Source: Nocardia farcinica (GTDB taxonomy: Bacteria > Actinomycetota > Actinomycetes > Mycobacteriales > Mycobacteriaceae). From it: a stretch of 64,000 bases of DNA. Under the pieces are notes generated by a model, which was not told the DNA's origin, made no database searches, and saw only the letters and a program-made list of their open reading frames with translations. Of the stretch, positions 1 to 64,000 are shown in pieces. The stretch covers positions 1,922,001 through 1,986,000 of the forward strand of contig NZ_LN868938.1 in assembly GCF_001182745.1 (NCBI RefSeq), written 5' to 3'. Each line of letters opens with the position of its first letter. The first letter of the stretch is position 1. The position numbers and the translations under genes are program-made.

Positions 1-254
1 CCGGACAGGTCGATCCGCGCGCGGATCGCGGCCCGCAGTTCCCGGTAGGCCGAGCGCGCCACCGCCAGGTCCAACTGTTCCTTGCTGGCGAAATGCCGGT
101 AGACGTTGGGCCGAGCCAGGCCGGCACGGTCGGCGATCTGCCCGGTGAGTGCGGCAGGGCCGTGCTCCTCGATCACCGCGCGGGCCGCGGCGAGGATCTG
201 CTCGCGGCGCGCCTCGGCGGATTCGGCACTGCGCGCCGCGGGCGTCGACGTCAT
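1..254 (-). CDS. TetR-family regulator, N-terminal part (cut by window edge)
   Basis: The visible 84 residues run from an ATG through a TetR-type DNA-binding domain: a charged lead-in (residues 13-19), helix 1 'QILAAARAVIEEHG', then 'GQIADRAGLARPNVYRHFASKEQL', the typical helix-turn-helix ending in the Y.HF..K signature. The ligand-binding domain lies outside the window. The gene diverges from an acyl-CoA dehydrogenase gene across a 145-bp spacer holding two identical palindromes. It therefore probably represses itself and the dehydrogenase, with an acyl-CoA or related lipid as a plausible ligand (inference). The family call is secure; the ligand is unknown. Confidence 0.9.
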   Translation of the reverse strand, partial: MTSTPAARSAESAEARREQILAAARAVIEEHGPAALTGQIADRAGLARPNVYRHFASKEQLDLAVARSAYRELRAAIRARIDLS

Positions 255-304
255 CGGCCCATCGTAATCCCCGCTCGATGCCCCGCGGCGCCGAGTGGAG
301 CACC

Positions 305-356
305 GGTGATACACGGTGTATCGTCGCACTGCCCCACCGATACACCGTGTATCACC
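305..356. promoter_or_regulatory. Paired 15-bp palindromic operators (TetR target)
   Basis: GATACACGGTGTATC at 308-322 and GATACACCGTGTATC at 339-353 are each near-perfect palindromes differing only at the centre base. Together with flanking bases they form a 19-bp perfect inverted repeat (GGTGATACACGGTGTATCG against CGATACACCGTGTATCACC). Centres are 31 bp apart, close to three helical turns, so two dimers would sit on the same DNA face. The pair lies between a tetR gene and an acyl-CoA dehydrogenase gene, where it could control both promoters. Confidence 0.8.
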
Positions 357-399
357 ACCGGGGTGGCCGCGCCACCCCGCCGACGAGAAGGACCTTGCC

Positions 400-1548
400 G
401 TGACCGGTTCTCGCTCACCCTGGATGGACGACGACCTCGACGCCCTGCGGGACCTCGCCCGCGCGTTCTGCGAGAAGGAGATCCAGCCCCACCTCGACCG
501 CTTCATCGACCAGCACCAGGTCGATCGCGACCTCTGGCGGGCCGCGGGCGAGCTGGGCCTGCTCGGCCTGTCGATTCCGGAGGAATACGGCGGCGGCGGT
601 GGCACGTTCGCGCACGAGGCGGTGCTGGTCGAGGAGCAGGCACGCATCGGCGACACCGCGTGGGGCGCGGCGATGCACAACGCGATCGTGGCGCACTATC
701 TGCTCGCCTACGGCACCGAGGAACAGAAACGGACCTGGCTGCCGCGCCTGTGCTCCGGGGAGGTGGTCGGCGCGCTGGCGATGACCGAGCCCGGCACCGG
801 ATCGGATCTGCAGGCGATCCGCACCCGCGCGGTGCGCGAGGGCGACGACTACGTGATCAACGGCGCCAAGACGTTCATCACCAACGGCGGGCAGGCCGAT
901 CTGGTGATCGTGGTCGCCAAGACCGGCGCGATCGCCGACGGCGCCGCGGGCACCTCCTTGATCCTGGTGGAGACCGACCGCCCCGGCTTCCGCCGCGGTC
1001 GCCGGTTGGACAAGATCGGCCAGCGGGGCCAGGACACCTCGGAACTGTTCTTCGACGACGTGCGCGTGCCGGTGGGCAACCTGCTCGGCGAGTCCGAGGG
1101 CCAGGGCTTCGTCCAGCTGATGCAGCAACTCCCCCAGGAACGGCTGATCATCCTGGTCGGCTCGGTGGTCGCGATGGAAACCGCGCTGGCGCAGACGATC
1201 TCCTACACCAAGGAGCGCCAGGCGTTCGGCAAGCCGCTGTTCGCCTTCCAGAACACCAAGTTCACCCTCGCCGAGGTCGCCACCGAGACCCGGATCGCCC
1301 GCGTCTTCCTCGACGACTGCATCACCAAGCACATCCGCGGCGAACTCGACGTGCCCACCGTCGCGATGGCGAAGTGGTGGATCACCGAGCGCACCATGGT
1401 CGCGCTGGACGAATGCCTGCAACTGCACGGCGGCTACGGCTACATGACCGAGTACCCGATCTCGCGCGCCTGGGTCGACCACCGGGTCCAGAAGATCTAC
1501 GCGGGCACCAACGAGATCATGAAGGAGATCATCGCCCGCACGCTCTGA
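400..1548 (+). CDS. Acyl-CoA dehydrogenase (FadE family)
   Basis: FAD-dependent alpha,beta-dehydrogenation of an acyl-CoA is expected. The 382-residue protein has the usual three-part fold: an N-terminal helical domain, the central signature 'ALAMTEPGTGSD' at about 126-136, and the C-terminal 'QLHGGYGYMTEYPISRAW' region with 'YAGTNEIMKEII' near the end. The catalytic glutamate is probably E247 in 'LPQERL', the long-chain/isovaleryl-type position, because the alternative position in 'YAGT' is Ala. The GTG start at 400 was chosen because GAGAAGGA lies 7 bp upstream; longer in-frame starts would run into the operator region. It is divergent from a tetR gene. The exact chain-length substrate is not evident. 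Confidence 0.88.
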   Translation: MTGSRSPWMDDDLDALRDLARAFCEKEIQPHLDRFIDQHQVDRDLWRAAGELGLLGLSIPEEYGGGGGTFAHEAVLVEEQARIGDTAWGAAMHNAIVAHYLLAYGTEEQKRTWLPRLCSGEVVGALAMTEPGTGSDLQAIRTRAVREGDDYVINGAKTFITNGGQADLVIVVAKTGAIADGAAGTSLILVETDRPGFRRGRRLDKIGQRGQDTSELFFDDVRVPVGNLLGESEGQGFVQLMQQLPQERLIILVGSVVAMETALAQTISYTKERQAFGKPLFAFQNTKFTLAEVATETRIARVFLDDCITKHIRGELDVPTVAMAKWWITERTMVALDECLQLHGGYGYMTEYPISRAWVDHRVQKIYAGTNEIMKEIIARTL

Positions 1549-1625
1549 CGCCACCCCTTGTCCCGGCTGGAACGTCGGCGTACCGTGAGTTCGGTACACC
1601 GACGTACCACCGGAGGAGGTTGGCC

Positions 1626-2981
1626 ATGACCGCGGTGACACTGCCCGCCGGGCCCTCGACCCCCTCCCTGATCCAGGGCGTGGCTTTCGCCGCGAGCGGC
1701 ACCCGCTCCTGGCACCGCCTGCACCGCCGATACGGCTCGGCGTTCACCGCCTCGCTGCCCCGGTTCGGCCGGATCGTGGTGCTCTCCGATCCGGCCGAGG
1801 TCAAGGCGCTGTTCACCGCGGGCCCGGAGCTGGTCGACAACATCGACGTCAACCTCGGCCAATTCCTCGGACCCGGTTCGATGTTCTCGCTCAACGGCGA
1901 ACACCACCGCCGACACCGCAAACTGCTCACCCCGCCGTTCCACGGCAAGCGACTCACGGTGTACGAGACCATGATCGAGGAGGCGACCCGCGCCGAGGCG
2001 GCGTCCTGGCCGCAGGGGCGGGAGTTCCCCACGATGGATTCGTGGATGCGCATCACCCTCGATGTGATCCTGCGCGCGGTGTTCGGCGCCCAGGGGAACG
2101 AAGCCGACCAGCTGCGTGACCTGTTGCCCCGCATGGTGGTACTCGCGTCGTCGCTGGCGATGCTGCCGGTGCCGGGCCCGCTGCTCGGCCGCGTCGGCCC
2201 CTGGGCTCGCTACGCCGCCCACCGCCGTCGCTACGACGAGATCGTCGGGCGGCTCATCGACCACGCCGCCGCCGACCCGCACCTCGACGAGCGCGACGAT
2301 GTGCTCGCGATGATGGTGCAGGCCCGCTACGACGACGGCGCGGCCATGACCCGCGGCGAGATCGCCGACGAACTGCTGACCCTGCTGGCGGCCGGCCACG
2401 AGACCACCGCGACCACCCTGGCGTGGACGATCGAACGGCTGCGCAGGCATCCGGAGTTGTTGCGCCGCTTGGTCGCCGAGGCCGACGAGGGCGGTCACGA
2501 GCTGCGCGAGGCCACGCTGCTCGAGGTGCAGCGGACCCGGCCGGTGATCGAGCTGACCGCGCGCACGGTGCGCGCGGAGACGCTGCCGCTGGGCCGGTGG
2601 ACCCTGCCGAAGGGCCAGCGCGTGCTCGTCAGCATCCGGCTGATGCACGACAACGAGGAGCTGTTCCCGAACGCGCGGGGGTTCGACCCGGACCGGTTCC
2701 TCGGCGTGCGCCCCGGCACCTACCGGTGGATTCCGTTCGGTGGCGGTGCCCGGCGCTGCATCGGCGCGGCGTTCGCCACCATGGAGATGAATGTCGTGCT
2801 CCGCACGCTGCTGCGGGAGTTCACCCTCGCCCCCACCGCGGCGCCGGCCGAGCGCAGGCACTTCCGCGGCGTCGCCGTCGCACCGGCGCGGAAGGGCCGC
2901 GCGGTCGTCTACCGCCGCGCCACCGCCCCGGCCCGGCGGACCGCCGCCGAGATCGGGGAGGCCACTATTCTGGGCCGGTGA
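1626..2981 (+). CDS. Cytochrome P450
   Basis: A 451-residue soluble P450 monooxygenase. The I-helix motif 'AGHETTAT' is at about 255-262, the ExxR pair is E300/R303 ('EVQR'), and the haem loop 'FGGGARRCIGAAFA' puts the thiolate ligand at Cys378. The overall pattern recalls the mycobacterial CYP138-like/class II-like branch (recollection, not a search). The ATG follows GGAGGAGG by 6 bp. The stop overlaps the GTG of the following tetR gene by 4 bp, so the two are one transcription unit and the regulator may sense the P450's substrate or product. No ferredoxin or reductase gene is adjacent. Confidence 0.92.
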   Translation: MTAVTLPAGPSTPSLIQGVAFAASGTRSWHRLHRRYGSAFTASLPRFGRIVVLSDPAEVKALFTAGPELVDNIDVNLGQFLGPGSMFSLNGEHHRRHRKLLTPPFHGKRLTVYETMIEEATRAEAASWPQGREFPTMDSWMRITLDVILRAVFGAQGNEADQLRDLLPRMVVLASSLAMLPVPGPLLGRVGPWARYAAHRRRYDEIVGRLIDHAAADPHLDERDDVLAMMVQARYDDGAAMTRGEIADELLTLLAAGHETTATTLAWTIERLRRHPELLRRLVAEADEGGHELREATLLEVQRTRPVIELTARTVRAETLPLGRWTLPKGQRVLVSIRLMHDNEELFPNARGFDPDRFLGVRPGTYRWIPFGGGARRCIGAAFATMEMNVVLRTLLREFTLAPTAAPAERRHFRGVAVAPARKGRAVVYRRATAPARRTAAEIGEATILGR

Positions 2982-3595
2982 CCCGCACCGATTCCGCCAC
3001 CGGGGCCGCGGTGCAGGCCGCCGCGGAGTCGGGATTCCGGCGGCGCCTGCTCGACGGCATGGCCGCGGCCGTGCGCGAACGCGGCTACCGCGACGCCACG
3101 GTCGCCGACGTGGTAAGGCACGCCCGCACGTCGCGGCGCACGTTCTACGAGCACTTCGCCGGGAAACAGGACTGCTTCATCGCCCTGCTCACCGAACGCA
3201 ACGCCACGGTCATCGAGCAGATCGCGGCCGCCGTCGACACCGAGGCGCCGTGGCAGGTGCAGATCCGGCAGGCGGTCGAGGCGTGGATCGGGGCCTCCCA
3301 GATCGATCCGACGATCACGCTCGCCTGGATCCGGGAGACGCCCGCGCTCGGCGAAAGCGCCCAGCGCCTGCACCGCGAGACCGCCAACGCCTTCATCGCG
3401 CTGATCCAGAGCCTCACCGGCTCCGCCGGTTTCGCGGCCGCGGGCCTGCGTCCGCCCTCCCGCCGGCTGGCGACCATTCTCTACGGCGGCTTCCGCGAAC
3501 TGATCGCGACCACCGTCGAAGACGGCGGCGACATCGACGACATTGTCGAGGTCGCCGTCGCGGCGGCCGTCGCACTGCTCGGGCCGCACGACTGA
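2978..3595 (+). CDS. TetR-family regulator
   Basis: A 205-residue TetR protein. The N-terminal helix-turn-helix includes 'ATVADVVRHARTSRRTFYEHFAGKQDCF' (around residues 40-68), where the recognition helix ends in YEHF..K. The C-terminal half is a helical ligand domain ending 'VEVAVAAAVALLG'. The GTG start overlaps the preceding P450 stop (GTGA), which fixes the start and implies translational coupling. It converges on lcp with only 11 bp between the stops. It probably regulates the P450 operon; control of lcp is possible, because rubber-degradation genes in related genera have TetR regulators (family knowledge), but the gene order here gives no direct support. Confidence 0.88.
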   Translation: MTRTDSATGAAVQAAAESGFRRRLLDGMAAAVRERGYRDATVADVVRHARTSRRTFYEHFAGKQDCFIALLTERNATVIEQIAAAVDTEAPWQVQIRQAVEAWIGASQIDPTITLAWIRETPALGESAQRLHRETANAFIALIQSLTGSAGFAAAGLRPPSRRLATILYGGFRELIATTVEDGGDIDDIVEVAVAAAVALLGPHD

Positions 3596-3606
3596 TCCGA
3601 CCTCGC

Positions 3607-4848
3607 TCAGCGATGCGGTTTGGTCATGTCCCGGTTCATCATCGGCAGCTCGATACTGATCGGCATCCGCAGCTCGGCCAGGTAGATCAACGCCGCCTGG
3701 CGCAGGAACTCGTCGAAGAGCCAGTACACGTCGGCGGCCGGCGGCGCCACGGTGAGCAGCCCTTCGCGGACGGCGATGAACGGTCCCCAGCTCATGCGCA
3801 GCAGCGGATCCCAGACCGGCTCGCGCGGGATCCGCAGTTCGTCGGCGATCCTGTCGCCCAACAGGAACCGGGTGAACGAGCCGAGCACGCCCCTGCTGAG
3901 AATGGCGAGATCGAGATTGCCGCCCAGCCCCAGCAACCGGTCGGCCAGCGCGGCGCCCTCCGGCGTCGCCGCGATGATCGGGTCGAGCACCTGCGCGGCC
4001 TGCGAATCGGCCTCGGGCCACGAGTTGGGGATGTACTCGTCGCGGATGCCGAGCATGTGCGCGGCCACCTGCCAGGTGTGCAGGAACGCCTCGGACTCGT
4101 GCGCCGGGATGGGCACCTTCCAGGCGGTCAGGTGCTTCATGACGGTGGTCGGGAGACTGTGCCAGGTGACCATCATGTCGTTCTGGCTGATCGGGATCTG
4201 CTCCTGCGCCGAACTCACCCAGTGCGGTGACTGCGGCAGCAGATGGCGCACCGCGGCGTGCACCAAGCGAGTCTTGACGCAGGTCACCACCATCTCGCCG
4301 TCCGGAGCGTAGGCGTTGTGCGTGCCGATGTCGTAGCCGAGCTTGGCGGTCTTGGCGATGCGGTCCTTGAGGTCGTGGCCGCCCTTGGAGTAGTAGACCG
4401 CGCGGGCCTCCTTCGGGATGACCGTGCTCATCATGCCGCTGGCCAGGCCGTAGAGCACACCCAGATACAGGCCGCGTTTCTTGTTGAACTCGACGGCGGT
4501 GGCCAGCTTGCCCGGGTCGGCCCAGGGCGGCAGCTGCCGCGCGTACTCCATGAACTCGCGTAGGTCGGCGGGCAGTCCGTCGGGCAGCGGCTGGCCGTTT
4601 CTGGTCCACGTCCGCAGCAGCTCGTTGACCCGGGGTACCTCGCCCCGGTCGATGATCGAGGCGACCAGTTCGTCCGCCTCGGGGTCCCACACCCCCATCG
4701 GGTCGGCCCCGTCGCCGCTGCCTGCCACCGACCCCTGCGGTGACCAGGTCCACGGCTCCGCGCGCGCCGGCGTGACCATCGCGAGCGCGCCGAACGCGCC
4801 CAATGCCCCGCCGGTCTTCAGCGCGGTACGCCTGCTGAGTCCATCCAT
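3607..4848 (-). CDS. lcp: Latex clearing protein (rubber oxygenase), Tat-exported b-type cytochrome
   Basis: The 413-residue protein begins with a twin-arginine signal (S5-R6-R7-T, then a hydrophobic stretch and 'TPARA' around 26-30), so it is exported folded. The body matches the Lcp/DUF2236-type oxygenase that cleaves cis-1,4-polyisoprene oxidatively to aldehyde/ketone oligo-isoprenoids. The residues known to matter in the Streptomyces K30 enzyme (E148, R164, K167, T168 and haem ligand H198) are all present at a constant offset of one: E147, R163, K166, T167 and H197, the last in 'RLVHAAVRHLLPQSPHW'. The ATG has GAGGAG 8 bp upstream. It is transcribed alone and converges on a tetR gene. Confidence 0.93.
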   Translation of the reverse strand: MDGLSRRTALKTGGALGAFGALAMVTPARAEPWTWSPQGSVAGSGDGADPMGVWDPEADELVASIIDRGEVPRVNELLRTWTRNGQPLPDGLPADLREFMEYARQLPPWADPGKLATAVEFNKKRGLYLGVLYGLASGMMSTVIPKEARAVYYSKGGHDLKDRIAKTAKLGYDIGTHNAYAPDGEMVVTCVKTRLVHAAVRHLLPQSPHWVSSAQEQIPISQNDMMVTWHSLPTTVMKHLTAWKVPIPAHESEAFLHTWQVAAHMLGIRDEYIPNSWPEADSQAAQVLDPIIAATPEGAALADRLLGLGGNLDLAILSRGVLGSFTRFLLGDRIADELRIPREPVWDPLLRMSWGPFIAVREGLLTVAPPAADVYWLFDEFLRQAALIYLAELRMPISIELPMMNRDMTKPHR

Positions 4849-5315
4849 GTCGTCAACTCCTCGTCGAGCCCGAACACCACCGACGGCGCGAGGCGGGTTC
4901 GCAGACCCGGCGCGCCGATCAAGCGACCAGAACAGTCATTAACTTAGCAAGGGGATCGGCGTCTTGTCCCGGCTTTGCGGATTCCGTATCGCGCAGGACG
5001 TCGCGGGGACTGGAGGGGCATGGGACGAAGCGGACTATTGCCGATGACCAGCATGATCGATTGCGATTCCACACGGGTGAGCCCGGTGCGCAACCCCAGG
5101 GGAAAGCCATCGGCGAGTGCGGCGACGCTGTGCGCTCACACAATGGAACGGACCGTAACCACACGTCACTTGACGCGGCCCGCCCGCAACTCCCACCTCC
5201 GAGCACGTGGCCCACCCGCGCTTCGCCTTCTCCCTGGGTGGATATGGCGCACCGGCACGACAAAGGCGGTAGGGGCGCGCCACGCCACCTACCGCCCGGA
5301 ACCGCGCACGCGGCG
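4849..5315. other. Intergenic region upstream of lcp
   Basis: No convincing gene is seen in these 467 bp. The only AT-rich stretch (TCATTAACTTAGCAAG near 4935-4952) lies about 90-100 bp upstream of lcp and could hold the lcp promoter, but no clear -35/-10 pair can be assigned. Open frames here have arginine/serine/proline-rich translations typical of non-coding high-GC DNA. Confidence 0.4.
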
Positions 5316-5555
5316 TCAGGTATCGGAATTCGCCAGCCGCTGGGCCAGCATCTCCTTGCCGAGCTGGCCGCCCTTGCGGCTCTCGGTCTGCGCCCTGCGG
5401 AAGAAGTCCGCGAGGTCGGCATCCCCGTCGCGCTCCGCGTCGCTGATGTAGGTCTCCAAGCGCAGTGCGTTCTCGAGCGACGCCTGAACGAACCAGATCA
5501 GGTTGTAGTCCTTGTCGCGGGTACCGGTGACCTCGCCGGTCTCGTCGTTGCTCAT
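5316..5555 (-). CDS. Small conserved hypothetical protein (79 aa)
   Basis: A 79-residue acidic, mostly helical soluble protein ('DYNLIWFVQASLENALRLETYISDAERDGDADLADFFRRAQTESRKGGQLGKEMLAQRL'). The ATG is preceded by GAGGAGAGAGAGG. The amino-acid pattern, with amphipathic helices around 'LRLETYI' and 'DLADFFRRAQ', looks like small actinobacterial stress or partner proteins of unknown function. It has no signal peptide or membrane segment. It is divergent from the MBL-fold hydrolase gene. The function is unknown; the coding assignment rests on sensible composition, the ribosome binding site and a compact end. Confidence 0.75.
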   Translation of the reverse strand: MSNDETGEVTGTRDKDYNLIWFVQASLENALRLETYISDAERDGDADLADFFRRAQTESRKGGQLGKEMLAQRLANSDT

Positions 5556-5735
5556 CGCTGCCTCTCTCTCCTCGGTGTTCGGCCGCCGCTCCCGCCGTTC
5601 CCGGGCACACCCGAGGCAAACCCCGCCGACGGCCGCGGTTGCGCGCCACCGGGCCTGCGGTTTCGGCGCTTCCGCCGGGGTATTCCGCCCACGTCGATGT
5701 CCGGCCGCCGTGCAGCCCGGCCGTCGGCAGGCCGT

Positions 5736-5758
5736 TGCCCGCCCACAGCGGGCGGGCA
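5736..5758. repeat. 9-bp-arm hairpin upstream of MBL-fold gene
   Basis: TGCCCGCCC and GGGCGGGCA flank a 5-base loop and lie 31 bp before the hydrolase start. No T-run follows. It may be a transcript 5' structure, or a terminator for a short unseen transcript. Confidence 0.3.
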
Positions 5759-5789
5759 GCGGCGACCACTTCCGACGCCGAGGAGAAGC

Positions 5790-6533
5790 ATGCTCACACC
5801 GAACGTGGCCGACGGCGTCCACCTGCTGGCCCACGCGGCGGTGAACGTCTACCTGGTCGAGGACGAGGACGGCGTCACCCTCGTCGACACCGGCCTGCCC
5901 GCGACGTACCCGCGCATCCGCCGTGCCCTGCGCGCCATCGGCCGCGACACCCGCGACGTCCGCGCGGTCGTGCTCACCCACGCCCACTTCGACCACGTCG
6001 GCTCGGCCCGCCGGATCCATCGCGACTGGCAACTGCCGATCTCCACCCACACCGCCGAGCGGTTCCTGGCCGCCCATCCCTACCGCTACCGTCACGAACG
6101 CGCCCGGCTGCGCTATCCCCTGCGGTACCCGAAATCCGTGCTCGTGCTGGCCCGGATGGCCGCCGCGGGCGCGTTGTTCGTCCGCGGCACCCCGGAGGTG
6201 ACCTGCTTCGACGACGGCGCCGAACTCGACGTGCCGGGACGCCCGCGCGTCGTCTTCACCCCCGGCCACACCCTGGGGCATTGCGCGCTGCACCTGCCCG
6301 GCCGCGACACCGTGCTCAGCGGCGACGCGCTGGTCACCCTCGACCCCTACACCGGTGCCACCGGCCCGCAGATCGTCTCCGGCGCCGCGACCGCCGACAG
6401 CACCCAGGCACTGAGTTCACTCACCGCGCTCGCCGCGACCGGCGCCCGCACCGTGCTGCCCGGGCACGGCGCACCGTGGTTCGACGGCGTCGCCGCGGCC
6501 GCCGAACTCGCGCTGCGCGCCGGCCCGTCCTGA
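5790..6533 (+). CDS. MBL-fold metallo-hydrolase
   Basis: A 247-residue metallo-beta-lactamase-fold protein. The metal-binding motif HxHxDH is seen as 'THAHFDHVG' (about residues 63-71), with further ligands in 'TPGHTLGH' (about 156), 'SGDAL' (about 174) and 'LPGHG' (about 226). Such glyoxalase-II-like proteins hydrolyse thioesters, lactones or phosphodiesters; the substrate cannot be read here. The ATG at 5790 has GAGGAGAAG directly upstream. It stands alone between a divergent small gene and a convergent secreted-protein gene. Confidence 0.88.
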   Translation: MLTPNVADGVHLLAHAAVNVYLVEDEDGVTLVDTGLPATYPRIRRALRAIGRDTRDVRAVVLTHAHFDHVGSARRIHRDWQLPISTHTAERFLAAHPYRYRHERARLRYPLRYPKSVLVLARMAAAGALFVRGTPEVTCFDDGAELDVPGRPRVVFTPGHTLGHCALHLPGRDTVLSGDALVTLDPYTGATGPQIVSGAATADSTQALSSLTALAATGARTVLPGHGAPWFDGVAAAAELALRAGPS

Positions 6534-6545
6534 CCCGCCGGCGTC

Positions 6546-7352
6546 TCAGCCCGCCGCTGCCGCTGCTTCCGGCGGCTGCGATGCATCCGGAGCCGGGCCG
6601 AGTGCCCGCGGCGGCGCCGTCAGGGCCTGGGTCGCGCCCAGGCCCGCACCGATCCCGGCGCCGATCACGGCCAGCGGCACCGTCATCAGCGCCGCACCGT
6701 AGGCCGCGCCCACCGGCGCCGCGGCCAGGCCGATCGGAGCGAACGGCAACCCGATGGCCAGGCCGAGCGCGCCGCCCGCGCCCGCGCCGATGACGGCGAA
6801 GGGGCTCGCCACCACCGCGCCCGCGGCCGCGCCGACCGCCGCGGCGCCGATCGTCTGGCTCGCCACCCGGTCGGAGCGGGTGCGCTCCATGCCGACGGAG
6901 TCGAGGAAGGTGGCCAGCTCGGCCTCCTTGGTCGCGGCGGCGTCGTTGAGCTGGATGGCCTGCTCGCGCGGCAGCCACTCGGGCGATTCGACCTGGACGT
7001 CGCCGAAACGCAGCACACCCGGCGGCGGCGCGATCGGCGGCACCGGCGCGACCGGGACCGGCGGGTGCAGGGCCTCGACCGGCGAGAGGTAGTCCGGGCT
7101 CGGCACCGGCCGCGCCCATTGCAGGGAGGTCAGCGTGTCGTCCGGGATGCGGATGCCGTGATAGGGGCGGACATTCGGCGCCTCGGCCGACGGCCAGGTG
7201 GCGGTCTCGGCGGGCGGCTCGGGCGCGGCGGCGGCCACCCCGTTGCCCGCGAGCGTCAGCACGACCGGCGCCGCCCCCGCCACGACCATGACACCGACCC
7301 GTTGCCGGGAAGCACTCGCCGCCCTGTGCTTGCCCGTACCGCGCTTGCCCAT
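6546..7352 (-). CDS. Secreted Ala/Gly/Pro-rich protein of unknown function
   Basis: A 268-residue protein with a basic N-terminus (MGKRGTGKHR) and a hydrophobic signal ending 'GNGVAAAAPEPP' near residue 42, so it is exported. A Pro-rich middle ('PPVPVAPVPPIAPPPGVLRFGDVQVESPEWLP') is followed by Ala/Gly-rich hydrophobic segments between about 165 and 245 that contain GxxxG-like spacing ('GAAAVGAAAGAVV', 'GAGAGGALGLAIGLPFAPIGL'). These look like membrane-inserting or envelope-associated helices. Proteins of this kind recur in Nocardia and relatives without known function. It converges on the MBL gene. Confidence 0.75.
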   Translation of the reverse strand: MGKRGTGKHRAASASRQRVGVMVVAGAAPVVLTLAGNGVAAAAPEPPAETATWPSAEAPNVRPYHGIRIPDDTLTSLQWARPVPSPDYLSPVEALHPPVPVAPVPPIAPPPGVLRFGDVQVESPEWLPREQAIQLNDAAATKEAELATFLDSVGMERTRSDRVASQTIGAAAVGAAAGAVVASPFAVIGAGAGGALGLAIGLPFAPIGLAAAPVGAAYGAALMTVPLAVIGAGIGAGLGATQALTAPPRALGPAPDASQPPEAAAAAG

Positions 7353-7579
7353 ACCGATCGATCACCTTTCGTCCGCCGAGAGCTCCTGTCTTCTCACGTT
7401 CGAACCCGCGGGGCGCCGCGGATGGGTCGAGGGTGGGGCGGACACGACCATGACCGCGGGTGCCCGCACGTACGCCCCCGGGGTGACCGTGAAATCGGGG
7501 TTTCCCTGGATGCCCCGGGACGCGTGCGCCGAATACGGTCGGGCGGACAGGGTTTGTCGAGTGGGAGTGAGGTGGGCGT

Positions 7580-8947
7580 GTGAGTACCGTCGACGCGGCG
7601 ACGAGATCCGATCATCAGGCGGCCGAACCACCCGCCGGCCAGACGGTGCCGGTCCGCTGGAACCCGCTCACCCGCATCGTCTTCCGCTTCTGTTTCGTCT
7701 ACTTCGGACTGTTCTGCCTGCTGTTCGCGCAGATCGTGTTCGCCTTCCTCGGCTATGTCGTCACGCTGTTGCCCGACGACGCGATGCTGTGGCAGATGCG
7801 CACCATCACGCCGGTCGTGGAATGGCTCGGCCGCACCGTGTTCGACACCGAGGTGGTGCTGCGCACCGACTCCGGCAGCGGCGATCAGGCGTTCATCTGG
7901 ACGCTGGTGTTCGGCATCCTGGTCGTGTCGGTACTGGCGACGCTGGTGTGGACGGTGCTGGACCGGCGCCGCACCGAATACCGCGTCCTCGCGGGCTGGT
8001 TCCTGATCTTCCTGCGCCTGTGCCTGGCCGGCCAGATGCTGTTCTACGGCGTGGCCAAGCTGATTCCGAGCCAGATGCCCGAGCCCGCGTTGCAGGCGCT
8101 GCTGCAACCCTTCGGCGAGTTCAGCCTGACCTCGGTGCTGTGGTTGCAGGTGGGCAGCTCCCCCGCCTACGAGATCCTGCTCGGCGCCGCGGAGGTGCTC
8201 GGCGGCGTGCTGCTGTTCCTGCCGCGCACCGCCCTGCTCGGCGCGCTGCTGAGCCTGGTCGCGATGGCGCAGGTGTGGGTGTTGAACATGACCTTCGACG
8301 TACCGGTGAAGATCCTGTCGTTCCACCTGCTGTTGCTGGCGGTGGTGCTGCTGGCGCCCGAGGCGCGGCGGCTGCTCGACGCGCTGGTCCTCGACCGTCC
8401 CACCGGCCCGTCCACCTACCCGCAGCCGTTCCGCACCCCGCGCTCGCGCCGGATCGCCGCCACCGCCCAGGCCGCCCTCGGCGTGTGGATGACCGCGGGC
8501 CTGCTCTACATGGGCGTCGACTCGTGGTACGAATTCGGCGGCGGCAAAGCGAAACCCGAGCTGTACGGCATCTGGGAGGTCACCGAATTCACCGTCGACG
8601 GCACCCCGGCACCGCCGCTGACCACCGACGAGAACCGTTGGCAACGCCTGGTCGTCGAACACGAGGAGATGGTGACCTTGCAGCGCATGGACGGCACCCT
8701 CGTGCCCACCCTCGCCACCACCGCCGACAACGCCCTCACCCTCACCGCCCCACCCACCGCCCCCGACGCCACCCCGACCACCCTCGGCACCTTCACCCTC
8801 GACCGCCCCACCCCCGACCAGCTCCGCCTGGACGGACAATGGAACGGTCACCCCGTCACCATCGCCCTCACCCAACGCGACCTGAACGAATTCCCCCTGC
8901 GGCAGCGGGAATTCCACTGGATCCAGGACTACCCGAACTTCCGCTGA
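7580..8947 (+). CDS. DoxX-like integral membrane protein
   Basis: A 455-residue protein with several predicted membrane segments: 'FRFCFVYFGLFCLLFAQIVFAFLGYVV' (about 35-62), 'FIWTLVFGILVVSVLATLVW' (about 110), the DoxX-like 'WFLIFLRLCLAGQMLFYGVAKLIP' (about 140-163), and further helices to about 270. A C-terminal extracytoplasmic domain of about 150 residues ends 'REFHWIQDYPNFR'. The start is a GTG; upstream GGTGGG is a weak ribosome binding site. DoxX-type proteins are linked to quinone or redox membrane functions in general; the role here is unknown. Confidence 0.8.
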   Translation: MSTVDAATRSDHQAAEPPAGQTVPVRWNPLTRIVFRFCFVYFGLFCLLFAQIVFAFLGYVVTLLPDDAMLWQMRTITPVVEWLGRTVFDTEVVLRTDSGSGDQAFIWTLVFGILVVSVLATLVWTVLDRRRTEYRVLAGWFLIFLRLCLAGQMLFYGVAKLIPSQMPEPALQALLQPFGEFSLTSVLWLQVGSSPAYEILLGAAEVLGGVLLFLPRTALLGALLSLVAMAQVWVLNMTFDVPVKILSFHLLLLAVVLLAPEARRLLDALVLDRPTGPSTYPQPFRTPRSRRIAATAQAALGVWMTAGLLYMGVDSWYEFGGGKAKPELYGIWEVTEFTVDGTPAPPLTTDENRWQRLVVEHEEMVTLQRMDGTLVPTLATTADNALTLTAPPTAPDATPTTLGTFTLDRPTPDQLRLDGQWNGHPVTIALTQRDLNEFPLRQREFHWIQDYPNFR

Positions 8948-9053
8948 GCCGTCGGACGGCGTTCGTTCAGCCGGTAGCGGTGGCCAGGCTCCGGTGGCTG
9001 GAGGTTGTCACGTCAGGCCGACCCGTAGCCGACCGGACAATCGCGAACAGCAG

Positions 9054-10562
9054 CTAGGAGGAGCGCAGGACCTCGCCGATGGCGGCGGGAAGGTGCTCCG
9101 CAACCGAAGTGGCGGTGAGCGGTCCGTGTCCGCGGTACCGGTGTGCCCGGGCGGCGGCACGGCCGTGAATGAAAGCGGAGATTTCTCCGGCGTCGAGCGC
9201 CGAGAGCCCCGCGGACATCAGAGCACCGGCGACGCCTGCCAGGACGTCTCCCGCACCTGCCGTAGCCAGCCAGGCCGGGGCTTCGGCTTGGCTTGCGACC
9301 TGCCCGTTCGGGGGCACCACGATGGTGGTGGGGCCTTTGACCAGCACGGTGGCATCGATCGCCTGTGCAAGGACCCGGCCGTGATGAAGGGGGCGCGCCT
9401 CGACATCCTCGCGCGCTGCCGGTGCGCCGACGATGTCGAGCAAACGAGACAGTTCGCCGGCGTGCGGCGTGAGGAGGATCCGGTCTGCCGGGGCGCGGCG
9501 ATCACCGGCGAGGCGGCGACGGGTGCAATCGTCCAGTGCCCCGGCATCCACCACACAAGGTTGCCCCGAGCTGAGCGCCTCATCGATGGCGGCTTCCTGG
9601 CCGGGGTCATCGATGACGCCGGAGCCGAGCAGCCATGCTTGGACTCGGCCTGCAGCGGGCACGGACTCGGGCACGCGGGCCAGGACATGGTTGGTGACTC
9701 CGGGCGGACCGATGAAACGAACGATCCCGGCTGCGGCTGCGACCGCGCCCAGACAGGCCAGCACCGCGGCACCGGGGTAGGTGTCGGACCCCGCGACCAC
9801 ACCGAGCACACCACGCGAATATTTGTGTGCGGTTCGTGCGGGAACCGGCCACCGCGCGGCGATGTCGCGGACATCGAGGCGACGAACGACGGGTTCGGTC
9901 GGGAGGGGCGCCAGTCCCACATCGACGTAGCGCAGTCGACCTACCGCGGTGTGCGCCGCGGGCGGCAGGAGCACACCCGGCTTGTGTGCCGCGCAGCTGA
10001 TGGTGATCTCCGCGCGCACATGAACGCCGGGGAGCTCGCCGGTGTTCGGGTCGATTCCGCTGGGCAGATCGATCGCAACGACGGGAACGTTGTCGGACAT
10101 CAGCGCCACCAACTGCGCTGCGCGCCCTTGCAACCCGGGCGAGCCACGCTCACCGACGATGCCGTCGACGACGAGGTCGGCGCCGCCCAGAATCGGCCTG
10201 AGACTGCTGAGGTCGGCAGTGGCGGGGTGGACTCGGCCGCCCTTGGCCGTCAATCGTCGCCGTCCGGGCTCGTAAACCTGGTCCCCCACCAGCACGGCGT
10301 CGACGCCCACGCCCTGCCGCCGCAACGCGACCCCGGCGAGCAGGGCATCCGCGCCATTGTTGCCGCTACCGACCAGCAGCGCGACGCACCTGCCGTACAC
10401 GCGGCCCGTGCGACGCCGCAGTTCAGCAGCCACAACGGCGGCTATGCCGGCTGCGGCCTTACGTAACAGCCGGTCCGGCGCTCCACCGCCATCCAGTTCC
10501 GTACGCACGGCGGCCAATACGTCTTCCGCGGCGTACCCAAACGTCACCGGATGACTCCGCAA
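9054..10562 (-). CDS. nnr: Bifunctional NAD(P)H-hydrate epimerase/dehydratase (Nnr-type)
   Basis: This enzyme repairs hydrated NADH/NADPH: the N-terminal YjeF domain epimerises NAD(P)HX and the C-terminal ribokinase-like domain dehydrates it using ADP or ATP. The N-domain shows 'VGSGNNGADALLAGVALRRQG' (about 64-84) and 'DLPSGIDPNTGE' (about 166-177). The C-domain shows 'LTPHAGELSRLL', 'LVKGPTTIVVPP' and 'AGAGDVLAGVAGALM' (about 440-455) with the catalytic GxGD. Length is 502 residues, normal for the fusion. The extreme N-terminus (1-35) is unlike the usual nnr start. Its start overlaps the stop of the upstream XRE gene by 19 bp, so the two are co-translated; this linkage suggests a specialised paralogue. 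Confidence 0.88.
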   Translation of the reverse strand: MRSHPVTFGYAAEDVLAAVRTELDGGGAPDRLLRKAAAGIAAVVAAELRRRTGRVYGRCVALLVGSGNNGADALLAGVALRRQGVGVDAVLVGDQVYEPGRRRLTAKGGRVHPATADLSSLRPILGGADLVVDGIVGERGSPGLQGRAAQLVALMSDNVPVVAIDLPSGIDPNTGELPGVHVRAEITISCAAHKPGVLLPPAAHTAVGRLRYVDVGLAPLPTEPVVRRLDVRDIAARWPVPARTAHKYSRGVLGVVAGSDTYPGAAVLACLGAVAAAAGIVRFIGPPGVTNHVLARVPESVPAAGRVQAWLLGSGVIDDPGQEAAIDEALSSGQPCVVDAGALDDCTRRRLAGDRRAPADRILLTPHAGELSRLLDIVGAPAAREDVEARPLHHGRVLAQAIDATVLVKGPTTIVVPPNGQVASQAEAPAWLATAGAGDVLAGVAGALMSAGLSALDAGEISAFIHGRAAARAHRYRGHGPLTATSVAEHLPAAIGEVLRSS

Positions 10563-11764
10563 CGCTTCGCCAGCCCGTGGACGTGGGCGCGCGCACGCGC
10601 GTTGTCGCGGTTGATGAGCTCGCGCAACATCTCCCCGACGAGGACCGAGTGGTGGACCTCGTCGGCGCTGGCCGACTCGGCATCGAGCAGGACGAGAATC
10701 GCGCCTTCATCCTCGCCACGGCGGATCAATCCGCGAGCGGTGTCGATCATCGCCCGGCTTCGTCGCTCGACGCTGGGCACGCTCGACAGATCGAGTCGCC
10801 TACTGTATTCCACTATGTCGTCGGTGCGGCCCAGTTCTGCCTGGAGCGCTATCCCGTGGATGTCGACGTTGCCAGGACCGAAGATCGTCCAGGGATCGAT
10901 GTAGGCGCCGAGCGCCCGAGCGGTCTCGTCGGCCACGCGGTGCAGTGCCCACGCGCGACCGTCCTGGTCGGATTGGGCGGCCGACACCGCGGCGGCCAGA
11001 TGCAGCATTCCGTAGTCGGCCATCAGGTCCAGCCGCTCCTGCGAGGATGCGTCGATGCGTCGCTTGACCTCGTCAGCGGCGTTGAGGCACAACCGGGTCG
11101 CCTCCTCCTGCTGGCCGGCACGCCGGTAGCTGGCCGACAACGCCCAGGCGCCGAGGGCGATCAGGTGCGGGTCGTCGGCCTCGCGAGCCGCGAGCATCGC
11201 GCGTTCCGCGACCACCCACGCCAGGTCCCCGTCCGGGATGTGGTGCAGCCATTGCCGTGTGACATGCCACGTACCAGCCAACATCGTCGCCGCGGCCCGG
11301 CGGTCGTCGGCGCCGTTGTAGGCTGCGGCGGAATCGAGAATGAGCTCGGGGAGCATTCCGCCGAGAACACGGTGTGCGGTGGGGCTGTTGTGCCAGATCG
11401 TCCACGCCTCGGCGACCCGGTCGGACAAGGCGACCAGATCAGGAGTATCGCCACGTCGGGTGATCGGCACCGCGGTCCGCAACACCGCGTCACGGACGGC
11501 GTCGACGATGTCATAGCGCGGGGCGTAGCCGGGGGCGAGGCTGTCGACCGGGCGGCCGAGCAGGTCCGGCAACTCGACTTTCAGCACAGTGGCGATGTTC
11601 ACCAGGTCGGTCAATCGGTCGGTGAAGATCCGGCCCTGCTCGATACCCTTCACCCAGGGGATCGATTTTCCTATGGCAGAAGCGAGTTCGGCCTGTGTGA
11701 CAGCGGCGGCCTTGCGGAAGGCGCGGATGTTCGCACCAACGCCCTGCACCAGCTCAGGGTTCAT
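10544..11764 (-). CDS. XRE-family regulator with TPR-like C-terminal domain
   Basis: A 406-residue protein with an N-terminal Cro/C1 helix-turn-helix ('VGANIRAFRKAAAVTQAELASAIGKSIPWVKGIEQGR', residues about 8-45), then a long helical region of about 320 residues resembling the TPR-like arrays of actinobacterial XRE regulators ('ALGAWALSASYRRAGQQEEATRLCLNAADEV'). ATG at 11764 was preferred to an upstream TTG because the latter lies inside an operator-like palindrome and would add only seven residues. It is followed with a 19-bp overlap by nnr. It is divergent from a set of small genes of unknown function and probably controls both directions. Confidence 0.85.
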   Translation of the reverse strand: MNPELVQGVGANIRAFRKAAAVTQAELASAIGKSIPWVKGIEQGRIFTDRLTDLVNIATVLKVELPDLLGRPVDSLAPGYAPRYDIVDAVRDAVLRTAVPITRRGDTPDLVALSDRVAEAWTIWHNSPTAHRVLGGMLPELILDSAAAYNGADDRRAAATMLAGTWHVTRQWLHHIPDGDLAWVVAERAMLAAREADDPHLIALGAWALSASYRRAGQQEEATRLCLNAADEVKRRIDASSQERLDLMADYGMLHLAAAVSAAQSDQDGRAWALHRVADETARALGAYIDPWTIFGPGNVDIHGIALQAELGRTDDIVEYSRRLDLSSVPSVERRSRAMIDTARGLIRRGEDEGAILVLLDAESASADEVHHSVLVGEMLRELINRDNARARAHVHGLAKRCGVIR

Positions 11765-11784
11765 AGCGATCAGACTACACGCCA

Positions 11785-11808
11785 AAAGGGATAGTATTTT
11801 AGCCCTTT
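11785..11808. promoter_or_regulatory. Operator-like palindrome between XRE gene and divergent small genes
   Basis: AAAGGG and CCCTTT arms are separated by 12 AT-rich bases (ATAGTATTTTAG), an imperfect 24-bp palindrome starting 20 bp upstream of the XRE start codon. TAAAAT on the minus strand and TAGTAT on the plus strand inside it could serve as -10 elements for divergent transcripts. An autoregulatory XRE site is the natural reading (inference). Confidence 0.55.
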
Positions 11809-11838
11809 CATTGCTCTGGAGTGCCTACCGTTTCCGGC

Positions 11839-12180
11839 ATGGGGAAAGCCGCCGAGCGTCGCCCTGACGGTCGAACAATCACGTGCGCAACGGATTTCCG
11901 ATCATCGTCGTGGGAAGACACACACGACCCGTGCCCGGACACCGCCGAGGTGAGGGAACTCCTGCCGTTGGCACCGGCGATGCCGACCTCGCTGCCACAG
12001 CGCATACCGGGCGCGTATTCGCCGGCAATGACGACAGGGCGGTATGCGGAGTGCGTTCAGGTCGTCGTGATCGCGCCCGCCCTCGAAGACGGAAGCCCGC
12101 AGTACAGCTGCGACGAGCACACACTGCGACGGCTCCTTGCTGCCCTCACGCGGCAGGACACCGACGTCCCCGACCAGTGA
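11839..12180 (+). CDS. Small hypothetical protein
   Basis: A 113-residue frame (119 if the GTG at 11821 is used) with high third-position GC and a plausible C-terminal helical part ('DEHTLRRLLAALTRQD') after 'GRYAECVQVVVIAPALEDG'. No clear ribosome binding site is visible, so it may be leaderless from the palindrome-embedded promoter or may be mis-started. It is the first of three consecutive small genes opposite the XRE regulator. I do not recognise the family. Confidence 0.5.
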   Translation: MGKAAERRPDGRTITCATDFRSSSWEDTHDPCPDTAEVRELLPLAPAMPTSLPQRIPGAYSPAMTTGRYAECVQVVVIAPALEDGSPQYSCDEHTLRRLLAALTRQDTDVPDQ

Positions 12181-12276
12181 CGTCGGACGCGACCACAGTA
12201 TCCAGCTCTCCCAGAAGCCTTCGGATCGTTCGGATCCGGCACCATCACCAGCTCATTCCCCCGAGGAGCCTTGCCC

Positions 12277-12732
12277 GTGCCAGTTCTCGACACACCTGTC
12301 AGCCGTTGCCGGTTCTACCGCAGCGTCTGCGATCTGCCCGCCGTCGTGCGTCCCGAGACGGATCGAATCACCGTCCGGGCCGGTCACATCGGCGCCGTCA
12401 CCATGCCCGCGGTACTCGGCGGACAGGTCCGGTTGCACCTGCGACGCCACAACCTCGGCGGTCCGATCATCTCCCACCCCCGATCCAAGCGCTGGACCTA
12501 CCTCGTCCAACCGGACTTTCCACAGGATGTTCCGACCTTCTCTGAGATGTTCCGCCTCAACGTCACCATCACCAGCCCCGGCGCCGACATCGCCCTGCCC
12601 ACACCCTCCGCCACCGGTGTCGCGTTCCGGCTCTGGGTCGACCAGCCGACCAACCCGTTCCGGCCTTCGGGCAGCGCCGTGATCGAGTCCATTCGCGCTT
12701 GCCTCGCATCAGGTTCGGCGGGAAGTGAGTGA
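12277..12732 (+). CDS. Conserved hypothetical protein (151 aa)
   Basis: A 151-residue soluble protein. The sequence reads 'GHIGAVTMPAVLGGQVRLHL', then 'GPIISHPRSKRWTYLVQPD', 'ADIALPTPSATG' and 'FRLWVDQPTNPF', with a balanced hydrophobic/charged pattern suggesting a folded beta-rich domain. The arrangement (W-T-Y-L near the middle, I-x-L-P-x-P later) recurs in actinobacterial proteins encoded near XRE regulators (recollection; no function known). GTG at 12277 was chosen over TTG at 12271 because GAGGAG sits 8 bp before it. Its stop overlaps the next start by 8 bp, indicating an operon. Confidence 0.7.
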   Translation: MPVLDTPVSRCRFYRSVCDLPAVVRPETDRITVRAGHIGAVTMPAVLGGQVRLHLRRHNLGGPIISHPRSKRWTYLVQPDFPQDVPTFSEMFRLNVTITSPGADIALPTPSATGVAFRLWVDQPTNPFRPSGSAVIESIRACLASGSAGSE

Positions 12733-13000
12733 TTCGGAGGTGGAGCACTCCACGCAGGTGGGGGCGGCATCGGCACGGTGGGTTACGCGTGGGGGCACGG
12801 TGTGGGTGCGTGTGATCCTCGATGACGACAGTGAACTTTTCATCGAACCGGATCGACCGTTGGGCGAGTGCTTCGATCTGATGCCGCGCGAACTCTGGGA
12901 CCGGGTGCGCCACGAGTACGAGTGTCGGCGAGACCCAGCTCTCGCCGAAGCCCTCCGCCGTACCACCGCCTGGATGGCGGCGACTCGGGCTCCGCGATGA
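12725..13000 (+). CDS. Small hypothetical protein (91 aa)
   Basis: Overlaps the preceding gene by 8 bp (GTGAGTGA), so it is very likely co-translated. The 91 residues are hydrophilic, with a short beta-like section 'TVWVRVILDDDSELFIEPDRP' and a helical end 'ELWDRVRHEYECRRDPALAEALRRTTAWMAATR'. There is no signal peptide or membrane segment. The function is unknown; coupling to the 151-residue protein suggests they act together. Confidence 0.65.
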   Translation: MSDSEVEHSTQVGAASARWVTRGGTVWVRVILDDDSELFIEPDRPLGECFDLMPRELWDRVRHEYECRRDPALAEALRRTTAWMAATRAPR

Positions 13001-13060
13001 GGATGCGTCGGGACATCAGTCCCAGAGTGGATCTCGCCATATGCCAACTAGGCTTCGATC

Positions 13061-13926
13061 ATGGGAATGCTGGAGGGTAGGCCTTCGATCCTGGCGATGG
13101 CCGATCTCGCCACCCCGATGGCGATCCGGGTGGCCGCGACGCTCGGGTTGGTCGAGCAGGCGGGGGCAGGCGCGACGGTGGCACAGCTCGCCGACCGCAC
13201 CGGGACCTCGGCTCCCGCGCTGCGCCGGCTGCTCGACCATCTGGTTGCCGTCGGTGTCTTCGTATCCGGCGGGGAATCCGGGCACTATCGGCCGACACGG
13301 CTGGGCGACCAGATGCGCGGGGATTCCCCTGACGGGGTGAAACTCCTGCTGGACATCAACAGTGCGGGAGGCCGTGCGGAGCTGGCTTTCGTCGAACTGC
13401 TCGAGACGATCACCACGGGCGCGCCCGCCTATCCGCGCCGTTACGGCCGGGACTTCTGGGCCGACCTCGATGCGGTGCCCGCATTGCGACGCTCGTTCGA
13501 CGCCCAGATGCGGTGGCGCTTCCGGGTTCTGGCCGGACAGATCGCCGAGCGTTTCGACTGGGGACGGTTCACCGACATCGTCGACGTGGGCGGTGGGGAC
13601 GGGACACTGCTGGCTGCGATACTGCGCAGCCACCCCGGCGTGCGGGGACGGCTGGTCGACCTCGAGCCGGCAGCCGCGGCAGCGGCCGAGCGGTTCGCCG
13701 CGGCGGGGCTCGCGGACCGGGCCACCGCCGTCGCAGGAAGCTTCTTCGACGCGCTGCCGACCGGGGCCGACGCCTACCTGCTGTCCGACATCCTGCACGA
13801 CTGGGACGACGCGCACGCCCACGCCGTTCTCACCGCGTGCGCGGCCGCCGCGGGTACGGACGGGTCCATCGTGGTGATCGAGCCGATCCTGGGCCGAGGG
13901 GTGGACACAGCGACGTCTGACACCGG
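13061..13926 (+). pseudogene. O-methyltransferase, 3'-truncated
   Basis: The first ~287 residues are a good SAM-dependent O-methyltransferase of the hydroxyneurosporene/acetylserotonin type: an N-terminal winged-helix dimerisation domain ('PMAIRVAATLGLVEQAGAGATVAQLADRTGTSAPALRRLLDHL'), SAM motif 'DIVDVGGGDGTLL' (about 167-179) and 'LLSDILHDWDDAH' (about 241-253). The expected C-terminal 50-60 residues, including the usual D-x-x-M-L-x-x-x-G-G-x-E-R-T stretch, are absent. After 'VDTATSD' the frame runs with no stop through the downstream promoter and on through the permease gene in the wrong frame. A deletion near 13910-13930 joining the gene to the ABC operon promoter explains this. TAGGCT 7 bp before the ATG suggests leaderless transcription. 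Confidence 0.7.
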
Positions 13927-13936
13927 CGAAAACCAC

Positions 13937-13965
13937 TTGGACCTCCCCCACCCCGCCGGTAGGCT
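13937..13965 (+). promoter_or_regulatory. Promoter of the ABC-2 exporter operon
   Basis: TTGGAC, a 17-bp spacer, then TAGGCT. This is a good match to the housekeeping actinobacterial promoter, 35 bp upstream of the first permease start and immediately after the broken methyltransferase. Confidence 0.55.
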
Positions 13966-14000
13966 TTCTCCCTTGTGTCTGCGTGTGGGAGGGGTCGGTG

Positions 14001-14813
14001 GTGACGCTGCCCGGAGCTTTCGCGGTGTACGGGCGGCTGGTGGTGGCGGGGTTTCGCAGGCAGTGGCAGTACAAGCTGGCGATGTTCGCCGGGCTGTTCA
14101 CCAACAGCGTGTTCGGGCTGGTGCGCGGGGCGGTGTTGGGGGCCGCGGTGGGGTCGGCGGGGGCGTTCGCCGGTTACGACGCGGGCAGTGTCGGCGCCTA
14201 TGTGTGGATTTCGCAGGGGCTGCTCGGGGCGATCACGTTCATGAACGTCGACAGCGAACTGGCCGAGCGGGTGCGCACCGGCGACATCGCGATCGACTTC
14301 CTGCGGCCGGTGGACATCCAACTGGCCTATCTGGCCGAGGACCTCGGCCGGGCCGCCTGCACCCTGCTGCCGCGTGCGCTGCCGAGCGTGCTGCTGGGCG
14401 TCGTCGTCTTCGACATCACCATGCCCACCACGCCCGGCTCCTACCTGCTCGGGGTGGTCAGTGTGCTGCTGGCGGTGGCGATCTCGTTCCTCGGGCTGTT
14501 CGCGGTGACGATGATCGGGTTCCGGGTGGTGGAGACGCGCGGTTTCCGCACGGTGTATCAGATCGTGGGCACGTTTCTCGCGGGCTTGTTCGTGCCGGTC
14601 CACCTGTTCCCGGAGTGGCTGCGCACGGTGGCGAACGCGACGCCGTTCCCCGCCATGCTGCAGGCACCGGTGGACGTGCTGTCGGGGCGGGTCGTCGGAC
14701 TGGACGCGGTGCAGGTGGTGGGGACGCAGCTCTGCTGGGTCGTGGTCGTCGGCGGGATCGGGCGGGTGCTGCTCGCGGCGGGCAGGCGCAGGCTGGAGGT
14801 GCAGGGTGGGTGA
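14001..14813 (+). CDS. ABC-2 type transporter permease (DUF990-like), first subunit
   Basis: A 270-residue membrane protein with about six hydrophobic segments (for example 'KLAMFAGLFTNSVFGLVRGAVLGAAV', 'YLLGVVSVLLAVAISFLGLFAVTMIGF', 'VVGTQLCWVVVVGGIGRVLL'). The conserved 'VYGRLVVAGFRRQWQYK' start and 'RTGDIAIDFLRPVD' loop are typical of the DUF990/ABC2_membrane_6 group that pairs with a second such permease and one ATPase. GTG at 14001 is preceded by GGGAGGGG with a 6-bp gap; GTGs at 13983 and 13998 are alternatives. It overlaps the next gene by 8 bp. Confidence 0.87.
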   Translation: MTLPGAFAVYGRLVVAGFRRQWQYKLAMFAGLFTNSVFGLVRGAVLGAAVGSAGAFAGYDAGSVGAYVWISQGLLGAITFMNVDSELAERVRTGDIAIDFLRPVDIQLAYLAEDLGRAACTLLPRALPSVLLGVVVFDITMPTTPGSYLLGVVSVLLAVAISFLGLFAVTMIGFRVVETRGFRTVYQIVGTFLAGLFVPVHLFPEWLRTVANATPFPAMLQAPVDVLSGRVVGLDAVQVVGTQLCWVVVVGGIGRVLLAAGRRRLEVQGG

Positions 14814-15618
14814 GCTGCGGCGGCGGGCCGCGCCCTACCTGGCGGTCCTCGGCTCGCGAGTGCGGGCCCAGCGGTCCTACCGGCTCAGTTTCGCCGCGGA
14901 CCTGTTCGGCGCGTTGCTGGTCGGGGTGGTCGAGTTCGCCGAGGTGTGGGTGATCTTCCACAACGTCGGGGTGCTGGGTGGGCTGGATCTGGACGCGGCC
15001 CTGCTGCTGTTCGGATTGAGCAACAGCGCGTTCGCGTTGGCCGAGGTGATGTTCGGGCATCTCGACCGGCTGCCGAGGCTGATCCGGATGGGCACGCTCG
15101 ACGCCTATCACCTGCGCCCGCAACCGCTGCTGCTGCAGGTGATCACCGGCGACATCTCCCTGCGCCGCTTCGCCCGCGCCTCGGTAGCGCTGGTGGTGCT
15201 GGCGGTCGGGTTGGTACGCAACGACATCGACTGGTCCTTCGGCGCGGCCGCACTGCTGGTCGTCTCGCTGGTGAGCGGCATCGCGTTGTTCGCCGGACTG
15301 TTCGTGGCGGCGGCCGGCTGCCAGTTCCACCTCGTCGACGGCGCCGAACTCACCAACAGTTTCACCTACGGCGGTTCGTTCGCCGCGGCCCAGCCCGCCT
15401 CGGTGTTTCCGACACCGCTGAAGCTGGTCTTCGGGTTCGCGATCCCGGTGGCCTTCACCGCCTACCTGCCGACCATCGCGGTGCTGGAGTTGCCCGGCCC
15501 CGCCCTGCTGCCGTCCTGGCTGGCCTGGCTGGCGCCGGTCGCGGCGCTCTGGGTGTGGGCGGTGGCGATGGGACTGTGGCGAACGGGCACCAGGCACTAC
15601 CAAGGAGGCGGCGGATGA
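14806..15618 (+). CDS. ABC-2 type transporter permease (DUF990-like), second subunit
   Basis: A 270-residue partner of the preceding permease with about six membrane segments ('YRLSFAADLFGALLVGVVEFAEVWVIF', 'GAAALLVVSLVSGIALFAGLFVAAAG', 'WLAWLAPVAALWVWAVAMGLW') and the family loop 'LIRMGTLDAYHLRPQPLLLQ'. Its GTG start overlaps the first permease and its stop overlaps the ATPase start (ATGA). The three genes form a complete heteromeric ABC exporter; the substrate is not apparent. Confidence 0.87.
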   Translation: MGELRRRAAPYLAVLGSRVRAQRSYRLSFAADLFGALLVGVVEFAEVWVIFHNVGVLGGLDLDAALLLFGLSNSAFALAEVMFGHLDRLPRLIRMGTLDAYHLRPQPLLLQVITGDISLRRFARASVALVVLAVGLVRNDIDWSFGAAALLVVSLVSGIALFAGLFVAAAGCQFHLVDGAELTNSFTYGGSFAAAQPASVFPTPLKLVFGFAIPVAFTAYLPTIAVLELPGPALLPSWLAWLAPVAALWVWAVAMGLWRTGTRHYQGGGG

Positions 15619-16592
15619 GCGCGGAGCCGATCATCGATGTCCACGAGCTGACCCGACGATTCGTCGTGCGGCGGCGCACCGGGCGGAGATTCGCGCGCGA
15701 GCGGGAAATCCGGACGGCGGTCGACGCGATGAGTTTCCGGGTCGACCGCGGCGCCGCGGTCGGCTACATCGGTGCCAACGGTGCGGGCAAATCCACCACC
15801 ATCAAAATGCTCGCCGGAATCCTGGTGCCCACCGCGGGCACGGTTCGCACGTGCGGGTTGGAGCCGGTGCGGCGCCGACGGGAACTGGCGAGCCGGATCG
15901 GCGTGGTGTTCGGGCAGCGCTCCCAGTTGTGGTGGGATCTGCCACTGCGGGAATCGTTCTCGATTCTGGCGGCGATCCACCGGCTCGACCCCGACAGCGC
16001 ACGCAAACGCACCGACGCGCTGGTAGAGCAGTTGGAAATGGCCGACACCCTCGACACCCCGGTGCGCCAGCTCTCGCTGGGCCAGCGGATGCGGGCCGAG
16101 GTGGCGGCGGCGCTGCTGCACGAGCCGGACCTGGTGATCCTCGACGAACCCACCATCGGCCTGGACGTGCTCTCCAAACAGCGGCTGCGGGAATTCCTGC
16201 GGGCCGAACGCGCCGAACGCGGCACCACGCTGTTGCTGACCACCCACGACATGGGCGATATCGAGCGGTTGTGCGAGCGGGTGCTGGTCGCCGATCACGG
16301 CAGGCTGGTCTACGACGGCTCCCTGTCGGGCCTGGCGGCGACCGTGGGCGCGCGCCGGGTCCTGGTGGTCGACCTGATGGATCCGACCCCGGATCTCACC
16401 GGCCTGCCCGGCGCGACCCTGGTGTCGACGGAAGCGGGCGGACTGCGCCAGCGCCTGGCCTTCGACGCCGAACAGACCACAGCCGCGCATCTGCTGGCCG
16501 CGGTGTCCGCGCGCGCCGAGGTGCGCGATCTGTCGGTGGAGGAACCCGAGATCGAGGACGTGGTCCGGCGCATCTATCAGTCCTCGCGCTGA
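15615..16592 (+). CDS. ABC transporter ATP-binding protein
   Basis: A 325-residue ATPase with Walker A 'GANGAGKST' (about 56-64), Q-loop 'VVFGQRSQLWWDLP', signature 'QLSLGQRMRAEVAAALLHEP' (LSLGQ), Walker B 'LVILDEPTIGLD' and H-switch 'LLTTHDMGD'. The long N-terminal insert 'VVRRRTGRRFAREREIRTAVD' and the C-terminal extension of about 90 residues are typical of ATPases paired with DUF990 permeases. It is translationally coupled to the permease. A ribosome binding site (CAAGGAGG) lies within the upstream gene. Confidence 0.92.
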   Translation: MSAEPIIDVHELTRRFVVRRRTGRRFAREREIRTAVDAMSFRVDRGAAVGYIGANGAGKSTTIKMLAGILVPTAGTVRTCGLEPVRRRRELASRIGVVFGQRSQLWWDLPLRESFSILAAIHRLDPDSARKRTDALVEQLEMADTLDTPVRQLSLGQRMRAEVAAALLHEPDLVILDEPTIGLDVLSKQRLREFLRAERAERGTTLLLTTHDMGDIERLCERVLVADHGRLVYDGSLSGLAATVGARRVLVVDLMDPTPDLTGLPGATLVSTEAGGLRQRLAFDAEQTTAAHLLAAVSARAEVRDLSVEEPEIEDVVRRIYQSSR

Positions 16593-16770
16593 ATATCCTG
16601 CGCGCGGGCGGATTCGGTTCGGTCTGGTGCCCACCGAGAATTTCTGCGACGGCCGTACCGGAATTCGCATGCCCCGAGAAGTCGCGGCACGAAGCGGATT
16701 TGGTGAATCGATCCCGATGGACCAGTATTCCCTCCGCAACACACATTTTTCACGTGGGGAGAATTTCTCG

Positions 16771-17187
16771 ATGTTTCTGTCGGGCAGAACCGTTCTCGGG
16801 CTGATCGCAGGGTCGGCGATCACCGTGCTGGGTGCGGGCACCGCACTCGCGGCCGAGGACTACTACGGCTCGCTCGCTCTCGGGTTGGAACCGGGCGCCA
16901 TCATCGTGGGCTCGGGCGTCAACTACCCGGACCAGGAGGGCGCTGACGTTCGTGCCCTGCAGGAATGCGGGGTGGACAACTGCTCGATCGTCGTGCAGTT
17001 CCGCAACGCCTGCGGCGCGGTGGCGGTGCGCGGCAACGAGGTCGCGTGGGCGGGCGGGTACACCCGGGTCGAGGCCGAGCAGTCGGCACTGGCCGAGCTC
17101 GGTCCCGATCCCAGCCCGCTGCTGGTGAGCCTGGGCAGCGCGACGCCGGACCGCGCGCACATCCTGGCTTCGGAGTGCGCGGGCTGA
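16771..17187 (+). CDS. Secreted DUF4189-type protein
   Basis: A 138-residue protein with a signal peptide ('MFLSGRTVLGLIAGSAITVLGAGTALAAED', cleavage near A27/A28), then a DUF4189-like domain: 'YYGSLALG' followed by 'GAIIVGSGVNYPDQEGADVRALQECGVDNCSIVVQFRNACGAVA' with three cysteines suited to oxidised pairing outside the cell. GGGGAG lies 8 bp before the ATG; an upstream GTG at 16627 would bury the signal peptide and was rejected. Such proteins are abundant and uncharacterised in Nocardia and mycobacteria. Confidence 0.82.
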   Translation: MFLSGRTVLGLIAGSAITVLGAGTALAAEDYYGSLALGLEPGAIIVGSGVNYPDQEGADVRALQECGVDNCSIVVQFRNACGAVAVRGNEVAWAGGYTRVEAEQSALAELGPDPSPLLVSLGSATPDRAHILASECAG

Positions 17188-17203
17188 TCGAGGCCGGCGC
17201 GAA

Positions 17204-17233
17204 GGGCCGGAACCGGGTGACCGGTTCCGGCCC
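17204..17233. terminator. Bidirectional terminator hairpin
   Basis: GGGCCGGAACCGG and its exact complement flank a GTGA loop: a 13-bp perfect stem between two convergent genes (DUF4189 protein and paaK), 16 bp past one stop and the same distance past the other. Confidence 0.75.
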
Positions 17234-17248
17234 TGTCCGTGTCGGGGG

Positions 17249-18559
17249 TCAGCGAGGCCGATTGTCGATCAGCCGCCGCGCCTTGCCGATGGAGCGCTCC
17301 AGCGCGCCGGTGGGCAGCACCTCCACCTCCACCGAGACCCCGATCCGGTTCTTCACCACGTGCCGCAGGTCGCGCGCGGCCGCGGCCATCTGCTCACCCG
17401 TCACACCCGGCCGGGTCTCGACCCGCACGGTGAGCACATCCATCCTGGCGGGCCGGTCGAGCACGCACTGGAACTGTGGTGCGAGCACGGGCACGGTCAG
17501 GATGAGTTCCTCGATCTGCGTGGGGAACAGGTTGACCCCGCGCAGGATGATCATGTCGTCGCTGCGGCCGGTGATCTTCTGCATCCGGCGCATCGACCGG
17601 GCCGTGCCGGGCAGCAGCCGGGTCAGGTCCCGGGTGCGGTAGCGGATCACCGGCATCGCCTCCTTGGTCAGCGAGGTGAACACCAGCTCGCCCTCCTCCC
17701 CGTCGGGCAGCACCGCCCCGGTCTCGGGGTCGATGATCTCCGGGTAGAAGTGGTCCTCCCAGATGTGCAGGCCGTCCTTGGTCTCCGCGCACTCCATCGC
17801 CACGCCCGGCCCGATCACCTCCGACAGCCCGTAGATGTCGACGGCGTCGATGCCGAGCTGTTGCTCGAGCTCCACCCGCATGGTCTCGGTCCACGGTTCG
17901 GCGCCGAAGACGCCGACGCGCAGCGAGGTGGCGGCCGGGTCGACGCCCGCTGTGATCATCTCGTCGAGAATGGTCAGCATGTAGGACGGGGTGACCATGA
18001 TGGCGTCCGGCCGGAAGTCGGTGATCAGCTGCACCTGCCGCTGGGTCATCCCGCCGGACATCGGAATCACGGTGCAGCCCAGCCGTTCCGCGCCGTAGTG
18101 CGCGCCGAGACCGCCGGTGAACAACCCGTAGCCGTAGGCGATGTGCACCTTGTCGCCGGGGCGCACCCCGCCGGCGCGCAGGCTGCGTGCGATGAGGTCG
18201 GCCCAGTTGTCCAGGTCGCCCGCGGTGTAGCCGACGACGGTCGGCTGGCCGGTGGTGCCCGAGGAGGCGTGGATGCGCGAGACCTGTTCCTGCGGCACGG
18301 CGAACATCCCGAACGGGTAGTTGGCCCGCAGGTCCTGCTTGGTGGTGAAGGGGAACTTCGCCAGGTCGGCCAGGTCGGTGAGGTCCGACGGGTGCACGCC
18401 CGCGGCGTCGAAGGCCGCCCGGTAGTGCGGCACGTTGGCGTAGGCGTGCGCGAGCGACCATTTCAGCCGGTCGAGCTGGAGTGCCGAGATCTCGTCACGC
18501 GAGGCGAATTCGATCCGGTCGCCGAGGGTCTGCGGGGAGGCGGGGGCAACGCTGCTCAT
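17249..18559 (-). CDS. paaK: Phenylacetate-CoA ligase
   Basis: Activates phenylacetate with ATP and CoA, the entry step of the pathway encoded upstream on the same strand. The 436 residues are normal for PaaK. Visible motifs are the AMP-binding P-loop 'ASSGTTGQPTVVGYT' (about 97-111), 'GVFGAEPWTETMR' (about 218-230), the 'YGLSEVIGPGVAMEC' region (about 246-260) and 'GRSDDMIILRGVNLFP' (about 336-351). It is the last gene of the minus-strand paa operon, 24 bp after paaE, and ends at a strong hairpin. Confidence 0.95.
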   Translation of the reverse strand: MSSVAPASPQTLGDRIEFASRDEISALQLDRLKWSLAHAYANVPHYRAAFDAAGVHPSDLTDLADLAKFPFTTKQDLRANYPFGMFAVPQEQVSRIHASSGTTGQPTVVGYTAGDLDNWADLIARSLRAGGVRPGDKVHIAYGYGLFTGGLGAHYGAERLGCTVIPMSGGMTQRQVQLITDFRPDAIMVTPSYMLTILDEMITAGVDPAATSLRVGVFGAEPWTETMRVELEQQLGIDAVDIYGLSEVIGPGVAMECAETKDGLHIWEDHFYPEIIDPETGAVLPDGEEGELVFTSLTKEAMPVIRYRTRDLTRLLPGTARSMRRMQKITGRSDDMIILRGVNLFPTQIEELILTVPVLAPQFQCVLDRPARMDVLTVRVETRPGVTGEQMAAAARDLRHVVKNRIGVSVEVEVLPTGALERSIGKARRLIDNRPR

Positions 18560-18583
18560 GATGACTCCGGAGGTGGTGCTGGG

Positions 18584-19681
18584 TCAGGCGTCGAAATCGA
18601 CGACGACCGAGTCGCTGACGGGATAGGTCTGGCAGGTGAGGACGAAACCGTCGGCCACTTCGGCGTCCTCGAGGGCGTAGTTGCGGCGCATGTCGGCCTC
18701 GCCGCCGGTGATCTTGGCGCGGCAGGTGCCGCAGACGCCGCCCTTGCAGGCGAACGGGAGATCGGAACGGATCTGCTCGGCGGCGTCGAGGATGCTGCGG
18801 TCGCGCGGCAGCAGGCCGGTGGTGCTGCGCCCGTCCAGGACGACGGTGACCGAACTGGTCGGGCCCTCGACGCCGGGTTCCCGGTGTTCGGCCTGGGGCG
18901 GGGGCGCGTCCTCGACGAAGAACAGTTCGAAGTGGACGCGCTCGGGCGCGACGCCGAACTCGGCCAGCACGGCGCGGGCGTCGGTGACCATGCCGAACGG
19001 CCCGCACAGCCAGGCGTGGTCGATGTCGCCGATCGGCACCACGGTGGACAGGATGGCGCGCAGCCGTTCGGCGTCGAGCCGCCCGGTGAACAGCTCGACG
19101 TCGCGGGGTTCACGGGAGAGCACGTGCACGACCTCGATGCGGTCGCCGTAGCGGTCCTTGAGGTCGGCGATCTCGTCGACGAACATCACCGACCGCACCC
19201 GGCGGTTGCCGTAGAGCAGCACGACCTCGCTGTCGGGGTGGGCCAGTACCGAAGCGGCGATGGACAGCATGGGCGTGATGCCCGAGCCCGCCGCGATCAG
19301 CAGGTGCCTGCCGCCGGCGTCGGGGTCGGCGGCGAAGGTGCCGCTCGGTCCCTGCACCTCGATCCGGTCGCCGGGCCGCAGCTGGTCGACCAGCCAGGTC
19401 GACACCGCTCCCCCGGCCACCCGCCGCACCCCGATCCGGGGCGGGGCGCCGACCGGTGCGCAGATCGAATAGGACCGGCGGTGCTCGACCCCGTCGAGCA
19501 CCCGGCGCACGGTCAGCGACTGACCGGGCCGGAAGGCGAACTCCTCGGCGAGTTCGGCGGGCACGTCCAGGGTCACCGCGACCGCGTCGTCGCACAGCCG
19601 CTCGACATCGGCGACGCGCAGGTCGTGGAAGGCCCGGTGCCGGGCCGGTCGCGTGCGCGCGGTCTGCACTGGTGCGCTCAT
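18584..19681 (-). CDS. paaE: Phenylacetyl-CoA epoxidase reductase subunit
   Basis: Passes electrons from NADPH to the PaaABC di-iron epoxidase. The 365-residue protein has an FAD/NAD(P) reductase domain ('RRSYSICAP' FAD motif about 68-76, 'LLIAAGSGITPMLSI' about 127-141) and a C-terminal plant-type 2Fe-2S domain with ligands C312, C317, C320 and C350 ('CKGGVCGTC' and a distal Cys). It begins 1 bp after the paaD stop. The product and position match the canonical paaABCDE order. Confidence 0.95.
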   Translation of the reverse strand: MSAPVQTARTRPARHRAFHDLRVADVERLCDDAVAVTLDVPAELAEEFAFRPGQSLTVRRVLDGVEHRRSYSICAPVGAPPRIGVRRVAGGAVSTWLVDQLRPGDRIEVQGPSGTFAADPDAGGRHLLIAAGSGITPMLSIAASVLAHPDSEVVLLYGNRRVRSVMFVDEIADLKDRYGDRIEVVHVLSREPRDVELFTGRLDAERLRAILSTVVPIGDIDHAWLCGPFGMVTDARAVLAEFGVAPERVHFELFFVEDAPPPQAEHREPGVEGPTSSVTVVLDGRSTTGLLPRDRSILDAAEQIRSDLPFACKGGVCGTCRAKITGGEADMRRNYALEDAEVADGFVLTCQTYPVSDSVVVDFDA

Positions 19682-19682
19682 C

Positions 19683-20186
19683 TCAGATTTCCTTCACATG
19701 TTCGAACGGCTCGCGGCACGCCCGGCATCGATACTGGGCCTTGCACAGTGTCGCGCCGAACTCGGCCACCACCTCGGTCTCCGCCGAGCCGCAGTGCGGG
19801 CAGGTCAACGCGCGCGGCCGGGCGGTGAGGGTCAGCGGGACGGGGCCGCTCGCGCGCCGCGGCGCCGGACCGGGCAGCGAGTAGCCGTGCTCGCGCAGTT
19901 TCCGCCTGCCCTCGGCGCTGATCCAGTCGCTGCTCCAGGCGGGTGCGAGCGCGGTGTGCAGGCGCACCTCGGGGTAGCCGTGGCGGCGCAGCGTGCGGGT
20001 GATGTCGGCGCGCATGGTCGCGATGGCCGGGCAGCCGGAGTAGGTGGGGGTGATGGTCACCGCGACGGTCCCGTCCGCGTCCACCTCGACAGCGCGCACG
20101 ATGCCCAGATCGGCCAGGGTGAGCATCGGCAGCTCCGGGTCGGGCACCGAGTCGACCAGGCGGCGCGGGTCGACGGCCACGGTCAC
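19683..20186 (-). CDS. paaD: Phenylacetyl-CoA epoxidase assembly protein PaaD (DUF59-type)
   Basis: A 167-residue protein needed for activity of the epoxidase, probably in Fe-S or iron-centre maturation. The N-terminal DUF59 domain shows 'VDSVPDPELPMLTLADLGIVRAVEV' and 'TYSGCPAIATMRADI'. The C-terminal zinc ribbon shows 'CPHCGS' and 'CRACREPFEHVKE' with a further Cys between. The GTG at 20186 was chosen because it overlaps the paaC stop as GTGA, with GGAGGGG just upstream. Confidence 0.92.
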   Translation of the reverse strand: MTVAVDPRRLVDSVPDPELPMLTLADLGIVRAVEVDADGTVAVTITPTYSGCPAIATMRADITRTLRRHGYPEVRLHTALAPAWSSDWISAEGRRKLREHGYSLPGPAPRRASGPVPLTLTARPRALTCPHCGSAETEVVAEFGATLCKAQYRCRACREPFEHVKEI

Positions 20187-21100
20187 CACGTCCCCTCCGG
20201 GTGGGCGCGGGCCACGCACTGCATCTCGGTGAGCAGCGGCCCCAGCGCCTCGGTGTGCAGGCCCTGGCGACCCGCCCGGCCACCGACGGTGCCGACCGAG
20301 GTCGAGGGCGGCGCGGGCAGCTCGGCGGCGTGCAGCACCTGCGCCAGCACCCGGTCGAATTCGGCGCGCACCGCGCGCGGATCCACCGCGACACCGGTCT
20401 CGGCGAGCGCCAGTTCCTCGGCACTGGGCACGAACAGTTCGGCGACGAACGGCCACACGAACGCGAGCGCCTCGGTCATCCGCCGCCGCGACTCGGCCGT
20501 GCCGCAGCCGAGCGTCACCGTCCAGCGGGCGGCGTAGTCGCGGTGGTAGGTCAGCTCTTTCACACCCTTGTCCGCGACAGCGGCCAGCACCGGATCGCGG
20601 GAGTCGCGCAGCCGGTCGAACACCGCGAGCCGCCAGGTGGACAACACCAGCAACCGCACGACGGTGCGGGCGAAATCACCGTTGTCGACCTCCACCAGCC
20701 GCACGCACCGGAAGGCGTGATCGTCGCGGAAGAATGCGAGCGCGTCCTCGGCGGGCACCGGGGAGGTCGCGGAGATGAACGGGACGACCGCGGGATCGGC
20801 GGCGCCTGCGCGGGCCAGCAGCAGCCGCGCCTGCCCGAGCAGGTCGAGGCCGATGTTGAGCAGGGCCACGTCTTCTTCGAGTTCGGGTGCGCGGGCAGCC
20901 CATTCGGAGAGCCGCTGGGCGGCGATCAGCGCGTCGTCGCCGAGCATCAGGCAGTAGGCGGCCAGGGCGGCGGTGTCGACGTCGGCGGGCACCGTGGTGT
21001 CCACCCCGGCCAGCGGGTCGTCGAAGCTGGTGCCGAAGGCCCACTGGCCGTCGCCGTCGCCGTCGAGGAGGCCGCTGAAAGCGGAGTCGTGATCGATCAT
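20183..21100 (-). CDS. paaC: Phenylacetyl-CoA epoxidase structural subunit
   Basis: A 305-residue ferritin-like protein that pairs with PaaA and has lost the metal site. Recognisable stretches are 'AAYCLMLGDDALIAAQRLSEWAARAPELEEDVALLNIGLDLLGQARLLL', 'VEVDNGDFARTVVRLLVLSTW' and 'KGVKELTYHRDYAARWTVTLG'. A slightly extended acidic N-terminus precedes the domain. It lies 10 bp after the paaB stop and overlaps the paaD start. Confidence 0.95.
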   Translation of the reverse strand: MIDHDSAFSGLLDGDGDGQWAFGTSFDDPLAGVDTTVPADVDTAALAAYCLMLGDDALIAAQRLSEWAARAPELEEDVALLNIGLDLLGQARLLLARAGAADPAVVPFISATSPVPAEDALAFFRDDHAFRCVRLVEVDNGDFARTVVRLLVLSTWRLAVFDRLRDSRDPVLAAVADKGVKELTYHRDYAARWTVTLGCGTAESRRRMTEALAFVWPFVAELFVPSAEELALAETGVAVDPRAVRAEFDRVLAQVLHAAELPAPPSTSVGTVGGRAGRQGLHTEALGPLLTEMQCVARAHPEGTW

Positions 21101-21110
21101 CGCGGTGGCC

Positions 21111-21419
21111 TCACATGTGGGGGACGGTGTCGGGGATGTCGTAGAACGTCGGGTGCCGGTAGACCTTGTCGCCGCTGGGGGCGAAGAACGGGTCCTTCTC
21201 CGACGGGCTGGAGGCCACGATCGCGCGGGAGGGCACCACCCAGATGCTCACCCCTTCGTTGCGGCGGGTGTAGACGTCGCGGGCGTGCCGCAGCGCCATC
21301 TCGTCGTCGGCGGCGTGCAGCGAACCGACGTGCACGTGGTTGAGGCCGCGCTTGCCGCGCACGAACACCTCGTAGAGCGGCCAGTCGGCGCGCACGCCCG
21401 CGGATTCGGTCTCGGTCAT
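21111..21419 (-). CDS. paaB: Phenylacetyl-CoA epoxidase subunit PaaB
   Basis: A 102-residue protein matching the small PaaB subunit, which bridges PaaAC heterodimers. Key stretches are '[38 protein letters not shown]', '[10 protein letters not shown]' and '[16 protein letters not shown]' at the end. The ATG overlaps the paaA stop (ATGA). Confidence 0.95.
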
Positions 21420-22360
21420 CGGTGGGTGCCCTTTCGTTCTCGTGCGGCGAAGGCGGCCGCGGCCGCGCGCACCCAGGCGCCGTTCTCGTGGGCGCTGCGG
21501 CGGTTGGCGATGCGTTCGACGTTGCAGGCGCCCTGCCCGGCGACCACGGCGGCGAATTCGTCCCAGTCGGGGGTGCCGAAGTCGTAGTGGCCGCGTTCGG
21601 CGTTCCAGCGCAGCTCCGGGTCGGGCAGTCGCACGCCGAGCACCTCGGCCTGCGGCACCGTCATGTCCACGAAGCGCTGGCGCAGTTCGTCGTTGGTGTG
21701 CCGCTTGATCCGCCACGCCATCGACTGCGCGGTGTTGGGCGACTGGTCGTCGGGCGGGCCGAACATCATCAGCGACGGCCACCACCAGCGATCCACGGCG
21801 TCCTGCACCATCGCCCGCTGGGCCTCGGTGCCGCTCATCATGGTCAGCAGCAGTTCGTAACCCTGCCGCTGGTGGAACGACTCCTCCTTGCAGACCCGGA
21901 TCATGGCCCGGGCATACGGCCCGAAGCTGCTGCGGCACAACGGCACCTGGTTACAGATGGCGGCGCCGTCGACCAGCCAGCCGATGACGCCGACGTCGGC
22001 GTAGGTGAGGGTGGGGTAGTTGAAGATCGAGGAGTACTTCTGCCTGCCCTCGATCAGCTTGTCGGTCAGGTCGGCGCGGTCGGCGCCCAGGGTCTCCGCC
22101 GCCGAGTACAGGTAGAGCCCGTGGCCCGCCTCGTCCTGCACCTTCGCCATCAGGATCGCCTTGCGGCGCAACGACGGTGCGCGGGTGATCCAGTTGCCCT
22201 CCGGCTGCATGCCGATTATCTCGGAGTGCGCGTGCTGGGCGATCTGGCGGATGAGGGTCTTGCGGTAGCCCTCGGGCATCCAGTCGCGCGGCTCGATGCG
22301 CTGGTCGCGGGCGAGGATCTCCTCGAAGTCCCGTTCGAGGTCTGCCGTCGAGGTGGTCAT
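21416..22360 (-). CDS. paaA: Phenylacetyl-CoA epoxidase catalytic subunit
   Basis: The di-iron oxygenase that epoxidises the aromatic ring of phenylacetyl-CoA. The 314-residue protein carries the two characteristic metal-ligand pairs, 'DEAGH' (E77, H80) and 'KEESFH' (E160, H163), and the conserved '[21 protein letters not shown]' region near 41-62. It follows paaG by 49 bp and starts the paaABCDE block. Confidence 0.96.
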
Positions 22361-22409
22361 GTCGGCCTCTCTTCGCTGGGTGCTGGCACGCTGGGTGCGG
22401 ACATCGTGG

Positions 22410-23204
22410 TCATCGGCCCTCGAACACCGGCGCGGTCTTGGTCAGGAACGCTTCCACGGCGGCGCGGTGGTCACGGCTCGCGCCGAGCGCCTCCTGTGCG
22501 ACGCGCTCGCGTTCCAGCGCGTCCGCCAGGCCGGCGGACTCGGCTCGCAGCAGCTGCTTGACCTGCCGGTAGGCCGCCGTCGGGCCGTGCGCGAGGGTGG
22601 TGGCGAGTTCGGCGGCGGTGGCGTCCACGTCGTCGTCGGCGACGAGCCGGTGGATCAGGCCCCAGGCCAGCGCCTGCTCGGCGGTGAAGCGGTCGCCCAG
22701 CAGCATGAGCCCGGCGGCGCGGCTGGCGCCGAGCGCCCGCACCAGCGTGTGGCTGAGGCCGGAGTCGGCGGCCAGGCCGATGCCGGTGAAGGCGGTGGCG
22801 AACTTCGCCCCGTTCCCCGCCACCCGGATGTCGGCGGCCAGCGCCAGGCCGAGGCCCGCGCCGACGCAGGCGCCGCGGATGGCGACGACGACCGGCACCG
22901 GTAGGTCGGCCAGCGCCCGCAGCAGCGGGTTGTAGTGGGCGCCGACGGTGTCCATGGCGGTGGCCGGGTCGGCGCGCAGCGCGTCGACGTGTTCGCCGAG
23001 ATCCTGTCCCACGCAGAAGTTCTTGCCCTCGGCGGTGAGCAGCACGGCGCGCACGGTCTCGTCGGCGGCGATGCGGGTGACCGCGGCCAGCAGATCGTTC
23101 TTGGTCGCCAGGTCGAGCGCGTTCGAGGCGGCGGCGCGGCGCAGCGTGAGGGTGGCCAGTGCGGCCTCGACGCGCAGATCGACGGTGCTGGTTCCGGTGG
23201 TCAT
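22410..23204 (-). CDS. paaG: PaaG-type enoyl-CoA isomerase/hydratase
   Basis: A 264-residue crotonase-fold protein, expected to isomerise the ring epoxide to the oxepin-CoA in this pathway. The oxyanion-hole segment '[22 protein letters not shown]' (about 109-130) and the acidic catalytic region '[19 protein letters not shown]' (about 141-159) fit PaaG better than a two-Glu hydratase, because the second Glu of the hydratases is missing and an Asp is present. The start overlaps the paaH stop (ATGA). Confidence 0.85.
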
Positions 23205-24082
23205 GCTCGTCCTCCGCTCGCGGTGGTGTCCCAGGTGTAGAAGCCCTGGCCGGTCTTGCGACCCAGCTCGCCGCGCTCGACCTTCTCGCGCAGCAGCCGG
23301 GGTGGGGTGAACCGCGGCCCGAGGGTGGCCGCGAGGTGTTCGGCGATGGCCAGCCGCACGTCGAGGCCGACCAGATCGGTTGAGCGCAGCGGACCCATCG
23401 GGTGGCGGTAGCCGAGTTCCATCGCCCGGTCGATGGCGGCCGGGTCGGCCACGCCCTCCTCGACCATCCGGATCGCCTCCAGCCCGAGGCAGACGCCGAG
23501 TCTGCTGGTCGCGAAGCCGGGTGAGTCGTTCACCAGCACCTCGGCCTTGCCCAGCGCGGCGACCCAGCCGCGCACCCGCGCCACCACGGCGGGATCGGTC
23601 GCGGGGGCGCGCACGATCTCCACCAGGGCCGAGGCGGGCACCGGGTTGAAGAAGTGCATGCCCAGGAAGCGCTGTGGATTGTCCAGTGCCGCGCCGAGTT
23701 CGGTGATGGACAGCGAGCTGGTGTTGCTCGCGATCACCGCGCCGGGGCCGACGACCGAGTCGGCGGCCGCGAGCACCTCGGCCTTGAGAGCCGGGTTCTC
23801 CGGCACCGCTTCGACGACGAGGTCGGCGTCGGCGGGCAACTCCCGCGGCGCGGCGACGGTGCGCACCGCGGCGAGCACGGTCTCGGGATCGCGCCCGTCG
23901 AGGGCGCCGCGTTCGGCGGCGCGGCGCAGGCCGGTGGCGATCCGGTCCAGCGCGGCCGCGCGGTCACCGGCCTCGGCGACGACGACGGTGCTGCCGAGGG
24001 TCGCGAAGACCTGGGCGATGCCCGCGCCCATGCGCCCGCCGCCGATGACGGCGACGCGCTGGGGGACGGTCGGTTCGGTCAT
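23201..24082 (-). CDS. paaH: 3-hydroxyacyl-CoA dehydrogenase
   Basis: NAD-dependent oxidation of 3-hydroxyadipyl-CoA is expected. The 293-residue protein has a Rossmann start 'VAVIGGGRMGAGIAQVFA' (about 9-26), 'ASNTSSLSITELGAAL' (about 121), the catalytic-His segment 'FLGMHFFNPVPASALVEIV' (about 140) and 'DSPGFATSRLG'. The C-terminal domain closes with 'RKTGQGFYTWD'. Length is normal. It overlaps both neighbours by 4 bp. Confidence 0.92.
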   Translation of the reverse strand: MTEPTVPQRVAVIGGGRMGAGIAQVFATLGSTVVVAEAGDRAAALDRIATGLRRAAERGALDGRDPETVLAAVRTVAAPRELPADADLVVEAVPENPALKAEVLAAADSVVGPGAVIASNTSSLSITELGAALDNPQRFLGMHFFNPVPASALVEIVRAPATDPAVVARVRGWVAALGKAEVLVNDSPGFATSRLGVCLGLEAIRMVEEGVADPAAIDRAMELGYRHPMGPLRSTDLVGLDVRLAIAEHLAATLGPRFTPPRLLREKVERGELGRKTGQGFYTWDTTASGGRA

Positions 24083-24828
24083 GCCTTCTGCTCCACGGTC
24101 TTCTCCAGGAATGCGGTCATGCGGGTGTGCTTCTCCTCGGTCTCGAACAGCACCGCCTGCGCGATGTCGTCGGCGAAGGGGTGGAATCCGGGGGCGTCGA
24201 CGATCGTCTTGGTCAGCCGCAGGGCCAGCGGCGCCGAGCGGGCGATGCGGTCGAGCAGCCGGTGCGCGGCCGCCAGGTGGGCGCCGGGTTCGGTCACCTC
24301 CATGACCAGGCCCGTGTGCAGGGCAATGTCCGCGTCGAGCAGGCGCCCGCCCAGCAGCACCTGCTTGGCCACCGACACACCGACCAGCCGCGGCAACCGG
24401 TAGCTCGCGCCCGCGGCGGCCATGATGCCCAGGCCCGGCTCCGGGTTGCCGAACACGGCGGTGCTGGTGGCGATCCGGAGGTCGCAGGCGTAGGCCAGTT
24501 CGGCGCCGCCGCCGAGCGCGTACCCGCTGACCGCGGCCACCGTGGGCAGCGGCAGCCGGGCGACCCGGTCGAACAGGGTGCGGTTGATCCCGGCGAGCGC
24601 GTCGTCGCGGGTGCGGGCGCGCAACTGGGCGATGTCGGCACCGCCGGCGAAATGCTCGCCGCGGCCGGTGAGCAGCAACAGTTTGGGATCGCGTTCCAGC
24701 CGCTCGCAGACCCGGTGCAGCTCGGCGATCATCGCGGCGTCGATGGCGTTGCGGCGCTCGGGACGGTCCAGGGTGACCACCACCCGGTCGTCCCGCTCGT
24801 CCACGGTCAGGGTCGTGTACTCGCTCAT
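24079..24828 (-). CDS. paaF: Enoyl-CoA hydratase
   Basis: A 249-residue crotonase. The oxyanion hole is in '[11 protein letters not shown]' (about 60-70) and '[19 protein letters not shown]' (about 99-117, first catalytic Glu in 'GGGAEL'). The second Glu is in '[14 protein letters not shown]' (about 124-137). These two glutamates support a true hydratase acting on 2,3-dehydroadipyl-CoA. It ends with '[10 protein letters not shown]'. It sits between the thiolase and the dehydrogenase with 4-bp overlaps. Confidence 0.88.
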
Positions 24829-26045
24829 GCCGCCTCGATCGCCATCGCGACGCCCTGCCCGACACCGACGCACAGGGTGGCCAGGCCGCGCCGGACGCCT
24901 TCCCGTTCCATCCGGCCGACCAGGGTGAGCAGGATGCGGGCGCCGGAGCAGCCCAGCGGATGGCCCAGCGCGATCGCGCCACCGTCGGCGTTGACGATCT
25001 CCTCGTCGAGCTTCAACTGCCGGATCACACCGAGCGACTGCGCGGCGAACGCCTCGTTGAGCTCCACCGCGCCCAGGTCGGCCCGCGACCAGCCGGCCCG
25101 GTCGAGTGTCTTGCGGGTGGCGGGCACCGGGCCGAGGCCCATCACGTTCGGGGCGACGCCCGCGGACGCGCTCGCGACGATGCGCGCGCGGACCGTCAGC
25201 CCGTGCCGCCGCACCGCCTCGGCGCCGGCAAGCACCAGCGCGGCCGCGCCGTCCGACAGCGGTGAGGACGAGCCCGCGGTGACGATGCCGTCGGGCCGGA
25301 ACACCGGGCGCAGGGCCGCCAGCTTCTCGGCGGTGGTGTCCGGGCGCGGCACCTCGTCGGTCTCGACGAGCGTGTTCCCGGCCCGCACCGCGACGATCTC
25401 GCGCCGGAACCGGCCCGCCGCCACGGCCGCGGCGGCCCGCTGTTGGCTGCGCAGCGCGAACGCGTCGGACTCGGCGCGCGAGATCCCTTCCAGCGCCGCC
25501 ACTTCCTCCGCGGTCTCCCCCATCGACAGGGTGATCTTCCTGGCCCGCGGGCCCGCGTCGGTGGGCACGGCCCGGTCGGCGGCGGTGAAGGCGGGGTTGG
25601 TGAACCGCCAGCCCAGCGCGGTGTCGGCGACCTCGCCCGGGCGCGCCCACGGCGTGCCGGGCTTGGCCATCACCCACGGGGCGCGGGTCATGGATTCCAC
25701 ACCGCCCGCCACCACGATGTCGGCCTCACCGCCGCGAATGGCGTTGGCGGCGGTGGCGACCGCGGTCAGTCCGCTGGCGCAGAGCCGGTTGACGGTGTAG
25801 CCCGGCACCGCGTCCGGCAGGCCGGCCAGCAGGACCGCCATCCTGGCGACGTTGCGGTTGTCCTCGCCCGCCTGGTTCGCCGCCCCCAGCACGACCTCGT
25901 CGACCGCGTCCACGGGCACCCCGGCCCGGCGCACCGCCTCGGCCACCACCGTGGCGGCCAGGTCGTCGGGGCGCACGCTCGCCAGCGCGCCGCCGTAGCG
26001 GCCCTGCGGCGTGCGCGCCCCGTCCACGAGGAAGACTTCGCCCAT
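24825..26045 (-). CDS. paaJ: 3-oxoadipyl-CoA thiolase
   Basis: The first gene of the minus-strand paa operon; it cleaves 3-oxoadipyl-CoA to succinyl-CoA and acetyl-CoA. The 406 residues show the thiolase active sites: nucleophile Cys in '[11 protein letters not shown]' (about 87-97), 'NEAFAAQSL' (about 336), '[20 protein letters not shown]' (about 356-375) and a C-terminal '[13 protein letters not shown]' with the second Cys. The ATG with AAGGAG 5 bp upstream was preferred over the adjacent GTG. A PaaR-like palindrome lies 32 bp upstream. Confidence 0.92.
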
Positions 26046-26076
26046 CACTGCTCCTTGTCCGATCGTCCCTCGAAGT

Positions 26077-26100
26077 ATTACCGAACATTCGGTCAGTAAT
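26077..26100. promoter_or_regulatory. PaaR-like operator between paaJ and paaR
   Basis: A palindrome centred on ACCGAACATTCGGT (26081-26094), extended on both sides by TTA/TAA-type bases, lies between the divergent paaJ operon and paaR. The core GACCGAATGTTC on the minus strand recurs ahead of paaZ. It resembles, from memory, the ACCGnnCGnnCGGT-centred site of the corynebacterial PaaR. Confidence 0.75.
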
Positions 26101-26156
26101 CAACCCTCGGTCCACAGTTGTGCGAGCAACCGGGCGGCATGCGTCAAGATGGACGG

Positions 26157-26783
26157 ATGACCTCAGCGCGCCCCACCCAACGCACCGGCCGCCCGGGCCG
26201 TCCCGGCTACGACCTGGACTCGCTGCTGTCGGTGGCGGTGAAGGTGTTCAACGACCGGGGCTACGACGCGACGAGCATGGAAGTGCTCGCCAAGCGGCTC
26301 GGCATCGCCAAATCGGCCATCTACCACCACGTCTCGGGCAAGGGCGAGTTGCTCGAGCTGGCACTCTCGCGCGCGCTCAACGGCCTGTTCGCCGCGACCA
26401 CCGAGGAGGGGGCGATCACCGGCCGGTCCATCGACCGGCTCGAGTACGTGGTGCGGCGCGCGGTCGAGGTGCTGGTGGCCGAGCTGCCCTACGTCACACT
26501 GCTGTTGCGGGTGCGCGGCAACACCCCCGCCGAGAAGCGCGCGCTGGCCCGCAGGCGCGAGTTCGACGCCTTCGTCGCGGGCCTGGTCGCGGCGGCGGGC
26601 GAGGAGGGCGATCTGCACACCGATGTCGATCCCGCCCTGGCCAGCCGGCTGATCTGGGGCATGATCAACTCCATCGTGGAGTGGTACCGCCCGCGCGGGG
26701 AGAACTCCGCCGACGAGATCGCCGACGCCGTGGTCGCCATCGTCTTCGACGGCCTGCGCCGCTCCGGCCCGGCCACCGGCTGA
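26157..26783 (+). CDS. paaR: TetR-family phenylacetate regulator
   Basis: A 208-residue TetR protein. A basic N-terminal arm 'TQRTGRPGRPGYDLDS' leads into helix-turn-helix 'ATSMEVLAKRLGIAKSAIYHHVSGKGELLELAL' (about 41-73), followed by a helical ligand domain. It lies between the two arms of the paa regulon with matching palindromes on both sides, so it is the probable phenylacetyl-CoA-responsive repressor (known role of actinobacterial PaaR). ATG at 26157 is favoured; a GTG 39 bp upstream is an alternative. It reads toward paaZ across 74 bp. Confidence 0.88.
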   Translation: MTSARPTQRTGRPGRPGYDLDSLLSVAVKVFNDRGYDATSMEVLAKRLGIAKSAIYHHVSGKGELLELALSRALNGLFAATTEEGAITGRSIDRLEYVVRRAVEVLVAELPYVTLLLRVRGNTPAEKRALARRREFDAFVAGLVAAAGEEGDLHTDVDPALASRLIWGMINSIVEWYRPRGENSADEIADAVVAIVFDGLRRSGPATG

Positions 26784-26822
26784 CCCCCGACCTTGACATG
26801 CGCGCGGCTCTCCCGGATGGTA

Positions 26823-26846
26823 ATTACCGACCGAATGTTCAGTTGA
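26823..26846. promoter_or_regulatory. Second PaaR-like operator, upstream of paaZ
   Basis: GACCGAATGTTCAGT at 26829-26843 shares the 12-base core GACCGAATGTTC with the reverse complement of the first site, 12 bp before the paaZ start codon and overlapping its ribosome-binding region. One half is less symmetrical than in the paaJ/paaR site. Confidence 0.7.
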
Positions 26847-26857
26847 ACGGAGAGCTG

Positions 26858-28903
26858 ATGAGCGAACTGCTGCAAAGCTACGTGGGGGGCCGCTGGGTCA
26901 CCCCGCCCGACGAGGGCACCCCGTTGCTCAGCGCCGTCGACGGCAGCGTGGTGGCTCGCCTCTCGTCGACCGGCGTCGATCGGGCGCACATGGTCGATCA
27001 CGCCCGCACCGTCGGCGGCCCGGCGCTGGCCGCGCTCACCTTCCACGAACGCGCCGCCCGGCTCAAGGCGCTGGGCAAGTACCTGCTCGAGCACAAGGCC
27101 GAGCTGTACGCGATCTCCGCGCACACCGGCGCGACCGAGCGCGATTCGGCCGTCGACATCGACGGTGGCGCGGGCACCCTGCTCAGCTACGCGAGCAAGG
27201 CCACCCGCGAACTGCCCAACGACACCGTGTATCTGGACGGCGGCGTGGAGCGCCTCGGCCGCAAGGGCACCTTCGCCGGTCAGCACATCTACACCGCGCG
27301 CCGCGGCGTCGCCGTGCAGATCAACGCCTTCAACTTCCCGGTCTGGGGTTTCCTGGAGAAGCTCGCTCCGGCGTTCATCGCCGGCGTGCCTTCCCTCGTC
27401 AAGCCGGCCGGCCAGACCGCCTACCTCACCGAGGCGGCGTTCCGCTTGATCATCGAGTCCGGGCTGCTGCCGGAGGGCTCGGTGCAACTGCTGTGCGGCA
27501 GCGCCGGTGACCTGCTCGACCACCTCGGTGGGCAGGACTCGGTGGCGTTCACCGGTTCGGCCGAGACCGCCGCACTGCTGCGCGCGCACCCGGTGGTGGT
27601 GCGCGAGGCGGTGCGGTTCACCGCCGAGGCCGACTCGCTCAATGCCTCGATCCTGGGCGCCGATGTCACGCCCGGCTCCCCCGAGTTCGAGTTGTTCGTC
27701 GGCCAGCTGGTCACCGAGATGACGGTGAAAGCGGGCCAGAAGTGCACCGCGATCCGGCGGGCCCTGGTGCCGGAACCGATGGTCGACGCCGTGGTGGACG
27801 CGGTGCGGGAGCGGCTGGCCCGGGTGGTCGTTGGCGCCCCCGGCGCCGACGGGGTCACGATGGGCGCCCTGGCCGGGATCGATCAGCGCGAGGAGGTCCG
27901 CAAGGCGGTGCGGGCGCTGACCAAGAGCGCGCAGATCGTCTTCGGTGATCCGGAGTCCGTGACCGTCGTCGGGGCCGACGCCGCCACCGGCGCGTTCCTG
28001 TCGCCGATCCTGCTGCGCTGCGACGACCGCGAGGCCGTCGAACCGCACGAGGTCGAGGCGTTCGGGCCGGTGAGCACCGTGCTCGGCTACCGCGACACCG
28101 CCGACGCGATCGCACTGGCCGCACGCGGCAAGGGCAGCCTGGTCGCCTCGGTCGTCACCGGCGACACGGCCGTCGCGCGCGAGATCGTGCTCGGCCTGGC
28201 CCCCTATCACGGGCGGGTGCTCGTTCTCGACACCGTCGACGCCCGGGAGTCCACCGGGCACGGTTCCCCGCTGCCCACGCTCGTGCACGGCGGACCGGGC
28301 CGGGCGGGCGGCGGCGAGGAGCTCGGCGGCATCCGCGGCGTCCTGCACCACATGCAGCGCACCGCCGTGCAGGGCAGCCCCGCGGTCCTCACCGCGGTCG
28401 GACGGCGCTGGGTCACCGGTGCCGACCAGGTGCGCGGCGACGTGCACCCGTTCCGCAAGGACCTCGGACAGCTGAAACTCGGCGACACCATCGTGGCGGG
28501 CCCGCGCCGGGTCACCCTCGACGACATCGGCCACTTCGCCGAGTTCACCGGCGACACCTTCTACGCCCACACCGATCCCGAGGCGGCCGCAGCCAACCCG
28601 CTCTTCGGCGGCATCGTCGCGCACGGCTACCTGGTGGTGTCGCTGGCGGCCGGATTGTTCGTCGACCCCGCCCCGGGCCCGGTGCTGGCGAATTTCGGCG
28701 TCGACAATCTGCGGTTCCTCACCCCGGTCAAGGCCGAGGACGAACTGACCGTCACGCTCACCGCCAAGCAGATCACCCCGCGCACCAGCGCCGCCTACGG
28801 CGAGGTCCGCTGGGACGCCACCGTCACCAACCAGAACGACGAGGCCGTCGCCACCTACGACGTGCTCACGCTCGTCGCCAAGCCCGAGGGAGAAACCAAG
28901 TGA
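26858..28903 (+). CDS. paaZ: Bifunctional oxepin-CoA hydrolase / 3-oxo-5,6-dehydrosuberyl-CoA semialdehyde dehydrogenase
   Basis: Opens the oxepin ring and oxidises the resulting aldehyde. The 681-residue protein has an N-terminal aldehyde dehydrogenase domain (about 1-520) with general base E257 in 'FTAEADSLN' and nucleophile C296 in 'GQKCTAIRR', and a C-terminal MaoC-like hydratase domain with D566 and H571 in 'FTGDTFYAHTD', then 'GGIVAHGYLVVSLAAGL'. These positions are within a few residues of the E. coli enzyme. It starts the plus-strand arm and overlaps the next gene (GTGA). Confidence 0.95.
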   Translation: MSELLQSYVGGRWVTPPDEGTPLLSAVDGSVVARLSSTGVDRAHMVDHARTVGGPALAALTFHERAARLKALGKYLLEHKAELYAISAHTGATERDSAVDIDGGAGTLLSYASKATRELPNDTVYLDGGVERLGRKGTFAGQHIYTARRGVAVQINAFNFPVWGFLEKLAPAFIAGVPSLVKPAGQTAYLTEAAFRLIIESGLLPEGSVQLLCGSAGDLLDHLGGQDSVAFTGSAETAALLRAHPVVVREAVRFTAEADSLNASILGADVTPGSPEFELFVGQLVTEMTVKAGQKCTAIRRALVPEPMVDAVVDAVRERLARVVVGAPGADGVTMGALAGIDQREEVRKAVRALTKSAQIVFGDPESVTVVGADAATGAFLSPILLRCDDREAVEPHEVEAFGPVSTVLGYRDTADAIALAARGKGSLVASVVTGDTAVAREIVLGLAPYHGRVLVLDTVDARESTGHGSPLPTLVHGGPGRAGGGEELGGIRGVLHHMQRTAVQGSPAVLTAVGRRWVTGADQVRGDVHPFRKDLGQLKLGDTIVAGPRRVTLDDIGHFAEFTGDTFYAHTDPEAAAANPLFGGIVAHGYLVVSLAAGLFVDPAPGPVLANFGVDNLRFLTPVKAEDELTVTLTAKQITPRTSAAYGEVRWDATVTNQNDEAVATYDVLTLVAKPEGETK

Positions 28904-29214
28904 GCTACCAGATCTCGGTCTGCTACGGCACGCCCGACGACCCGGCGGCCTTCGACGAGTACTACCGCACCACGCACGTGCCGCTGGCCGCGAAGGTGCC
29001 CGGCCTGGCCGGGCTCAGCTGGGGCAAGTGCCGCTCGCTGGACGGCTCGGAGCCGCAGTTCTACGCGGTGGCGCAGCTGCGCTTCGCCACCGAGGCCGAC
29101 CTCCAGCAGGCGCTGGCCTCGCCGGAGATGAAGGCCGCGGGCAAGGATGTGCGCAACTTCGCCACCGGCGGCGCCAGCATGTTCGTCCAGCAGCTGGAAT
29201 CTCCCCTGTCCTGA
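28900..29214 (+). CDS. EthD-family small protein
   Basis: A 104-residue ferredoxin-like-fold protein of the EthD type ('YQISVCYGTPDDPAAFDEYYRTTHVPLAAKVPGLAGLSWGKC'), with the family's conserved Y-x-x-x-H-V/P pattern and 'ATEADLQQALASPEMKAAGKDVRNFATGG'. Members are found with ring-cleavage and ether-degrading systems, often without a proven reaction. It overlaps the paaZ stop and precedes paaI, so it probably assists phenylacetate breakdown, perhaps by handling a reactive intermediate (inference). Confidence 0.85.
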   Translation: MSYQISVCYGTPDDPAAFDEYYRTTHVPLAAKVPGLAGLSWGKCRSLDGSEPQFYAVAQLRFATEADLQQALASPEMKAAGKDVRNFATGGASMFVQQLESPLS

Positions 29215-29275
29215 ATGATGGTGCGGTGGGCGCGGTCTCGTCCCGCGCCTACCGCCCGCACCGTGAGGAGCCCGT

Positions 29276-29689
29276 ATGACCACGGTCGACGAGTCGGCCA
29301 CCGCCCACGCCCGGCAGATGTTCGCCGACGACCTCGCCTCGCGTGCGCTCGGCATCGAGATCGTCGCGCTGAGCCCCGGCCATGCCACCGCGACGATGAC
29401 CGTGTCCGACCGGATGGTCAACGGTCACGGCATCACCCACGGCGGCTACGTCTTCCTGCTCGCCGACACCACCTTCGCGCTGGCGTGCAACAGCCACGGT
29501 CGCGCCGCCGTCGCCGCCCGCGCCGACATCCGCTACCTGCGGCCCACCCGGGCCGGGGAACTGCTCACCGCCACGGCGGTGGAGCGCGCCGTATTCGGCC
29601 GCAACGGAATCTACGACGTCACGGTCACCGATGCGGCGGGCCGGACCGTGGCGGAATTCCGCGGGGACAGTCGCGTGATCGCGAACTGA
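29276..29689 (+). CDS. paaI: Hydroxyphenylacetyl-CoA thioesterase
   Basis: A 137-residue hotdog-fold thioesterase that recycles CoA from dead-end thioesters such as hydroxyphenylacetyl-CoA. The family core 'VNGHGITHGGYVFLLADTTFALACNSHG' (about 41-68) contains the NxxxxxHGG motif with the catalytic Asp/Thr region 'LADTTFA', followed by 'ARADIRYLRPTRAGELLTATA'. The ATG is preceded by GTGAGGAGCC. It is the last gene of the plus-strand paa arm. Confidence 0.92.
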   Translation: MTTVDESATAHARQMFADDLASRALGIEIVALSPGHATATMTVSDRMVNGHGITHGGYVFLLADTTFALACNSHGRAAVAARADIRYLRPTRAGELLTATAVERAVFGRNGIYDVTVTDAAGRTVAEFRGDSRVIAN

Positions 29690-29725
29690 GCGCGCACGAA
29701 CCCGTCCCCTTTTCCACCGTTATTT

Positions 29726-30643
29726 CTACCGCTGCGTTCCCGTCGACGCCGCGGTATCGAAGTCGAATTCGGCGATTCTGCGGGCGGCGTCGCGTAACGC
29801 CTCGATCAGCGGTGAGCTGTCCTCGGCGCGCGTGCACAGGCACAGCGACGCCGGTTCCACGTCCCGTACCGGCACGAACACCACATCGGGGTGCCGGTGG
29901 GTGTCCTGGACGAATTTGCTGGTGATCGAGATGGCCACGCCGGTGGCGACGACCTCGAGCAGTTCGTCGATCGTGCGCACCGACGGCCCGTAGACGACCG
30001 GCCTGCCACTGGGGCGCGGATCGCAGGCCCACCAGCGCACCCATTCCCGGTCCGCCTCGTGGTCGGTCAGGTGCGGCTCGCCGTCGAGTTCGTCGACCGA
30101 TATCGAATCCCGGTCCGCGAGCCGGTGCGCGACGGGCAGCGCGACCACCCGCGGCTCCTTGCACAGCACATCCAGGCGCAAGCCGCCCGCGTCGGCCACC
30201 GGTGGACGCATCAGCGAGGCGTCCACCTTGCCGTCCCGCACCGCCGACGCCTGCTCCGCCCAGCCCAGCTCCACCAATTCGATGGTGGCGACGCCGGATT
30301 CGCGTCGCACCAGATCCAGCAACGGTCTCGTGCGGGTCGCCAGGGCGGCGGTCATGAAGCCGATGCGCAGCGTCTCCCCCTCGGCCCGCACCGCCCCCAC
30401 CGCACGCTGGGCCGCCGCGAGCGCCGCCCGCGCCTCGGGCAGGAATCGGCGCCCGGCCGGGGTGGGTTGCAGTGGATGCACCGAGCGGTCGATCAGCTCG
30501 ACGCCGAGTTTCTGCTCGAGCTTGCGGATCTGCTGGCTCAGGGCCGGGGTGCTGATGTAGAGCCGCTGCGCGGCGCGCCCGAAATGGCCTTCGTCGAGCA
30601 CCGTCACCAGATACGAGACCAGACGCAGGTTCAGGTCGACCAC
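29726..30643 (-). CDS. LysR-family regulator
   Basis: A 305-residue LysR protein with an N-terminal winged helix ('LVTVLDEGHFGRAAQRLYISTPALSQQIRKLEQKLGVELIDR', about 9-50) and a periplasmic-binding-protein-like effector domain starting 'LRIGFMTAALATRTRPLL' near 92. GTG at 30643 has AGAGAGG 5 bp upstream; an ATG 30 bp earlier is possible. It is divergent from a cupin/SDR/NTF2-like operon with a palindrome between them, which it probably activates. It converges on the paa arm and is not expected to control it. Confidence 0.88.
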   Translation of the reverse strand: MVDLNLRLVSYLVTVLDEGHFGRAAQRLYISTPALSQQIRKLEQKLGVELIDRSVHPLQPTPAGRRFLPEARAALAAAQRAVGAVRAEGETLRIGFMTAALATRTRPLLDLVRRESGVATIELVELGWAEQASAVRDGKVDASLMRPPVADAGGLRLDVLCKEPRVVALPVAHRLADRDSISVDELDGEPHLTDHEADREWVRWWACDPRPSGRPVVYGPSVRTIDELLEVVATGVAISITSKFVQDTHRHPDVVFVPVRDVEPASLCLCTRAEDSSPLIEALRDAARRIAEFDFDTAASTGTQR

Positions 30644-30716
30644 GACAGCCTCTCTCGCCGTGGCCAGCGACACCGCTGGCCTGTACCGATAAGCAGAAGG
30701 TTAACACCTCCCCCGA

Positions 30717-30740
30717 GGAATGTAATGGACATCACGTTCC
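30717..30740. promoter_or_regulatory. LysR-type operator palindrome
   Basis: GGAA and TTCC ends enclose GT-ATG and CAT-AC half-sites (GGAATGTAATG against CATCACGTTCC): 24 bp with 20 symmetric positions, fitting the T-N11-A form of LysR targets. It lies about 75 bp from the lysR start and 130 bp from the divergent operon. Confidence 0.6.
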
Positions 30741-30872
30741 TGCCGGGCGAGATTGGAAGCGTCTCGCACAGCCCCGCGAGAAATGCGCGGCGAATTCGCT
30801 GCACGCGCATCCGATCCGGTCGAATGTACCCGGCCGATCGATTTCCCGTTTCACCTCGAGAGGACCATCGCA

Positions 30873-31424
30873 GTGACCATCTCGGCACCCGTCGGCCCCA
30901 CGTTCTGGATGCAGAATCCCGGCACCACCCCGAAAGGCGCGCGCAAGGAATTCGTCGACCCCGACGATATTCCGTGGACCGATTGGCTCATGCCCGGCAC
31001 CCGATTCAAGCTGCTGTACGCGAACCTGGCCACCGGCGCCTTCACCGTGATCCTGCGGGTGGACCCGGGCGTGACGGCCACCCCGCATTGGCACCTGGGC
31101 ACCGCACAGGCTTTCCTGCTCGAGGGCGGATTCCATTACGACCCCGACGATCCGGGCCGCGCGGGCACCTACACCTGTGAGGTCGCCGGCGCGGTCCACC
31201 AACCGGTCTCCCCCACCGGCACCACCATGCTGGCCTTCGTGGACGGCCCCATCGCCGGCTACCTGCCCGACGGCACCCTCGGTGTCGTCGCCGACGCCCG
31301 CCTGCACTACTACATGGCCCGCGACAACAACGCCGTCGCCCACACCCAGGTCGTCGACTACGCCACCGACCCCTCGCTGACCCTGCACGACGGGGCGCCG
31401 ACCAGCGAGCGCACCCCGCGGTGA
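30873..31424 (+). CDS. Cupin-domain dioxygenase-like protein
   Basis: A 183-residue cupin similar to the 2,4'-dihydroxyacetophenone dioxygenase/acetylacetone-cleaving group. Metal ligands are seen in 'ATPHWHLGTAQAFLLEGGFHY' (HxH, then E in 'LLEGG') and a later His in 'GAVHQPVSP'. Such enzymes use Fe(II) or Zn and cleave C-C bonds or isomerise. GTG at 30873 follows GAGAGGA. Its stop overlaps the SDR gene start (GTGA). Together with the SDR and NTF2-like genes it looks like a short aromatic or ketone catabolic unit; the substrate is unknown. Confidence 0.8.
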   Translation: MTISAPVGPTFWMQNPGTTPKGARKEFVDPDDIPWTDWLMPGTRFKLLYANLATGAFTVILRVDPGVTATPHWHLGTAQAFLLEGGFHYDPDDPGRAGTYTCEVAGAVHQPVSPTGTTMLAFVDGPIAGYLPDGTLGVVADARLHYYMARDNNAVAHTQVVDYATDPSLTLHDGAPTSERTPR

Positions 31425-32218
31425 GCGATCGGAAGACACCCATGCTGCAGATATCCACCCCCGAACGGGCCGTTGTCACCGGTGCCGCGTCCGGGATCGG
31501 GCTCGCCATCGCCGAGCAGCTCATCGCGGCGGGCGGACGGGTGCTCGCGTTCGATCTGGACGGCGACGGGCTGGCCGCGGCGGCCGAGAAGTACGGCCGG
31601 GCGTATGTGCCGCACGTCGGCAGCGTCACCGACACCGACGAGGTGCGGGCGGCGGTCGGCAAGGCCGAGGCCGAGCTCGGCGGGATCGACAGCCTGTTCA
31701 ACGTGGCGGGCGGGCTGCGGCCCGCGCCGATCGTCGGGCTCGCCGAGGACGACTGGGATTTCACCGTCGACGTCGTGCTGCGCAGCGTCTACCTGTGCAC
31801 GAAATACGTGGCCGACAGCATGATCCGCGCGGGCAACGGCGGCTCGATCGTCAACATCGCCTCGGTCAACGCGCACATCCCGCTCTACGGCGGCAGCGCC
31901 TACGCCGCGGGGAAGGCGGGCGCGGACATGTTCGCCAAGAACGCCGCCCTCGAACTGGGCAGGCACGGCATCCGGGTGAACTCCGTGCTGCCCGGCCTGG
32001 TGCAGACCCCGATGGCCGGGTTCATCCTCGGCAACGACCAGATCATGCGCGAATTCCGCGCCAACGCCGTGTTGAAGCGGCCCGCGCAACCCGCCGAGCT
32101 GGCCGCTCCGGCGGTGTTCCTCGCCAGCAGCGCCGCCGGTTACATCACCGGCGCGAGCCTGGTGGTGGACGGCGGATACGAAATCGGCAGCTACCCCGAC
32201 CTCAGCACCCACCTCTAG
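31421..32218 (+). CDS. Short-chain dehydrogenase/reductase
   Basis: A 265-residue classical SDR with cofactor motif 'VVTGAASGIGLAIAEQL' (about 17-33; TGxxxGxG), 'NVAGG' (about 93), catalytic Ser in 'NIASVNAHIPL', Tyr/Lys in 'SAYAAGKAG' (YxxxK), then 'HGIRVNSVLPGLVQTPM'. The start used is the GTG overlapping the cupin stop; ATG at 31442 with GGAAG upstream is an alternative that removes seven residues. The D in 'LAFDLDG' after beta-2 suggests NAD(H) preference. Confidence 0.9.
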   Translation: MSDRKTPMLQISTPERAVVTGAASGIGLAIAEQLIAAGGRVLAFDLDGDGLAAAAEKYGRAYVPHVGSVTDTDEVRAAVGKAEAELGGIDSLFNVAGGLRPAPIVGLAEDDWDFTVDVVLRSVYLCTKYVADSMIRAGNGGSIVNIASVNAHIPLYGGSAYAAGKAGADMFAKNAALELGRHGIRVNSVLPGLVQTPMAGFILGNDQIMREFRANAVLKRPAQPAELAAPAVFLASSAAGYITGASLVVDGGYEIGSYPDLSTHL

Positions 32219-32228
32219 GAGAACGACG

Positions 32229-32891
32229 ATGACCACCCTGCAGCATCACAGCACCGCCGCCCCGCGCACCTCCTACGAGGAGGAACTCGTCCACATGATG
32301 GACGACATCGACGCCCTGATCGAGAAGCAGACCGTCCCGCTCTACCGCAAGATCCTCATCAACTACCGCAGGCACGCCCTGCTCGAGGTGTCGGGCCGCT
32401 ACGACGAACTGCTCCAGCCGGAGATGACCGTCGCCCACCCGCGCTACCGGATCTTCGAAGGCGGCCAGGGCGTCATCCTCGACGGAATGGACCAGGTCCG
32501 CGGCTTCTATCGGTCGCTGGCCGAGCTGGACATGCTGGTGATGTGGACCGGCCGCCAGCGGATCGCCGTCGGCGACCACGGCTTCGCCGGAGAGGCGGAA
32601 TTCAGCCAGTTCGTGCCCGGAAAGATGCTCGGCGACAACGTCTTCGCCTCGATGGACGACGCCGCCGCCAAGACGGACTCCGGCTACGATCCCGACGCCT
32701 ACTACCTGGTCCGGCGCACCCTGGCCTTCGTCTGGCCCTACGACGAGACCGGCCGGATGGTCGGTGAACACGTCTACGAGGACACCAACTCCAAGACGGT
32801 GACCCGTGTCGACACCGCCGAGGTCATCACCGGCGCCCGCGCGGCCGAACTGCTCGCCCCGCTCATCGAGAAGTACGAGCTACCCGCCTGA
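32229..32891 (+). CDS. NTF2/SnoaL-like protein
   Basis: A 220-residue protein with a helical N-terminus ('EEELVHMMDDIDALIEKQTVPLYRKILINYRRHALLEVSGRYDELLQPEMTVAHP') and a cone-like alpha/beta domain typical of SnoaL/NTF2 proteins ('GMDQVRGFYRSLAELDMLVMW', 'FVWPYDETGRMVGEHVYED'). It could be a hydratase, cyclase or isomerase of the operon's intermediate, but no catalytic residues can be assigned. AGGAG lies 7 bp before the ATG, 10 bp after the SDR stop. A strong terminator follows. Confidence 0.75.
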   Translation: MTTLQHHSTAAPRTSYEEELVHMMDDIDALIEKQTVPLYRKILINYRRHALLEVSGRYDELLQPEMTVAHPRYRIFEGGQGVILDGMDQVRGFYRSLAELDMLVMWTGRQRIAVGDHGFAGEAEFSQFVPGKMLGDNVFASMDDAAAKTDSGYDPDAYYLVRRTLAFVWPYDETGRMVGEHVYEDTNSKTVTRVDTAEVITGARAAELLAPLIEKYELPA

Positions 32892-32910
32892 GCGTACGAC
32901 GGCGGACGCC

Positions 32911-32948
32911 GGCGCGGCCCCGAACCAGACCCGGTTCGGGGCCGCGCC
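32911..32948. terminator. Bidirectional terminator hairpin
   Basis: GGCGCGGCCCCGAACC and its exact complement flank a 6-base loop (AGACCC): a 16-bp perfect stem 19 bp after the NTF2-like gene and facing the convergent ABC exporter pair. Confidence 0.8.
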
Positions 32949-33053
32949 CGCTCGCCGCCTGCTCACCCCCGGACGGCGACCGCATCCCCTTCGAGCAGCA
33001 TGCTCGGCAGCGCCGACGCCGAAATCGGCGAACGCGCCGCGACTGTGGCACCC

Positions 33054-34943
33054 TCACACCAGCGATTCCCGCCACGCGGCATGGAGGCCCGCGAATCGCC
33101 CGTCACCCGCGATCAGCTCGGCGGGCGTGCCGTCCTCGACGACGCGGCCGTTCTCCAGCACCAGCACCCGGTCGGCGATGGCGACGGTCGACAGGCGGTG
33201 CGCGATGATCACCGCGGTGCGCTCGCGCAGCACGGTTTCCAGTGCGCGCTGCACCAGACGCTCCCCGGGGATGTCCAGGCTCGAGGTGGCCTCGTCGAGC
33301 ACGATCACCGCCGGATCGGCCAGGAACACCCGGGCGAAGGCGACCAGCTGGCGTTGGCCGGCCGACAGTCGCCCGCCGCGTCTGCGCACATCGGTGTCGA
33401 AACCTTCCGGCAGCGCCGCGACGACCTCGGACAGGCCGACGGCACGGGCGGCCTCGTACACCTCGGCGTCGGTGGCTTCCGGCCTGCCGAGCCGGATGTT
33501 GTCGGCCACCGAGCCGGAGAACAGATACGACTCCTGGGTCACCATCACGACGTGCCGGCGCAGGTCGGCGTCGGTGAGGCGCCGCAGGTCGACGCCGTCC
33601 AGCGTCACCCGCCCACCGGTGGGGTCGTAGAAGCGGGTGAGCAGCTTGGCGAGCGTCGACTTGCCCGCGCCGGTCGGCCCCACCAGGGCCACCACCTGCC
33701 CGGCCGGGATGTCGAGGGTGAACTCCGGCAGCACCGGTCCGGTCCGCCGGGCCGGCGCCTCCTCGGCGCCCGCGTAGTCGAACCACACGTTCTCCAGCCG
33801 CATCGCGCCCGAAACCTTCTCCAGCCGCACCGGATCCGCGGGCTCGGGTACGGCGGGCCGCTCCTCGAGCACGCCGGAGATCTTCTCCAGCGCCGCCGCG
33901 GCCGACTGGTAGGAGTTGAACACCTGGGCCAATTCGTCGAGCGGACCGTAGAAGTTCTTCAGATACAGCAGGTAGGCCGCGAGCACACCGACCGCGAGGT
34001 CGCCGTGCACCACCCGCCACGCCCCGACCACGAGCACCACCACCGTGGTGAGGTTGCCCAGCAGCCGGGTCAGTCCCGCGTAATCGCCCATGCCGCGGGA
34101 TGCGGCGACGTTGGCCGTGCGGTAGGCGTCGTCCTCGGCCGCCAACACGCTCGCGTTGCGCTGTTCGCGCCGGAACGCCTGCACCGCCCGCATGCCGCCC
34201 ATCGCTTCCACGAAGTGCACCACCACGCGCGCGATGGCGCCGCGGGTGCGGCGGTAGCCCGCGCGCTGCCTGCGCTGCGCCCAGCGGGTGACCAGGAACA
34301 GCGGCACGAACCCGGCGAACACGACCGCGGCCAGCGGACGGTCGAGGTAGACCAGCAGCACCGCGATGGTGACCACCGACAGGATCGCGCCCAACGCCTC
34401 GTTGAGCGCGCCCTCGAGCAGCTCCTGCAGGGTCTCGATGTCGCCGGTGAGGCGGGTGACGACCTTGCCGGAGGTGTACTTCTCGTGGAACCCGACGTCG
34501 AGGCGCTGGGTGTGCGCGAACGCGCGCACCCGCAGGTCGTAGAGCACGTTCTGGCTGAGCCTGCCCGCCAGCCGCACGAAGCAGAAGGTGGTGACCCCGC
34601 CCAGCAGGGCGGCGCCCGCGTATCCGCCGACGGCGATGCTCAGCGGACCCCAGTCGCCCGCGCGGCCCGCGCCGATGCCGCGGTCGAGGGCGTAGGCGAC
34701 GAACAGCGGGCCGGCCACGGTGACGGCGTTGTCCACCACGATGATCGCCAACGCCAGGGCGAGGGTGCCGCGATACGGGCGAACCAGGTCGGCGAGCAGC
34801 CGACGCGAGCGCCGGGCGAGCACGAGGTTTCCGGTCTCGGTGACCTCGGTGTCCTCGTTGGCGATGCCGCGCCAGTCGGCGGCCTCGTCCGGCTCGGTGT
34901 TCGGCCCGGTGGCGCGCTCGGTCACGGCGCTGTCGGTGCTCAT
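33054..34943 (-). CDS. ABC exporter half-transporter, second subunit
   Basis: A 629-residue TMD-NBD fusion: about six membrane helices in residues 55-340 and a nucleotide-binding domain with Walker A 'GPTGAGKST', Q-loop 'VTQESYLFSGSV', signature 'RLSAGQRQLVAFAR' (LSAGQ, the C-loop of a competent subunit), Walker B 'AVIVLDEATSSLD' and 'IIAHRLSTV'. It overlaps the upstream subunit by 4 bp (ATGA), giving a heterodimeric type IV exporter. Substrates of such actinobacterial pairs are typically drugs or lipids; nothing here specifies one. Confidence 0.93.
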   Translation of the reverse strand: MSTDSAVTERATGPNTEPDEAADWRGIANEDTEVTETGNLVLARRSRRLLADLVRPYRGTLALALAIIVVDNAVTVAGPLFVAYALDRGIGAGRAGDWGPLSIAVGGYAGAALLGGVTTFCFVRLAGRLSQNVLYDLRVRAFAHTQRLDVGFHEKYTSGKVVTRLTGDIETLQELLEGALNEALGAILSVVTIAVLLVYLDRPLAAVVFAGFVPLFLVTRWAQRRQRAGYRRTRGAIARVVVHFVEAMGGMRAVQAFRREQRNASVLAAEDDAYRTANVAASRGMGDYAGLTRLLGNLTTVVVLVVGAWRVVHGDLAVGVLAAYLLYLKNFYGPLDELAQVFNSYQSAAAALEKISGVLEERPAVPEPADPVRLEKVSGAMRLENVWFDYAGAEEAPARRTGPVLPEFTLDIPAGQVVALVGPTGAGKSTLAKLLTRFYDPTGGRVTLDGVDLRRLTDADLRRHVVMVTQESYLFSGSVADNIRLGRPEATDAEVYEAARAVGLSEVVAALPEGFDTDVRRRGGRLSAGQRQLVAFARVFLADPAVIVLDEATSSLDIPGERLVQRALETVLRERTAVIIAHRLSTVAIADRVLVLENGRVVEDGTPAELIAGDGRFAGLHAAWRESLV

Positions 34944-36757
34944 GGTTCACCTCCCATCAGTTCGCGATAACGGCTGCTGGTGCGCAGCAACTGGTCGTGA
35001 GCGCCCTCGGCGCGGACGCGGCCGTCGTCGAGTAGGACGACACGGTCGGCCAGGGCCGCGGTCGACGGCCGGTGCGCGACGAGCAGGGTGGTGGCTCCGG
35101 CCAATGCGCCGCGCAGCCGCTGCTGGACCCGTTCCTCGGTCTGCACGTCCAGCGCCGAGAGCGGGTCGTCGAGCACCACGACGCGGGCGCGCCGCTGCTG
35201 CCCCGCCCTGGCCAGCACCGCCCGTGCCAGCGCGAGCCGCTGACGCTGGCCACCGGACAGGCTCAGCCCCTGCTCCCCGATCCGGGTGTCCAGCCCCCAC
35301 GGCAGCGCGTCGACGAACTCGGTCGCCTGGGCGACCTCGAGGGCCGCTCGCACGTCGGCGTCGGTCGCGGCCGGATCGCCGAGCGCGACGTTCTCCCGCA
35401 CGCTCGCCGAGAACAGCACGGGCTCTTCGAACGCCACGGTCACCAGCGAACGCAGATCCGCCAGCCGCAGCCGCCGGATGTCGATACCGTCGATGCGCAC
35501 CGCACCGCCGGTCACGTCGTGCAGTCGCGGAATGAGCCCGAGCAGCGCGGTTTTGCCGCTGCCGGTGGCACCCACCAGCGCGACCGTCTCCCCGGGCCGC
35601 ACCACCAGCGAGATGTCGCGCAGCACCGGCTCCCGCGCGTCCGGGAACGCGAAACGCACGTTCTCCAACCGTAATTCGCCGGTGACGCGTTCGGGCAGCG
35701 GCACCGGGTCGACCGTGTCGGTGATGTCGACGGGGGTGTCGATGATCTCCCAGAAGCGGTCGGCGGCGGTGCCCGCGTCGTTGAGTTCGGCGAGCAGGAA
35801 GCCGGTCCAGATGATCGGCCACTGCAGGAACGTGGCCAAGGTGACCGTGCCGACCACCGCGCCCAGCGATATCGTGCCCGACACCACCGAATACGCGCCG
35901 AACCCGAGCGCGAACACCAGGATCAGCTCCGACAGCGACACCATCGCCGACCACAGGGTCGCATCCAGACGCACCTTCGCCAACTCGGTCTCGCGCAGGG
36001 CGCGGGCCTGCGCGGCGAACTTCGCACCGAAGAACGGGCCGCGTCCGAATGCCTTGAGCACGCGGATGCCCTGCGCGGCCTCCTGAGCCGTGGTCGACAG
36101 GTCGCCGGCCTGATCCTGCGACCGCCGGGAGGCGACCGAGTAGCGTCGCTCGAAGCGCGCGCAGACCGCGGCGATCGGCACCGCGGCCACGGCGTAGACG
36201 AGGCCGATCTGCCAGCTCATCACCGCCAGCACCACCAGCCCGACCGGGATCACCACGGCGTGGATCACCAGAACGGGGCCGGCGAATCCGATGAAGCGGC
36301 GCAATCGCGCGAGGTCGTCGACCGCGCGGGAGAGCAGCTGCCCGGCTTCCCAGGCGTCGTGGCGGCCGATCGAGCGCGCCTGCAACGCGGCGAATATCTC
36401 GGCGCGCATGGTGGTTTCGAAGCGGGTCGCCGGTTCGGCCAGCAGCCAGCGCCGCCCCCAGATACCGACGGCCTCGATCACCCCGAGCACCAGCACCGCG
36501 CTCACCGGCACCAGCACACCGCCCAGGTCGCCCGCGGCGATCGGCCCGTCCACGATGCGGGCGACGACCAGCGGCGTCACCACGGCGGTCAACATCGCCA
36601 GCACCGACATCGCGGTGGCCGCGACGAAAGGCACGCGGTACGGCCGCAGGTAGGGCCGGAACCGTAGCAACGAGGTCAGCGCGCCGCGGGAACGCTCCCG
36701 CGGCCCGGGTCTGTCGACCTCCGCGGCCTCGGCATTCTCCTCCACCGTGATGGACAC
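34940..36757 (-). CDS. ABC exporter half-transporter, first subunit
   Basis: A 605-residue TMD-NBD protein with six membrane helices in residues about 40-320, then Walker A 'GATGSGKTAL', signature 'LSLSGGQRQRLALARAVLA', Walker B 'VVVLDDPLSALD' (Asp replaces the usual catalytic Glu, so this site is probably degenerate) and 'LLVAHRPSTA'. The partner's DEATS site would be the active one, as in asymmetric heterodimeric exporters. GTG start with AAGGGGGA upstream. It is first in the two-gene operon. Confidence 0.93.
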   Translation of the reverse strand: MSITVEENAEAAEVDRPGPRERSRGALTSLLRFRPYLRPYRVPFVAATAMSVLAMLTAVVTPLVVARIVDGPIAAGDLGGVLVPVSAVLVLGVIEAVGIWGRRWLLAEPATRFETTMRAEIFAALQARSIGRHDAWEAGQLLSRAVDDLARLRRFIGFAGPVLVIHAVVIPVGLVVLAVMSWQIGLVYAVAAVPIAAVCARFERRYSVASRRSQDQAGDLSTTAQEAAQGIRVLKAFGRGPFFGAKFAAQARALRETELAKVRLDATLWSAMVSLSELILVFALGFGAYSVVSGTISLGAVVGTVTLATFLQWPIIWTGFLLAELNDAGTAADRFWEIIDTPVDITDTVDPVPLPERVTGELRLENVRFAFPDAREPVLRDISLVVRPGETVALVGATGSGKTALLGLIPRLHDVTGGAVRIDGIDIRRLRLADLRSLVTVAFEEPVLFSASVRENVALGDPAATDADVRAALEVAQATEFVDALPWGLDTRIGEQGLSLSGGQRQRLALARAVLARAGQQRRARVVVLDDPLSALDVQTEERVQQRLRGALAGATTLLVAHRPSTAALADRVVLLDDGRVRAEGAHDQLLRTSSRYRELMGGEP

Positions 36758-36859
36758 GGTGATCCCCCTTTCCGATGACTCTCAGCGCATTTCCCGGCGC
36801 TCCCCGCACCGGCGAACCTCAAGCCTGTCACCACCGCCCGCCCGAGCCAACCGATTTTC

Positions 36860-36889
36860 CACAGGGCGGGCCGCGGCGACCGCCCTGTG
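36860..36889. repeat. 10-bp-arm inverted repeat between divergent genes
   Basis: CACAGGGCGG and CCGCCCTGTG flank a 10-base loop, about 100 bp upstream of both the ABC exporter operon and the DUF1206 gene. It may be an operator for the divergent pair. No regulator gene is adjacent. Confidence 0.35.
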
Positions 36890-37001
36890 CACCACCGGCC
36901 ACGACCCCGGCCGCCACCGTTTCGACGCCGTGCCGCCGGGTATCTGCGGATCGACCCCGGCCGCGCCCGACGCGCCGGGCCCGCACGGATGAGAAGGCAT
37001 A

Positions 37002-37817
37002 ATGGTTTTCGGCAACACTTCGGCGGCGTCCAGCACGGACCGCATCGCCCAGCACCCCACCTTCGAGCGATTCGCTCGCGCCGGCTTCGTCATGACCGGC
37101 ATCGTCCACCTGATCGTCGCCTATCTCGCCCTGCGCGTGGCGTTCGGTGGTGGCGGCACGGCCGACCAGTCCGGCGCCATGGCGCAGATCGCCGCCGCCC
37201 CGGGCGGACGGGTCGTGCTGTGGATCGCGGTCGCGGCGTTCCTGCTGATGGCGCTGTGGCGGCTGGCCGAGGCGGTGTTCGGCAGCGCGTCCAAACCCGA
37301 CCACGACAACCGTCGCAAGGAGGCGATGCGGCGCGGCAAGGCACTCGCGGTCGCCGTCGTCTACGCGGCGCTGGCGCTGACCGCCTTCACCTTCGCGCGC
37401 GGCGGCGGCAAGTCGAGCAGTGGCGAGAGCCAGAGCCTCACGGCGCGGTTGCTGGCGAACACCGCGGGCAAAGCGGTCCTGATCGCCGCCGGGCTGGTCG
37501 TGCTCGGGGTCGGCGCCTACTACGTCTACAAGGGCGTCACCGGAAAGTTCCTGAAGGATCTCGACACCGCGGGCCCCGCCATCCGCCGCCTCGGCACCGC
37601 GGGCCACATCGCCAAGGGCCTGGCCATCGGCGCGATCGGCGCCCTGCTGATCCTCGCGGTCGCCCAGTCGGACCCGAGCAGGTCGGCCGGGCTGGACGGC
37701 GCCCTCAAGACATTGCTCGCCCAGCCCTACGGCGTGGTGCTGCTGGTGCTCGCGGCGATCGGCATCGCCACCTACGGTCTGTTCAGCTTCGTGCAGGCCC
37801 GCCACGCCAAGATGTAA
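37002..37817 (+). CDS. DUF1206 membrane protein
   Basis: A 271-residue protein with six hydrophobic segments arranged as three related pairs ('FARAGFVMTGIVHLIVAYLALRVAF', 'GKALAVAVVYAALALTAFTFA', 'LGTAGHIAKGLAIGAIGALLILAVA'; each pair ends with a helix such as 'VVLWIAVAAFLLMALWRLAEAVFG'). This internal triplication defines the DUF1206 family, known mainly from actinobacteria and without a proven function. ATG at 37002 follows GAGAAGG. It stands alone, divergent from the ABC exporter. Confidence 0.88.
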   Translation: MVFGNTSAASSTDRIAQHPTFERFARAGFVMTGIVHLIVAYLALRVAFGGGGTADQSGAMAQIAAAPGGRVVLWIAVAAFLLMALWRLAEAVFGSASKPDHDNRRKEAMRRGKALAVAVVYAALALTAFTFARGGGKSSSGESQSLTARLLANTAGKAVLIAAGLVVLGVGAYYVYKGVTGKFLKDLDTAGPAIRRLGTAGHIAKGLAIGAIGALLILAVAQSDPSRSAGLDGALKTLLAQPYGVVLLVLAAIGIATYGLFSFVQARHAKM

Positions 37818-37943
37818 GCGGCCGAACGGGTTCGGACGCCGACATACCCGAGCCGCATGGTCTTCGGACGCCGGCCGGACGCTCCCTGGAGCGGACCGGC
37901 CGTCGGCTACTCTCGGGGCATCCGCCGTCCGAGGAGTCGCACC

Positions 37944-38444
37944 GTGTCCCAGTCGCCCGTTCGGAACCCCTACGGCACGCCGTCCACGTCCGGCCCTCGC
38001 CCCATCAGCCGGTTCCAGCAAGTCGTCAACGCGGTCGTGCGCACGCTGCTGCGCGCGCCCGTCCTCGGCCCGGTGGTCGGTCGTCGCCTGCTGATCCTGC
38101 ATGTGGTAGGTCGCAAGACCGGCCGGGTGTTCGACATCCCGCTGGCCTACACCCGCCATGACGGTGCGCTGCTGATCGGGACCGCGGTGCGGCCGTGGGT
38201 GCGCAACCTCCGCCCGGGCACCCCGGTGCAGGTGTCGATGGGCGGGCCCCGCCGCACCGCCGAGGCCGAGGTGTTCACCGACGAGGCCGAGGTGATGCGG
38301 CTGTTCGAGATCATCGCGCGCGACAATCCGCGCAATGCCGAGTACAACGGCATCGGTTTCGCCTCGGACGGCTCCCCGAACAAGGCCGACATCTACCAGA
38401 TTTGGCGGGCGGGCGGCGCGGTCATCCGCCTCACCCCGCGCTGA
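37944..38444 (+). CDS. Deazaflavin (F420)-type nitroreductase-like protein (DUF385)
   Basis: A 166-residue split-beta-barrel protein: 'LLILHVVGRKTGRVFDIPLAYTRHDGALLIGTAVRPWVRNLRPGTPVQVSMGG' holds the family pattern G-R-K-[ST]-G followed by a strand pair. Relatives bind F420 or FMN and reduce nitro groups, quinones or enones. GTG at 37944 was chosen because GAGGAG lies 7 bp upstream; the longer frame from 37857 adds a low-complexity Arg/Pro-rich stretch. It is a single gene convergent with the drr operon. Confidence 0.82.
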   Translation: MSQSPVRNPYGTPSTSGPRPISRFQQVVNAVVRTLLRAPVLGPVVGRRLLILHVVGRKTGRVFDIPLAYTRHDGALLIGTAVRPWVRNLRPGTPVQVSMGGPRRTAEAEVFTDEAEVMRLFEIIARDNPRNAEYNGIGFASDGSPNKADIYQIWRAGGAVIRLTPR

Positions 38445-38468
38445 CCGCCGGTCGGCGCCCTCGTGCGG

Positions 38469-39272
38469 TCAGTTGCCCAACGCGCGGAATCGGCGCACCG
38501 CCAGGGGCAGGAACACCGCGGTGATCAGCAGCGGCCAGAGCACCGCCGCCGCCACCGAGTGCGCCGAGATCCACGACGCGCCACTCCACCCGGGATTGCC
38601 ACACAGCGCGCGGACCGCGGACGCGGTGGCGGACAAGGGATTCCAGTCGGCGATCGTGCCGAGCCAGCGCGGCATCGTCGCGGTGTCGACGAAGGCGTTG
38701 GACAGGAACAGCAGCGGCCAGACCAGCACCTGCACGACGGCCACCGATTCCGGCCCGGCGACGACGAGCCCCAGGTAGATGCCCACCCAGAGCAGGGCGA
38801 ACCGCAACATGAGCAGCAATGCCACCGCCGCGAGCGCGTCACCGAGGCCGTGATGCCACTGCCAGCCGACCGCGAGCCCGGTGCCGACCACGACGGCCAG
38901 CGCGATCACGGTGTTGAGCAGGTCGGCGGCGCACCGGCCCGCGACCACCGCGGCGCTGCTCATCGGCAGGGAGCGGAACCGGTCGGTGACGCCCTTGGCG
39001 GCGTCGGCGGCGACGGCCGCCATGGTCGACTCCAGCCCGAACAGCATGGTCATCGCGAACATGCCCGGCATCAGGTACTCGTAATAGCGTCCATTCCCCG
39101 GTGTTTCGATCGCCCCGCCGAAGAGTGTGCCGAACATCAGGATGACCATGACCGGGAAGAGCCAGCCGACCACCACGGTGGCGGGCCGATTGACCCAGTG
39201 CGTCAGGTTGCGGCGGGTGATCGTGCGGATGTCGTCGATCATCCCGGAGGTGCGGGGGGCCAGGCTGGTCAT
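38469..39272 (-). CDS. ABC-2 type drug exporter permease (DrrB-like)
   Basis: A 267-residue permease with six membrane helices ('VVVGWLFPVMVILMFGTLFGGAI', 'YLMPGMFAMTMLFGLESTMAAVA', 'AVVQVLVWPLLFLSNAFVDTATMP', 'VLWPLLITAVFLPLAVRRFR'). The conserved 'GVTDRFRSLPMSSAAVVAGR' loop is characteristic of daunorubicin-resistance DrrB proteins. The start overlaps the DrrA-like stop (ATGA). With the ATPase it forms a two-component exporter. Confidence 0.9.
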   Translation of the reverse strand: MTSLAPRTSGMIDDIRTITRRNLTHWVNRPATVVVGWLFPVMVILMFGTLFGGAIETPGNGRYYEYLMPGMFAMTMLFGLESTMAAVAADAAKGVTDRFRSLPMSSAAVVAGRCAADLLNTVIALAVVVGTGLAVGWQWHHGLGDALAAVALLLMLRFALLWVGIYLGLVVAGPESVAVVQVLVWPLLFLSNAFVDTATMPRWLGTIADWNPLSATASAVRALCGNPGWSGASWISAHSVAAAVLWPLLITAVFLPLAVRRFRALGN

Positions 39273-40234
39273 GCGGGAACCTTTCCGTGCCGGGTCAGGT
39301 GAAGGAACACCTCGTCGAGCGACGGGGTGCGGACGTCGAGATCGCGCGGGGCGAGGTCGGCGCGGCGCAGCACGTCGGCCAGCGCGAGCACACCCTCGGC
39401 GCGATCGAGGACGGGGATGCGCACGGTATGGGTGGCCGGGTCGGTGGTCACCTCGCCGCACGCGAGGGGCCGGGCGAGTTCCGCCGCGTGCTCGGCGGCG
39501 GACGTGTCGTCGAAGGTGGTTTCCACCCAGTCGGATCCGACGCGCGACTTCAGCTCGGCAGGTGTCCCGGCGGCGATCACCCGTCCCTGGTCGAGCAGCG
39601 TGATGTGGTCGGCCAGCCGGTCGGCCTCCTCCAGGTACTGGGTGGTCAGCAGCACGGTGGTGCCCGCGGCGACGAGTTCGGTCACCGCCGCCCACACCTG
39701 CAGCCGCGCGGCGGGGTCGAGCCCGGTGGTCGGTTCGTCGACGAACAGCACCGGCGGAGTGACGATCAGCGCGGCAGCCAGGTCGAGACGGCGGCGCATG
39801 CCACCGGAGTAGTCCCCGACCGGCCGCTTCTCGGCCGCCGCGAGGTCGAAGCGGTCGAGCAACTCCGCGGCGCGCCGGGCGGCCGCGCGCGGGCCGAGGC
39901 CGTTGAGCCGGCCGAACATCACCAGGTTCTGCCGCCCCGAGAGGATCTCGTCGACCGCGGCGTTCTGGCCGACCAGCCCGATGCGCTCGCGGACCCGCAC
40001 CGGATCGCGTACTACGTCGTACCCGGCCACCCGCGCGGTCCCGGCGTCGGGCCGCAGCAGCGTCGCGAGGATGCGCACCGCCGTGGTCTTGCCCGCGCCG
40101 TTGGGTCCGAGCAGCGCGCACACCGTGCCCGCCGCCACAGTCAGGTCGATGCCGTTCAGTCCGGTGCCCGCGTCGGCGCCCCGGTAGTTCTTGCGCAACC
40201 GGCTGATCTCGATCGCCGGATCGGGATTCTGCAT
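39269..40234 (-). CDS. ABC-2 type drug exporter ATPase (DrrA-like)
   Basis: A 321-residue ATPase with Walker A 'GPNGAGKTT' (about 43-51), Q-loop 'LVGQNAAVDEILSG', signature 'YSGGMRRRLDLAAALI', Walker B 'VLFVDEPTTGLD', switch 'LLTTQYLEEAD' (Gln replaces the usual His, a known DrrA trait), and a C-terminal DrrA extension ending 'RTPSLDEVFLHLTRHG'. AAGGAG lies 7 bp before the ATG. It is divergent from tetR across a perfect palindrome. Confidence 0.93.
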   Translation of the reverse strand: MQNPDPAIEISRLRKNYRGADAGTGLNGIDLTVAAGTVCALLGPNGAGKTTAVRILATLLRPDAGTARVAGYDVVRDPVRVRERIGLVGQNAAVDEILSGRQNLVMFGRLNGLGPRAAARRAAELLDRFDLAAAEKRPVGDYSGGMRRRLDLAAALIVTPPVLFVDEPTTGLDPAARLQVWAAVTELVAAGTTVLLTTQYLEEADRLADHITLLDQGRVIAAGTPAELKSRVGSDWVETTFDDTSAAEHAAELARPLACGEVTTDPATHTVRIPVLDRAEGVLALADVLRRADLAPRDLDVRTPSLDEVFLHLTRHGKVPA

Positions 40235-40259
40235 TCCATCACTCCTTCGAACGGTACTT

Positions 40260-40282
40260 TGTACCGTACTAAGTACGGTACA
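40260..40282. promoter_or_regulatory. Perfect 23-bp palindrome, TetR operator
   Basis: TGTACCGTACT and AGTACGGTACA flank a single central A between the drrAB-like operon and its divergent tetR gene, 25 bp from the ATPase start and 33 bp from the tetR start. A further GTAC element (ACGGTACTTTGTAC) abuts it on the left. This is a classical autorepression arrangement. Confidence 0.85.
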
Positions 40283-40315
40283 GCCTGTCGAGGGGTGGCG
40301 CGCAGGGAATGGAGA

Positions 40316-41092
40316 ATGTGTTCCGTGGCAGCACCGAAGAACTCGTCCGATCCGGCCCGCACCCTCACCCTGTTGTGGGGGCTGCATCCGAAACCGGGTC
40401 GCAAAGGGCTGACGGTGGCGACCATCGTGGCCGCGGGGATCGAGGTCGCCGACGCGGAAGGTTTGGACGCGGTGACCATGCGCCGGGTCTCCGAACGACT
40501 CGGTGTCGGCGCGATGTCGCTGTACACGCACGTGCCGGGCAAGACCGATCTGGTGGAACTCATGCACGACGCGGTGCTGGCCGACCTCTACCGCGATCCC
40601 GGCGAACCCGCGGCGGCCGGGGACTGGCGCGCCGGGCTGACCCTCGTCGCCCAGCGCAATTGGCAGCTCTACCAGCGGCATCCGTGGCTGTTGGGCCTGA
40701 TCGGCACCCGTCCGGTGCCCGGACCGCATTCGATCGCCAAGTACGAGGCCGAGCTGCGGCCGCTCGACGGCCTCGGCCTCGGTGACATCGAAATGGACGC
40801 GGTGCTCACCTTGGTGCTCACCCACGTACAGGGCACCGCCCGGCTCGCCGCCACGTCCGCGGCCACCGCCGCGGACTCCCAGCTCACCGATCCGCAGTGG
40901 TGGGACATCACCGGCCCGATCCTGGACCGCCTGTTCGACCCGGCGAAGTTCCCGGTCGCCGCGCGCGTCGGCGCCGCGGCGGGTTCGGAACACAACGCCG
41001 CGGTGGACCCCGACCACGCGCTCGGTTTCGGCCTGGAGCGAATCCTCGACGGCATCGCCGAGCTGATCGAGCGGCGGCGGGAACAGCCGTAG
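40316..41092 (+). CDS. TetR-family regulator of the DrrAB-like exporter
   Basis: A 258-residue protein of the TetR/AcrR TetR_C-type subgroup: helix-turn-helix 'DAVTMRRVSERLGVGAMSLYTHVPGKTDLVELMHDAVLADLY' (about 47-88) with the SLYTHVPGK signature, and the long C-terminal domain of tetracycline-repressor-like proteins ('RHPWLLGLIGTRPVPGPHSIAKYEAELRPL'). ATG at 40316 has AGGGA 7 bp upstream; GTG at 40325 is an alternative. It is divergent from the exporter it presumably represses. Confidence 0.88.
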   Translation: MCSVAAPKNSSDPARTLTLLWGLHPKPGRKGLTVATIVAAGIEVADAEGLDAVTMRRVSERLGVGAMSLYTHVPGKTDLVELMHDAVLADLYRDPGEPAAAGDWRAGLTLVAQRNWQLYQRHPWLLGLIGTRPVPGPHSIAKYEAELRPLDGLGLGDIEMDAVLTLVLTHVQGTARLAATSAATAADSQLTDPQWWDITGPILDRLFDPAKFPVAARVGAAAGSEHNAAVDPDHALGFGLERILDGIAELIERRREQP

Positions 41093-41115
41093 CCGCGCGG
41101 CGGCGGGTCACGAAC

Positions 41116-41156
41116 GACCGACGCCCCCGGCGCGCGCGGCGTCGGGGGCGTCGGTC
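41116..41156. terminator. Bidirectional terminator hairpin
   Basis: GACCGACGCCCCCG and CGGGGGCGTCGGTC (14-bp perfect stem) flank a 13-base loop between the convergent tetR and MFS genes. Confidence 0.75.
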
Positions 41157-41164
41157 ATGTCGAG

Positions 41165-42628
41165 TCAGCCTTTGACCAGTTCGACGGTCGGCTCCTCGAT
41201 CTCCTCGGGCTCGTCCGGCGCCTCGGCCCGGTTGGGCAGCAGCACCGCCATGACGATGACGATCAGCGCCAGCACCGCCGAGACCAGGAACGCCAGCCGC
41301 ATGCCGTCGAGGTGGGCCAGCGTCTCCTCGGTGCCGTTCTCGATCAGCGTGGTGCTGCGCGCCGACATCACCGTGACGACCAGCGCGGTGCCGAACGCGG
41401 CCGCGACCTGCTGCAGGGTGCCGAGCATCGAGCTGCCGTGCGAGTACAGGTGCTGGGTGAGCGACCCCAGGCCGAGGGTGAACACGGGCGTGAACGTCGC
41501 CGCCAGCGCGACCATCAGCAGGATGTGCAGGGCCAGCAGCTGCCAGTACGGCATGGTCATCGAGATCTGGGTGAAGCCGGCGAGCGAGGCGGCGATGCCG
41601 AGCGCACCCGGGATGACCAGCGGGCGTCCACCGAACCGGTCGTACAGGCGGCCGATCGTCGGGCCGAGCAGGCCCATCGCCAGACCACCCGGCATCACCA
41701 GCAGGCCGGTGGCCAGCGGGCTCAACCCGCGCAGGTTCTGCAGGTACAGCGGGAGCAGCATCATCGAGCCGAGCATCGCCATGAACGCGATCGACATCAG
41801 CACCAGCGACTTGGTGTAGGTACCCGACCGCAGCACCCGCAGATCGAGCAGCGGGCCGCCGCGCCGCTGCAGGCGCAGCTGGCGCAACACGAAGGCGGCG
41901 ATCAGGGCCGAGCCGACGGCGACGATCAGCGCGGGGGTGGCCAGGCTACCGGCCTCGAACCGGCTGAGCCCGAACACGAGTCCGCCGAACCCGAGCGCGG
42001 CCAGCACCACGCTCACCACGTCGATGCTGCCCGCCTCGGGCTCGCCGACGTTCTCCAGTCGCCGCAGGCCCAGCCAGGTGATGATGACCGCGATCGGCAG
42101 CACGAGCACGAAGAGCCAGCGCCACGAAGCGATCTGGAGCACCAGGCCGGAGATCACCGGACCCATCGCCGGCGCCACCGAGATGGCCAGGGTGACGTTG
42201 CCCATGACGCGGCCACGGTCGTGCTCGGGCACCACCGTCATCAACGTGGTCATCAGCAGCGGCATCATCACCGCGGTGCCGACGGCCTGGATGATGCGGC
42301 CGAGCAGCAGCACCGCGAAGGTGGGAGCCACCGCCGACAGCGCGGTGCCGAACAGGAACACCCCCATCGCCGTCGTGTAGGCGACGCGGGTGGGCACCCG
42401 TTGCAGGAACCAGCCGGTCGTCGGAATGACCGCGGCCATGGTGAGCATGAACGCCGTGGACACCCACTGCGCCGCCCGCTCGGTGACCCCGAGATCGGCC
42501 ATCAGCCGCGGGATCGCGTTGATCATGATGGTCTCGTTGAGAATCACCACGAACGTCGCGAGCACGAGCACCCGGATGACCGTCGGTGTCCGTCCTCCCG
42601 TGACGGGTGCGGATGGATGGGCGGACAT
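41165..42628 (-). CDS. MFS drug exporter (DHA2, EmrB/QacA type)
   Basis: A 487-residue transporter with about 14 membrane helices. Motif D-like 'LNETIMINAIPRLMADLGV' (about 30-48) and 'WVSTAFMLTMAAVIPTTGWFLQR' mark the DHA2 14-helix group. Antiporter motif C is visible as 'AISVAPAMGPVISGLVLQIASWRWLFVLVLPIAV', including 'G-P-x-x-x-G'. The proton-driven efflux substrate is unknown. The ATG is in 'CCGATGTCCGCC' with GGAGGTAAC upstream. It stands alone in the segment. Confidence 0.92.
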   Translation of the reverse strand: MSAHPSAPVTGGRTPTVIRVLVLATFVVILNETIMINAIPRLMADLGVTERAAQWVSTAFMLTMAAVIPTTGWFLQRVPTRVAYTTAMGVFLFGTALSAVAPTFAVLLLGRIIQAVGTAVMMPLLMTTLMTVVPEHDRGRVMGNVTLAISVAPAMGPVISGLVLQIASWRWLFVLVLPIAVIITWLGLRRLENVGEPEAGSIDVVSVVLAALGFGGLVFGLSRFEAGSLATPALIVAVGSALIAAFVLRQLRLQRRGGPLLDLRVLRSGTYTKSLVLMSIAFMAMLGSMMLLPLYLQNLRGLSPLATGLLVMPGGLAMGLLGPTIGRLYDRFGGRPLVIPGALGIAASLAGFTQISMTMPYWQLLALHILLMVALAATFTPVFTLGLGSLTQHLYSHGSSMLGTLQQVAAAFGTALVVTVMSARSTTLIENGTEETLAHLDGMRLAFLVSAVLALIVIVMAVLLPNRAEAPDEPEEIEEPTVELVKG

Positions 42629-42875
42629 CGGTTACCTCCGGGGCAGGGTCGTGGGCAGGACTGCGTCGGCCGATGCCGAGCCGCCGCGTCGCGCTCCCGG
42701 CATCACAGGGATTGAGACGGGGACTACTGCTCGAACTCATCGGGCGCGCGTCAGTATTCCGCGCGGCACCGACACAGTTCACGTGGTTTTTCCGGGTTCC
42801 GGCACTGCCCTAGGGCACGAATCCACTGGTCAGATGCTTCTCAGCGCCAGCGCGTCGGTTCAATCGTGACCTCGG

Positions 42876-43343
42876 TCACTGCTGGGACACGGCCGGACCC
42901 GGCCACCGGAAGGTGCGCATGTCGTCGGCCACGCCGAGATCGAGCCAGCCCCGGCGGCGGAAGAAGGCGAGGGCGGGCAGGTTCGCCAGGTCGACGTAGG
43001 CGCGCCACCCCGCGGCCGGCGGGTGACCTGGCCAGCCGAGCGCGGCCTCGAGCGCGAGGGTGGCCAGGCCCTGGCGGCGACGGCCGGGGTCGACGGCGAG
43101 CGCGGTGACGGTGTGGTCGTTTTCGGCGTGGCCGTCGGCCCACACGCAGCCGATCGAGGCGACGGGGGCGCCGTCGAGTGCCACGACGAGTTCGACGCCG
43201 GTGTCGTCGGCGAGCACGTGGTCGAGCCACTCCTGATCGAGGGGGCCGAGCTGTTCGTTCAGTGTCTCGTCCGCGTACCACGCCGACAGCCACGGCCAGT
43301 CGGCGCGGGTGAACTCTCGCACGGTCGGATGCGCTGCCCGCAT
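42876..43343 (-). CDS. GNAT-family N-acetyltransferase
   Basis: A 155-residue GNAT protein: 'VREFTRADWPWLSAWYADETLNEQLGPL' at the start, acetyl-CoA binding motif 'VTALAVDPGRRRQGLATLALEAAL' (about 90-113, R/Q-x-x-G-x-G/A type) and 'ANLPALAFFRRRGW' near the end. It acetylates an unknown amine. It begins 11 bp downstream of the frameshifted ABC ATPase gene and may be the last gene of the cobalamin-riboswitch operon, though its role there is unclear. Confidence 0.85.
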   Translation of the reverse strand: MRAAHPTVREFTRADWPWLSAWYADETLNEQLGPLDQEWLDHVLADDTGVELVVALDGAPVASIGCVWADGHAENDHTVTALAVDPGRRRQGLATLALEAALGWPGHPPAAGWRAYVDLANLPALAFFRRRGWLDLGVADDMRTFRWPGPAVSQQ

Positions 43344-43353
43344 GCCTCGTACT

Positions 43354-44840
43354 CTATGTGCCGCCCTGCCCGGGCGGAGATTCGGCGGCGAGCAGATCGG
43401 CCAGCAGGGGCGTCGTCGGCTGCGCGAGCAGGCGGGCGGGCGGGCCGAGATCGACCAGGCGGCCCGCGTCGACGAGCGCGACACGGTCGGCGCGGTCGAG
43501 TTGGCCGGGGAGGTCGTGGCCGATCGCGACGATCGCGGCGCCGGTGCGTCGGCGGTAGGCGTCGAGGTGGCGGTGGATGCGCGCCGCGGTGGGTTCGTCC
43601 AGCGCGGTGGTGATCTCGTCGCACAGCAGGACGCGGGGCCGGGCCAGCAGGGCGCGGGCCAGGGCGGCGCGCTGGAGTTGACCGCCGGACAGTCCGGCCG
43701 GGCGGCGCAGCAGCTGCTCGGGGCGAGGCCGAGGTCGGCGAGGGTGTCGGCGGCCTCGGCGCGGGCGGCGTCGCGGGCGAGCCCGCGCAGGCGGACCGCG
43801 GTCGCGGCGACCTGGTCGAGCACCGGGCGGCGGGGGTCGAAGGAGGACGCCGACTCCTGCCACACGTACTGCACCTGCGCGATCTGCGCCCGAGAGCGCC
43901 TGCGCAGCACCGGCAACGGCTGGTCGTCGAGCAGCACCGCGCCGTGCCGCGGGGCGACCAGCCCGGCCATGCAGCGGGCGATGGTGGATTTGCCCGCACC
44001 GGAGACGCCGAGGATCGCCAGCAGTTCCCCGGCCCGCACCGCGAGGTCGATCTCGTGCAGGATCCGGCGCCGATGCAGGGTCACCGTGACTCCGCGCAGC
44101 CGCAGCACCGGGGCGGACGGCGCCGCCGTGGGCTTCCCGCCGGGCTCGGACGCCACCGGCTCGGGCGGCAGCTCCTCGACGATCCGGCCGCCGTGCACAT
44201 ACAGCGTCCGGTCCCCCGCCCGCTCGGCCACCGGATCGTGGGTGACGAGCAGGATCGCCGCGCCCTGCCCGCGCAGGGTCGCCAGGCTGCGGAGCAACGC
44301 CGCCCGCGCGAGCGGGTCGAGCCCGACGGTCGGCTCGTCGATCACCAGCACGTCCGGCCGCACCGCCAGCACCTGGGCCAATGCCAGGCGCGCCCGCTCG
44401 CCGCCGGAGAACTCGAACGGGTAGCGCCGCAAGACGGCGTCACGATCGGCATCGGCCACGTCGAAGGCGGCGGTCGCCAGGATCTGCGCGACGCGGGCGC
44501 GCCGCTGCGCCCGGGGCAGGCGCGGCCGTTCCAACCCGACGAGTTCGTGCAGTGCCGCGCCGACCCGGCGCGCCGGGTTGAGCGTGGCGGCGGCGTTCTG
44601 CGGGAGATACCCGACGCGGATCTCGCCGCGGTGCCGGATGTCCCCGGTGAGCTGCACGCCGGGCTGCCGCACCCCGGCCACCGCCGCGGCGATCGTCGTC
44701 TTGCCGGCGCCCGAGGGCCCGAACAGGGTGACGATCCGGCCCGCGGGCAGGGCGAAGCCGATGTCGTCGAGGATCGTCGCCGCCCCCGCGCGGGCGCCGA
44801 GCCCACGCACCTCGATCAACGGTTCGGCGACGCGGGTCAT
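43354..44840 (-). pseudogene. Double ABC ATPase (OppDF-like fusion) with a one-base frameshift
   Basis: Two nucleotide-binding domains in one gene. NBD1: Walker A 'GPSGAGKTT', signature 'FSGGERARLALAQVLA', Walker B 'VLVIDEPTVGLD'. NBD2: Walker A 'GVSGAGKST', Q-loop 'VWQESASSFDP', then 'TLADLGLAP' in one frame, after which the reading continues as 'EQLLRRPAGLSGGQLQRAALARALL' and 'VLLCDEITTALDEPTAARI' in the next frame to a TAG at 43354. The break is at a run of four G (C on the coding strand) at 43720-43723; one extra C restores a 495-residue protein. As given, the protein would lose NBD2's signature and Walker B. It could be a real inactivation or a homopolymer sequence error. It overlaps the OppC-like permease start by 4 bp. 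Confidence 0.82.
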
Positions 44841-45661
44841 GCCGATTTCCCCGTTCGCACGGCGGCGCGCACCGCGAGCGTGCGCGGATCGGCCAGCAGG
44901 TCGTCGCACAGCAGGTTGATGCCGACGATCAACGCCACGATCAGCCCGGCGGGCAGCGCCACCGCCCACGGCGCGGTGGTGAGCGCGTCCTTGTTCGCCG
45001 CCACCGACACCGCCCAGTCGGTGGAGGTGGTGTCGAACCCGAGACCGAGGAAGTTCGCGGACGCGAGGAAGTAGACCGCGACGGTGAACCGCAACGCCAT
45101 ATCGGCGGCCACCGGCCTGGCCATCTCGCGCGCGGCGTAGCGGCCGTAGCGGTACGCGCGGGATTCGCCCTGCATCCGCAGCGCGTCCATGACGGGGCCG
45201 TGCACCACCGAGCGGGCGGCCATCCGCACGAACCGGGCCGTCGGGGCGACCAGTGCCAGTGCCACCGCCGCCGCGATGGCGATCTCGGATCCGCGGGTTC
45301 GGATGGCGGCCACCATGATGATCAGCAACGAGGGCAGGCACAGCAGCACGTCGATCGGCCGCATCAGCAGCTCGTCCAGCCAGGTCCGGTCGGTCGCCGC
45401 GGCGGCCACGCCGATCAGGAAGCCCACCAGGTAGGCGAGCAACACCGTCGACACCGCGACCAGCAGGAAGGTGCGCCCGCCGGACAGCGCCGCGGCGAGC
45501 ACGTCCCGGCCGAGACGGTCGGTGCCGAACGGCGACCACACCGACGGCCCGAACGGCGCCTGCCGGGTGCGCGGCGCGCGGTCGGCCAGCACCGGCCCGG
45601 CCAGGGCGACCAGCACCGGAATCGCCACCAGCGTGCCGGCGAGAGCGCGACGCGGGCTCAT
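44837..45661 (-). CDS. ABC importer permease, OppC/DppC type
   Basis: A 274-residue permease with an N-terminal helix, then 'HxFGTDxxGRD'-like 'SPFGTDRLGRDVLAAALSGGRTFLLVA' (about 43-69), the hallmark of OppC/DppC/NikC proteins, and about five more helices. The EAA-like loop is 'RTRGSEIAIAAAVALALVAPTARFVRMAARSVVHGPVMDALRMQGES'. It overlaps the OppB-like and ATPase genes by 4 bp each. It is part of a peptide/nickel-family importer under a cobalamin riboswitch. Confidence 0.9.
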   Translation of the reverse strand: MSPRRALAGTLVAIPVLVALAGPVLADRAPRTRQAPFGPSVWSPFGTDRLGRDVLAAALSGGRTFLLVAVSTVLLAYLVGFLIGVAAAATDRTWLDELLMRPIDVLLCLPSLLIIMVAAIRTRGSEIAIAAAVALALVAPTARFVRMAARSVVHGPVMDALRMQGESRAYRYGRYAAREMARPVAADMALRFTVAVYFLASANFLGLGFDTTSTDWAVSVAANKDALTTAPWAVALPAGLIVALIVGINLLCDDLLADPRTLAVRAAVRTGKSA

Positions 45662-46620
45662 CCGCGCCTGCCCTCGGCCGACCGCGGCACCATCCGCTCC
45701 CCGAGCACGTCGATCACCAGGTTCAGCACGATCGCCGCCGTGCCGGTGATCGCCACGATCGCCAGGACCACCGGCTCGTCCCGGTTGCCGATCGCCCCGA
45801 TCAGCTCCGACGCCAGACCGGGCACCACGAACACCGCCTCGACGATCAGCACGCCCGACAGCAGCCCGTCGCCGGTGCGGCCGAGCTCCTGCATCGCCGG
45901 CGCCAGCGCGTTCGGCGCGATGTGGCGGGCCAGCAGCGACAGCCGCCCCACGCCGAGCCGCCGGGCCTGCGCGATGTAGGGCTCGTGCAGCACGTCGATC
46001 ACCCCGGCCCGCACCAACCGCACGAGCGGGGCGGCCACCCGCGCGACGATCACGATCAACGGCAACACCAGGTACTCCGGGTGCCGGAGCACGGTGTCGG
46101 CATCGGCGCCGAGAAACGTCGCGGGCAGCAGATCCAGATCGATGGCCACGTAGCTCACCAGCAGCACCGCGAGCACGAAATCCGGAACGGAGTCGAAGCC
46201 GATGCTGACCGTGGTGATCGCGCGGTCCCGTCGCGAGCCGGGATGCAGCCCGGCGGCGAATCCGGCGACGACGACCACCGGCACCAGCACGGCCAGTGCC
46301 AGCACGGCCAGCACGGCGGAGGTGCGCAGCGGCCCGGCGACGAGGTCGCTCACGCGCGCACCGCTGGCGTAGGAGGTGCCGAAATCGCCGGTGGCGGCGT
46401 TACCCAGCCAGGTCAGGAAGCGCTGCACCGGCGCGACGTCGAGGCCGAGCAGTTCCCGCGCCACCGCCCGCTGATCCTCGCCGAGGACGTCGTTGCTCTG
46501 CACGTCGGCGGCGTCGCCGGGCATCAGCAACGACAGCCCGAACACCAGGGCCAGCAGGATGCCCAGCTGAAGCACCCCGATCCCGGTGCGGCGCAGGACG
46601 AATCGGGCGAACGGCGGCAC
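45658..46620 (-). CDS. ABC importer permease, OppB/DppB type
   Basis: A 320-residue permease: N-terminal helix 'RFVLRRTGIGVLQLGILLALVFGLSLLMPGDAA', the periplasmic loop with 'YASGARVSDLVAGPLRTSAVLAVLALAVLVP' and EAA loop 'VIDVLHEPYIAQARRLGVGRLSLLARHIAPNAL' (about 208-240), all standard for OppB/NikB. GTG start 3 bp after the methyltransferase stop. It forms the translocation pore with the OppC-like subunit. Confidence 0.9.
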   Translation of the reverse strand: MPPFARFVLRRTGIGVLQLGILLALVFGLSLLMPGDAADVQSNDVLGEDQRAVARELLGLDVAPVQRFLTWLGNAATGDFGTSYASGARVSDLVAGPLRTSAVLAVLALAVLVPVVVVAGFAAGLHPGSRRDRAITTVSIGFDSVPDFVLAVLLVSYVAIDLDLLPATFLGADADTVLRHPEYLVLPLIVIVARVAAPLVRLVRAGVIDVLHEPYIAQARRLGVGRLSLLARHIAPNALAPAMQELGRTGDGLLSGVLIVEAVFVVPGLASELIGAIGNRDEPVVLAIVAITGTAAIVLNLVIDVLGERMVPRSAEGRRG

Positions 46621-46623
46621 CGG

Positions 46624-47391
46624 CTACCGGATCCCGACGACGACACGGTCGTCGCCGTACTGCCACACGATGCCCGCCTCGGCGAAACCCTCCGCCCGCG
46701 CGAACTCGACGTAGTCGTGCACGCTCGGCCGGTCGTGCACGGTGTGCTCGAATCCGCCGTCGCGCAGCCGCACCAGCTCGGCCAGTTCCGGCGCCGCCGC
46801 CACCGCCGCCCACCATGCCGCCCAGTCCTCGGCGGCGGCCGTCCCGACCCGCTCGGCGCGCCGCCGCGTCAGCGCCGCCCCCAGCGTGTCCAGGCGGGGG
46901 CCGCGTTCGCCTTCGTAGAGGTGGTCGCCGTTGACGAACACCCCGCCCGGGGCCAGCATGTCCGCGCAGGCACCGATCAGCGCGCGCAGCGGTTCCCGGT
47001 TCATCCAGTGCAGCGCGGTGGTGCTGACGAACGCGTCCGGTGCCCGGTCCAGCTCCAGCCGGGCGGGCCAATCCGGTTCCCGCAGATCGGCATCGACGGT
47101 GCGGAACCGCGACGAGCCCAGGGTGCGTTCGGCCAGCGCCAACAGCAGCGGGTCGGCGTCCACGCCCACGACCGTCGCCTCGGGGAAGCGGACGAGCAGC
47201 CGATCCGACAGCGTGCCCGGCCCGACACCGAGATCGACGATCAGCGGATCCGGCCGCCGCACGATCTCGGCGAGCACATCGCCGATCACCTCGAACCGCT
47301 GCTCGCGGTCGGGCATGTAGTGCTCCTGCTGACGGTCCCAGCGCCGCACCCAGTACCGGGCCCGCTCGATGTCCAGTTCGCTGGTGGTCAT
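46624..47391 (-). CDS. SAM-dependent methyltransferase inside the ABC importer operon
   Basis: A 255-residue class I methyltransferase: motif I 'PLIVDLGVGPGTLSDRLL' (about 53-70), 'VVGVDADPLLLALAE' (about 79), 'FVSTTALHWMNREPLRALI' (about 128) and 'LAPGGVFVNGDHLYEGE'. It is placed between the binding-protein gene (4-bp overlap) and the permease gene (3-bp gap), so it is made with the transporter. It may methylate the transported compound, such as a corrinoid or a metallophore (inference). I do not recognise a specific subfamily. Confidence 0.85.
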   Translation of the reverse strand: MTTSELDIERARYWVRRWDRQQEHYMPDREQRFEVIGDVLAEIVRRPDPLIVDLGVGPGTLSDRLLVRFPEATVVGVDADPLLLALAERTLGSSRFRTVDADLREPDWPARLELDRAPDAFVSTTALHWMNREPLRALIGACADMLAPGGVFVNGDHLYEGERGPRLDTLGAALTRRRAERVGTAAAEDWAAWWAAVAAAPELAELVRLRDGGFEHTVHDRPSVHDYVEFARAEGFAEAGIVWQYGDDRVVVGIR

Positions 47392-48926
47392 CGCGCGGTC
47401 ACCCCGTCGAACCTGGCCCAGCCGTGCGAGTTCGGCACGGCGGCGGGAACGTCGCGGAAGCCGGACCTGGCCGCGCTGTGCCACAGGGTACTGGCGAAGA
47501 ACACGAATCCTCCTCGGTCGTGCACTATCTCGTGCATCGTGCGATAGATCGCCGCGCGACCTTCGGTGGCCGCGGTGGCCTGGGCGCGGACGTAGAGGGC
47601 GTCGAACTCGGGATCGGCGAACCGGGTGCGGTTCTGGGGCGCGTCGGTCAGCAGGCGCGAGGCGAAATGGTTGGGGATCGGCAGCGGGCCGGACTGGCCC
47701 ATGGTGAGCGCACCGGTCTGCATCGAGTCGGTGTAGTAGGTGTCCTTGGAACCGATCACCACCTCGACGTGCACCCCGCACGCGGCGGCCTGCTCGGCGA
47801 ACAACCGGGCCGCTTCCACGAATCCGTGCGCGACCGGTGCGGTGAACAGATCGAACCGCAGGTCACGAACCCCGGCGCGGTCGAGCAGCCTGCGCGCTTC
47901 GTCGGGATCGTAGCGGTGCGGCTCCAGTTCGGCGTAGTACTGGTAGCCCCGGCCGAAGACGTCGCCGGCCACCTCGCCCTGCCCTTCCAGCGCGACCTTC
48001 ACCATCTCCTCGCGGTCCACCATCCGCATCAGCGCGCGCCGCACGTCGGGATTGTCGAACGGCGGCCGGTCGGTCTTCATGGCGAAGAAGTAGATACCGC
48101 TGCCGGGTGTCGAGGTGAGCTCCACGCCGCGGTCACCGCTCAGCACACGGGAGGCGGCGGGGCCGAGATTGTCGGCGAAATCGACCTGTCCGCTGCGCAG
48201 CGCGTTGAGCCGCGCGTCCGCCTCCGCGCTGACGATGCGCAGCTCACCGATGGCGGGCGCGCCGTCCCAGTAGTGCTCGTTGCGGGTCGCGACGAATTGC
48301 CGTCCCGGCTCGAAGGATCGGAACACGAACGGCCCGGTGCCCACCGGCCGGTCGAAATCCTGCGCGCCCGCGGGCACGATCTTGGTCCCGTACGCGGACA
48401 GGGCGATCAGGAAGTCGAAGGCGGGGCGGCGCAACGCGATCTCGACGGTGCGGTCGTCCACCGCGCGGCACGCGGGCAGGTCCACCTCCGTCAGCGAGGA
48501 CGCCGCCACGAACGGGCGGCGTTGCGGCGGGCCGAGCACCCGCGCCAGCGTGGACAGCACATCGTCGGCGACGAACGCCCGCCCGTCGTGCCACCGCGCC
48601 TCGCGCAGGGTGATCCGCCAGCGGGTGCCGTCGGCGTTCGGTTCGGCCCCGGCGGCCAGGCGCGGGATCGGCGTCATCGTCTCGTCGACCTCGAACAAGC
48701 CGTCGTAGACCGACTTCATCCGCGCCTCGTCGATGAACAGCGTGTTCACCCCGGGATCGATGCCCTCCCCCGCCCCCGACCCCTGGAACGCGGCGGTGAA
48801 CACGTCGGTGTCGACGCCGGCCGTCGATCGCCCACCACACCCGGCCACCAGCGCCCCCGCGCCCAACGCGCTGCCCACCAGGAAGGCGCGCCGCCCCAAC
48901 CTGCCCCGCGGTGGTTCGTGCTCCAT
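47388..48926 (-). CDS. ABC importer substrate-binding lipoprotein (peptide/nickel family)
   Basis: A 512-residue family 5 solute-binding protein. The N-terminus has both a twin-arginine pair (R12-R13) and a lipobox 'LVAGC' (lipidation at C30). The family signature appears as 'VYDGLFEVDETMTPIPRLAAG', then 'WRITLREARWHDGRAFVADDVLSTLARVLGP' and 'FDNPDVRRALMRMVDREEMVKVALEGQG'. Related proteins bind peptides, nickel or nickel/cobalt chelates, or haem. A cobalamin riboswitch in its leader implies a cobalt- or corrinoid-related substrate. The ATG follows GGGAGGCGAGG. It is the first gene of the operon. Confidence 0.92.
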   Translation of the reverse strand: MEHEPPRGRLGRRAFLVGSALGAGALVAGCGGRSTAGVDTDVFTAAFQGSGAGEGIDPGVNTLFIDEARMKSVYDGLFEVDETMTPIPRLAAGAEPNADGTRWRITLREARWHDGRAFVADDVLSTLARVLGPPQRRPFVAASSLTEVDLPACRAVDDRTVEIALRRPAFDFLIALSAYGTKIVPAGAQDFDRPVGTGPFVFRSFEPGRQFVATRNEHYWDGAPAIGELRIVSAEADARLNALRSGQVDFADNLGPAASRVLSGDRGVELTSTPGSGIYFFAMKTDRPPFDNPDVRRALMRMVDREEMVKVALEGQGEVAGDVFGRGYQYYAELEPHRYDPDEARRLLDRAGVRDLRFDLFTAPVAHGFVEAARLFAEQAAACGVHVEVVIGSKDTYYTDSMQTGALTMGQSGPLPIPNHFASRLLTDAPQNRTRFADPEFDALYVRAQATAATEGRAAIYRTMHEIVHDRGGFVFFASTLWHSAARSGFRDVPAAVPNSHGWARFDGVTAR

Positions 48927-48989
48927 CCTCGCCTCCCATCCCGTGCGACGCACGCGATGCGGACGCGAAACAAGCCTTTGCCAGGCTCA

Positions 48990-49139
48990 TTCGGCGCGCC
49001 GACCAAAACCCACGTGGCCACGACCGTTTCGTCGAACAGCGGCACCGCGGGTATCTGGCTTCGGCTCACCACGAGCCTCACAGTTGCGGGACAGCCCCGG
49101 ACTCCCACCGGTCTTCCCCACGGGCCGCCGCCAATCATA
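48990..49139 (-). promoter_or_regulatory. Cobalamin riboswitch with upstream promoter
   Basis: Read on the minus strand, the leader contains in order TATGAT (-10, 49139-49134), GGGGAAGACCGGTGGGAGTC, the B12 box CCCGCAACTGTG (49090-49079), then GAAGCCAGATACCCGC (about 49063-49048). This is the conserved core order of cobalamin riboswitches. It ends about 60 bp before the binding-protein start. The intervening AGCCT/AGGCT hairpin followed by TTGTTT (about 48985-48965), or pairing near the ribosome binding site, could be the expression platform. Binding of adenosylcobalamin would switch the importer operon off. Confidence 0.88.
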
Positions 49140-49322
49140 AGCACGACGGGGGGCTCGGTGGTGAGCTACGAATTCCCGCCCCGTCCGCCCTCGTAGCGCC
49201 CGCTGGGCCTGCCGCGGTCGCCACCTCACCCGGATGAGCGGCCCACCGGCACGACGAGGTGGTCCGGACGGAGCGCGACCGCCCCGGCGACGCCGGGATC
49301 GACGCACCCCTCCGCTCGAATG

Positions 49323-50600
49323 TCAGGGAATGTGCAGTGGCGGGCAGGAGGGGAAGACGACGGGCAGGGCGGCGAGGGCGCGGTGGAAGGGGCCGGGGCG
49401 CCGGCGGAGGTCCTCGGCGGGGACGGCGAGCTGGATTTCGGGGAGGGCGTCGAAGAGTTGGTCGATGGCGTTCTGGACGGTGACATAGGCGACGGAGCGG
49501 GCGGGGCAGGCGTGCGGGCCGGTGCTCCACGCCAGGTGGGAGCGGTTGCCGTGGCTGCTGCCGCCGGGGGTGTCGGCGCCGCGGATCTCGGGGTCGTTGT
49601 TACAGGCGGCCAGGCTGATGACGACGGGCTGGTCGGCCGGTAGCCAGACGCCGTCGACGGTGATCGGCTGGCGCGGGTAGGTGGTGCAGAAGTTGGCCAT
49701 CGGCGGGTCGTCGAAGAGCACTTCGTCGAGGGCATCGATGGTGGACAGGTTGGTGAGCACGTCGCCGAAGCGGAACCGGTCGTCGGTGATCATCAGCAGC
49801 AGCGCGTTGGTGATGAGGTTGCGCTGCGCCTCGAAACCCGCACCGTAGAAGCTCATCAGCTGGGCGAAGACCTCCACGTCGTCGAGCTGGGCCGGGTGCT
49901 GGACCAGCCGCGAGGTGACGTCGTCGCCGGGGTGTTCCCGTTTGAGCCGGATGAGTTCGAGCAGTGCCTCTTTCAGCATCGGCATCGCCTGGGCGCTCTT
50001 GACGGTGTCGAAGCGCGCGGCCATGCCCGCCGCGACCCGGCGGCCGATGTCCTCGGGGCAGCCGACGATCTGGTTGAGCACCTCGAGCACCAGCGGGAAG
50101 GCGTACTGGGTCACCAGGTCGGCCTGCCCGGCCCGGCAGAAGGTGTTGATCAGGGTGATGGCGATCTTCTCGACCATCGGGTAGATCGATTGGACGTCGA
50201 TGGCGTCGATGGCGGCCGCGGACGCGCTGCGGTAGCGCGCGTGCACGGGCCCGTCGTTGTTGCGGGCGGCGGGGAGCCAGGCCATCATCGGTAGCACGGG
50301 GCAGTTCTCCGGCACGGTCTTCTGCCAGGCGCGCGGATCGGCCGGGAAATGATTGGGGTCGTTGAGGATTCGCACCGCGGTGGAGTAGCCGATCACCAGG
50401 GTGGCCGGCACGCCGGGGGCCAGCTCGACCGGCGCCAGCGAGCCGTACCGGCGGCGCATCTCGCGGTAGGCCAGGTGCGGGTCGGCGACGAATTCCGCGG
50501 TGTAGAGCGGGATCCGCTCCTCGGTGTGGCCGGCCGGGCCGTGTTGGACGGGGCATACCCCCGGCGCCGCGGCGCCGGTCGGGAAGTGCGGTGTAGCCAA
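49323..50600 (-). CDS. Conservon-type cytochrome P450 lacking the ExxR arginine
   Basis: A 425-residue P450 resembling CYP157-like proteins encoded with actinobacterial conservons. The haem loop is 'LAWSTGPHACPARSVAYV' with the Cys ligand after 'GPHA'. The I-helix region 'LMSFYGAGFEAQRNLITNALLLMI' lacks the usual acid-Thr pair. The K-helix motif reads 'DEVLFDDPPMANF', so the ExxR arginine is Phe. TTG at 50600 with GGAG 8 bp upstream is the suggested start; ATG at 50648 is an alternative. No conservon kinase, roadblock or GTPase genes are adjacent. Catalytic competence is uncertain. Confidence 0.85.
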   Translation of the reverse strand: MATPHFPTGAAAPGVCPVQHGPAGHTEERIPLYTAEFVADPHLAYREMRRRYGSLAPVELAPGVPATLVIGYSTAVRILNDPNHFPADPRAWQKTVPENCPVLPMMAWLPAARNNDGPVHARYRSASAAAIDAIDVQSIYPMVEKIAITLINTFCRAGQADLVTQYAFPLVLEVLNQIVGCPEDIGRRVAAGMAARFDTVKSAQAMPMLKEALLELIRLKREHPGDDVTSRLVQHPAQLDDVEVFAQLMSFYGAGFEAQRNLITNALLLMITDDRFRFGDVLTNLSTIDALDEVLFDDPPMANFCTTYPRQPITVDGVWLPADQPVVISLAACNNDPEIRGADTPGGSSHGNRSHLAWSTGPHACPARSVAYVTVQNAIDQLFDALPEIQLAVPAEDLRRRPGPFHRALAALPVVFPSCPPLHIP

Positions 50601-50667
50601 AGACGTGACTCCAGACGATGGAACAGTGTTCGACAAGGGGTGACGCATGCAGCTGTGAGCGCGTGCC

Positions 50668-50718
50668 ACGGTGCGCACATGCCACGGTGCACACGCAACG
50701 GTGCACACCCAACGGTGC
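50668..50718. repeat. Four ACGGTGC direct repeats
   Basis: ACGGTGC occurs at 50668, 50684, 50698 and 50712 with spacings of 16, 14 and 14 bp, each preceded by CA- or CC-rich bases. The array lies just upstream of the P450 gene and could be a cooperative regulator site. Confidence 0.7.
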
Positions 50719-50727
50719 GCATGACGT

Positions 50728-50759
50728 GCCTGTGACATGACCCGCCTGTGACATGACCC
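50728..50759. repeat. Perfect 16-bp tandem duplication
   Basis: GCCTGTGACATGACCC occurs twice without a gap, directly after the ACGGTGC array. The unit contains TGTGACA, and the repeats together make up most of the non-coding DNA upstream of the P450 gene. Confidence 0.85.
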
Positions 50760-50878
50760 TGATGGCCTACGTGCCCACCGTGGATCGTAGCCACACCGCT
50801 GCCCGCTCGCGCGCGGAACGACCACGGGGGCGCGGACTTCCGGCGGCGACGGACGTGTCCGTCCGTCGCCTGCCGACC

Positions 50879-52243
50879 CTACGTCGTGGCCGACGGAGCG
50901 GTGTCGGCGGGCTCCCGGACCGGAGGCTGTTCTCCGTTGGGCCCGAACACCATTCCGCGTTTCCACGCCCCGCGTTCGAACAGTCGTTGCAGCGGTGTGG
51001 CGAGCACGGTGGTGACGGTGGTCATCAGGGCCAGCACGGTGTAGAGCGCGGGGGTGATCAGCCCACTGGACAGGCCGATGCCGAGCAGGACCAGTTCCAT
51101 CAATCCGCGGGCGTTGGCGAGGGCGCCCATCGCTCCCGCCTCCCGCCAGCCCATGCCCTGTGCGCGCGCGACCAGCCCGACCGCGCCGAACTTGCTCGCG
51201 AACGACACCACCAGCACCAGCGCGGTGACCGCGAGCACGTTCGGTGTGAAGATCAGGCTCAGCTCGGTGCTGAGGCCGGTGTGGATGAAGAAGGCGGGCA
51301 GCAGCAGATACGCCACCAGCGGCTCGAAGGCGCGGCGCAGCCCGGCCAGCAGCTCACCGCGGGGCATCACGACCCCGGCGACGAACGCGCCGAGCACCGA
51401 GTGGATGCCGACGAAGTCGGTGAACGCCGCCGCGGCCAGGACCACGAGCAGCACCGCCACCACGGGCGCCACCGGGAGCCCGCCGGTGGTCTCGTGGTCG
51501 CCGCGCCGAGGTGTCCAGGTCTCCAGCCGGGTCAGCAAACGACGGCCCGCGGTTGCCATGACGGCCAGATACAGCGCCCCACCGGCCAGCGCCAGGTACG
51601 CACCACCCGCGGAGTCCTGCGCGGTGGCCACGACGACGGCCAGCAGCAGCCACGCGCACAGGTCGTCCACGGCCGCGCAGGCCAGCGCCATGGTGCCGAG
51701 CCGGGTGCCGGTCAGCCCCGAGTCGTGGACGATCCAGGCCAGGATCGGGAACGCGGTGACCGCGACGGCCGCCGCCAGAAACAACGCGCCCTGCCAGGGC
51801 GAGACCGCGTCGGTGAAGTAGCCGCCCGCACCGACCAGCCACCAGCCGACCGACCCGCCGAGCACCATCGGCACCAGCACGCCGGTGGCCGAGGTGAGCC
51901 CGGCCTGGCGCAGATGGCCGCCGAGGATGGCGCGATCGAACGATGCGCCGACCAGGAACATGTACAGCACCAGCCCGAGCTGGCCGACGACCTGGATGGC
52001 CGTGGCGTTCGGATGCGGGACGGTGACGCCGTCGAGCACCACGTCGGTCGGGAAGAGCCGCTGCTGGAGCTCCGGCCACGCCGCGCCGAGCAGCGAGGGC
52101 CCGAGCAGGAACCCGGCGATCATGATCGCGACCACCTGCACCTGGCCGAGCCTGCGCAGCACCGGCCACAGCAACCGGTAGGCCAGCAGGATCACGACCA
52201 GTTGCAGGAAGAACAGCGTCGAGATCGCCAACGGTGAAGGCAT
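50879..52243 (-). CDS. Cation/proton antiporter (CPA2, KefB/NapA-like)
   Basis: A 454-residue membrane protein with about 12-13 helices. Family landmarks are 'VAIMIAGFLLGPSLLG' (about 38-53), 'GLVLYMFLVGASFD' (about 88), the substrate-site region 'LACAAVDDLCAWLLLAVV' (about 185-202, two Asp as in electrogenic antiporters) and 'GALANARGLMELVLLGIGL' (about 372-390). There is no C-terminal KTN domain, so nucleotide gating is unlikely. It is expected to exchange Na+ or K+ for H+. It stands alone, upstream of the halogenase operon on the map and on the same strand. Confidence 0.9.
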   Translation of the reverse strand: MPSPLAISTLFFLQLVVILLAYRLLWPVLRRLGQVQVVAIMIAGFLLGPSLLGAAWPELQQRLFPTDVVLDGVTVPHPNATAIQVVGQLGLVLYMFLVGASFDRAILGGHLRQAGLTSATGVLVPMVLGGSVGWWLVGAGGYFTDAVSPWQGALFLAAAVAVTAFPILAWIVHDSGLTGTRLGTMALACAAVDDLCAWLLLAVVVATAQDSAGGAYLALAGGALYLAVMATAGRRLLTRLETWTPRRGDHETTGGLPVAPVVAVLLVVLAAAAFTDFVGIHSVLGAFVAGVVMPRGELLAGLRRAFEPLVAYLLLPAFFIHTGLSTELSLIFTPNVLAVTALVLVVSFASKFGAVGLVARAQGMGWREAGAMGALANARGLMELVLLGIGLSSGLITPALYTVLALMTTVTTVLATPLQRLFERGAWKRGMVFGPNGEQPPVREPADTAPSATT

Positions 52244-52285
52244 GCGTGACTCCCGAACATCAGGGACGAGACCCGGCCCCGGGTG

Positions 52286-52804
52286 TCAGGACCGGGGCTC
52301 GAGCAGGTGATCCGGCGGAACGAGGTCGGGATCGAAGGACTCCCGGACGAAGCACAGCGGCCGGTCCTGCACCACCATGAGGTAGCTGCGGGCCGCGCAC
52401 GGCCGTCCGTCCGGCCACCGCCGCAGACCCGCCCACAGGATGCGCCTGCGCTGGGCGACGCCGCGGGCGATCAGTCCCGCGCCGATGGGCACCCGCACGT
52501 CGTCGAGGCCGGTCGCCGCGGCCGGGCCGCGCACCGCGACGACGTGGTTCACCGAGGCCAGGCGCTGGTCGGCGGTGACCAGCGCCGAGCGCCGCAGCAG
52601 CACACGCTCGGCGCCGGGCACCCGCAGCGCGTCGGTGACGTGCTCGGGCAGCCGCCGCGCAGGCACCTCGATCTGGCGGCGCACCCGCACCAGCAGCGGA
52701 GCGCCGAGGATCGCCTCCAACGACGACATGGTGAAGCCGTCGCCGGCCAGCAGCACCCGGGTGAGCGGGTCGGCGAAACCGGCGATGGCGCCGGCCGCGC
52801 TCAC
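52286..52804 (-). CDS. Chorismate lyase family protein (UbiC/XanB2-like)
   Basis: A 172-residue protein matching the chorismate pyruvate-lyase fold: 'FADPLTRVLLAGDGFTMSSLEAILGAPLLVRVRRQ', 'ERVLLRRSALVTADQRLASVNHVVA', 'VPIGAGLIARGVAQRRRILWAGLRRWP' and 'LCFVRESFDPDLVPPDHLL' near the end. The central Arg and the late Glu ('RES', 'PDLVP') correspond to substrate-binding residues. It would release 4-hydroxybenzoate (or 3-hydroxybenzoate) from chorismate. GTG start overlaps the halogenase stop (GTGA), so the two enzymes are made together. Confidence 0.82.
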   Translation of the reverse strand: MSAAGAIAGFADPLTRVLLAGDGFTMSSLEAILGAPLLVRVRRQIEVPARRLPEHVTDALRVPGAERVLLRRSALVTADQRLASVNHVVAVRGPAAATGLDDVRVPIGAGLIARGVAQRRRILWAGLRRWPDGRPCAARSYLMVVQDRPLCFVRESFDPDLVPPDHLLEPRS

Positions 52805-54279
52805 CGCCCGGCCACACCCGCCGCTTTGGGCGGGATGACCGGCCGTGCGACCGCCGCGATCTCCTCGGCGGTGCGCGGGCGCCCGGTGAGGCCCAACACC
52901 GGTTCGGTGGTGATCCGCACGCCGTCCATCACCGTGTCGGCCAGTGGGTCGCGCCAGTGGTCCCAGACCACGGACATGTCCAGGTGCCCCATGTATTCGA
53001 GGTTGGCCGACTCGTCGTGCAGGCGTTCGGCTTCGGCGACGATGGCCTGGGTCGAGGTGCGCTGCTGCGAGCCCGCGGACTCCTCGACATCGGTCAGGCC
53101 GGCCATGATCCGGGTGAACGACACCTCCGGGGTGTCGCCCTCGTGCACCTCGGTGAGCTTTGCGGCGTGCGCGAAGTACTCCTCGGAGCCGATGTACTGC
53201 TCGTACATCCGCGACACCAGCACCAGGAACCGCGAGTACGCCCGGCGGGCGGTGTGCTCGTAGAAGGCCAGCGCGTCCTGCTCGCTCATCTCGCCGCGCA
53301 GACTCGTGGCGATGGCGGCCGCGGCGACGAGTCCCCCGTAGGTCGCCAGGTGCACACCGGTGGACAGCAGCGGGTCGAGGAAGGCCGCGGCGTCGCCGAC
53401 GATGACGTAGCCGGGCCCGGCGAAGCGGTCCGACACGTACGAGTAGTCCTGCTCGGCCCGCACCTCGGCGACCTGCTCGGCGCCCGCGAGCAGCTCGCTC
53501 ATGGCCTTGCTCGCGGCGATCGTGTCGCGGTAATAGGTGTCACGGCCCTTGGTGCGCAGTGCCTCGCCCGCCGTGCGCGCCGAGATCACGTAGCCGACGC
53601 TGAACCGGCCGTCGGACAACGGGATGTGCCAGAACCAGCCGCCCTCGGGCGTGGAGACGACGTTGATCGCGCCCTCGGGACTGTCCGGATGCAGATGGGC
53701 GCCGCGCCAGTACGACCAGACGGCGACGTTGCGAAACGCCGGGTGCTGCCTGCGCATCCCGAATCGCCGGTTGGCCAGCAGGCCGTAGCGTCCCGAGGCG
53801 TCGACGAGGAAATCGCAGGGGATGGTGCGGATCTCGTCCTCCCCGGCGGCTTTCCACTCCACCGCCACCGGGCGGTCGCCCTCGAACACGACGTCGGTGA
53901 CGGTCGCGCCTTCGATCACGGTGGCGCCCTGCTCGGCGGCGTTGCGCAGCAGGATCTCGTCGAAGGCGGCGCGCTCGACCTGATAGGACCAGGCTTCGGC
54001 ATCCACCAACTGCGACCAGTCCAGTAGCCAGTTGTCGTCCTGCCACTGGAAATAGCCGCCGCGCTTGATCTGGAAGCCGTGCGCGGCGACCTTGTCGTAC
54101 GCCCCCGACAGACGCAACGTGGACAGGCAGGAGGCCAGCAGCGATTCACCGATGTGATAGCGCGGGAACCGATCCCGTTCCAGCAAGGTCACCCGGATAC
54201 CCGCCCGGGCGAGCAGGGCGGCGGTGGTGGACCCGCCCGGCCCTCCACCGACGACGACGACGTGCGGATTGTTCCCCAT
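52801..54279 (-). CDS. FAD-dependent halogenase-type monooxygenase
   Basis: A 492-residue flavoprotein. FAD motif 'VVVVGGGPGGSTTAALLARAG' (about 7-27), 'RDRFPRYHIGESLL' (about 34-47), 'GFQIKRGGYFQW' with a Lys (about 67-78) at the position of the halogenases' catalytic lysine, the halogenase signature W-x-W-x-I-P in 'GGWFWHIPLSDG' (about 225), and 'IVGDAAAFLDPLLSTGVHLA' (about 300). These mark FADH2-dependent halogenases of phenolic or carrier-bound substrates. ATG at 54279 has GGGAGAG upstream. With the chorismate lyase it would make a halogenated hydroxybenzoate (inference). No flavin reductase gene is adjacent. Confidence 0.85.
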   Translation of the reverse strand: MGNNPHVVVVGGGPGGSTTAALLARAGIRVTLLERDRFPRYHIGESLLASCLSTLRLSGAYDKVAAHGFQIKRGGYFQWQDDNWLLDWSQLVDAEAWSYQVERAAFDEILLRNAAEQGATVIEGATVTDVVFEGDRPVAVEWKAAGEDEIRTIPCDFLVDASGRYGLLANRRFGMRRQHPAFRNVAVWSYWRGAHLHPDSPEGAINVVSTPEGGWFWHIPLSDGRFSVGYVISARTAGEALRTKGRDTYYRDTIAASKAMSELLAGAEQVAEVRAEQDYSYVSDRFAGPGYVIVGDAAAFLDPLLSTGVHLATYGGLVAAAAIATSLRGEMSEQDALAFYEHTARRAYSRFLVLVSRMYEQYIGSEEYFAHAAKLTEVHEGDTPEVSFTRIMAGLTDVEESAGSQQRTSTQAIVAEAERLHDESANLEYMGHLDMSVVWDHWRDPLADTVMDGVRITTEPVLGLTGRPRTAEEIAAVARPVIPPKAAGVAGR

Positions 54280-54638
54280 AGCACTCTCCCTGACCTTGCC
54301 GACGAACGAACGTGCGCAGTCCACTTCCGGCCGCCGCGCTGCGCGGACCGCGCCGGAAACACCCCTTGCCACTCAGTAGCTGAGCGGTTTGCGCACGAGT
54401 AGAAGTGTAGCCATCCATACCGAAAGCTCAAGGCGTAGAACGCATTTGGTTGTGCATCTGCAAGCACACCGAAGGATAGCCGCGCGACAGCGCGAAACGC
54501 CCGGGCGCGAGCGGCGAGAGCACCGGCTCCGGCGTCGGACATCAGATTGTCGGCCGATCGAGGACACCCCCGTCGGCGTCATCGGCGCGCAGGAGCGGCG
54601 CACCGGAATCCTCGGTGTCGGATGAGCATCACCCCCGC
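54280..54638. other. Intergenic region with halogenase promoter
   Basis: 359 bp with lower GC than its surroundings and no credible gene. On the minus strand TTGAGC (54431-54426), 16 bp, then TACACT (54409-54404) make a plausible promoter about 125 bp upstream of the halogenase start. Nothing else is recognised. Confidence 0.5.
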
Positions 54639-55853
54639 TCACTCGCCTCCAGGGTACGGCCTCGGCCACGGCCGCACCGGCACATCACGGGGATCGGCGG
54701 TGGCTTCGCCGCGCCGCTCCCCGTGGAGTCGCGGCGGTGTAAAGCCGTGGACGACGGCCGCGCCGGCCGCCGCCACCGTGGCGGCCACCGCGCGCTCCGC
54801 GTCGGATACCGAGCACCGGCCCAGACCGCACGCGGTCGCCACACCGAACGCCGTGCGTCCCGCGCCCTCCTCGAACAGCGCCAGGGCGCGAACACTGTCG
54901 GGCTCCGACTGCGGCGACGCCACCCCGGCGATCAGCCGCCAGGCGGGATCGAGCCGCCGCAGCGGCGCATAGAAGCCGGGGTCGAGCGGCGCGGGCGCGG
55001 CGCCGTACGCGCACGGTACGTGGACGGCGGGCAGGCCGACCTCCCGCTGCGTCAGCAGCCGTCCGAGCCGGTCGAGCAGTCGCGCCGCGGGCGCGAGACT
55101 CCGTGGGGCCAGCAGGCTTTCGTGCTTGTAGTCGCCGTAGCACAGGTGCACGACCACCGCGGCGCCGAGCTCGTGCAGCCGCCCCAGCAGGTGCGCGAGC
55201 TGCCGGGCCACCGGCCCCGCGGCGGCCCATCCCAGGCCCAGCTCGTCGGCTTTGACGACGCTCAGCAGCGCGAACGGTGATTCCAGCTGCCACACCACGC
55301 GATCTCCGTAGCGTTCGGTGATCGTGGTGACCTCGCTCAGCGCCGCGTCGGTGAACACCGGCAGCTGCCGCAGAGCGGTCGCCAGCAGCGGTGCGCGGCG
55401 CAGGGCGCGGCCGACCGGAATCCCGGTGCCCACCGCCGCGCCCGCGAAGACGAACATCGCCAGATCCAGCGGATTGGGCAGGCTGATCTGCAATTTGGTG
55501 CCCGCGAGTTCCGGGCGGCGCGCCCGCACCGCGTCGAAGGCCGCCACCACCTGCCCGATCCGCTCCACCCGATCCATCGCGACGTGCCGGGGCTCCAGCC
55601 GGGCGCCGGGTTTCAGCCCGTAGCTGGGAAAGTCGCCGTAGTCGTCGTACCCGCCCGGCCGGACCACCGTGAGGACGTCGGTGTGACGGGCACGGTCGAG
55701 GAGATAGCCGAGGATCCAGTCCGGATCGAGGTCGCACGGCAGCGCGGTCACCGGCCGTCCCGCGCTGTGGTCGGCGAACCAGTCGAGGACGGCGGCATCG
55801 CCGGTGGTCAGTTCGGCGGGCAGACTGCCGACGTGATGCACGTATCTGGTCAT
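54639..55853 (-). CDS. MetE C-terminal/UROD-like protein
   Basis: A 404-residue TIM-barrel protein of the cobalamin-independent methionine synthase C-domain superfamily. It shows 'HHVGSLP' at the start (family H-x-G-S-x-P), 'LKPGARLEPRHVAMDRVERIGQVVAAFDAV', 'TKLQISLPNPLDLAMFVF', 'LCYGDYKHES' with a candidate metal Cys, and 'GVATACGLGRCS' near 370 as the second Cys site. The MetE N-terminal domain is absent. A methyltransfer or related thiol chemistry is likely; the substrate is unknown. ATG at 55853 is preceded by GGAGG. It has a long, structured leader. Confidence 0.72.
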   Translation of the reverse strand: MTRYVHHVGSLPAELTTGDAAVLDWFADHSAGRPVTALPCDLDPDWILGYLLDRARHTDVLTVVRPGGYDDYGDFPSYGLKPGARLEPRHVAMDRVERIGQVVAAFDAVRARRPELAGTKLQISLPNPLDLAMFVFAGAAVGTGIPVGRALRRAPLLATALRQLPVFTDAALSEVTTITERYGDRVVWQLESPFALLSVVKADELGLGWAAAGPVARQLAHLLGRLHELGAAVVVHLCYGDYKHESLLAPRSLAPAARLLDRLGRLLTQREVGLPAVHVPCAYGAAPAPLDPGFYAPLRRLDPAWRLIAGVASPQSEPDSVRALALFEEGAGRTAFGVATACGLGRCSVSDAERAVAATVAAAGAAVVHGFTPPRLHGERRGEATADPRDVPVRPWPRPYPGGE

Positions 55854-56169
55854 GCGTGTCCTCCATATCCGCTGCACACTCCCCCACCATCATCGCAACG
55901 GCAGCCGAAACGCACTGCCGGGAACGCGAATTCGCAATCTCGGCCACAGAACCGTTGACACCGAGCGGATTTCCGTGCTCCGCAGCGGCCGAACCGCCAC
56001 GAGGCGACGCGGGACAGGGGGCGGTGGACAGCCGGGTACGGCCCGGGCGGAGTCCGCACCGACCGCACTCCCGATGTGAACCAGCTAACATTCAGCACCG
56101 AATCGCGATAGGGTATGCGCATCCGGCGATACGTACCGCTCACGCGGGTACTCGAGAACGGAGGAACCG
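55854..56169. other. Intergenic leader of the MetE-like gene and promoter of the His-rich gene
   Basis: 316 bp without a gene. On the minus strand it is rich in inverted repeats (for example GGAGT/ACTCC and the near-palindrome GCCCGGGCCGTACCCGGC around 56020-56060) in an order faintly like a cobalamin riboswitch. On the plus strand TAGGGT at 56109-56114 may be the -10 of the His-rich gene, whose ribosome binding site is GGAGG at 56160-56164. Confidence 0.4.
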
Positions 56170-56469
56170 ATGACCGCTGCCGCGCACCAGGAGCACACCG
56201 ATCACGGCCACGTCCACGGCGAGGGCTGCGGACACGTGGCCTTCCCGCACGCCGACCACATCGACTACGCCCACGACGGACACATCCACCGCGCCCACGA
56301 CGGCCACTTCGACGAGTGCGAACCCACCGGTCACCGCACCCACGAGGCCCACGACCACCGGCACGGCGAGGGCTGCGGTCACGTCGCGGTCCCGCACGGC
56401 GACCACGTCGACTATCTGCACGACGGCTGCCGCCACGCCGCCCACGACGACCACTACGACGAACACTGA
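56170..56469 (+). CDS. Histidine-rich metal-binding protein with internal duplication
   Basis: A 99-residue acidic protein containing about 25 His. It is two tandem copies of one motif: 'HGEGCGHVAFPHADHIDYAHDG' (about 16-37) and 'HGEGCGHVAVPHGDHVDYLHDG' (about 65-86), each followed by an HxxHDxH(F/Y)DE tail. The repeated CGH and DH elements suggest binding of zinc, nickel or cobalt, as a store or chaperone in the cytoplasm. There is no signal peptide or membrane helix. GGAGG lies before the ATG. Similar small proteins are common in actinobacteria and unstudied (recollection). Confidence 0.85.
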   Translation: MTAAAHQEHTDHGHVHGEGCGHVAFPHADHIDYAHDGHIHRAHDGHFDECEPTGHRTHEAHDHRHGEGCGHVAVPHGDHVDYLHDGCRHAAHDDHYDEH

Positions 56470-56484
56470 TCGCTCGCCGAGCGC

Positions 56485-56514
56485 GCGCGCGGGCCGCCCG
56501 GCCGGCCCGCGCGC
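56485..56514. terminator. Bidirectional terminator hairpin
   Basis: GCGCGCGGGCCG and its complement form a 12-bp stem around a 6-base loop between the convergent His-rich and tetR genes. Confidence 0.65.
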
Positions 56515-56559
56515 ACCCGCGCACGACTCCGGCCGGGCGCTCCCTCGCGCGGCGCGGCG

Positions 56560-57147
56560 CTACCGGCCCAGCAATCCCTCGGCGAGCGCGCGACCGAGGC
56601 GCAGCGGCTCCACCGAGTGCTCGAGCTTGGAGCCCGCGAGCGCGCCGTCGTAGATCAGCTGGATGCGCCGGGCCAGCTCGTCCGGCTCCGCCGCGCCACA
56701 CTCGGCCAGCAGGGCGGTGAGGGTCGCACGGACCCACCGGCGGTGCTCGATCACCGGCGCGAGCGCCTGCTCGGGAAACTCGGTCGCCGCATTGGCGTAT
56801 TGACAGCCACGGAAGCCCTTGCCCGGCGCGGAGGCCAGCGCGAGATCGAAGAAGGCCAGCACCCGGTCGGCCGGGTCGGCGAGGTCGGCCACCGCCGCGT
56901 GCCACCGCTCGCGGTCGCGGTGGTCCAGGTGCTCGAGATAGGCGAGCACCAGCCCGTCCTTGGATCCGTAGCTGGAGTACAGGCTGGCCCGCGCCACCCC
57001 CGCCTCGGCGAGCACCCGGTCGATCCCCACCGCCCGGATGCCGTGTCGGGCGAACAACGTGGTGGCGGTGTCGAGCAGGCGTTGCGCGGGACTCGGCCTG
57101 GTCCGTCGGTCCGCGCTCGTCGCCACGGTTTCGGTCGACGTGGTCAC
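56560..57147 (-). CDS. TetR-family regulator divergent from the sulfur operon
   Basis: A 195-residue TetR protein: helix-turn-helix 'GIRAVGIDRVLAEAGVARASLYSSYGSKDGLVLAYLEHLDHRDRERW' (about 34-80), and a C-terminal domain with 'GKGFRGCQYANAATEFP' typical of the TetR_C group that includes AcuR/YxaF-like proteins with a Cys. GTG at 57147 is used; TATCGT ends 6 bp before it, so the transcript may be leaderless. A palindrome covers its own -35 and that of the divergent operon. Confidence 0.87.
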   Translation of the reverse strand: MTTSTETVATSADRRTRPSPAQRLLDTATTLFARHGIRAVGIDRVLAEAGVARASLYSSYGSKDGLVLAYLEHLDHRDRERWHAAVADLADPADRVLAFFDLALASAPGKGFRGCQYANAATEFPEQALAPVIEHRRWVRATLTALLAECGAAEPDELARRIQLIYDGALAGSKLEHSVEPLRLGRALAEGLLGR

Positions 57148-57174
57148 CGCTCCACGATAACGCACCCCGCCCGG

Positions 57175-57194
57175 TAGACAGACCGGTCTATCTG
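57175..57194. promoter_or_regulatory. TetR operator overlapping two divergent -35 elements
   Basis: TAGACAGACCGGTCTATCTG has 16 of 20 symmetric positions around an AGACCGGTCT core. On the plus strand TAGACA (57175-57180) and TAGGGT (57199-57204) form a promoter whose predicted start is the GTG of the leader peptide. On the minus strand TCTGTC and TATCGT place the start at the tetR GTG. Binding would block both. Confidence 0.75.
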
Positions 57195-57210
57195 TGTTTA
57201 GGGTGGGGGC

Positions 57211-57291
57211 GTGACCCGCAGCCTCCTCACCCGCCGCCTGCACGTGGACCTCGTGCGCGTGGCCGGCGCAGGCTGTCCCGCCACACGCTGA
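57211..57291 (+). CDS. Sulfur-operon leader peptide (26 aa)
   Basis: A GTG-initiated 26-codon frame beginning MTRSLLTRRLHVDLVRV and ending A-G-A-G-C-P-A-T-R. This closely matches the actinobacterial leader-peptide pattern (..TRRxHVDLxRVAxxxC..) found upstream of sulfate, cysteine and sulfonate genes, where ribosome behaviour at a Cys codon is thought to report cysteine supply. The single Cys codon (TGT) is at position 22. The promoter TAGGGT ends 6 bp before the GTG, so translation is probably leaderless. The leader stop lies 99 bp before the first structural gene. Confidence 0.82.
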   Translation: MTRSLLTRRLHVDLVRVAGAGCPATR

Positions 57292-57390
57292 CCGTCCATC
57301 GACGACGTCGCCTCCCGGTTCTCGCGCGCGGTTCGCCGAGGCCGGTTCCCCTTCGCACGCCAATCCTGTTTCTGTGAAAGGCATTTCCCC

Positions 57391-57909
57391 ATGTCGCTGT
57401 ACCTGTATGAACTCGTGCCCGCCATCGATCCCGGCAAAGCCGTCGACGAACTGGCCCGTCGTTTCGGCGAGGCGGGCGGTGAGCTGATCGAAGCCCAGGT
57501 GACCGGTGACGCCGGGCGGATCTTCGCGATCGCGGAGTTCGAGTCCTGTCGCGGGACCCGGCTCGAGCCCGACGGCGCACTCGGCGACATCGACGGACCG
57601 CACGAGGTCCGGCTCGTCGGTGCCGAACTGGCGCAGCTCAAGGCCGCCCGGCCGGCGGCGGGCTACCTGGTGGAGTGGGACATCCCCGCCGAGATCGACA
57701 TGGAGACCTACCTGGCGCGCAAGAAGGCCAACTCACCCAAGTACGCCGACGTGCCCGAGGTCGATTTCCTGCGCACCTACGTTCGCGAGGACATGGACAA
57801 GTGCCTGTGCTTCTACGACGCCCCCGACGAGGCGGCGGTGCGGCGGGCCCGCGCGGCCGTGAGCACCCCGGTCGACCGCCTGCACGCGCTCACGGACCCC
57901 AGGACATGA
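57391..57909 (+). CDS. DUF4242-type protein, first gene of sulfur operon
   Basis: A 172-residue protein with two ferredoxin-like halves: 'LYLYELVPAIDPGKAVDELARRFGEAGGELIEAQV' and, from about 90, 'YLVEWDIPAEIDMETYLARKKANSPKYADVPEVDFLRTYVREDMDKCLCFYDAPDEAAVRRARAA', the latter matching DUF4242 (some members bind nickel). 'DMDKCLCFYDAPDE' is the most conserved piece and carries two Cys. GAAAGG precedes the ATG. Its stop overlaps the next gene (ATGA). The function is unknown; context suggests a role in organosulfur use. Confidence 0.8.
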   Translation: MSLYLYELVPAIDPGKAVDELARRFGEAGGELIEAQVTGDAGRIFAIAEFESCRGTRLEPDGALGDIDGPHEVRLVGAELAQLKAARPAAGYLVEWDIPAEIDMETYLARKKANSPKYADVPEVDFLRTYVREDMDKCLCFYDAPDEAAVRRARAAVSTPVDRLHALTDPRT

Positions 57910-58940
57910 CCGCCGTGCTCACCGCCCGCACCGAAGCCGCGGCGTTCGTGCGCGACCGGGCCGCCGCCCTCGACCGCGGCGTAACCGACGTGCGCACCGA
58001 TCTCGCCGCACTCGGCGGCCTCGGTCTGCTCGGAATCGGATTGGGCGAGCGGGGAATCGGCGAGATCGTCGCGGTGATCGAGGACGTGGCGGCCGAGAGC
58101 CTGACCGTCGCGTTCTCGCTGTGGGCGCAGCGGATGACCATCGAGTACGTCGCCCGCGCCCCCGAGCCGGTGCGCAGGGCACATCTCGGTGGGCTGGTCA
58201 GCGGTCGCACCGTCGGCGTCACCGCCATGGCCGCGGCGCTCAAGCATCTGGCCGGGCTCGGTGAACTGCCGCTGGCGGGGGCCCGCGACGGCGACCGATA
58301 CCGGGTGACCGGGCCGATCGCCTGGGCGTCCAACGTGTTTCCCGACGCGCTGATCGTGTTTCCGTTCCGGGACGAACAGGGGTGCGGGCGCGTCGCCTGC
58401 ACCCGCGCCGACGCGGCCGGAGTCGAGGTGCGTCCCTGCCCGGAGCTGCTCGCCCTGGGCGCGACCGCCTCCACCTCGCTGCGGTTCACCGACGTGACGG
58501 TACCGGCGGCACAGTGCCTCACCGCGGATCTGCCCGCCTTCGGCGCCGCCATCCGGCCGACGTTCCTGCTGTTGCAGTCGGCGTTCTGCACCGGCATCGC
58601 CCGCACCGCGCTGGCCGAGTCCGCCGGGCTGCTCGACGGGATCGGCGCGCAGTTCCGGACCGATCACGACGCGCTGGCGACCCGGCACGCCGACGTGCGC
58701 GCCCGGCTGCACGACTATGCCGCCGATCCGGCCGTGCCCGACGGCGCGGCACTGCTCACGGTGCGCCTGGACGCGGCGCGCCTGGCCGTGGACGCGACCC
58801 GGCTCGAGTTCGCCCTTCGGGGCGGGGCCGGGTACGCGACCGCGGGCGCCACGAACCGGCGGTTCCGGGAAGCGGCCTTCCTGCCGATCCAATCTCCTTC
58901 GGAAGGGCAATTGCGATGGGAACTCTCGCGGTACAGGTGA
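57906..58940 (+). CDS. Acyl-CoA-dehydrogenase-fold flavoprotein (SfnB/DszC-like)
   Basis: A 344-residue protein with the acyl-CoA dehydrogenase fold but without its catalytic Glu and signature motifs: N-terminal helices to about 100, central barrel 'RYRVTGPIAWASNVFPDALIVFPFRDEQGCGRVAC' (about 129-164), and a C-terminal helical domain with 'GGAGYATAGATNRRFREAAFLPIQSPSEGQLRWELS'. Members of this fold used as FMNH2-dependent monooxygenases (DszC, SfnB) act on organosulfur compounds. The sulfur leader and adjacent sulfonate-type ABC genes support that reading (inference). It overlaps the ATPase gene by 25 bp. Confidence 0.78.
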   Translation: MTAVLTARTEAAAFVRDRAAALDRGVTDVRTDLAALGGLGLLGIGLGERGIGEIVAVIEDVAAESLTVAFSLWAQRMTIEYVARAPEPVRRAHLGGLVSGRTVGVTAMAAALKHLAGLGELPLAGARDGDRYRVTGPIAWASNVFPDALIVFPFRDEQGCGRVACTRADAAGVEVRPCPELLALGATASTSLRFTDVTVPAAQCLTADLPAFGAAIRPTFLLLQSAFCTGIARTALAESAGLLDGIGAQFRTDHDALATRHADVRARLHDYAADPAVPDGAALLTVRLDAARLAVDATRLEFALRGGAGYATAGATNRRFREAAFLPIQSPSEGQLRWELSRYR

Positions 58941-59638
58941 GCGGCGGCCGCAAGTCCTACCCCGGCCGCCCGACGCCGGTACTCGACGGGATCGACCTCG
59001 CGGTCGCCGCGGGCGAGACCCTGGCCGTGCTCGGCGCCAGCGGTAGCGGCAAGTCGACGTTGCTGCGGGTTCTGGCCGGGCTGGACCGCCTCGACGGCGG
59101 CACTGTCGACTGGTCCGGGTCGCCGGTGCCGCCCGCCACCGGCACGGTGTTCCAGCAGCCGCTGCTGATGCCCTGGCTCACGGTGGGCGACAACATCCTC
59201 TTCGGCGGCCGGTTCGCCCGGCACCGCGAGGGTTTCGACGCCGCGCACGCACGCGACCTGCTCGGCCGCTTCGGGCTCGGTGCGCTGGCGGAGCGGTATC
59301 CCGATGAGTTGTCGGGCGGGCAGGCGCAGCGGGTCGCGGTGATCCGCGCTGCCGCGGTGCGGCCCCGGCTGCTGCTGCTCGACGAGCCGTTCAGCGCGCT
59401 CGACCCGGCCGTGCGCGCCGATCTGCAGGACTGGCTGCGCGGGTTGGTGCGCGAATTGTCCTGCGCCACCGTGCTGGTCACACACGATGTGGACGAGGCC
59501 CTGCGGGTGGCCGACCGGATCGTGCTCATCGGGCCCGGCGCCGCGGTCCGCGAGGACCTGCGGGTGACCGGCGAGGACCCGGCGCACGTGCGCGAGCGCA
59601 TCGTCGCCGGTTACCGGGAGACGGTGGTGCCGGCATGA
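58916..59638 (+). CDS. ABC importer ATPase (sulfonate/nitrate/taurine family)
   Basis: A 240-residue SsuB/TauB-type ATPase: Walker A 'GASGSGKST' (about 42-50), Q-loop 'VFQQPLLMPWLTVGDNILFG' (the PWLT motif is typical of this family), signature 'ELSGGQAQRVAVIRAAA', Walker B 'LLLLDEPFSALD', switch 'VLVTHDVDEAL'. ATG at 58916 with GGAAGGG 8 bp upstream lies inside the preceding gene. Its stop overlaps the binding-protein start. Confidence 0.92.
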   Translation: MGTLAVQVSGGRKSYPGRPTPVLDGIDLAVAAGETLAVLGASGSGKSTLLRVLAGLDRLDGGTVDWSGSPVPPATGTVFQQPLLMPWLTVGDNILFGGRFARHREGFDAAHARDLLGRFGLGALAERYPDELSGGQAQRVAVIRAAAVRPRLLLLDEPFSALDPAVRADLQDWLRGLVRELSCATVLVTHDVDEALRVADRIVLIGPGAAVREDLRVTGEDPAHVRERIVAGYRETVVPA

Positions 59639-60795
59639 GCGGACTGTCCCGGCGGGCGCTGCTGTGCGGGTGCGCCGGACTGGTGGCGGCGGGCGGTGTG
59701 GCCGGCCTGACCGACCTGGCCCGGGCCGCGGGGGGCGACCGCGTCGACACCACCGGCCCGCTGCGCATCGGCTACCTGCCGATCACCGACGCCGCCCCGC
59801 TGCTGGTCGCGCACGGCGCGGGCACCGTCGCGCCCGGCACGGTGGCGGCGGCGAAACCGGTGCTGTTCCGCAGCTGGGCCGCGCTGGCCGAGGCCTTCCT
59901 GAGCAGGCAGGTGGACGTGGTGCACCTGTTGATGCCGATGGCGGTGCAGCTGCGCTACGGGCTCGGCGCCGACGTGCGGGTGCTGGGCTGGAACCACACC
60001 AACGGCTCGGCGCTCACCGTCGCACCGCACATCACCGAACCGGAGCAGCTGGCGGGCACGCAGGTGGCGATCCCGTTCTGGTGGTCGATCCACAACATCC
60101 TGATCCAGCGGTACCTGCGGGCGCACGGCCTGCGTCCGGTGATCCGGCGCGCGGCGTCGCGGGCCGATCGCAGTGTCGAGCTGATCGTGATGAGCCCGTC
60201 GGACATGGTGCCCGCGCTGGCCAACGGCTCGATCGCCGGCTACACCGTCGCCGACCCGTTCAACGCCGCGGCGCAGGTGCGCGGGATCGGCCGGATCCAC
60301 CGCTACCTCGGCGACCTGTGGCGCGACCATGCCTGCTGCGCGCTGGTGGTGCATCAGGATCTGCTCGACCGGCGGCCCGAGGTCGCCCAAGCGCTCACCG
60401 ACGGCATCGTCGCCGCGCAACGCCGCATCGACACCGACCGTGCCGCGACCGCGAAACTCCTCGCGGGCACCTATCTTCCGCAGCCGCTGCCCGCGATCAC
60501 CACCGCCCTCACCTATCCGCAGCCGCCGCCGCTGCGGCACCCGGACTGGCAGCCGCAGCGCATCGGGTTCCAGGCGTTCCCGTTCCCGAGCTTCACCGCG
60601 GCGCTGGTCGCGGCCATGCCCGACACCGTCGTGGACGGCGACACCCGGTTCCTGTCCCGCCTCGACCCCGACCGCGTGCACGGCGAGCTGGTCGACGACC
60701 GATTCGTCCGCACCACCCTGGCCCGGGCAGGCGGCCCCGCCGCCGTCGGCCTGCCGGATTCGCTGACCCGCACCGAGGAGATCGACCCGTCGTGA
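59635..60795 (+). CDS. ABC importer substrate-binding protein (SsuA/NrtA type), Tat signal
   Basis: A 386-residue protein. The twin-arginine signal 'SRRALLCGCAGLVAAGGVAGLTDLARAAG' (R6-R7) leads to a mature NMT1/SsuA-like domain 'LRIGYLPITDAAPLLVAHGAG', 'QVDVVHLLMPMAVQLRYGLGADVRVLGW' and 'IAGYTVADPFNAAAQVRGIGR'. 'CGC' at 11-13 could alternatively be read as a lipobox, but the spacing fits Tat better. It delivers an oxyanion or organosulfonate to the permease. It overlaps both neighbours by 4 bp. Confidence 0.9.
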   Translation: MSGLSRRALLCGCAGLVAAGGVAGLTDLARAAGGDRVDTTGPLRIGYLPITDAAPLLVAHGAGTVAPGTVAAAKPVLFRSWAALAEAFLSRQVDVVHLLMPMAVQLRYGLGADVRVLGWNHTNGSALTVAPHITEPEQLAGTQVAIPFWWSIHNILIQRYLRAHGLRPVIRRAASRADRSVELIVMSPSDMVPALANGSIAGYTVADPFNAAAQVRGIGRIHRYLGDLWRDHACCALVVHQDLLDRRPEVAQALTDGIVAAQRRIDTDRAATAKLLAGTYLPQPLPAITTALTYPQPPPLRHPDWQPQRIGFQAFPFPSFTAALVAAMPDTVVDGDTRFLSRLDPDRVHGELVDDRFVRTTLARAGGPAAVGLPDSLTRTEEIDPS

Positions 60796-61580
60796 CCATC
60801 ACCACCGCTCCCGACACCGCGCCCGCCGTGGCACGGCGCCCCTCGGTCCTGCCGCGCCTGCTCGCCATCGCCGCCGCGCTGGCGCTGTGGTGGCTGGTCA
60901 CCGGCGTGCTGGCCGGGCCCGAATCGCTGCTGCGCGACTTCGGGCCCCAGCACGTCCCCGGCGCGCTGCACGCCCTCCACGAGCGGGGTGTACTGCTGCC
61001 CGACATCGGCGTCAGCCTGTGGCGGCTGGTGCTCGGCCTGCTGATCGCCGTGACCGTCGGCGTGCCGCTGGGACTGCTGCTCGGCCTGCACGCGGCCACC
61101 GAGCACGCGCTCGCCCCGGTCGTGCAGTTCCTGCGGATGATCTCGCCGCTGTCCTGGGCACCGATCGCGGTGGCGCTGTTCGGCATCGGCAATCAGCCGG
61201 TGGTGTTCCTGGTCGCGGCGGCCGCGGTGTGGCCGATCGTGCTCGACACCGCCGCGGGCGTGCGCGCGATCGACCCGGGACTGTTGCTGGTGGCCCGGTC
61301 GTTCGGCGCCACCCGGCGCGAGCAACTCACCGCGGTCGTGCTGCCCGCGGTGCGCGGACCGGTGCAGTCGGGCCTGCGCATCGCGCTCGGGATCGCCTGG
61401 GTGGTGCTGGTCCCCGCCGAGATGCTCGGTGTGCGTTCGGGATTGGGCTATCAGATCCTCAACGCGCGGGACCAGCTGGCCTACGACCAGGTCATGGCCG
61501 TGATCGTCGTCATCGGCGCCCTCGGCTTCGTGCTCGACGGCCTGGCCAGGGCCCTGCTGGACCGCAGGCAGCCCGGCTGA
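60792..61580 (+). CDS. ABC importer permease (SsuC/TauC type)
   Basis: A 262-residue permease with six helices ('LLAIAAALALWWLVTGVLAG', 'RLVLGLLIAVTVGVPLGLLLGLH', 'QPVVFLVAAAAVWPIVLDTAAGV' and others) and EAA loop 'GLLLVARSFGATRREQLTAVVLPAVRGPVQSGLRIALG' (about 177-214), normal for SsuC/TauC/NrtB. GTG start overlaps the binding-protein stop. It is the last gene of the sulfur operon and is followed by a hairpin. Confidence 0.93.
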   Translation: MTITTAPDTAPAVARRPSVLPRLLAIAAALALWWLVTGVLAGPESLLRDFGPQHVPGALHALHERGVLLPDIGVSLWRLVLGLLIAVTVGVPLGLLLGLHAATEHALAPVVQFLRMISPLSWAPIAVALFGIGNQPVVFLVAAAAVWPIVLDTAAGVRAIDPGLLLVARSFGATRREQLTAVVLPAVRGPVQSGLRIALGIAWVVLVPAEMLGVRSGLGYQILNARDQLAYDQVMAVIVVIGALGFVLDGLARALLDRRQPG

Positions 61581-61616
61581 GCCGCGCCCGTCACCCGACC
61601 ACGGGCCTCCCGCGGA

Positions 61617-61656
61617 GCAGCCCGCCCAGCCGACGGGCATCGGCCGGGCGGGCTGC
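61617..61656. terminator. Bidirectional terminator hairpin
   Basis: GCAGCCCGCCC and its complement (11-bp stem) enclose a loop that itself forms GCCGA/TCGGC. It lies between the permease gene and the convergent small acidic gene. Confidence 0.7.
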
Positions 61657-61664
61657 GGTCCGGT

Positions 61665-61814
61665 TCACCCGCGGCGATCGCCGGGGTCGGTTTCGGGGTT
61701 GTCGGGGTCGTCGGACGGGGGCACCGAGTAGCCGGTGACGTCCACGTCGAGGTTCTCCGGGGGAATGGGCTCGCCGGTCTCGGTCTGCTGGGGTGTGTTC
61801 TCCGGTGTGGTCAC
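61665..61814 (-). CDS. Small acidic hypothetical protein (49 aa)
   Basis: A GTG-started frame of 49 residues, rich in Pro, Thr, Asp and Glu ('TPENTPQQTETGEPIPPENLDVDVTGYSVPPSDDPDNPETDPGDRRG') and probably disordered. Its composition is unlike the Arg/Ala-rich shadow frames. It lies 58 bp downstream of the hydrolase gene on the same strand and ends at a terminator. The function is unknown; no signal or membrane segment is seen. Confidence 0.5.
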   Translation of the reverse strand: MTTPENTPQQTETGEPIPPENLDVDVTGYSVPPSDDPDNPETDPGDRRG

Positions 61815-61872
61815 GTTCGGGGTGCTACCCGCTTTCGGCCACCTCACGCGCCGCCGATCCGGGTGCCGCGCC

Positions 61873-62826
61873 TCAGGGCTCACCCACCGCGCGGCGCAGG
61901 GCGGCGGCGAACTCCTCGTTCTGCCGCTGCGACACCGCCGCGGACACGATGGCCTGCGAGCCGTGGAATGTCCCCGGCCACTGGTGCAGTTCCACCGGGA
62001 CACCGGCCCACAGCAGCCGCAGCGCGTAGTCGATGTCCTCGTCGCGGTTGGGGCAGTACTCGGCGGTGGCGATGTAGGCGGGCGGCAGGCCGGACAGGTC
62101 GGTGGCCCGCGCCGGCGCCGCGTAGGGCGTGGCGGGCGTGCCCTGGAGGTAGTACTCCCACATCTGGGTGACCTTCGACCGGTTCAGGAAGGGGGTATCG
62201 GTGAAGTTGCGGGCCGACCAGCTGCGCTGGCGGTCGTCGAGTCCGGGCTGGTTGAGCAGTTGCAGGCAGATCGGCGGCCCCTGTTCGTCCCGCGCCCGCA
62301 GCGCCACCGAGGCCGCGATACCCGCCCCGGAGCTGTGCCCGCCGACCGCGATGCGGGCCGGGTCGATGCCGAGTTCGTCGGCGTGTGCGGCGGCCCAGGT
62401 GAGCACGGCGTACATGTCGTCGTGGGCGGCGGGGAACGGATGCTCGGGGGCCAGGCGGTAGCCGACCGAGATCACCGTCGCGCCCGAGCCGTCCGCCAGC
62501 CGGGTGGCCCAGGGGTGCTCGGTGTCGAGGTCGCCCATCACGAAGCCGCCGCCGTGCGCCCACACGATCGCCCCGCGCGCGTGCTGGGGCCGGTAGATCC
62601 GCACCGGGACGGCGGGCTCGCCGGGCACGGTGCGGTCCTCGATGTCGAGGTGCGCGGCGATGTCGGCCGGTACCGCCGCGGCCAATTCGGCCAGTTGCCT
62701 GCGCGCCTGGGGGATATCCGACAGGTCCGACGGCGGGAACAGCGGGAGGAAGGGTTCGAGTTCGGGGTCCATGCCGATCATCGTCGCGAGTCCGGCGTCG
62801 CGAATCAGCCGCCGGGCGTCGCGCAT
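61873..62826 (-). CDS. Alpha/beta-hydrolase, hormone-sensitive-lipase family
   Basis: A 317-residue esterase: oxyanion motif 'VWAHGGGFVMGDL' (HGGG, about 86-98), nucleophile elbow 'GGHSSGAGIAA' (catalytic Ser about 160, GxSxG), acid in 'PNRDEDIDYA' (about 259) and His in 'QWPGTFHGSQ' (about 289). The cap is the short N-terminal helical type. ATG at 62826 has GGGAG 7 bp upstream; internal ATGs 45 and 54 bp later are possible. It hydrolyses an unknown ester. It is divergent from the CdaR-like regulator across 42 bp. Confidence 0.88.
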   Translation of the reverse strand: MRDARRLIRDAGLATMIGMDPELEPFLPLFPPSDLSDIPQARRQLAELAAAVPADIAAHLDIEDRTVPGEPAVPVRIYRPQHARGAIVWAHGGGFVMGDLDTEHPWATRLADGSGATVISVGYRLAPEHPFPAAHDDMYAVLTWAAAHADELGIDPARIAVGGHSSGAGIAASVALRARDEQGPPICLQLLNQPGLDDRQRSWSARNFTDTPFLNRSKVTQMWEYYLQGTPATPYAAPARATDLSGLPPAYIATAEYCPNRDEDIDYALRLLWAGVPVELHQWPGTFHGSQAIVSAAVSQRQNEEFAAALRRAVGEP

Positions 62827-62868
62827 TCGCGGCTCCCGGCGCGACGGATGCCGCGTACCCTGCCTGGC

Positions 62869-63900
62869 ATGGATGCTCTCGTCGTCCGGCTCGCGCAACT
62901 CGACGTGGATGCCGCGGGCGCACTGCGTGTCGTCATGTTCTACGACACCCTCATGCGCCGCCGGGTCGATCTGCCCGCGCTCGCCCGCGCCTCGGCCGCG
63001 CTCGCCGAATGCGTGGCGGGCATCCGCTTGCACGGCACCGGCCGGGTCATCCGATTCGGGCCGGACGGCCGGTCCGCGCAGACCCCGCCGCCCGCCGCGG
63101 CCGGTACGCCCGTCACCCTCGACGACGAGGAGATCGGCACGGTGTGGCTCGAACGCACCGGCGCGTCCCGTGCGCTCGACGAGATGCTGTTGGACCGGTT
63201 CGCCCTGGCCGTCGCGACGGTGGTCGAACGTTACGGGCCGGCGCGCACGACGATGGCCGATCCGGCGCTGGTCGAGCTGGTGATCGGCGCCGACAGCGAC
63301 GAGGCGGCACGGGCGCGGGCGCTGCGACTGCTCGGTTTCGCCGCCGACCTGCCGGTGCGGGTGGCCGCGGTGCGCTCGCCGCAACCGCTGGACCGGATCG
63401 GCGGGTCGGTCTGCCCGGGCAGACCGGTGAAGGCGGCGACGGTCGGCGGCGTGGGCGTCCTGCTCGCCACCACCTTCGACGCGACCGGGTTCCCACCAGA
63501 CACCCTGGCCGGTCTCGGTACCGCCGCCGAGCTCGGCCGCGCCTGGTGGGAGGCCCGCACGGCATTGCGCTTCGCCACCGCGCGCAGGCCGGTGGTCGAC
63601 TTCGGCGATCTCGGCTCGCTGGCGCTGCTGGCGCAGGTGCCCCGGGACGCGTTGCGGGACAATGCCGATGTGGCCGCGGTGGCCGCGATCGCGGCCGACC
63701 GGGACGCCCTCGACACCCTGGACGCCTATTGCGCCACGGGGTCGGTGCGGCGGGCCGCCGATCTGCTGCACCTGCACCACAGCAGCGTCGCCCGCCGGGT
63801 CGAGGCGCTCGGCCGCGGGCTCGGCATCGACCTCACCGAGCCCACCGGCCTGCTCCGCGCCCGGCTCGCCCTGGCCGCCTGGCGGCTGCTGGCGGACTGA
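62869..63900 (+). CDS. CdaR/PucR-like transcriptional regulator
   Basis: A 343-residue protein. The C-terminal helix-turn-helix 'LDTLDAYCATGSVRRAADLLHLHHSSVARRVEALGRGLGIDL' (about 283-324) is the PucR/CdaR-type (HTH_30) domain, which binds DNA from the C-terminus. The first ~270 residues contain a GAF/V4R-like sensory part ('GTPVTLDDEEIGTVWLERTG') with no identified ligand. The ATG at 62869 lies 42 bp from the divergent hydrolase gene, so it probably regulates that gene. It ends 10 bp before a convergent YceI-like gene. Confidence 0.82.
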   Translation: MDALVVRLAQLDVDAAGALRVVMFYDTLMRRRVDLPALARASAALAECVAGIRLHGTGRVIRFGPDGRSAQTPPPAAAGTPVTLDDEEIGTVWLERTGASRALDEMLLDRFALAVATVVERYGPARTTMADPALVELVIGADSDEAARARALRLLGFAADLPVRVAAVRSPQPLDRIGGSVCPGRPVKAATVGGVGVLLATTFDATGFPPDTLAGLGTAAELGRAWWEARTALRFATARRPVVDFGDLGSLALLAQVPRDALRDNADVAAVAAIAADRDALDTLDAYCATGSVRRAADLLHLHHSSVARRVEALGRGLGIDLTEPTGLLRARLALAAWRLLAD

Positions 63901-63910
63901 GCGCGGCCGG

Positions 63911-64000
63911 TCAGGCGGGTTCGATCAGCTGGATGTCCAGCTCGATCCGCACGGAGTTGGCGAGCAGGCCCGGCGCGGTGGGACCCACGCCGAGGGCGGT
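63911..64000 (-). CDS. YceI-like protein, C-terminal end (cut by window edge)
   Basis: The last 29 residues ('LGVGPTAPGLLANSVRIELDIQLIEPA' preceded by TA) end in the beta-strand pattern L/V-x-I-x-L-x-I-x-L characteristic of the C-terminus of YceI lipid-binding lipocalin-like proteins. The remainder lies beyond the window. It converges on the regulator gene. Confidence 0.6.
   Translation of the reverse strand, partial: TALGVGPTAPGLLANSVRIELDIQLIEPA

What the first reader, a model, noticed from the sequence alone, without database searches (positions are those of the whole stretch)
42876..49139. Cobalamin-riboswitch-controlled Opp-type importer with an embedded methyltransferase
The leader has the GGGGAA..CCGGTGGGAGTC, CCCGCAACTGTG and GAAGCCAG..ACCCGC elements of a cobalamin riboswitch, but the operon encodes a peptide/nickel-type ABC importer plus a SAM methyltransferase rather than BtuFCD or CbiMNQO. 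It may import cobalt-chelate, a corrinoid or its precursor, with the methyltransferase modifying the cargo. I know of no described system with this makeup.
Basis: partly seen in the sequence, partly recalled or inferred. Interest (0 to 1): 0.78.

Follow-up and report, generated by a model that had tools for sequence, protein, structure and literature searches.

The report
B12-riboswitch importer operon with methyltransferase
A Nocardia-like bacterium carries a conserved operon, headed by a vitamin-B12-sensing RNA, that encodes a nickel/peptide-family importer with a built-in methyltransferase; it most likely brings in cobalt held by a small carrier molecule for making B12, and what the methyltransferase does is an open, testable question.

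Summary
A cobalamin riboswitch (RF00174, 41.1 bits) at 49140-49028 (-) heads an operon: binding protein, methyltransferase, two permeases, dual ATPase. The same order with a riboswitch occurs in 25 further genomes of eight genera, methyltransferase always second. B12-riboswitch NikA-type importers are already on record; I found no report of the embedded methyltransferase.

Cargo: most likely chelated cobalt. The strongest support is from relatives: in 15 of 17 loci with binding proteins 38-41% identical, a riboswitch lies upstream, and in 6 of these it heads an operon that also encodes an SbnA-like enzyme, a DUF364 protein and an MFS exporter, which looks like a B12-controlled cobalt-metallophore system. 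A corrinoid cargo is not excluded.

The methyltransferase model is nearest to BelI/CysG, metal-dependent carboxylate O-methyltransferases, though their His-His-Asp site is not kept. It may methylate the imported ligand and free the metal, or tailor it; both are inference. A homologue stands back to back with riboswitch-led importers in five further genomes, but most of its family is not seen near importers, and one relative has lost the enzyme's middle. In this assembly the ATPase frame is broken; the window's GNAT gene has no sequence counterpart in the relatives searched.

The parts
49028..49140 (-). Cobalamin (B12) riboswitch aptamer, RF00174
   Evidence: Rfam 41.1 bits, E 5.8e-7; R1 91.5 bits (in the training set); covariation on 15 sequences
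48927..49027 (-). Leader between aptamer and start codon, probable expression platform; Shine-Dalgarno-like GGGAGGCGAGG before the ATG
   Evidence: Conserved leader in 10 sequences; no terminator or promoter match; control at translation is inferred
47388..48926 (-). Substrate-binding lipoprotein (RR...GC leader), family 5 / SBP_bac_5
   Evidence: PF00496 247.6 bits; best NCBIfam hit Opp5A_nikA 117.7 bits, cut-off 600
46624..47391 (-). Class I SAM methyltransferase, second gene of the operon
   Evidence: PF13649 48.2 bits; AlphaFold pLDDT 91.5; nearest structures BelI/CysG; second in 24 of 24 whole-operon loci
45658..46620 (-). Permease B (OppB/NikB type)
   Evidence: BPD_transp_1 88.2 bits; best NCBIfam hit Opp2B, below cut-off
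44837..45661 (-). Permease C (OppC/NikC type)
   Evidence: BPD_transp_1 61.8 bits; best NCBIfam hit Opp2C, below cut-off
43354..44840 (-). Dual ATPase; frame of the second domain broken at about 43720 in this assembly
   Evidence: ABC_tran in both frames; one ORF with two signature motifs in 23 of 23 relatives
42876..43343 (-). GNAT acetyltransferase downstream; probably not part of the conserved operon
   Evidence: PF00583 45.6 bits; no match in 120 related loci

Best explanation
A B12-repressed importer for chelated cobalt. When corrinoid is scarce the riboswitch lets the operon be expressed. The lipoprotein captures a cobalt complex, the permeases and the dual ATPase bring it in, and the cobalt goes to corrin synthesis. 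The carrier is probably an amino-acid-type metallophore, made by the cell or by neighbours: relatives in Pseudonocardiaceae carry B12-riboswitch-led operons that join SbnA-like and DUF364 genes and an MFS exporter to the same importer family. The methyltransferase, made in step with the importer, most likely methylates a carboxylate of the imported ligand, either to weaken its hold on the metal or to remodel the ligand. Shown: riboswitch, operon, conservation, gene neighbourhoods. Inferred: cobalt and chelate as cargo. Hypothesis: substrate and purpose of the methyltransferase.
Against: No binding or uptake data. By sequence the SBP is as near to dipeptide and haem binders as to NikA. CntM and NAS families are absent from the own genome; whether it has SbnA-like/DUF364 genes was not searched. 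The window's operon has no exporter or synthesis gene. Clade C importers (4 of 4 Nocardia loci) have a riboswitch but no homologue of the methyltransferase, nor do the 6 metallophore-like operons. In G029 the methyltransferase has lost its middle while importer and riboswitch remain. Of 50 more distant loci only L168 and L186 matched an importer directly beside it (most were not read gene by gene). The second ATPase piece taken alone hits PotA best. CobN is in 150 of 150 genomes of the genus, so it does not discriminate. The BelI/CysG metal site is not kept.
Confidence: 0.55

Rival explanations
1. The importer carries a corrinoid or a breakdown product such as cobinamide, and the methyltransferase modifies it.
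For: Direct fit to a B12 riboswitch. Haem-binding protein A is the best single-sequence PDB match of the SBP. Some homologues of the methyltransferase lie near corrinoid or Btu-class genes: L051 beside CbtA, CbtB and a tetrapyrrole methylase, L168 and L052 beside riboswitch-led FecCD-class importers.
Against: Relatives join the importer to SbnA-like, DUF364 and MFS genes, a metallophore setting. The methyltransferase is near carboxylate O-methyltransferases.
Confidence: 0.17
2. A methionine-sparing importer that brings in peptides or methylated compounds when B12-dependent methionine synthesis fails.
For: Family 5 SBPs include many peptide binders. In L225 a riboswitch-led clade C importer stands next to riboswitch-led metE.
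Against: The Asp that anchors peptides in DppA is Pro in 14 of 14. Best family hits are nickel. Relatives carry metallophore-type genes.
Confidence: 0.08
3. A zinc importer that feeds zinc-dependent MetE made when B12 is short (MetE's zinc need is recalled).
For: metE is in the regulon. A Zur-like box lies before the importer of L096, and two lie beside a Fur-family gene in L107; L106 has Fur, AlaRS and deformylase genes.
Against: A palindrome scan of 23 loci found nothing. L106 also has a 92-bit cobalamin riboswitch 1.6 kb from the SBP, pointing away from it. L137 joins the operon to cobalt genes.
Confidence: 0.08
4. In this strain the operon is decaying and not functional, whatever its ancestral role (not exclusive of the others).
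For: Frame break in the second ATPase domain, seen in none of 23 relatives. Decay elsewhere: SBP in L118, methyltransferase in L048.
Against: The other operon genes and the riboswitch are intact; a single frame break may be an assembly error.
Confidence: 0.3

Closest known systems
B12-riboswitch NikA/NikABCDE-type importers (C. tetani, D. hafniense predicted; S. ovata nikA aptamer tested)
   Same: NikA-family importer under a cobalamin riboswitch; cobalt inferred (PMC2667541, PMC9600662, passages)
   Different: No embedded methyltransferase in the passages I saw; Firmicutes (recalled); the SBP here is far below NikA cut-offs
CbtJKL of Sinorhizobium meliloti
   Same: ABC cobalt importer under an AdoCbl riboswitch (PMC7689651, passage)
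   Different: CbtJ is BtuF-like, another SBP class
Opine metallophore (Cnt) systems
   Same: Opp- or FecCD-type importers; some clusters carry PF13649 methyltransferases and GNAT enzymes of unknown role (PMC7438024, passages and section 8); a homologue of this methyltransferase stands near a CntM gene (L052)
   Different: No CntM or NAS family in the own genome
SbnA/DUF364/MFS/Opp operons of Pseudonocardiaceae-type relatives (described here)
   Same: Same importer family; 6 are headed by a cobalamin riboswitch
   Different: Carry synthesis and export genes and lack this methyltransferase
BelI / CysG O-methyltransferases
   Different: Second metal-binding His is Trp in 13 of 13; substrate unknown
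Trans-aconitate 2-methyltransferase
   Same: Same superfamily; best NCBIfam hit
   Different: 48.1 bits against a cut-off of 320

Membership tests
Cobalamin riboswitch (RF00174) | Score above gathering cut-off | tested here: met
   41.1 against 31.5
Cobalamin riboswitch (RF00174) | Helices with compensatory changes | tested here: met
   10 pairs changed on both sides; 0 of 500 shuffles reach the covariation score
Cobalamin riboswitch (RF00174) | Binds a corrinoid and changes expression | not testable with these tools
   Needs in-line probing or a reporter
Opp/Nik-type ABC importer | Family 5 SBP, two BPD_transp permeases, two ATPase domains | tested here: met
   PF00496, PF00528 twice, PF00005 twice; second ATPase domain frame-broken here
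NikA equivalogs | Score above NCBIfam cut-off | tested here: not met
   117.7 against 600; 98.4 against 393
Peptide importer (DppA type) | Asp that binds the peptide amino end (role recalled) | tested here: not met
   Pro in 14 of 14
BtuFCD corrinoid importer | PF01497 SBP and FecCD permease | tested here: not met
   SBP is PF00496, permeases PF00528
CbiMNQO cobalt ECF transporter | CbiM (PF01891) | tested here: not met
   No hit among the operon proteins
Staphylopine-type Cnt system | CntM (PF10100) in the genome | tested here: not met
   None in G000; 1 of 99 genomes searched has it, G100
SbnA/DUF364 metallophore operon type | SbnA-like, DUF364 and MFS genes joined to the importer | tested here: not met
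   The seven genes read around the window's operon are none of these apart from an EmrB-type MFS gene of another family; not searched elsewhere in the genome
BelI/CysG O-methyltransferases | Same fold | tested here: met
BelI/CysG O-methyltransferases | His-His-Asp metal site | tested here: not met
   First His kept, second Trp in 13 of 13; the Asp could not be placed
Trans-aconitate 2-methyltransferase | Score above NCBIfam cut-off | tested here: not met
   48.1 against 320

The most novel reading that the evidence does not exclude
A family of B12-riboswitch-governed cobalt-metallophore systems in actinobacteria: some members make, export and re-import a dedicated cobalt carrier (SbnA-like, DUF364, MFS, Opp), while the type in this window imports the loaded carrier and uses its own methyltransferase to methylate a metal-binding carboxylate and unload the cobalt, a counterpart to the reductases and esterases of siderophore uptake.
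Probability: 0.22. Interest if true: 0.85.

Novelty: new variant of a known kind. Interest (0 to 1): 0.6.

Why it matters
No dedicated cobalt carrier (cobaltophore) turned up in my literature search (0 uses of that word in the 20 papers listed). B12-controlled operons that join metallophore-type synthesis, export and import genes would make that question directly testable, and the methyltransferase fixed in second place in 24 of 24 whole-operon loci asks how a metal is freed from its carrier after uptake. It also bears on the unexplained methyltransferases reported in opine-metallophore clusters.

Tried and rejected
Rejected or weakened. (1) My first reading that SBPs 39-48% identical lack a riboswitch and a methyltransferase was wrong: the first loci ended about 2 kb upstream. 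The 38-41% group mostly has a riboswitch. In the 42-48% group the 12-kb loci L091-L101 have none (Rfam, 0 of 11) and R1 found none in 16 further upstream stretches (R1 is weak on long riboswitches, 25.1 bits in L052 where Rfam gives 97); 12 of 15 of these have DUF364-like, PALP and MFS genes, two that I checked have a class I methyltransferase of another kind between MFS and SBP (L102, L258), and 11 of 13 (L091-L103) have a GNAT of another type after the ATPases. (2) The methyltransferase family as a general metal-transport marker: see evidence against; some distant members sit beside a CGNR zinc-finger gene instead (L049, L054 by Pfam; L139, L140, L178 by eye). (3) CobN co-occurrence: 150 of 150 in the genus. 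The DtxR-like box in L186 was recognised by eye. (5) ECF genes in 7 Nonomuraea loci: about 4 kb away, one genus. (6) CntK in L052: by eye only, Pfam found no family. (7) SBP structure model: never obtained. (8) No SBP tree was built; clades A, B, C are labels by identity and context. (9) Foreign origin was not tested.

Gene calls in relatives come from a GC3-based script (on); names there without a Pfam or NCBIfam call rest on similarity to my reference set or on reading the sequence. The methyltransferase tree left out L048 and L109. The search kept 80 of 538 loci. In 'upstream' means same strand and within 4 kb of the SBP.

Literature searches for the combination. No title or abstract start in the lists (at most 20 papers each; alone had 1,757 hits) describes a B12-riboswitch Opp-type importer with a methyltransferase; the library holds open-licence papers only, and Rodionov 2006 was not held.

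Full report
1. Observation. The minus strand carries a cobalamin riboswitch at 49140-49028 (RF00174, 41.1 bits, cut-off 31.5, E 5.8e-7), the only Rfam match at gathering score in the window. About 100 nt downstream begins an operon: family 5 substrate-binding lipoprotein (48926-47388), class I SAM methyltransferase (47391-46624), two permeases (46620-45658, 45661-44837) and a fused dual ATPase (44840-43354), then a GNAT gene (43343-42876). Three of four junctions inside the operon overlap by ATGA; at the fourth, stop and start are 3 bases apart.

2. Conservation. Of 148 genomes searched with the methyltransferase, 12 same-genus genomes besides the own have a copy at 74% identity or more and G029 has a damaged one. 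Of these 13, 11 have the whole operon on a contig that reaches upstream, and 11 of 11 have the riboswitch; L038 is cut off and L036 has the methyltransferase without the importer. A scan of one genome per species kept 80 of 538 loci: 24 hold the whole operon with the methyltransferase second, 4 (Pseudonocardia) hold it back to back with a different Opp operon, 2 hold it without the importer, 50 are more distant. A riboswitch lies upstream in 23 of the 23 whole-operon loci that reach that far (22 by R1; L142 by Rfam on its copy L090). Rfam, which was not trained here, also finds it in 6 of 7 whole-operon loci outside Nocardia; the seventh, L137, scores 25.8 bits, below cut-off. Together 25 genomes besides the window.

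3. The aptamer. Over 15 sequences 96.9% of cells are paired, 10 pairs show changes on both sides, and none of 500 shuffles reaches the covariation score. The leader is conserved, has no terminator match and ends in a Shine-Dalgarno-like stretch; control at translation is my inference.

4. The regulon of this genome. Five riboswitch matches: metE, this operon, an FecCD/PF01497 importer, cobN and cbtBA; the last two are below the Rfam cut-off but significant in a one-genome search. The SBP of the FecCD-class importer scores best as a putative F420-0 binder, 165 bits against a cut-off of 392, and 34 bits as BtuF. CobN is in 20 of 20 operon-bearing genomes but also in 150 of 150 of the genus. CbtA is missing from 4 of the 20 (G003, G004, G014, G494).

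5. The cargo. The best NCBIfam hit of SBP, both permeases and the ATPase is a nickel family each time, all below cut-off: kinship, not membership. PDB comparison by sequence does not separate nickel, dipeptide and haem binders. The residue aligned to DppA's ligand-anchoring Asp (408 by my count; role recalled) is Pro414 in 14 of 14, inside the invariant stretch MGQSGPL. In L137 the operon runs on into a FhuF_C protein and then CbtB and CbtA, with an R1-only riboswitch before cbtB (53.2 bits; no Rfam match there). FhuF-type enzymes reduce ferric chelates (general knowledge), so a cobalt(III) chelate would fit.

6. Relatives. For SBPs 38-41% identical I examined 17 loci (L108, L109, L237-L251). 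A riboswitch over the Rfam cut-off lies upstream on the same strand in 15: within 400 bases of the matched SBP start in 9 (L109, L240, L242-L247, L249) and 3.4-3.7 kb upstream in 6 (L108, L237, L238, L239, L241, L250), where a DUF364-like gene, a PALP gene and an MFS gene lie between (in L108 the fetched stretch begins inside the PALP gene, so its DUF364 gene was not seen). L248 has one 4.7 kb downstream instead and L251 none nearby. DUF364 passes its Pfam cut-off in L237 (29.2 against 23) and falls just short in L239 (20.2); the PALP scores best as SbnA, 250 against a cut-off of 350. These look like B12-controlled metallophore operons, which makes chelated cobalt the best reading for the whole family. 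SBPs 42-48% identical belong to similar operons (DUF364-like, PALP and MFS upstream in 12 of 15 stretches; an ATP-grasp gene in L262) in which neither Rfam (0 of 11) nor R1 (16 stretches) found a riboswitch; R1 is a weak test for long riboswitches. SBPs 34-35% identical in four Nocardia genomes (clade C) have riboswitches of 79-82 bits and no homologue of the methyltransferase; N. takedensis, one of them, keeps a lone operon-type methyltransferase elsewhere (L115).

8. Limits. The dual ATPase frame breaks at about 43720 here, unlike 23 of 23 relatives. In G029 the methyltransferase has lost its middle in frame and in L118 the SBP is reduced to a 180-aa ORF: the system is accessory and sometimes decays.

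9. Known or new. B12-riboswitch NikA-type importers and CbtJKL are on record (passages). New, as far as the open-licence library shows, are the actinobacterial operon type with the methyltransferase in second place and the riboswitch-led SbnA/DUF364/MFS/Opp operons. Verdict: real, conserved, a new variant of a known kind, with a bold but testable reading.

Noticed in passing
L237, L238, L239, L241, L250, L108 (genomes G315, G386, G265, G269, G430, G293): Cobalamin-riboswitch-led operons with DUF364-like (not seen in the cut L108), SbnA-like PALP, MFS and Opp importer genes: candidate cobalt-metallophore systems.
   Followed up: partly
L252-L256, L258-L264 with L091-L095, L097-L103: Similar DUF364-like/PALP/MFS/Opp operons without a detected cobalamin riboswitch; where checked (L102, L258) another class I methyltransferase sits between MFS and SBP.
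   Followed up: partly
window 43354-44840 (-), break near 43720: The reading frame of the second ATPase domain is broken here; 23 of 23 relatives have one ORF with both signature motifs.
   Followed up: partly
L223:4319-4469, L224:3721-3908, L225:3604-3780, L226:10222-10398: A second type of B12-riboswitch-led Opp importer in Nocardia (SBP 34-35% identical), without this methyltransferase; in L225 riboswitch-led metE follows.
   Followed up: partly
L186:7820-14206 (Brachybacterium timonense): Methyltransferase homologue first in an Opp-type operon with a DtxR-like box upstream (by eye) and a DtxR-family gene at the end.
   Followed up: partly
L052:8998-17206 (G100): Staphylopine dehydrogenase gene, FecB, FecC, ATPase and methyltransferase homologue on one strand, next to a B12-riboswitch-led FecCD-class operon.
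   Followed up: partly
L036:8998-16282 (G052): Nearest methyltransferase in the tree (80% identical) has no Opp operon beside it; a Fur-like gene (by eye), CbiM (Pfam) and CbiO/CbiQ-like genes and a HypX-like gene (by eye) lie upstream.
   Followed up: partly
L137:11984-13874 (Marmoricola endophyticus): FhuF_C protein overlapping the end of the ATPase gene, then an R1-only riboswitch and CbtB-CbtA.
   Followed up: partly
L048:9001-9280 (G029): Methyltransferase shortened in frame to about 100 residues while riboswitch and importer are kept.
   Followed up: yes
L049:7337-7996, L054:9795-10316, also L139, L140, L178: Distant methyltransferase homologues beside an ABATE/CGNR zinc-finger gene (the first two by Pfam, the others by eye).
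   Followed up: no
window 49323-50966 (-): Cytochrome-P450-like ORF upstream of the riboswitch that scores just below the Pfam cut-off; not examined further.
   Followed up: no
L136:12816-14901 (Saccharopolyspora sp. HNM0983): A CobW-domain GTPase gene (NCBIfam: ribosome hibernation factor-recruiting GTPase MRF) and a small ribosomal-protein-like gene (by eye) just downstream of the operon.
   Followed up: no
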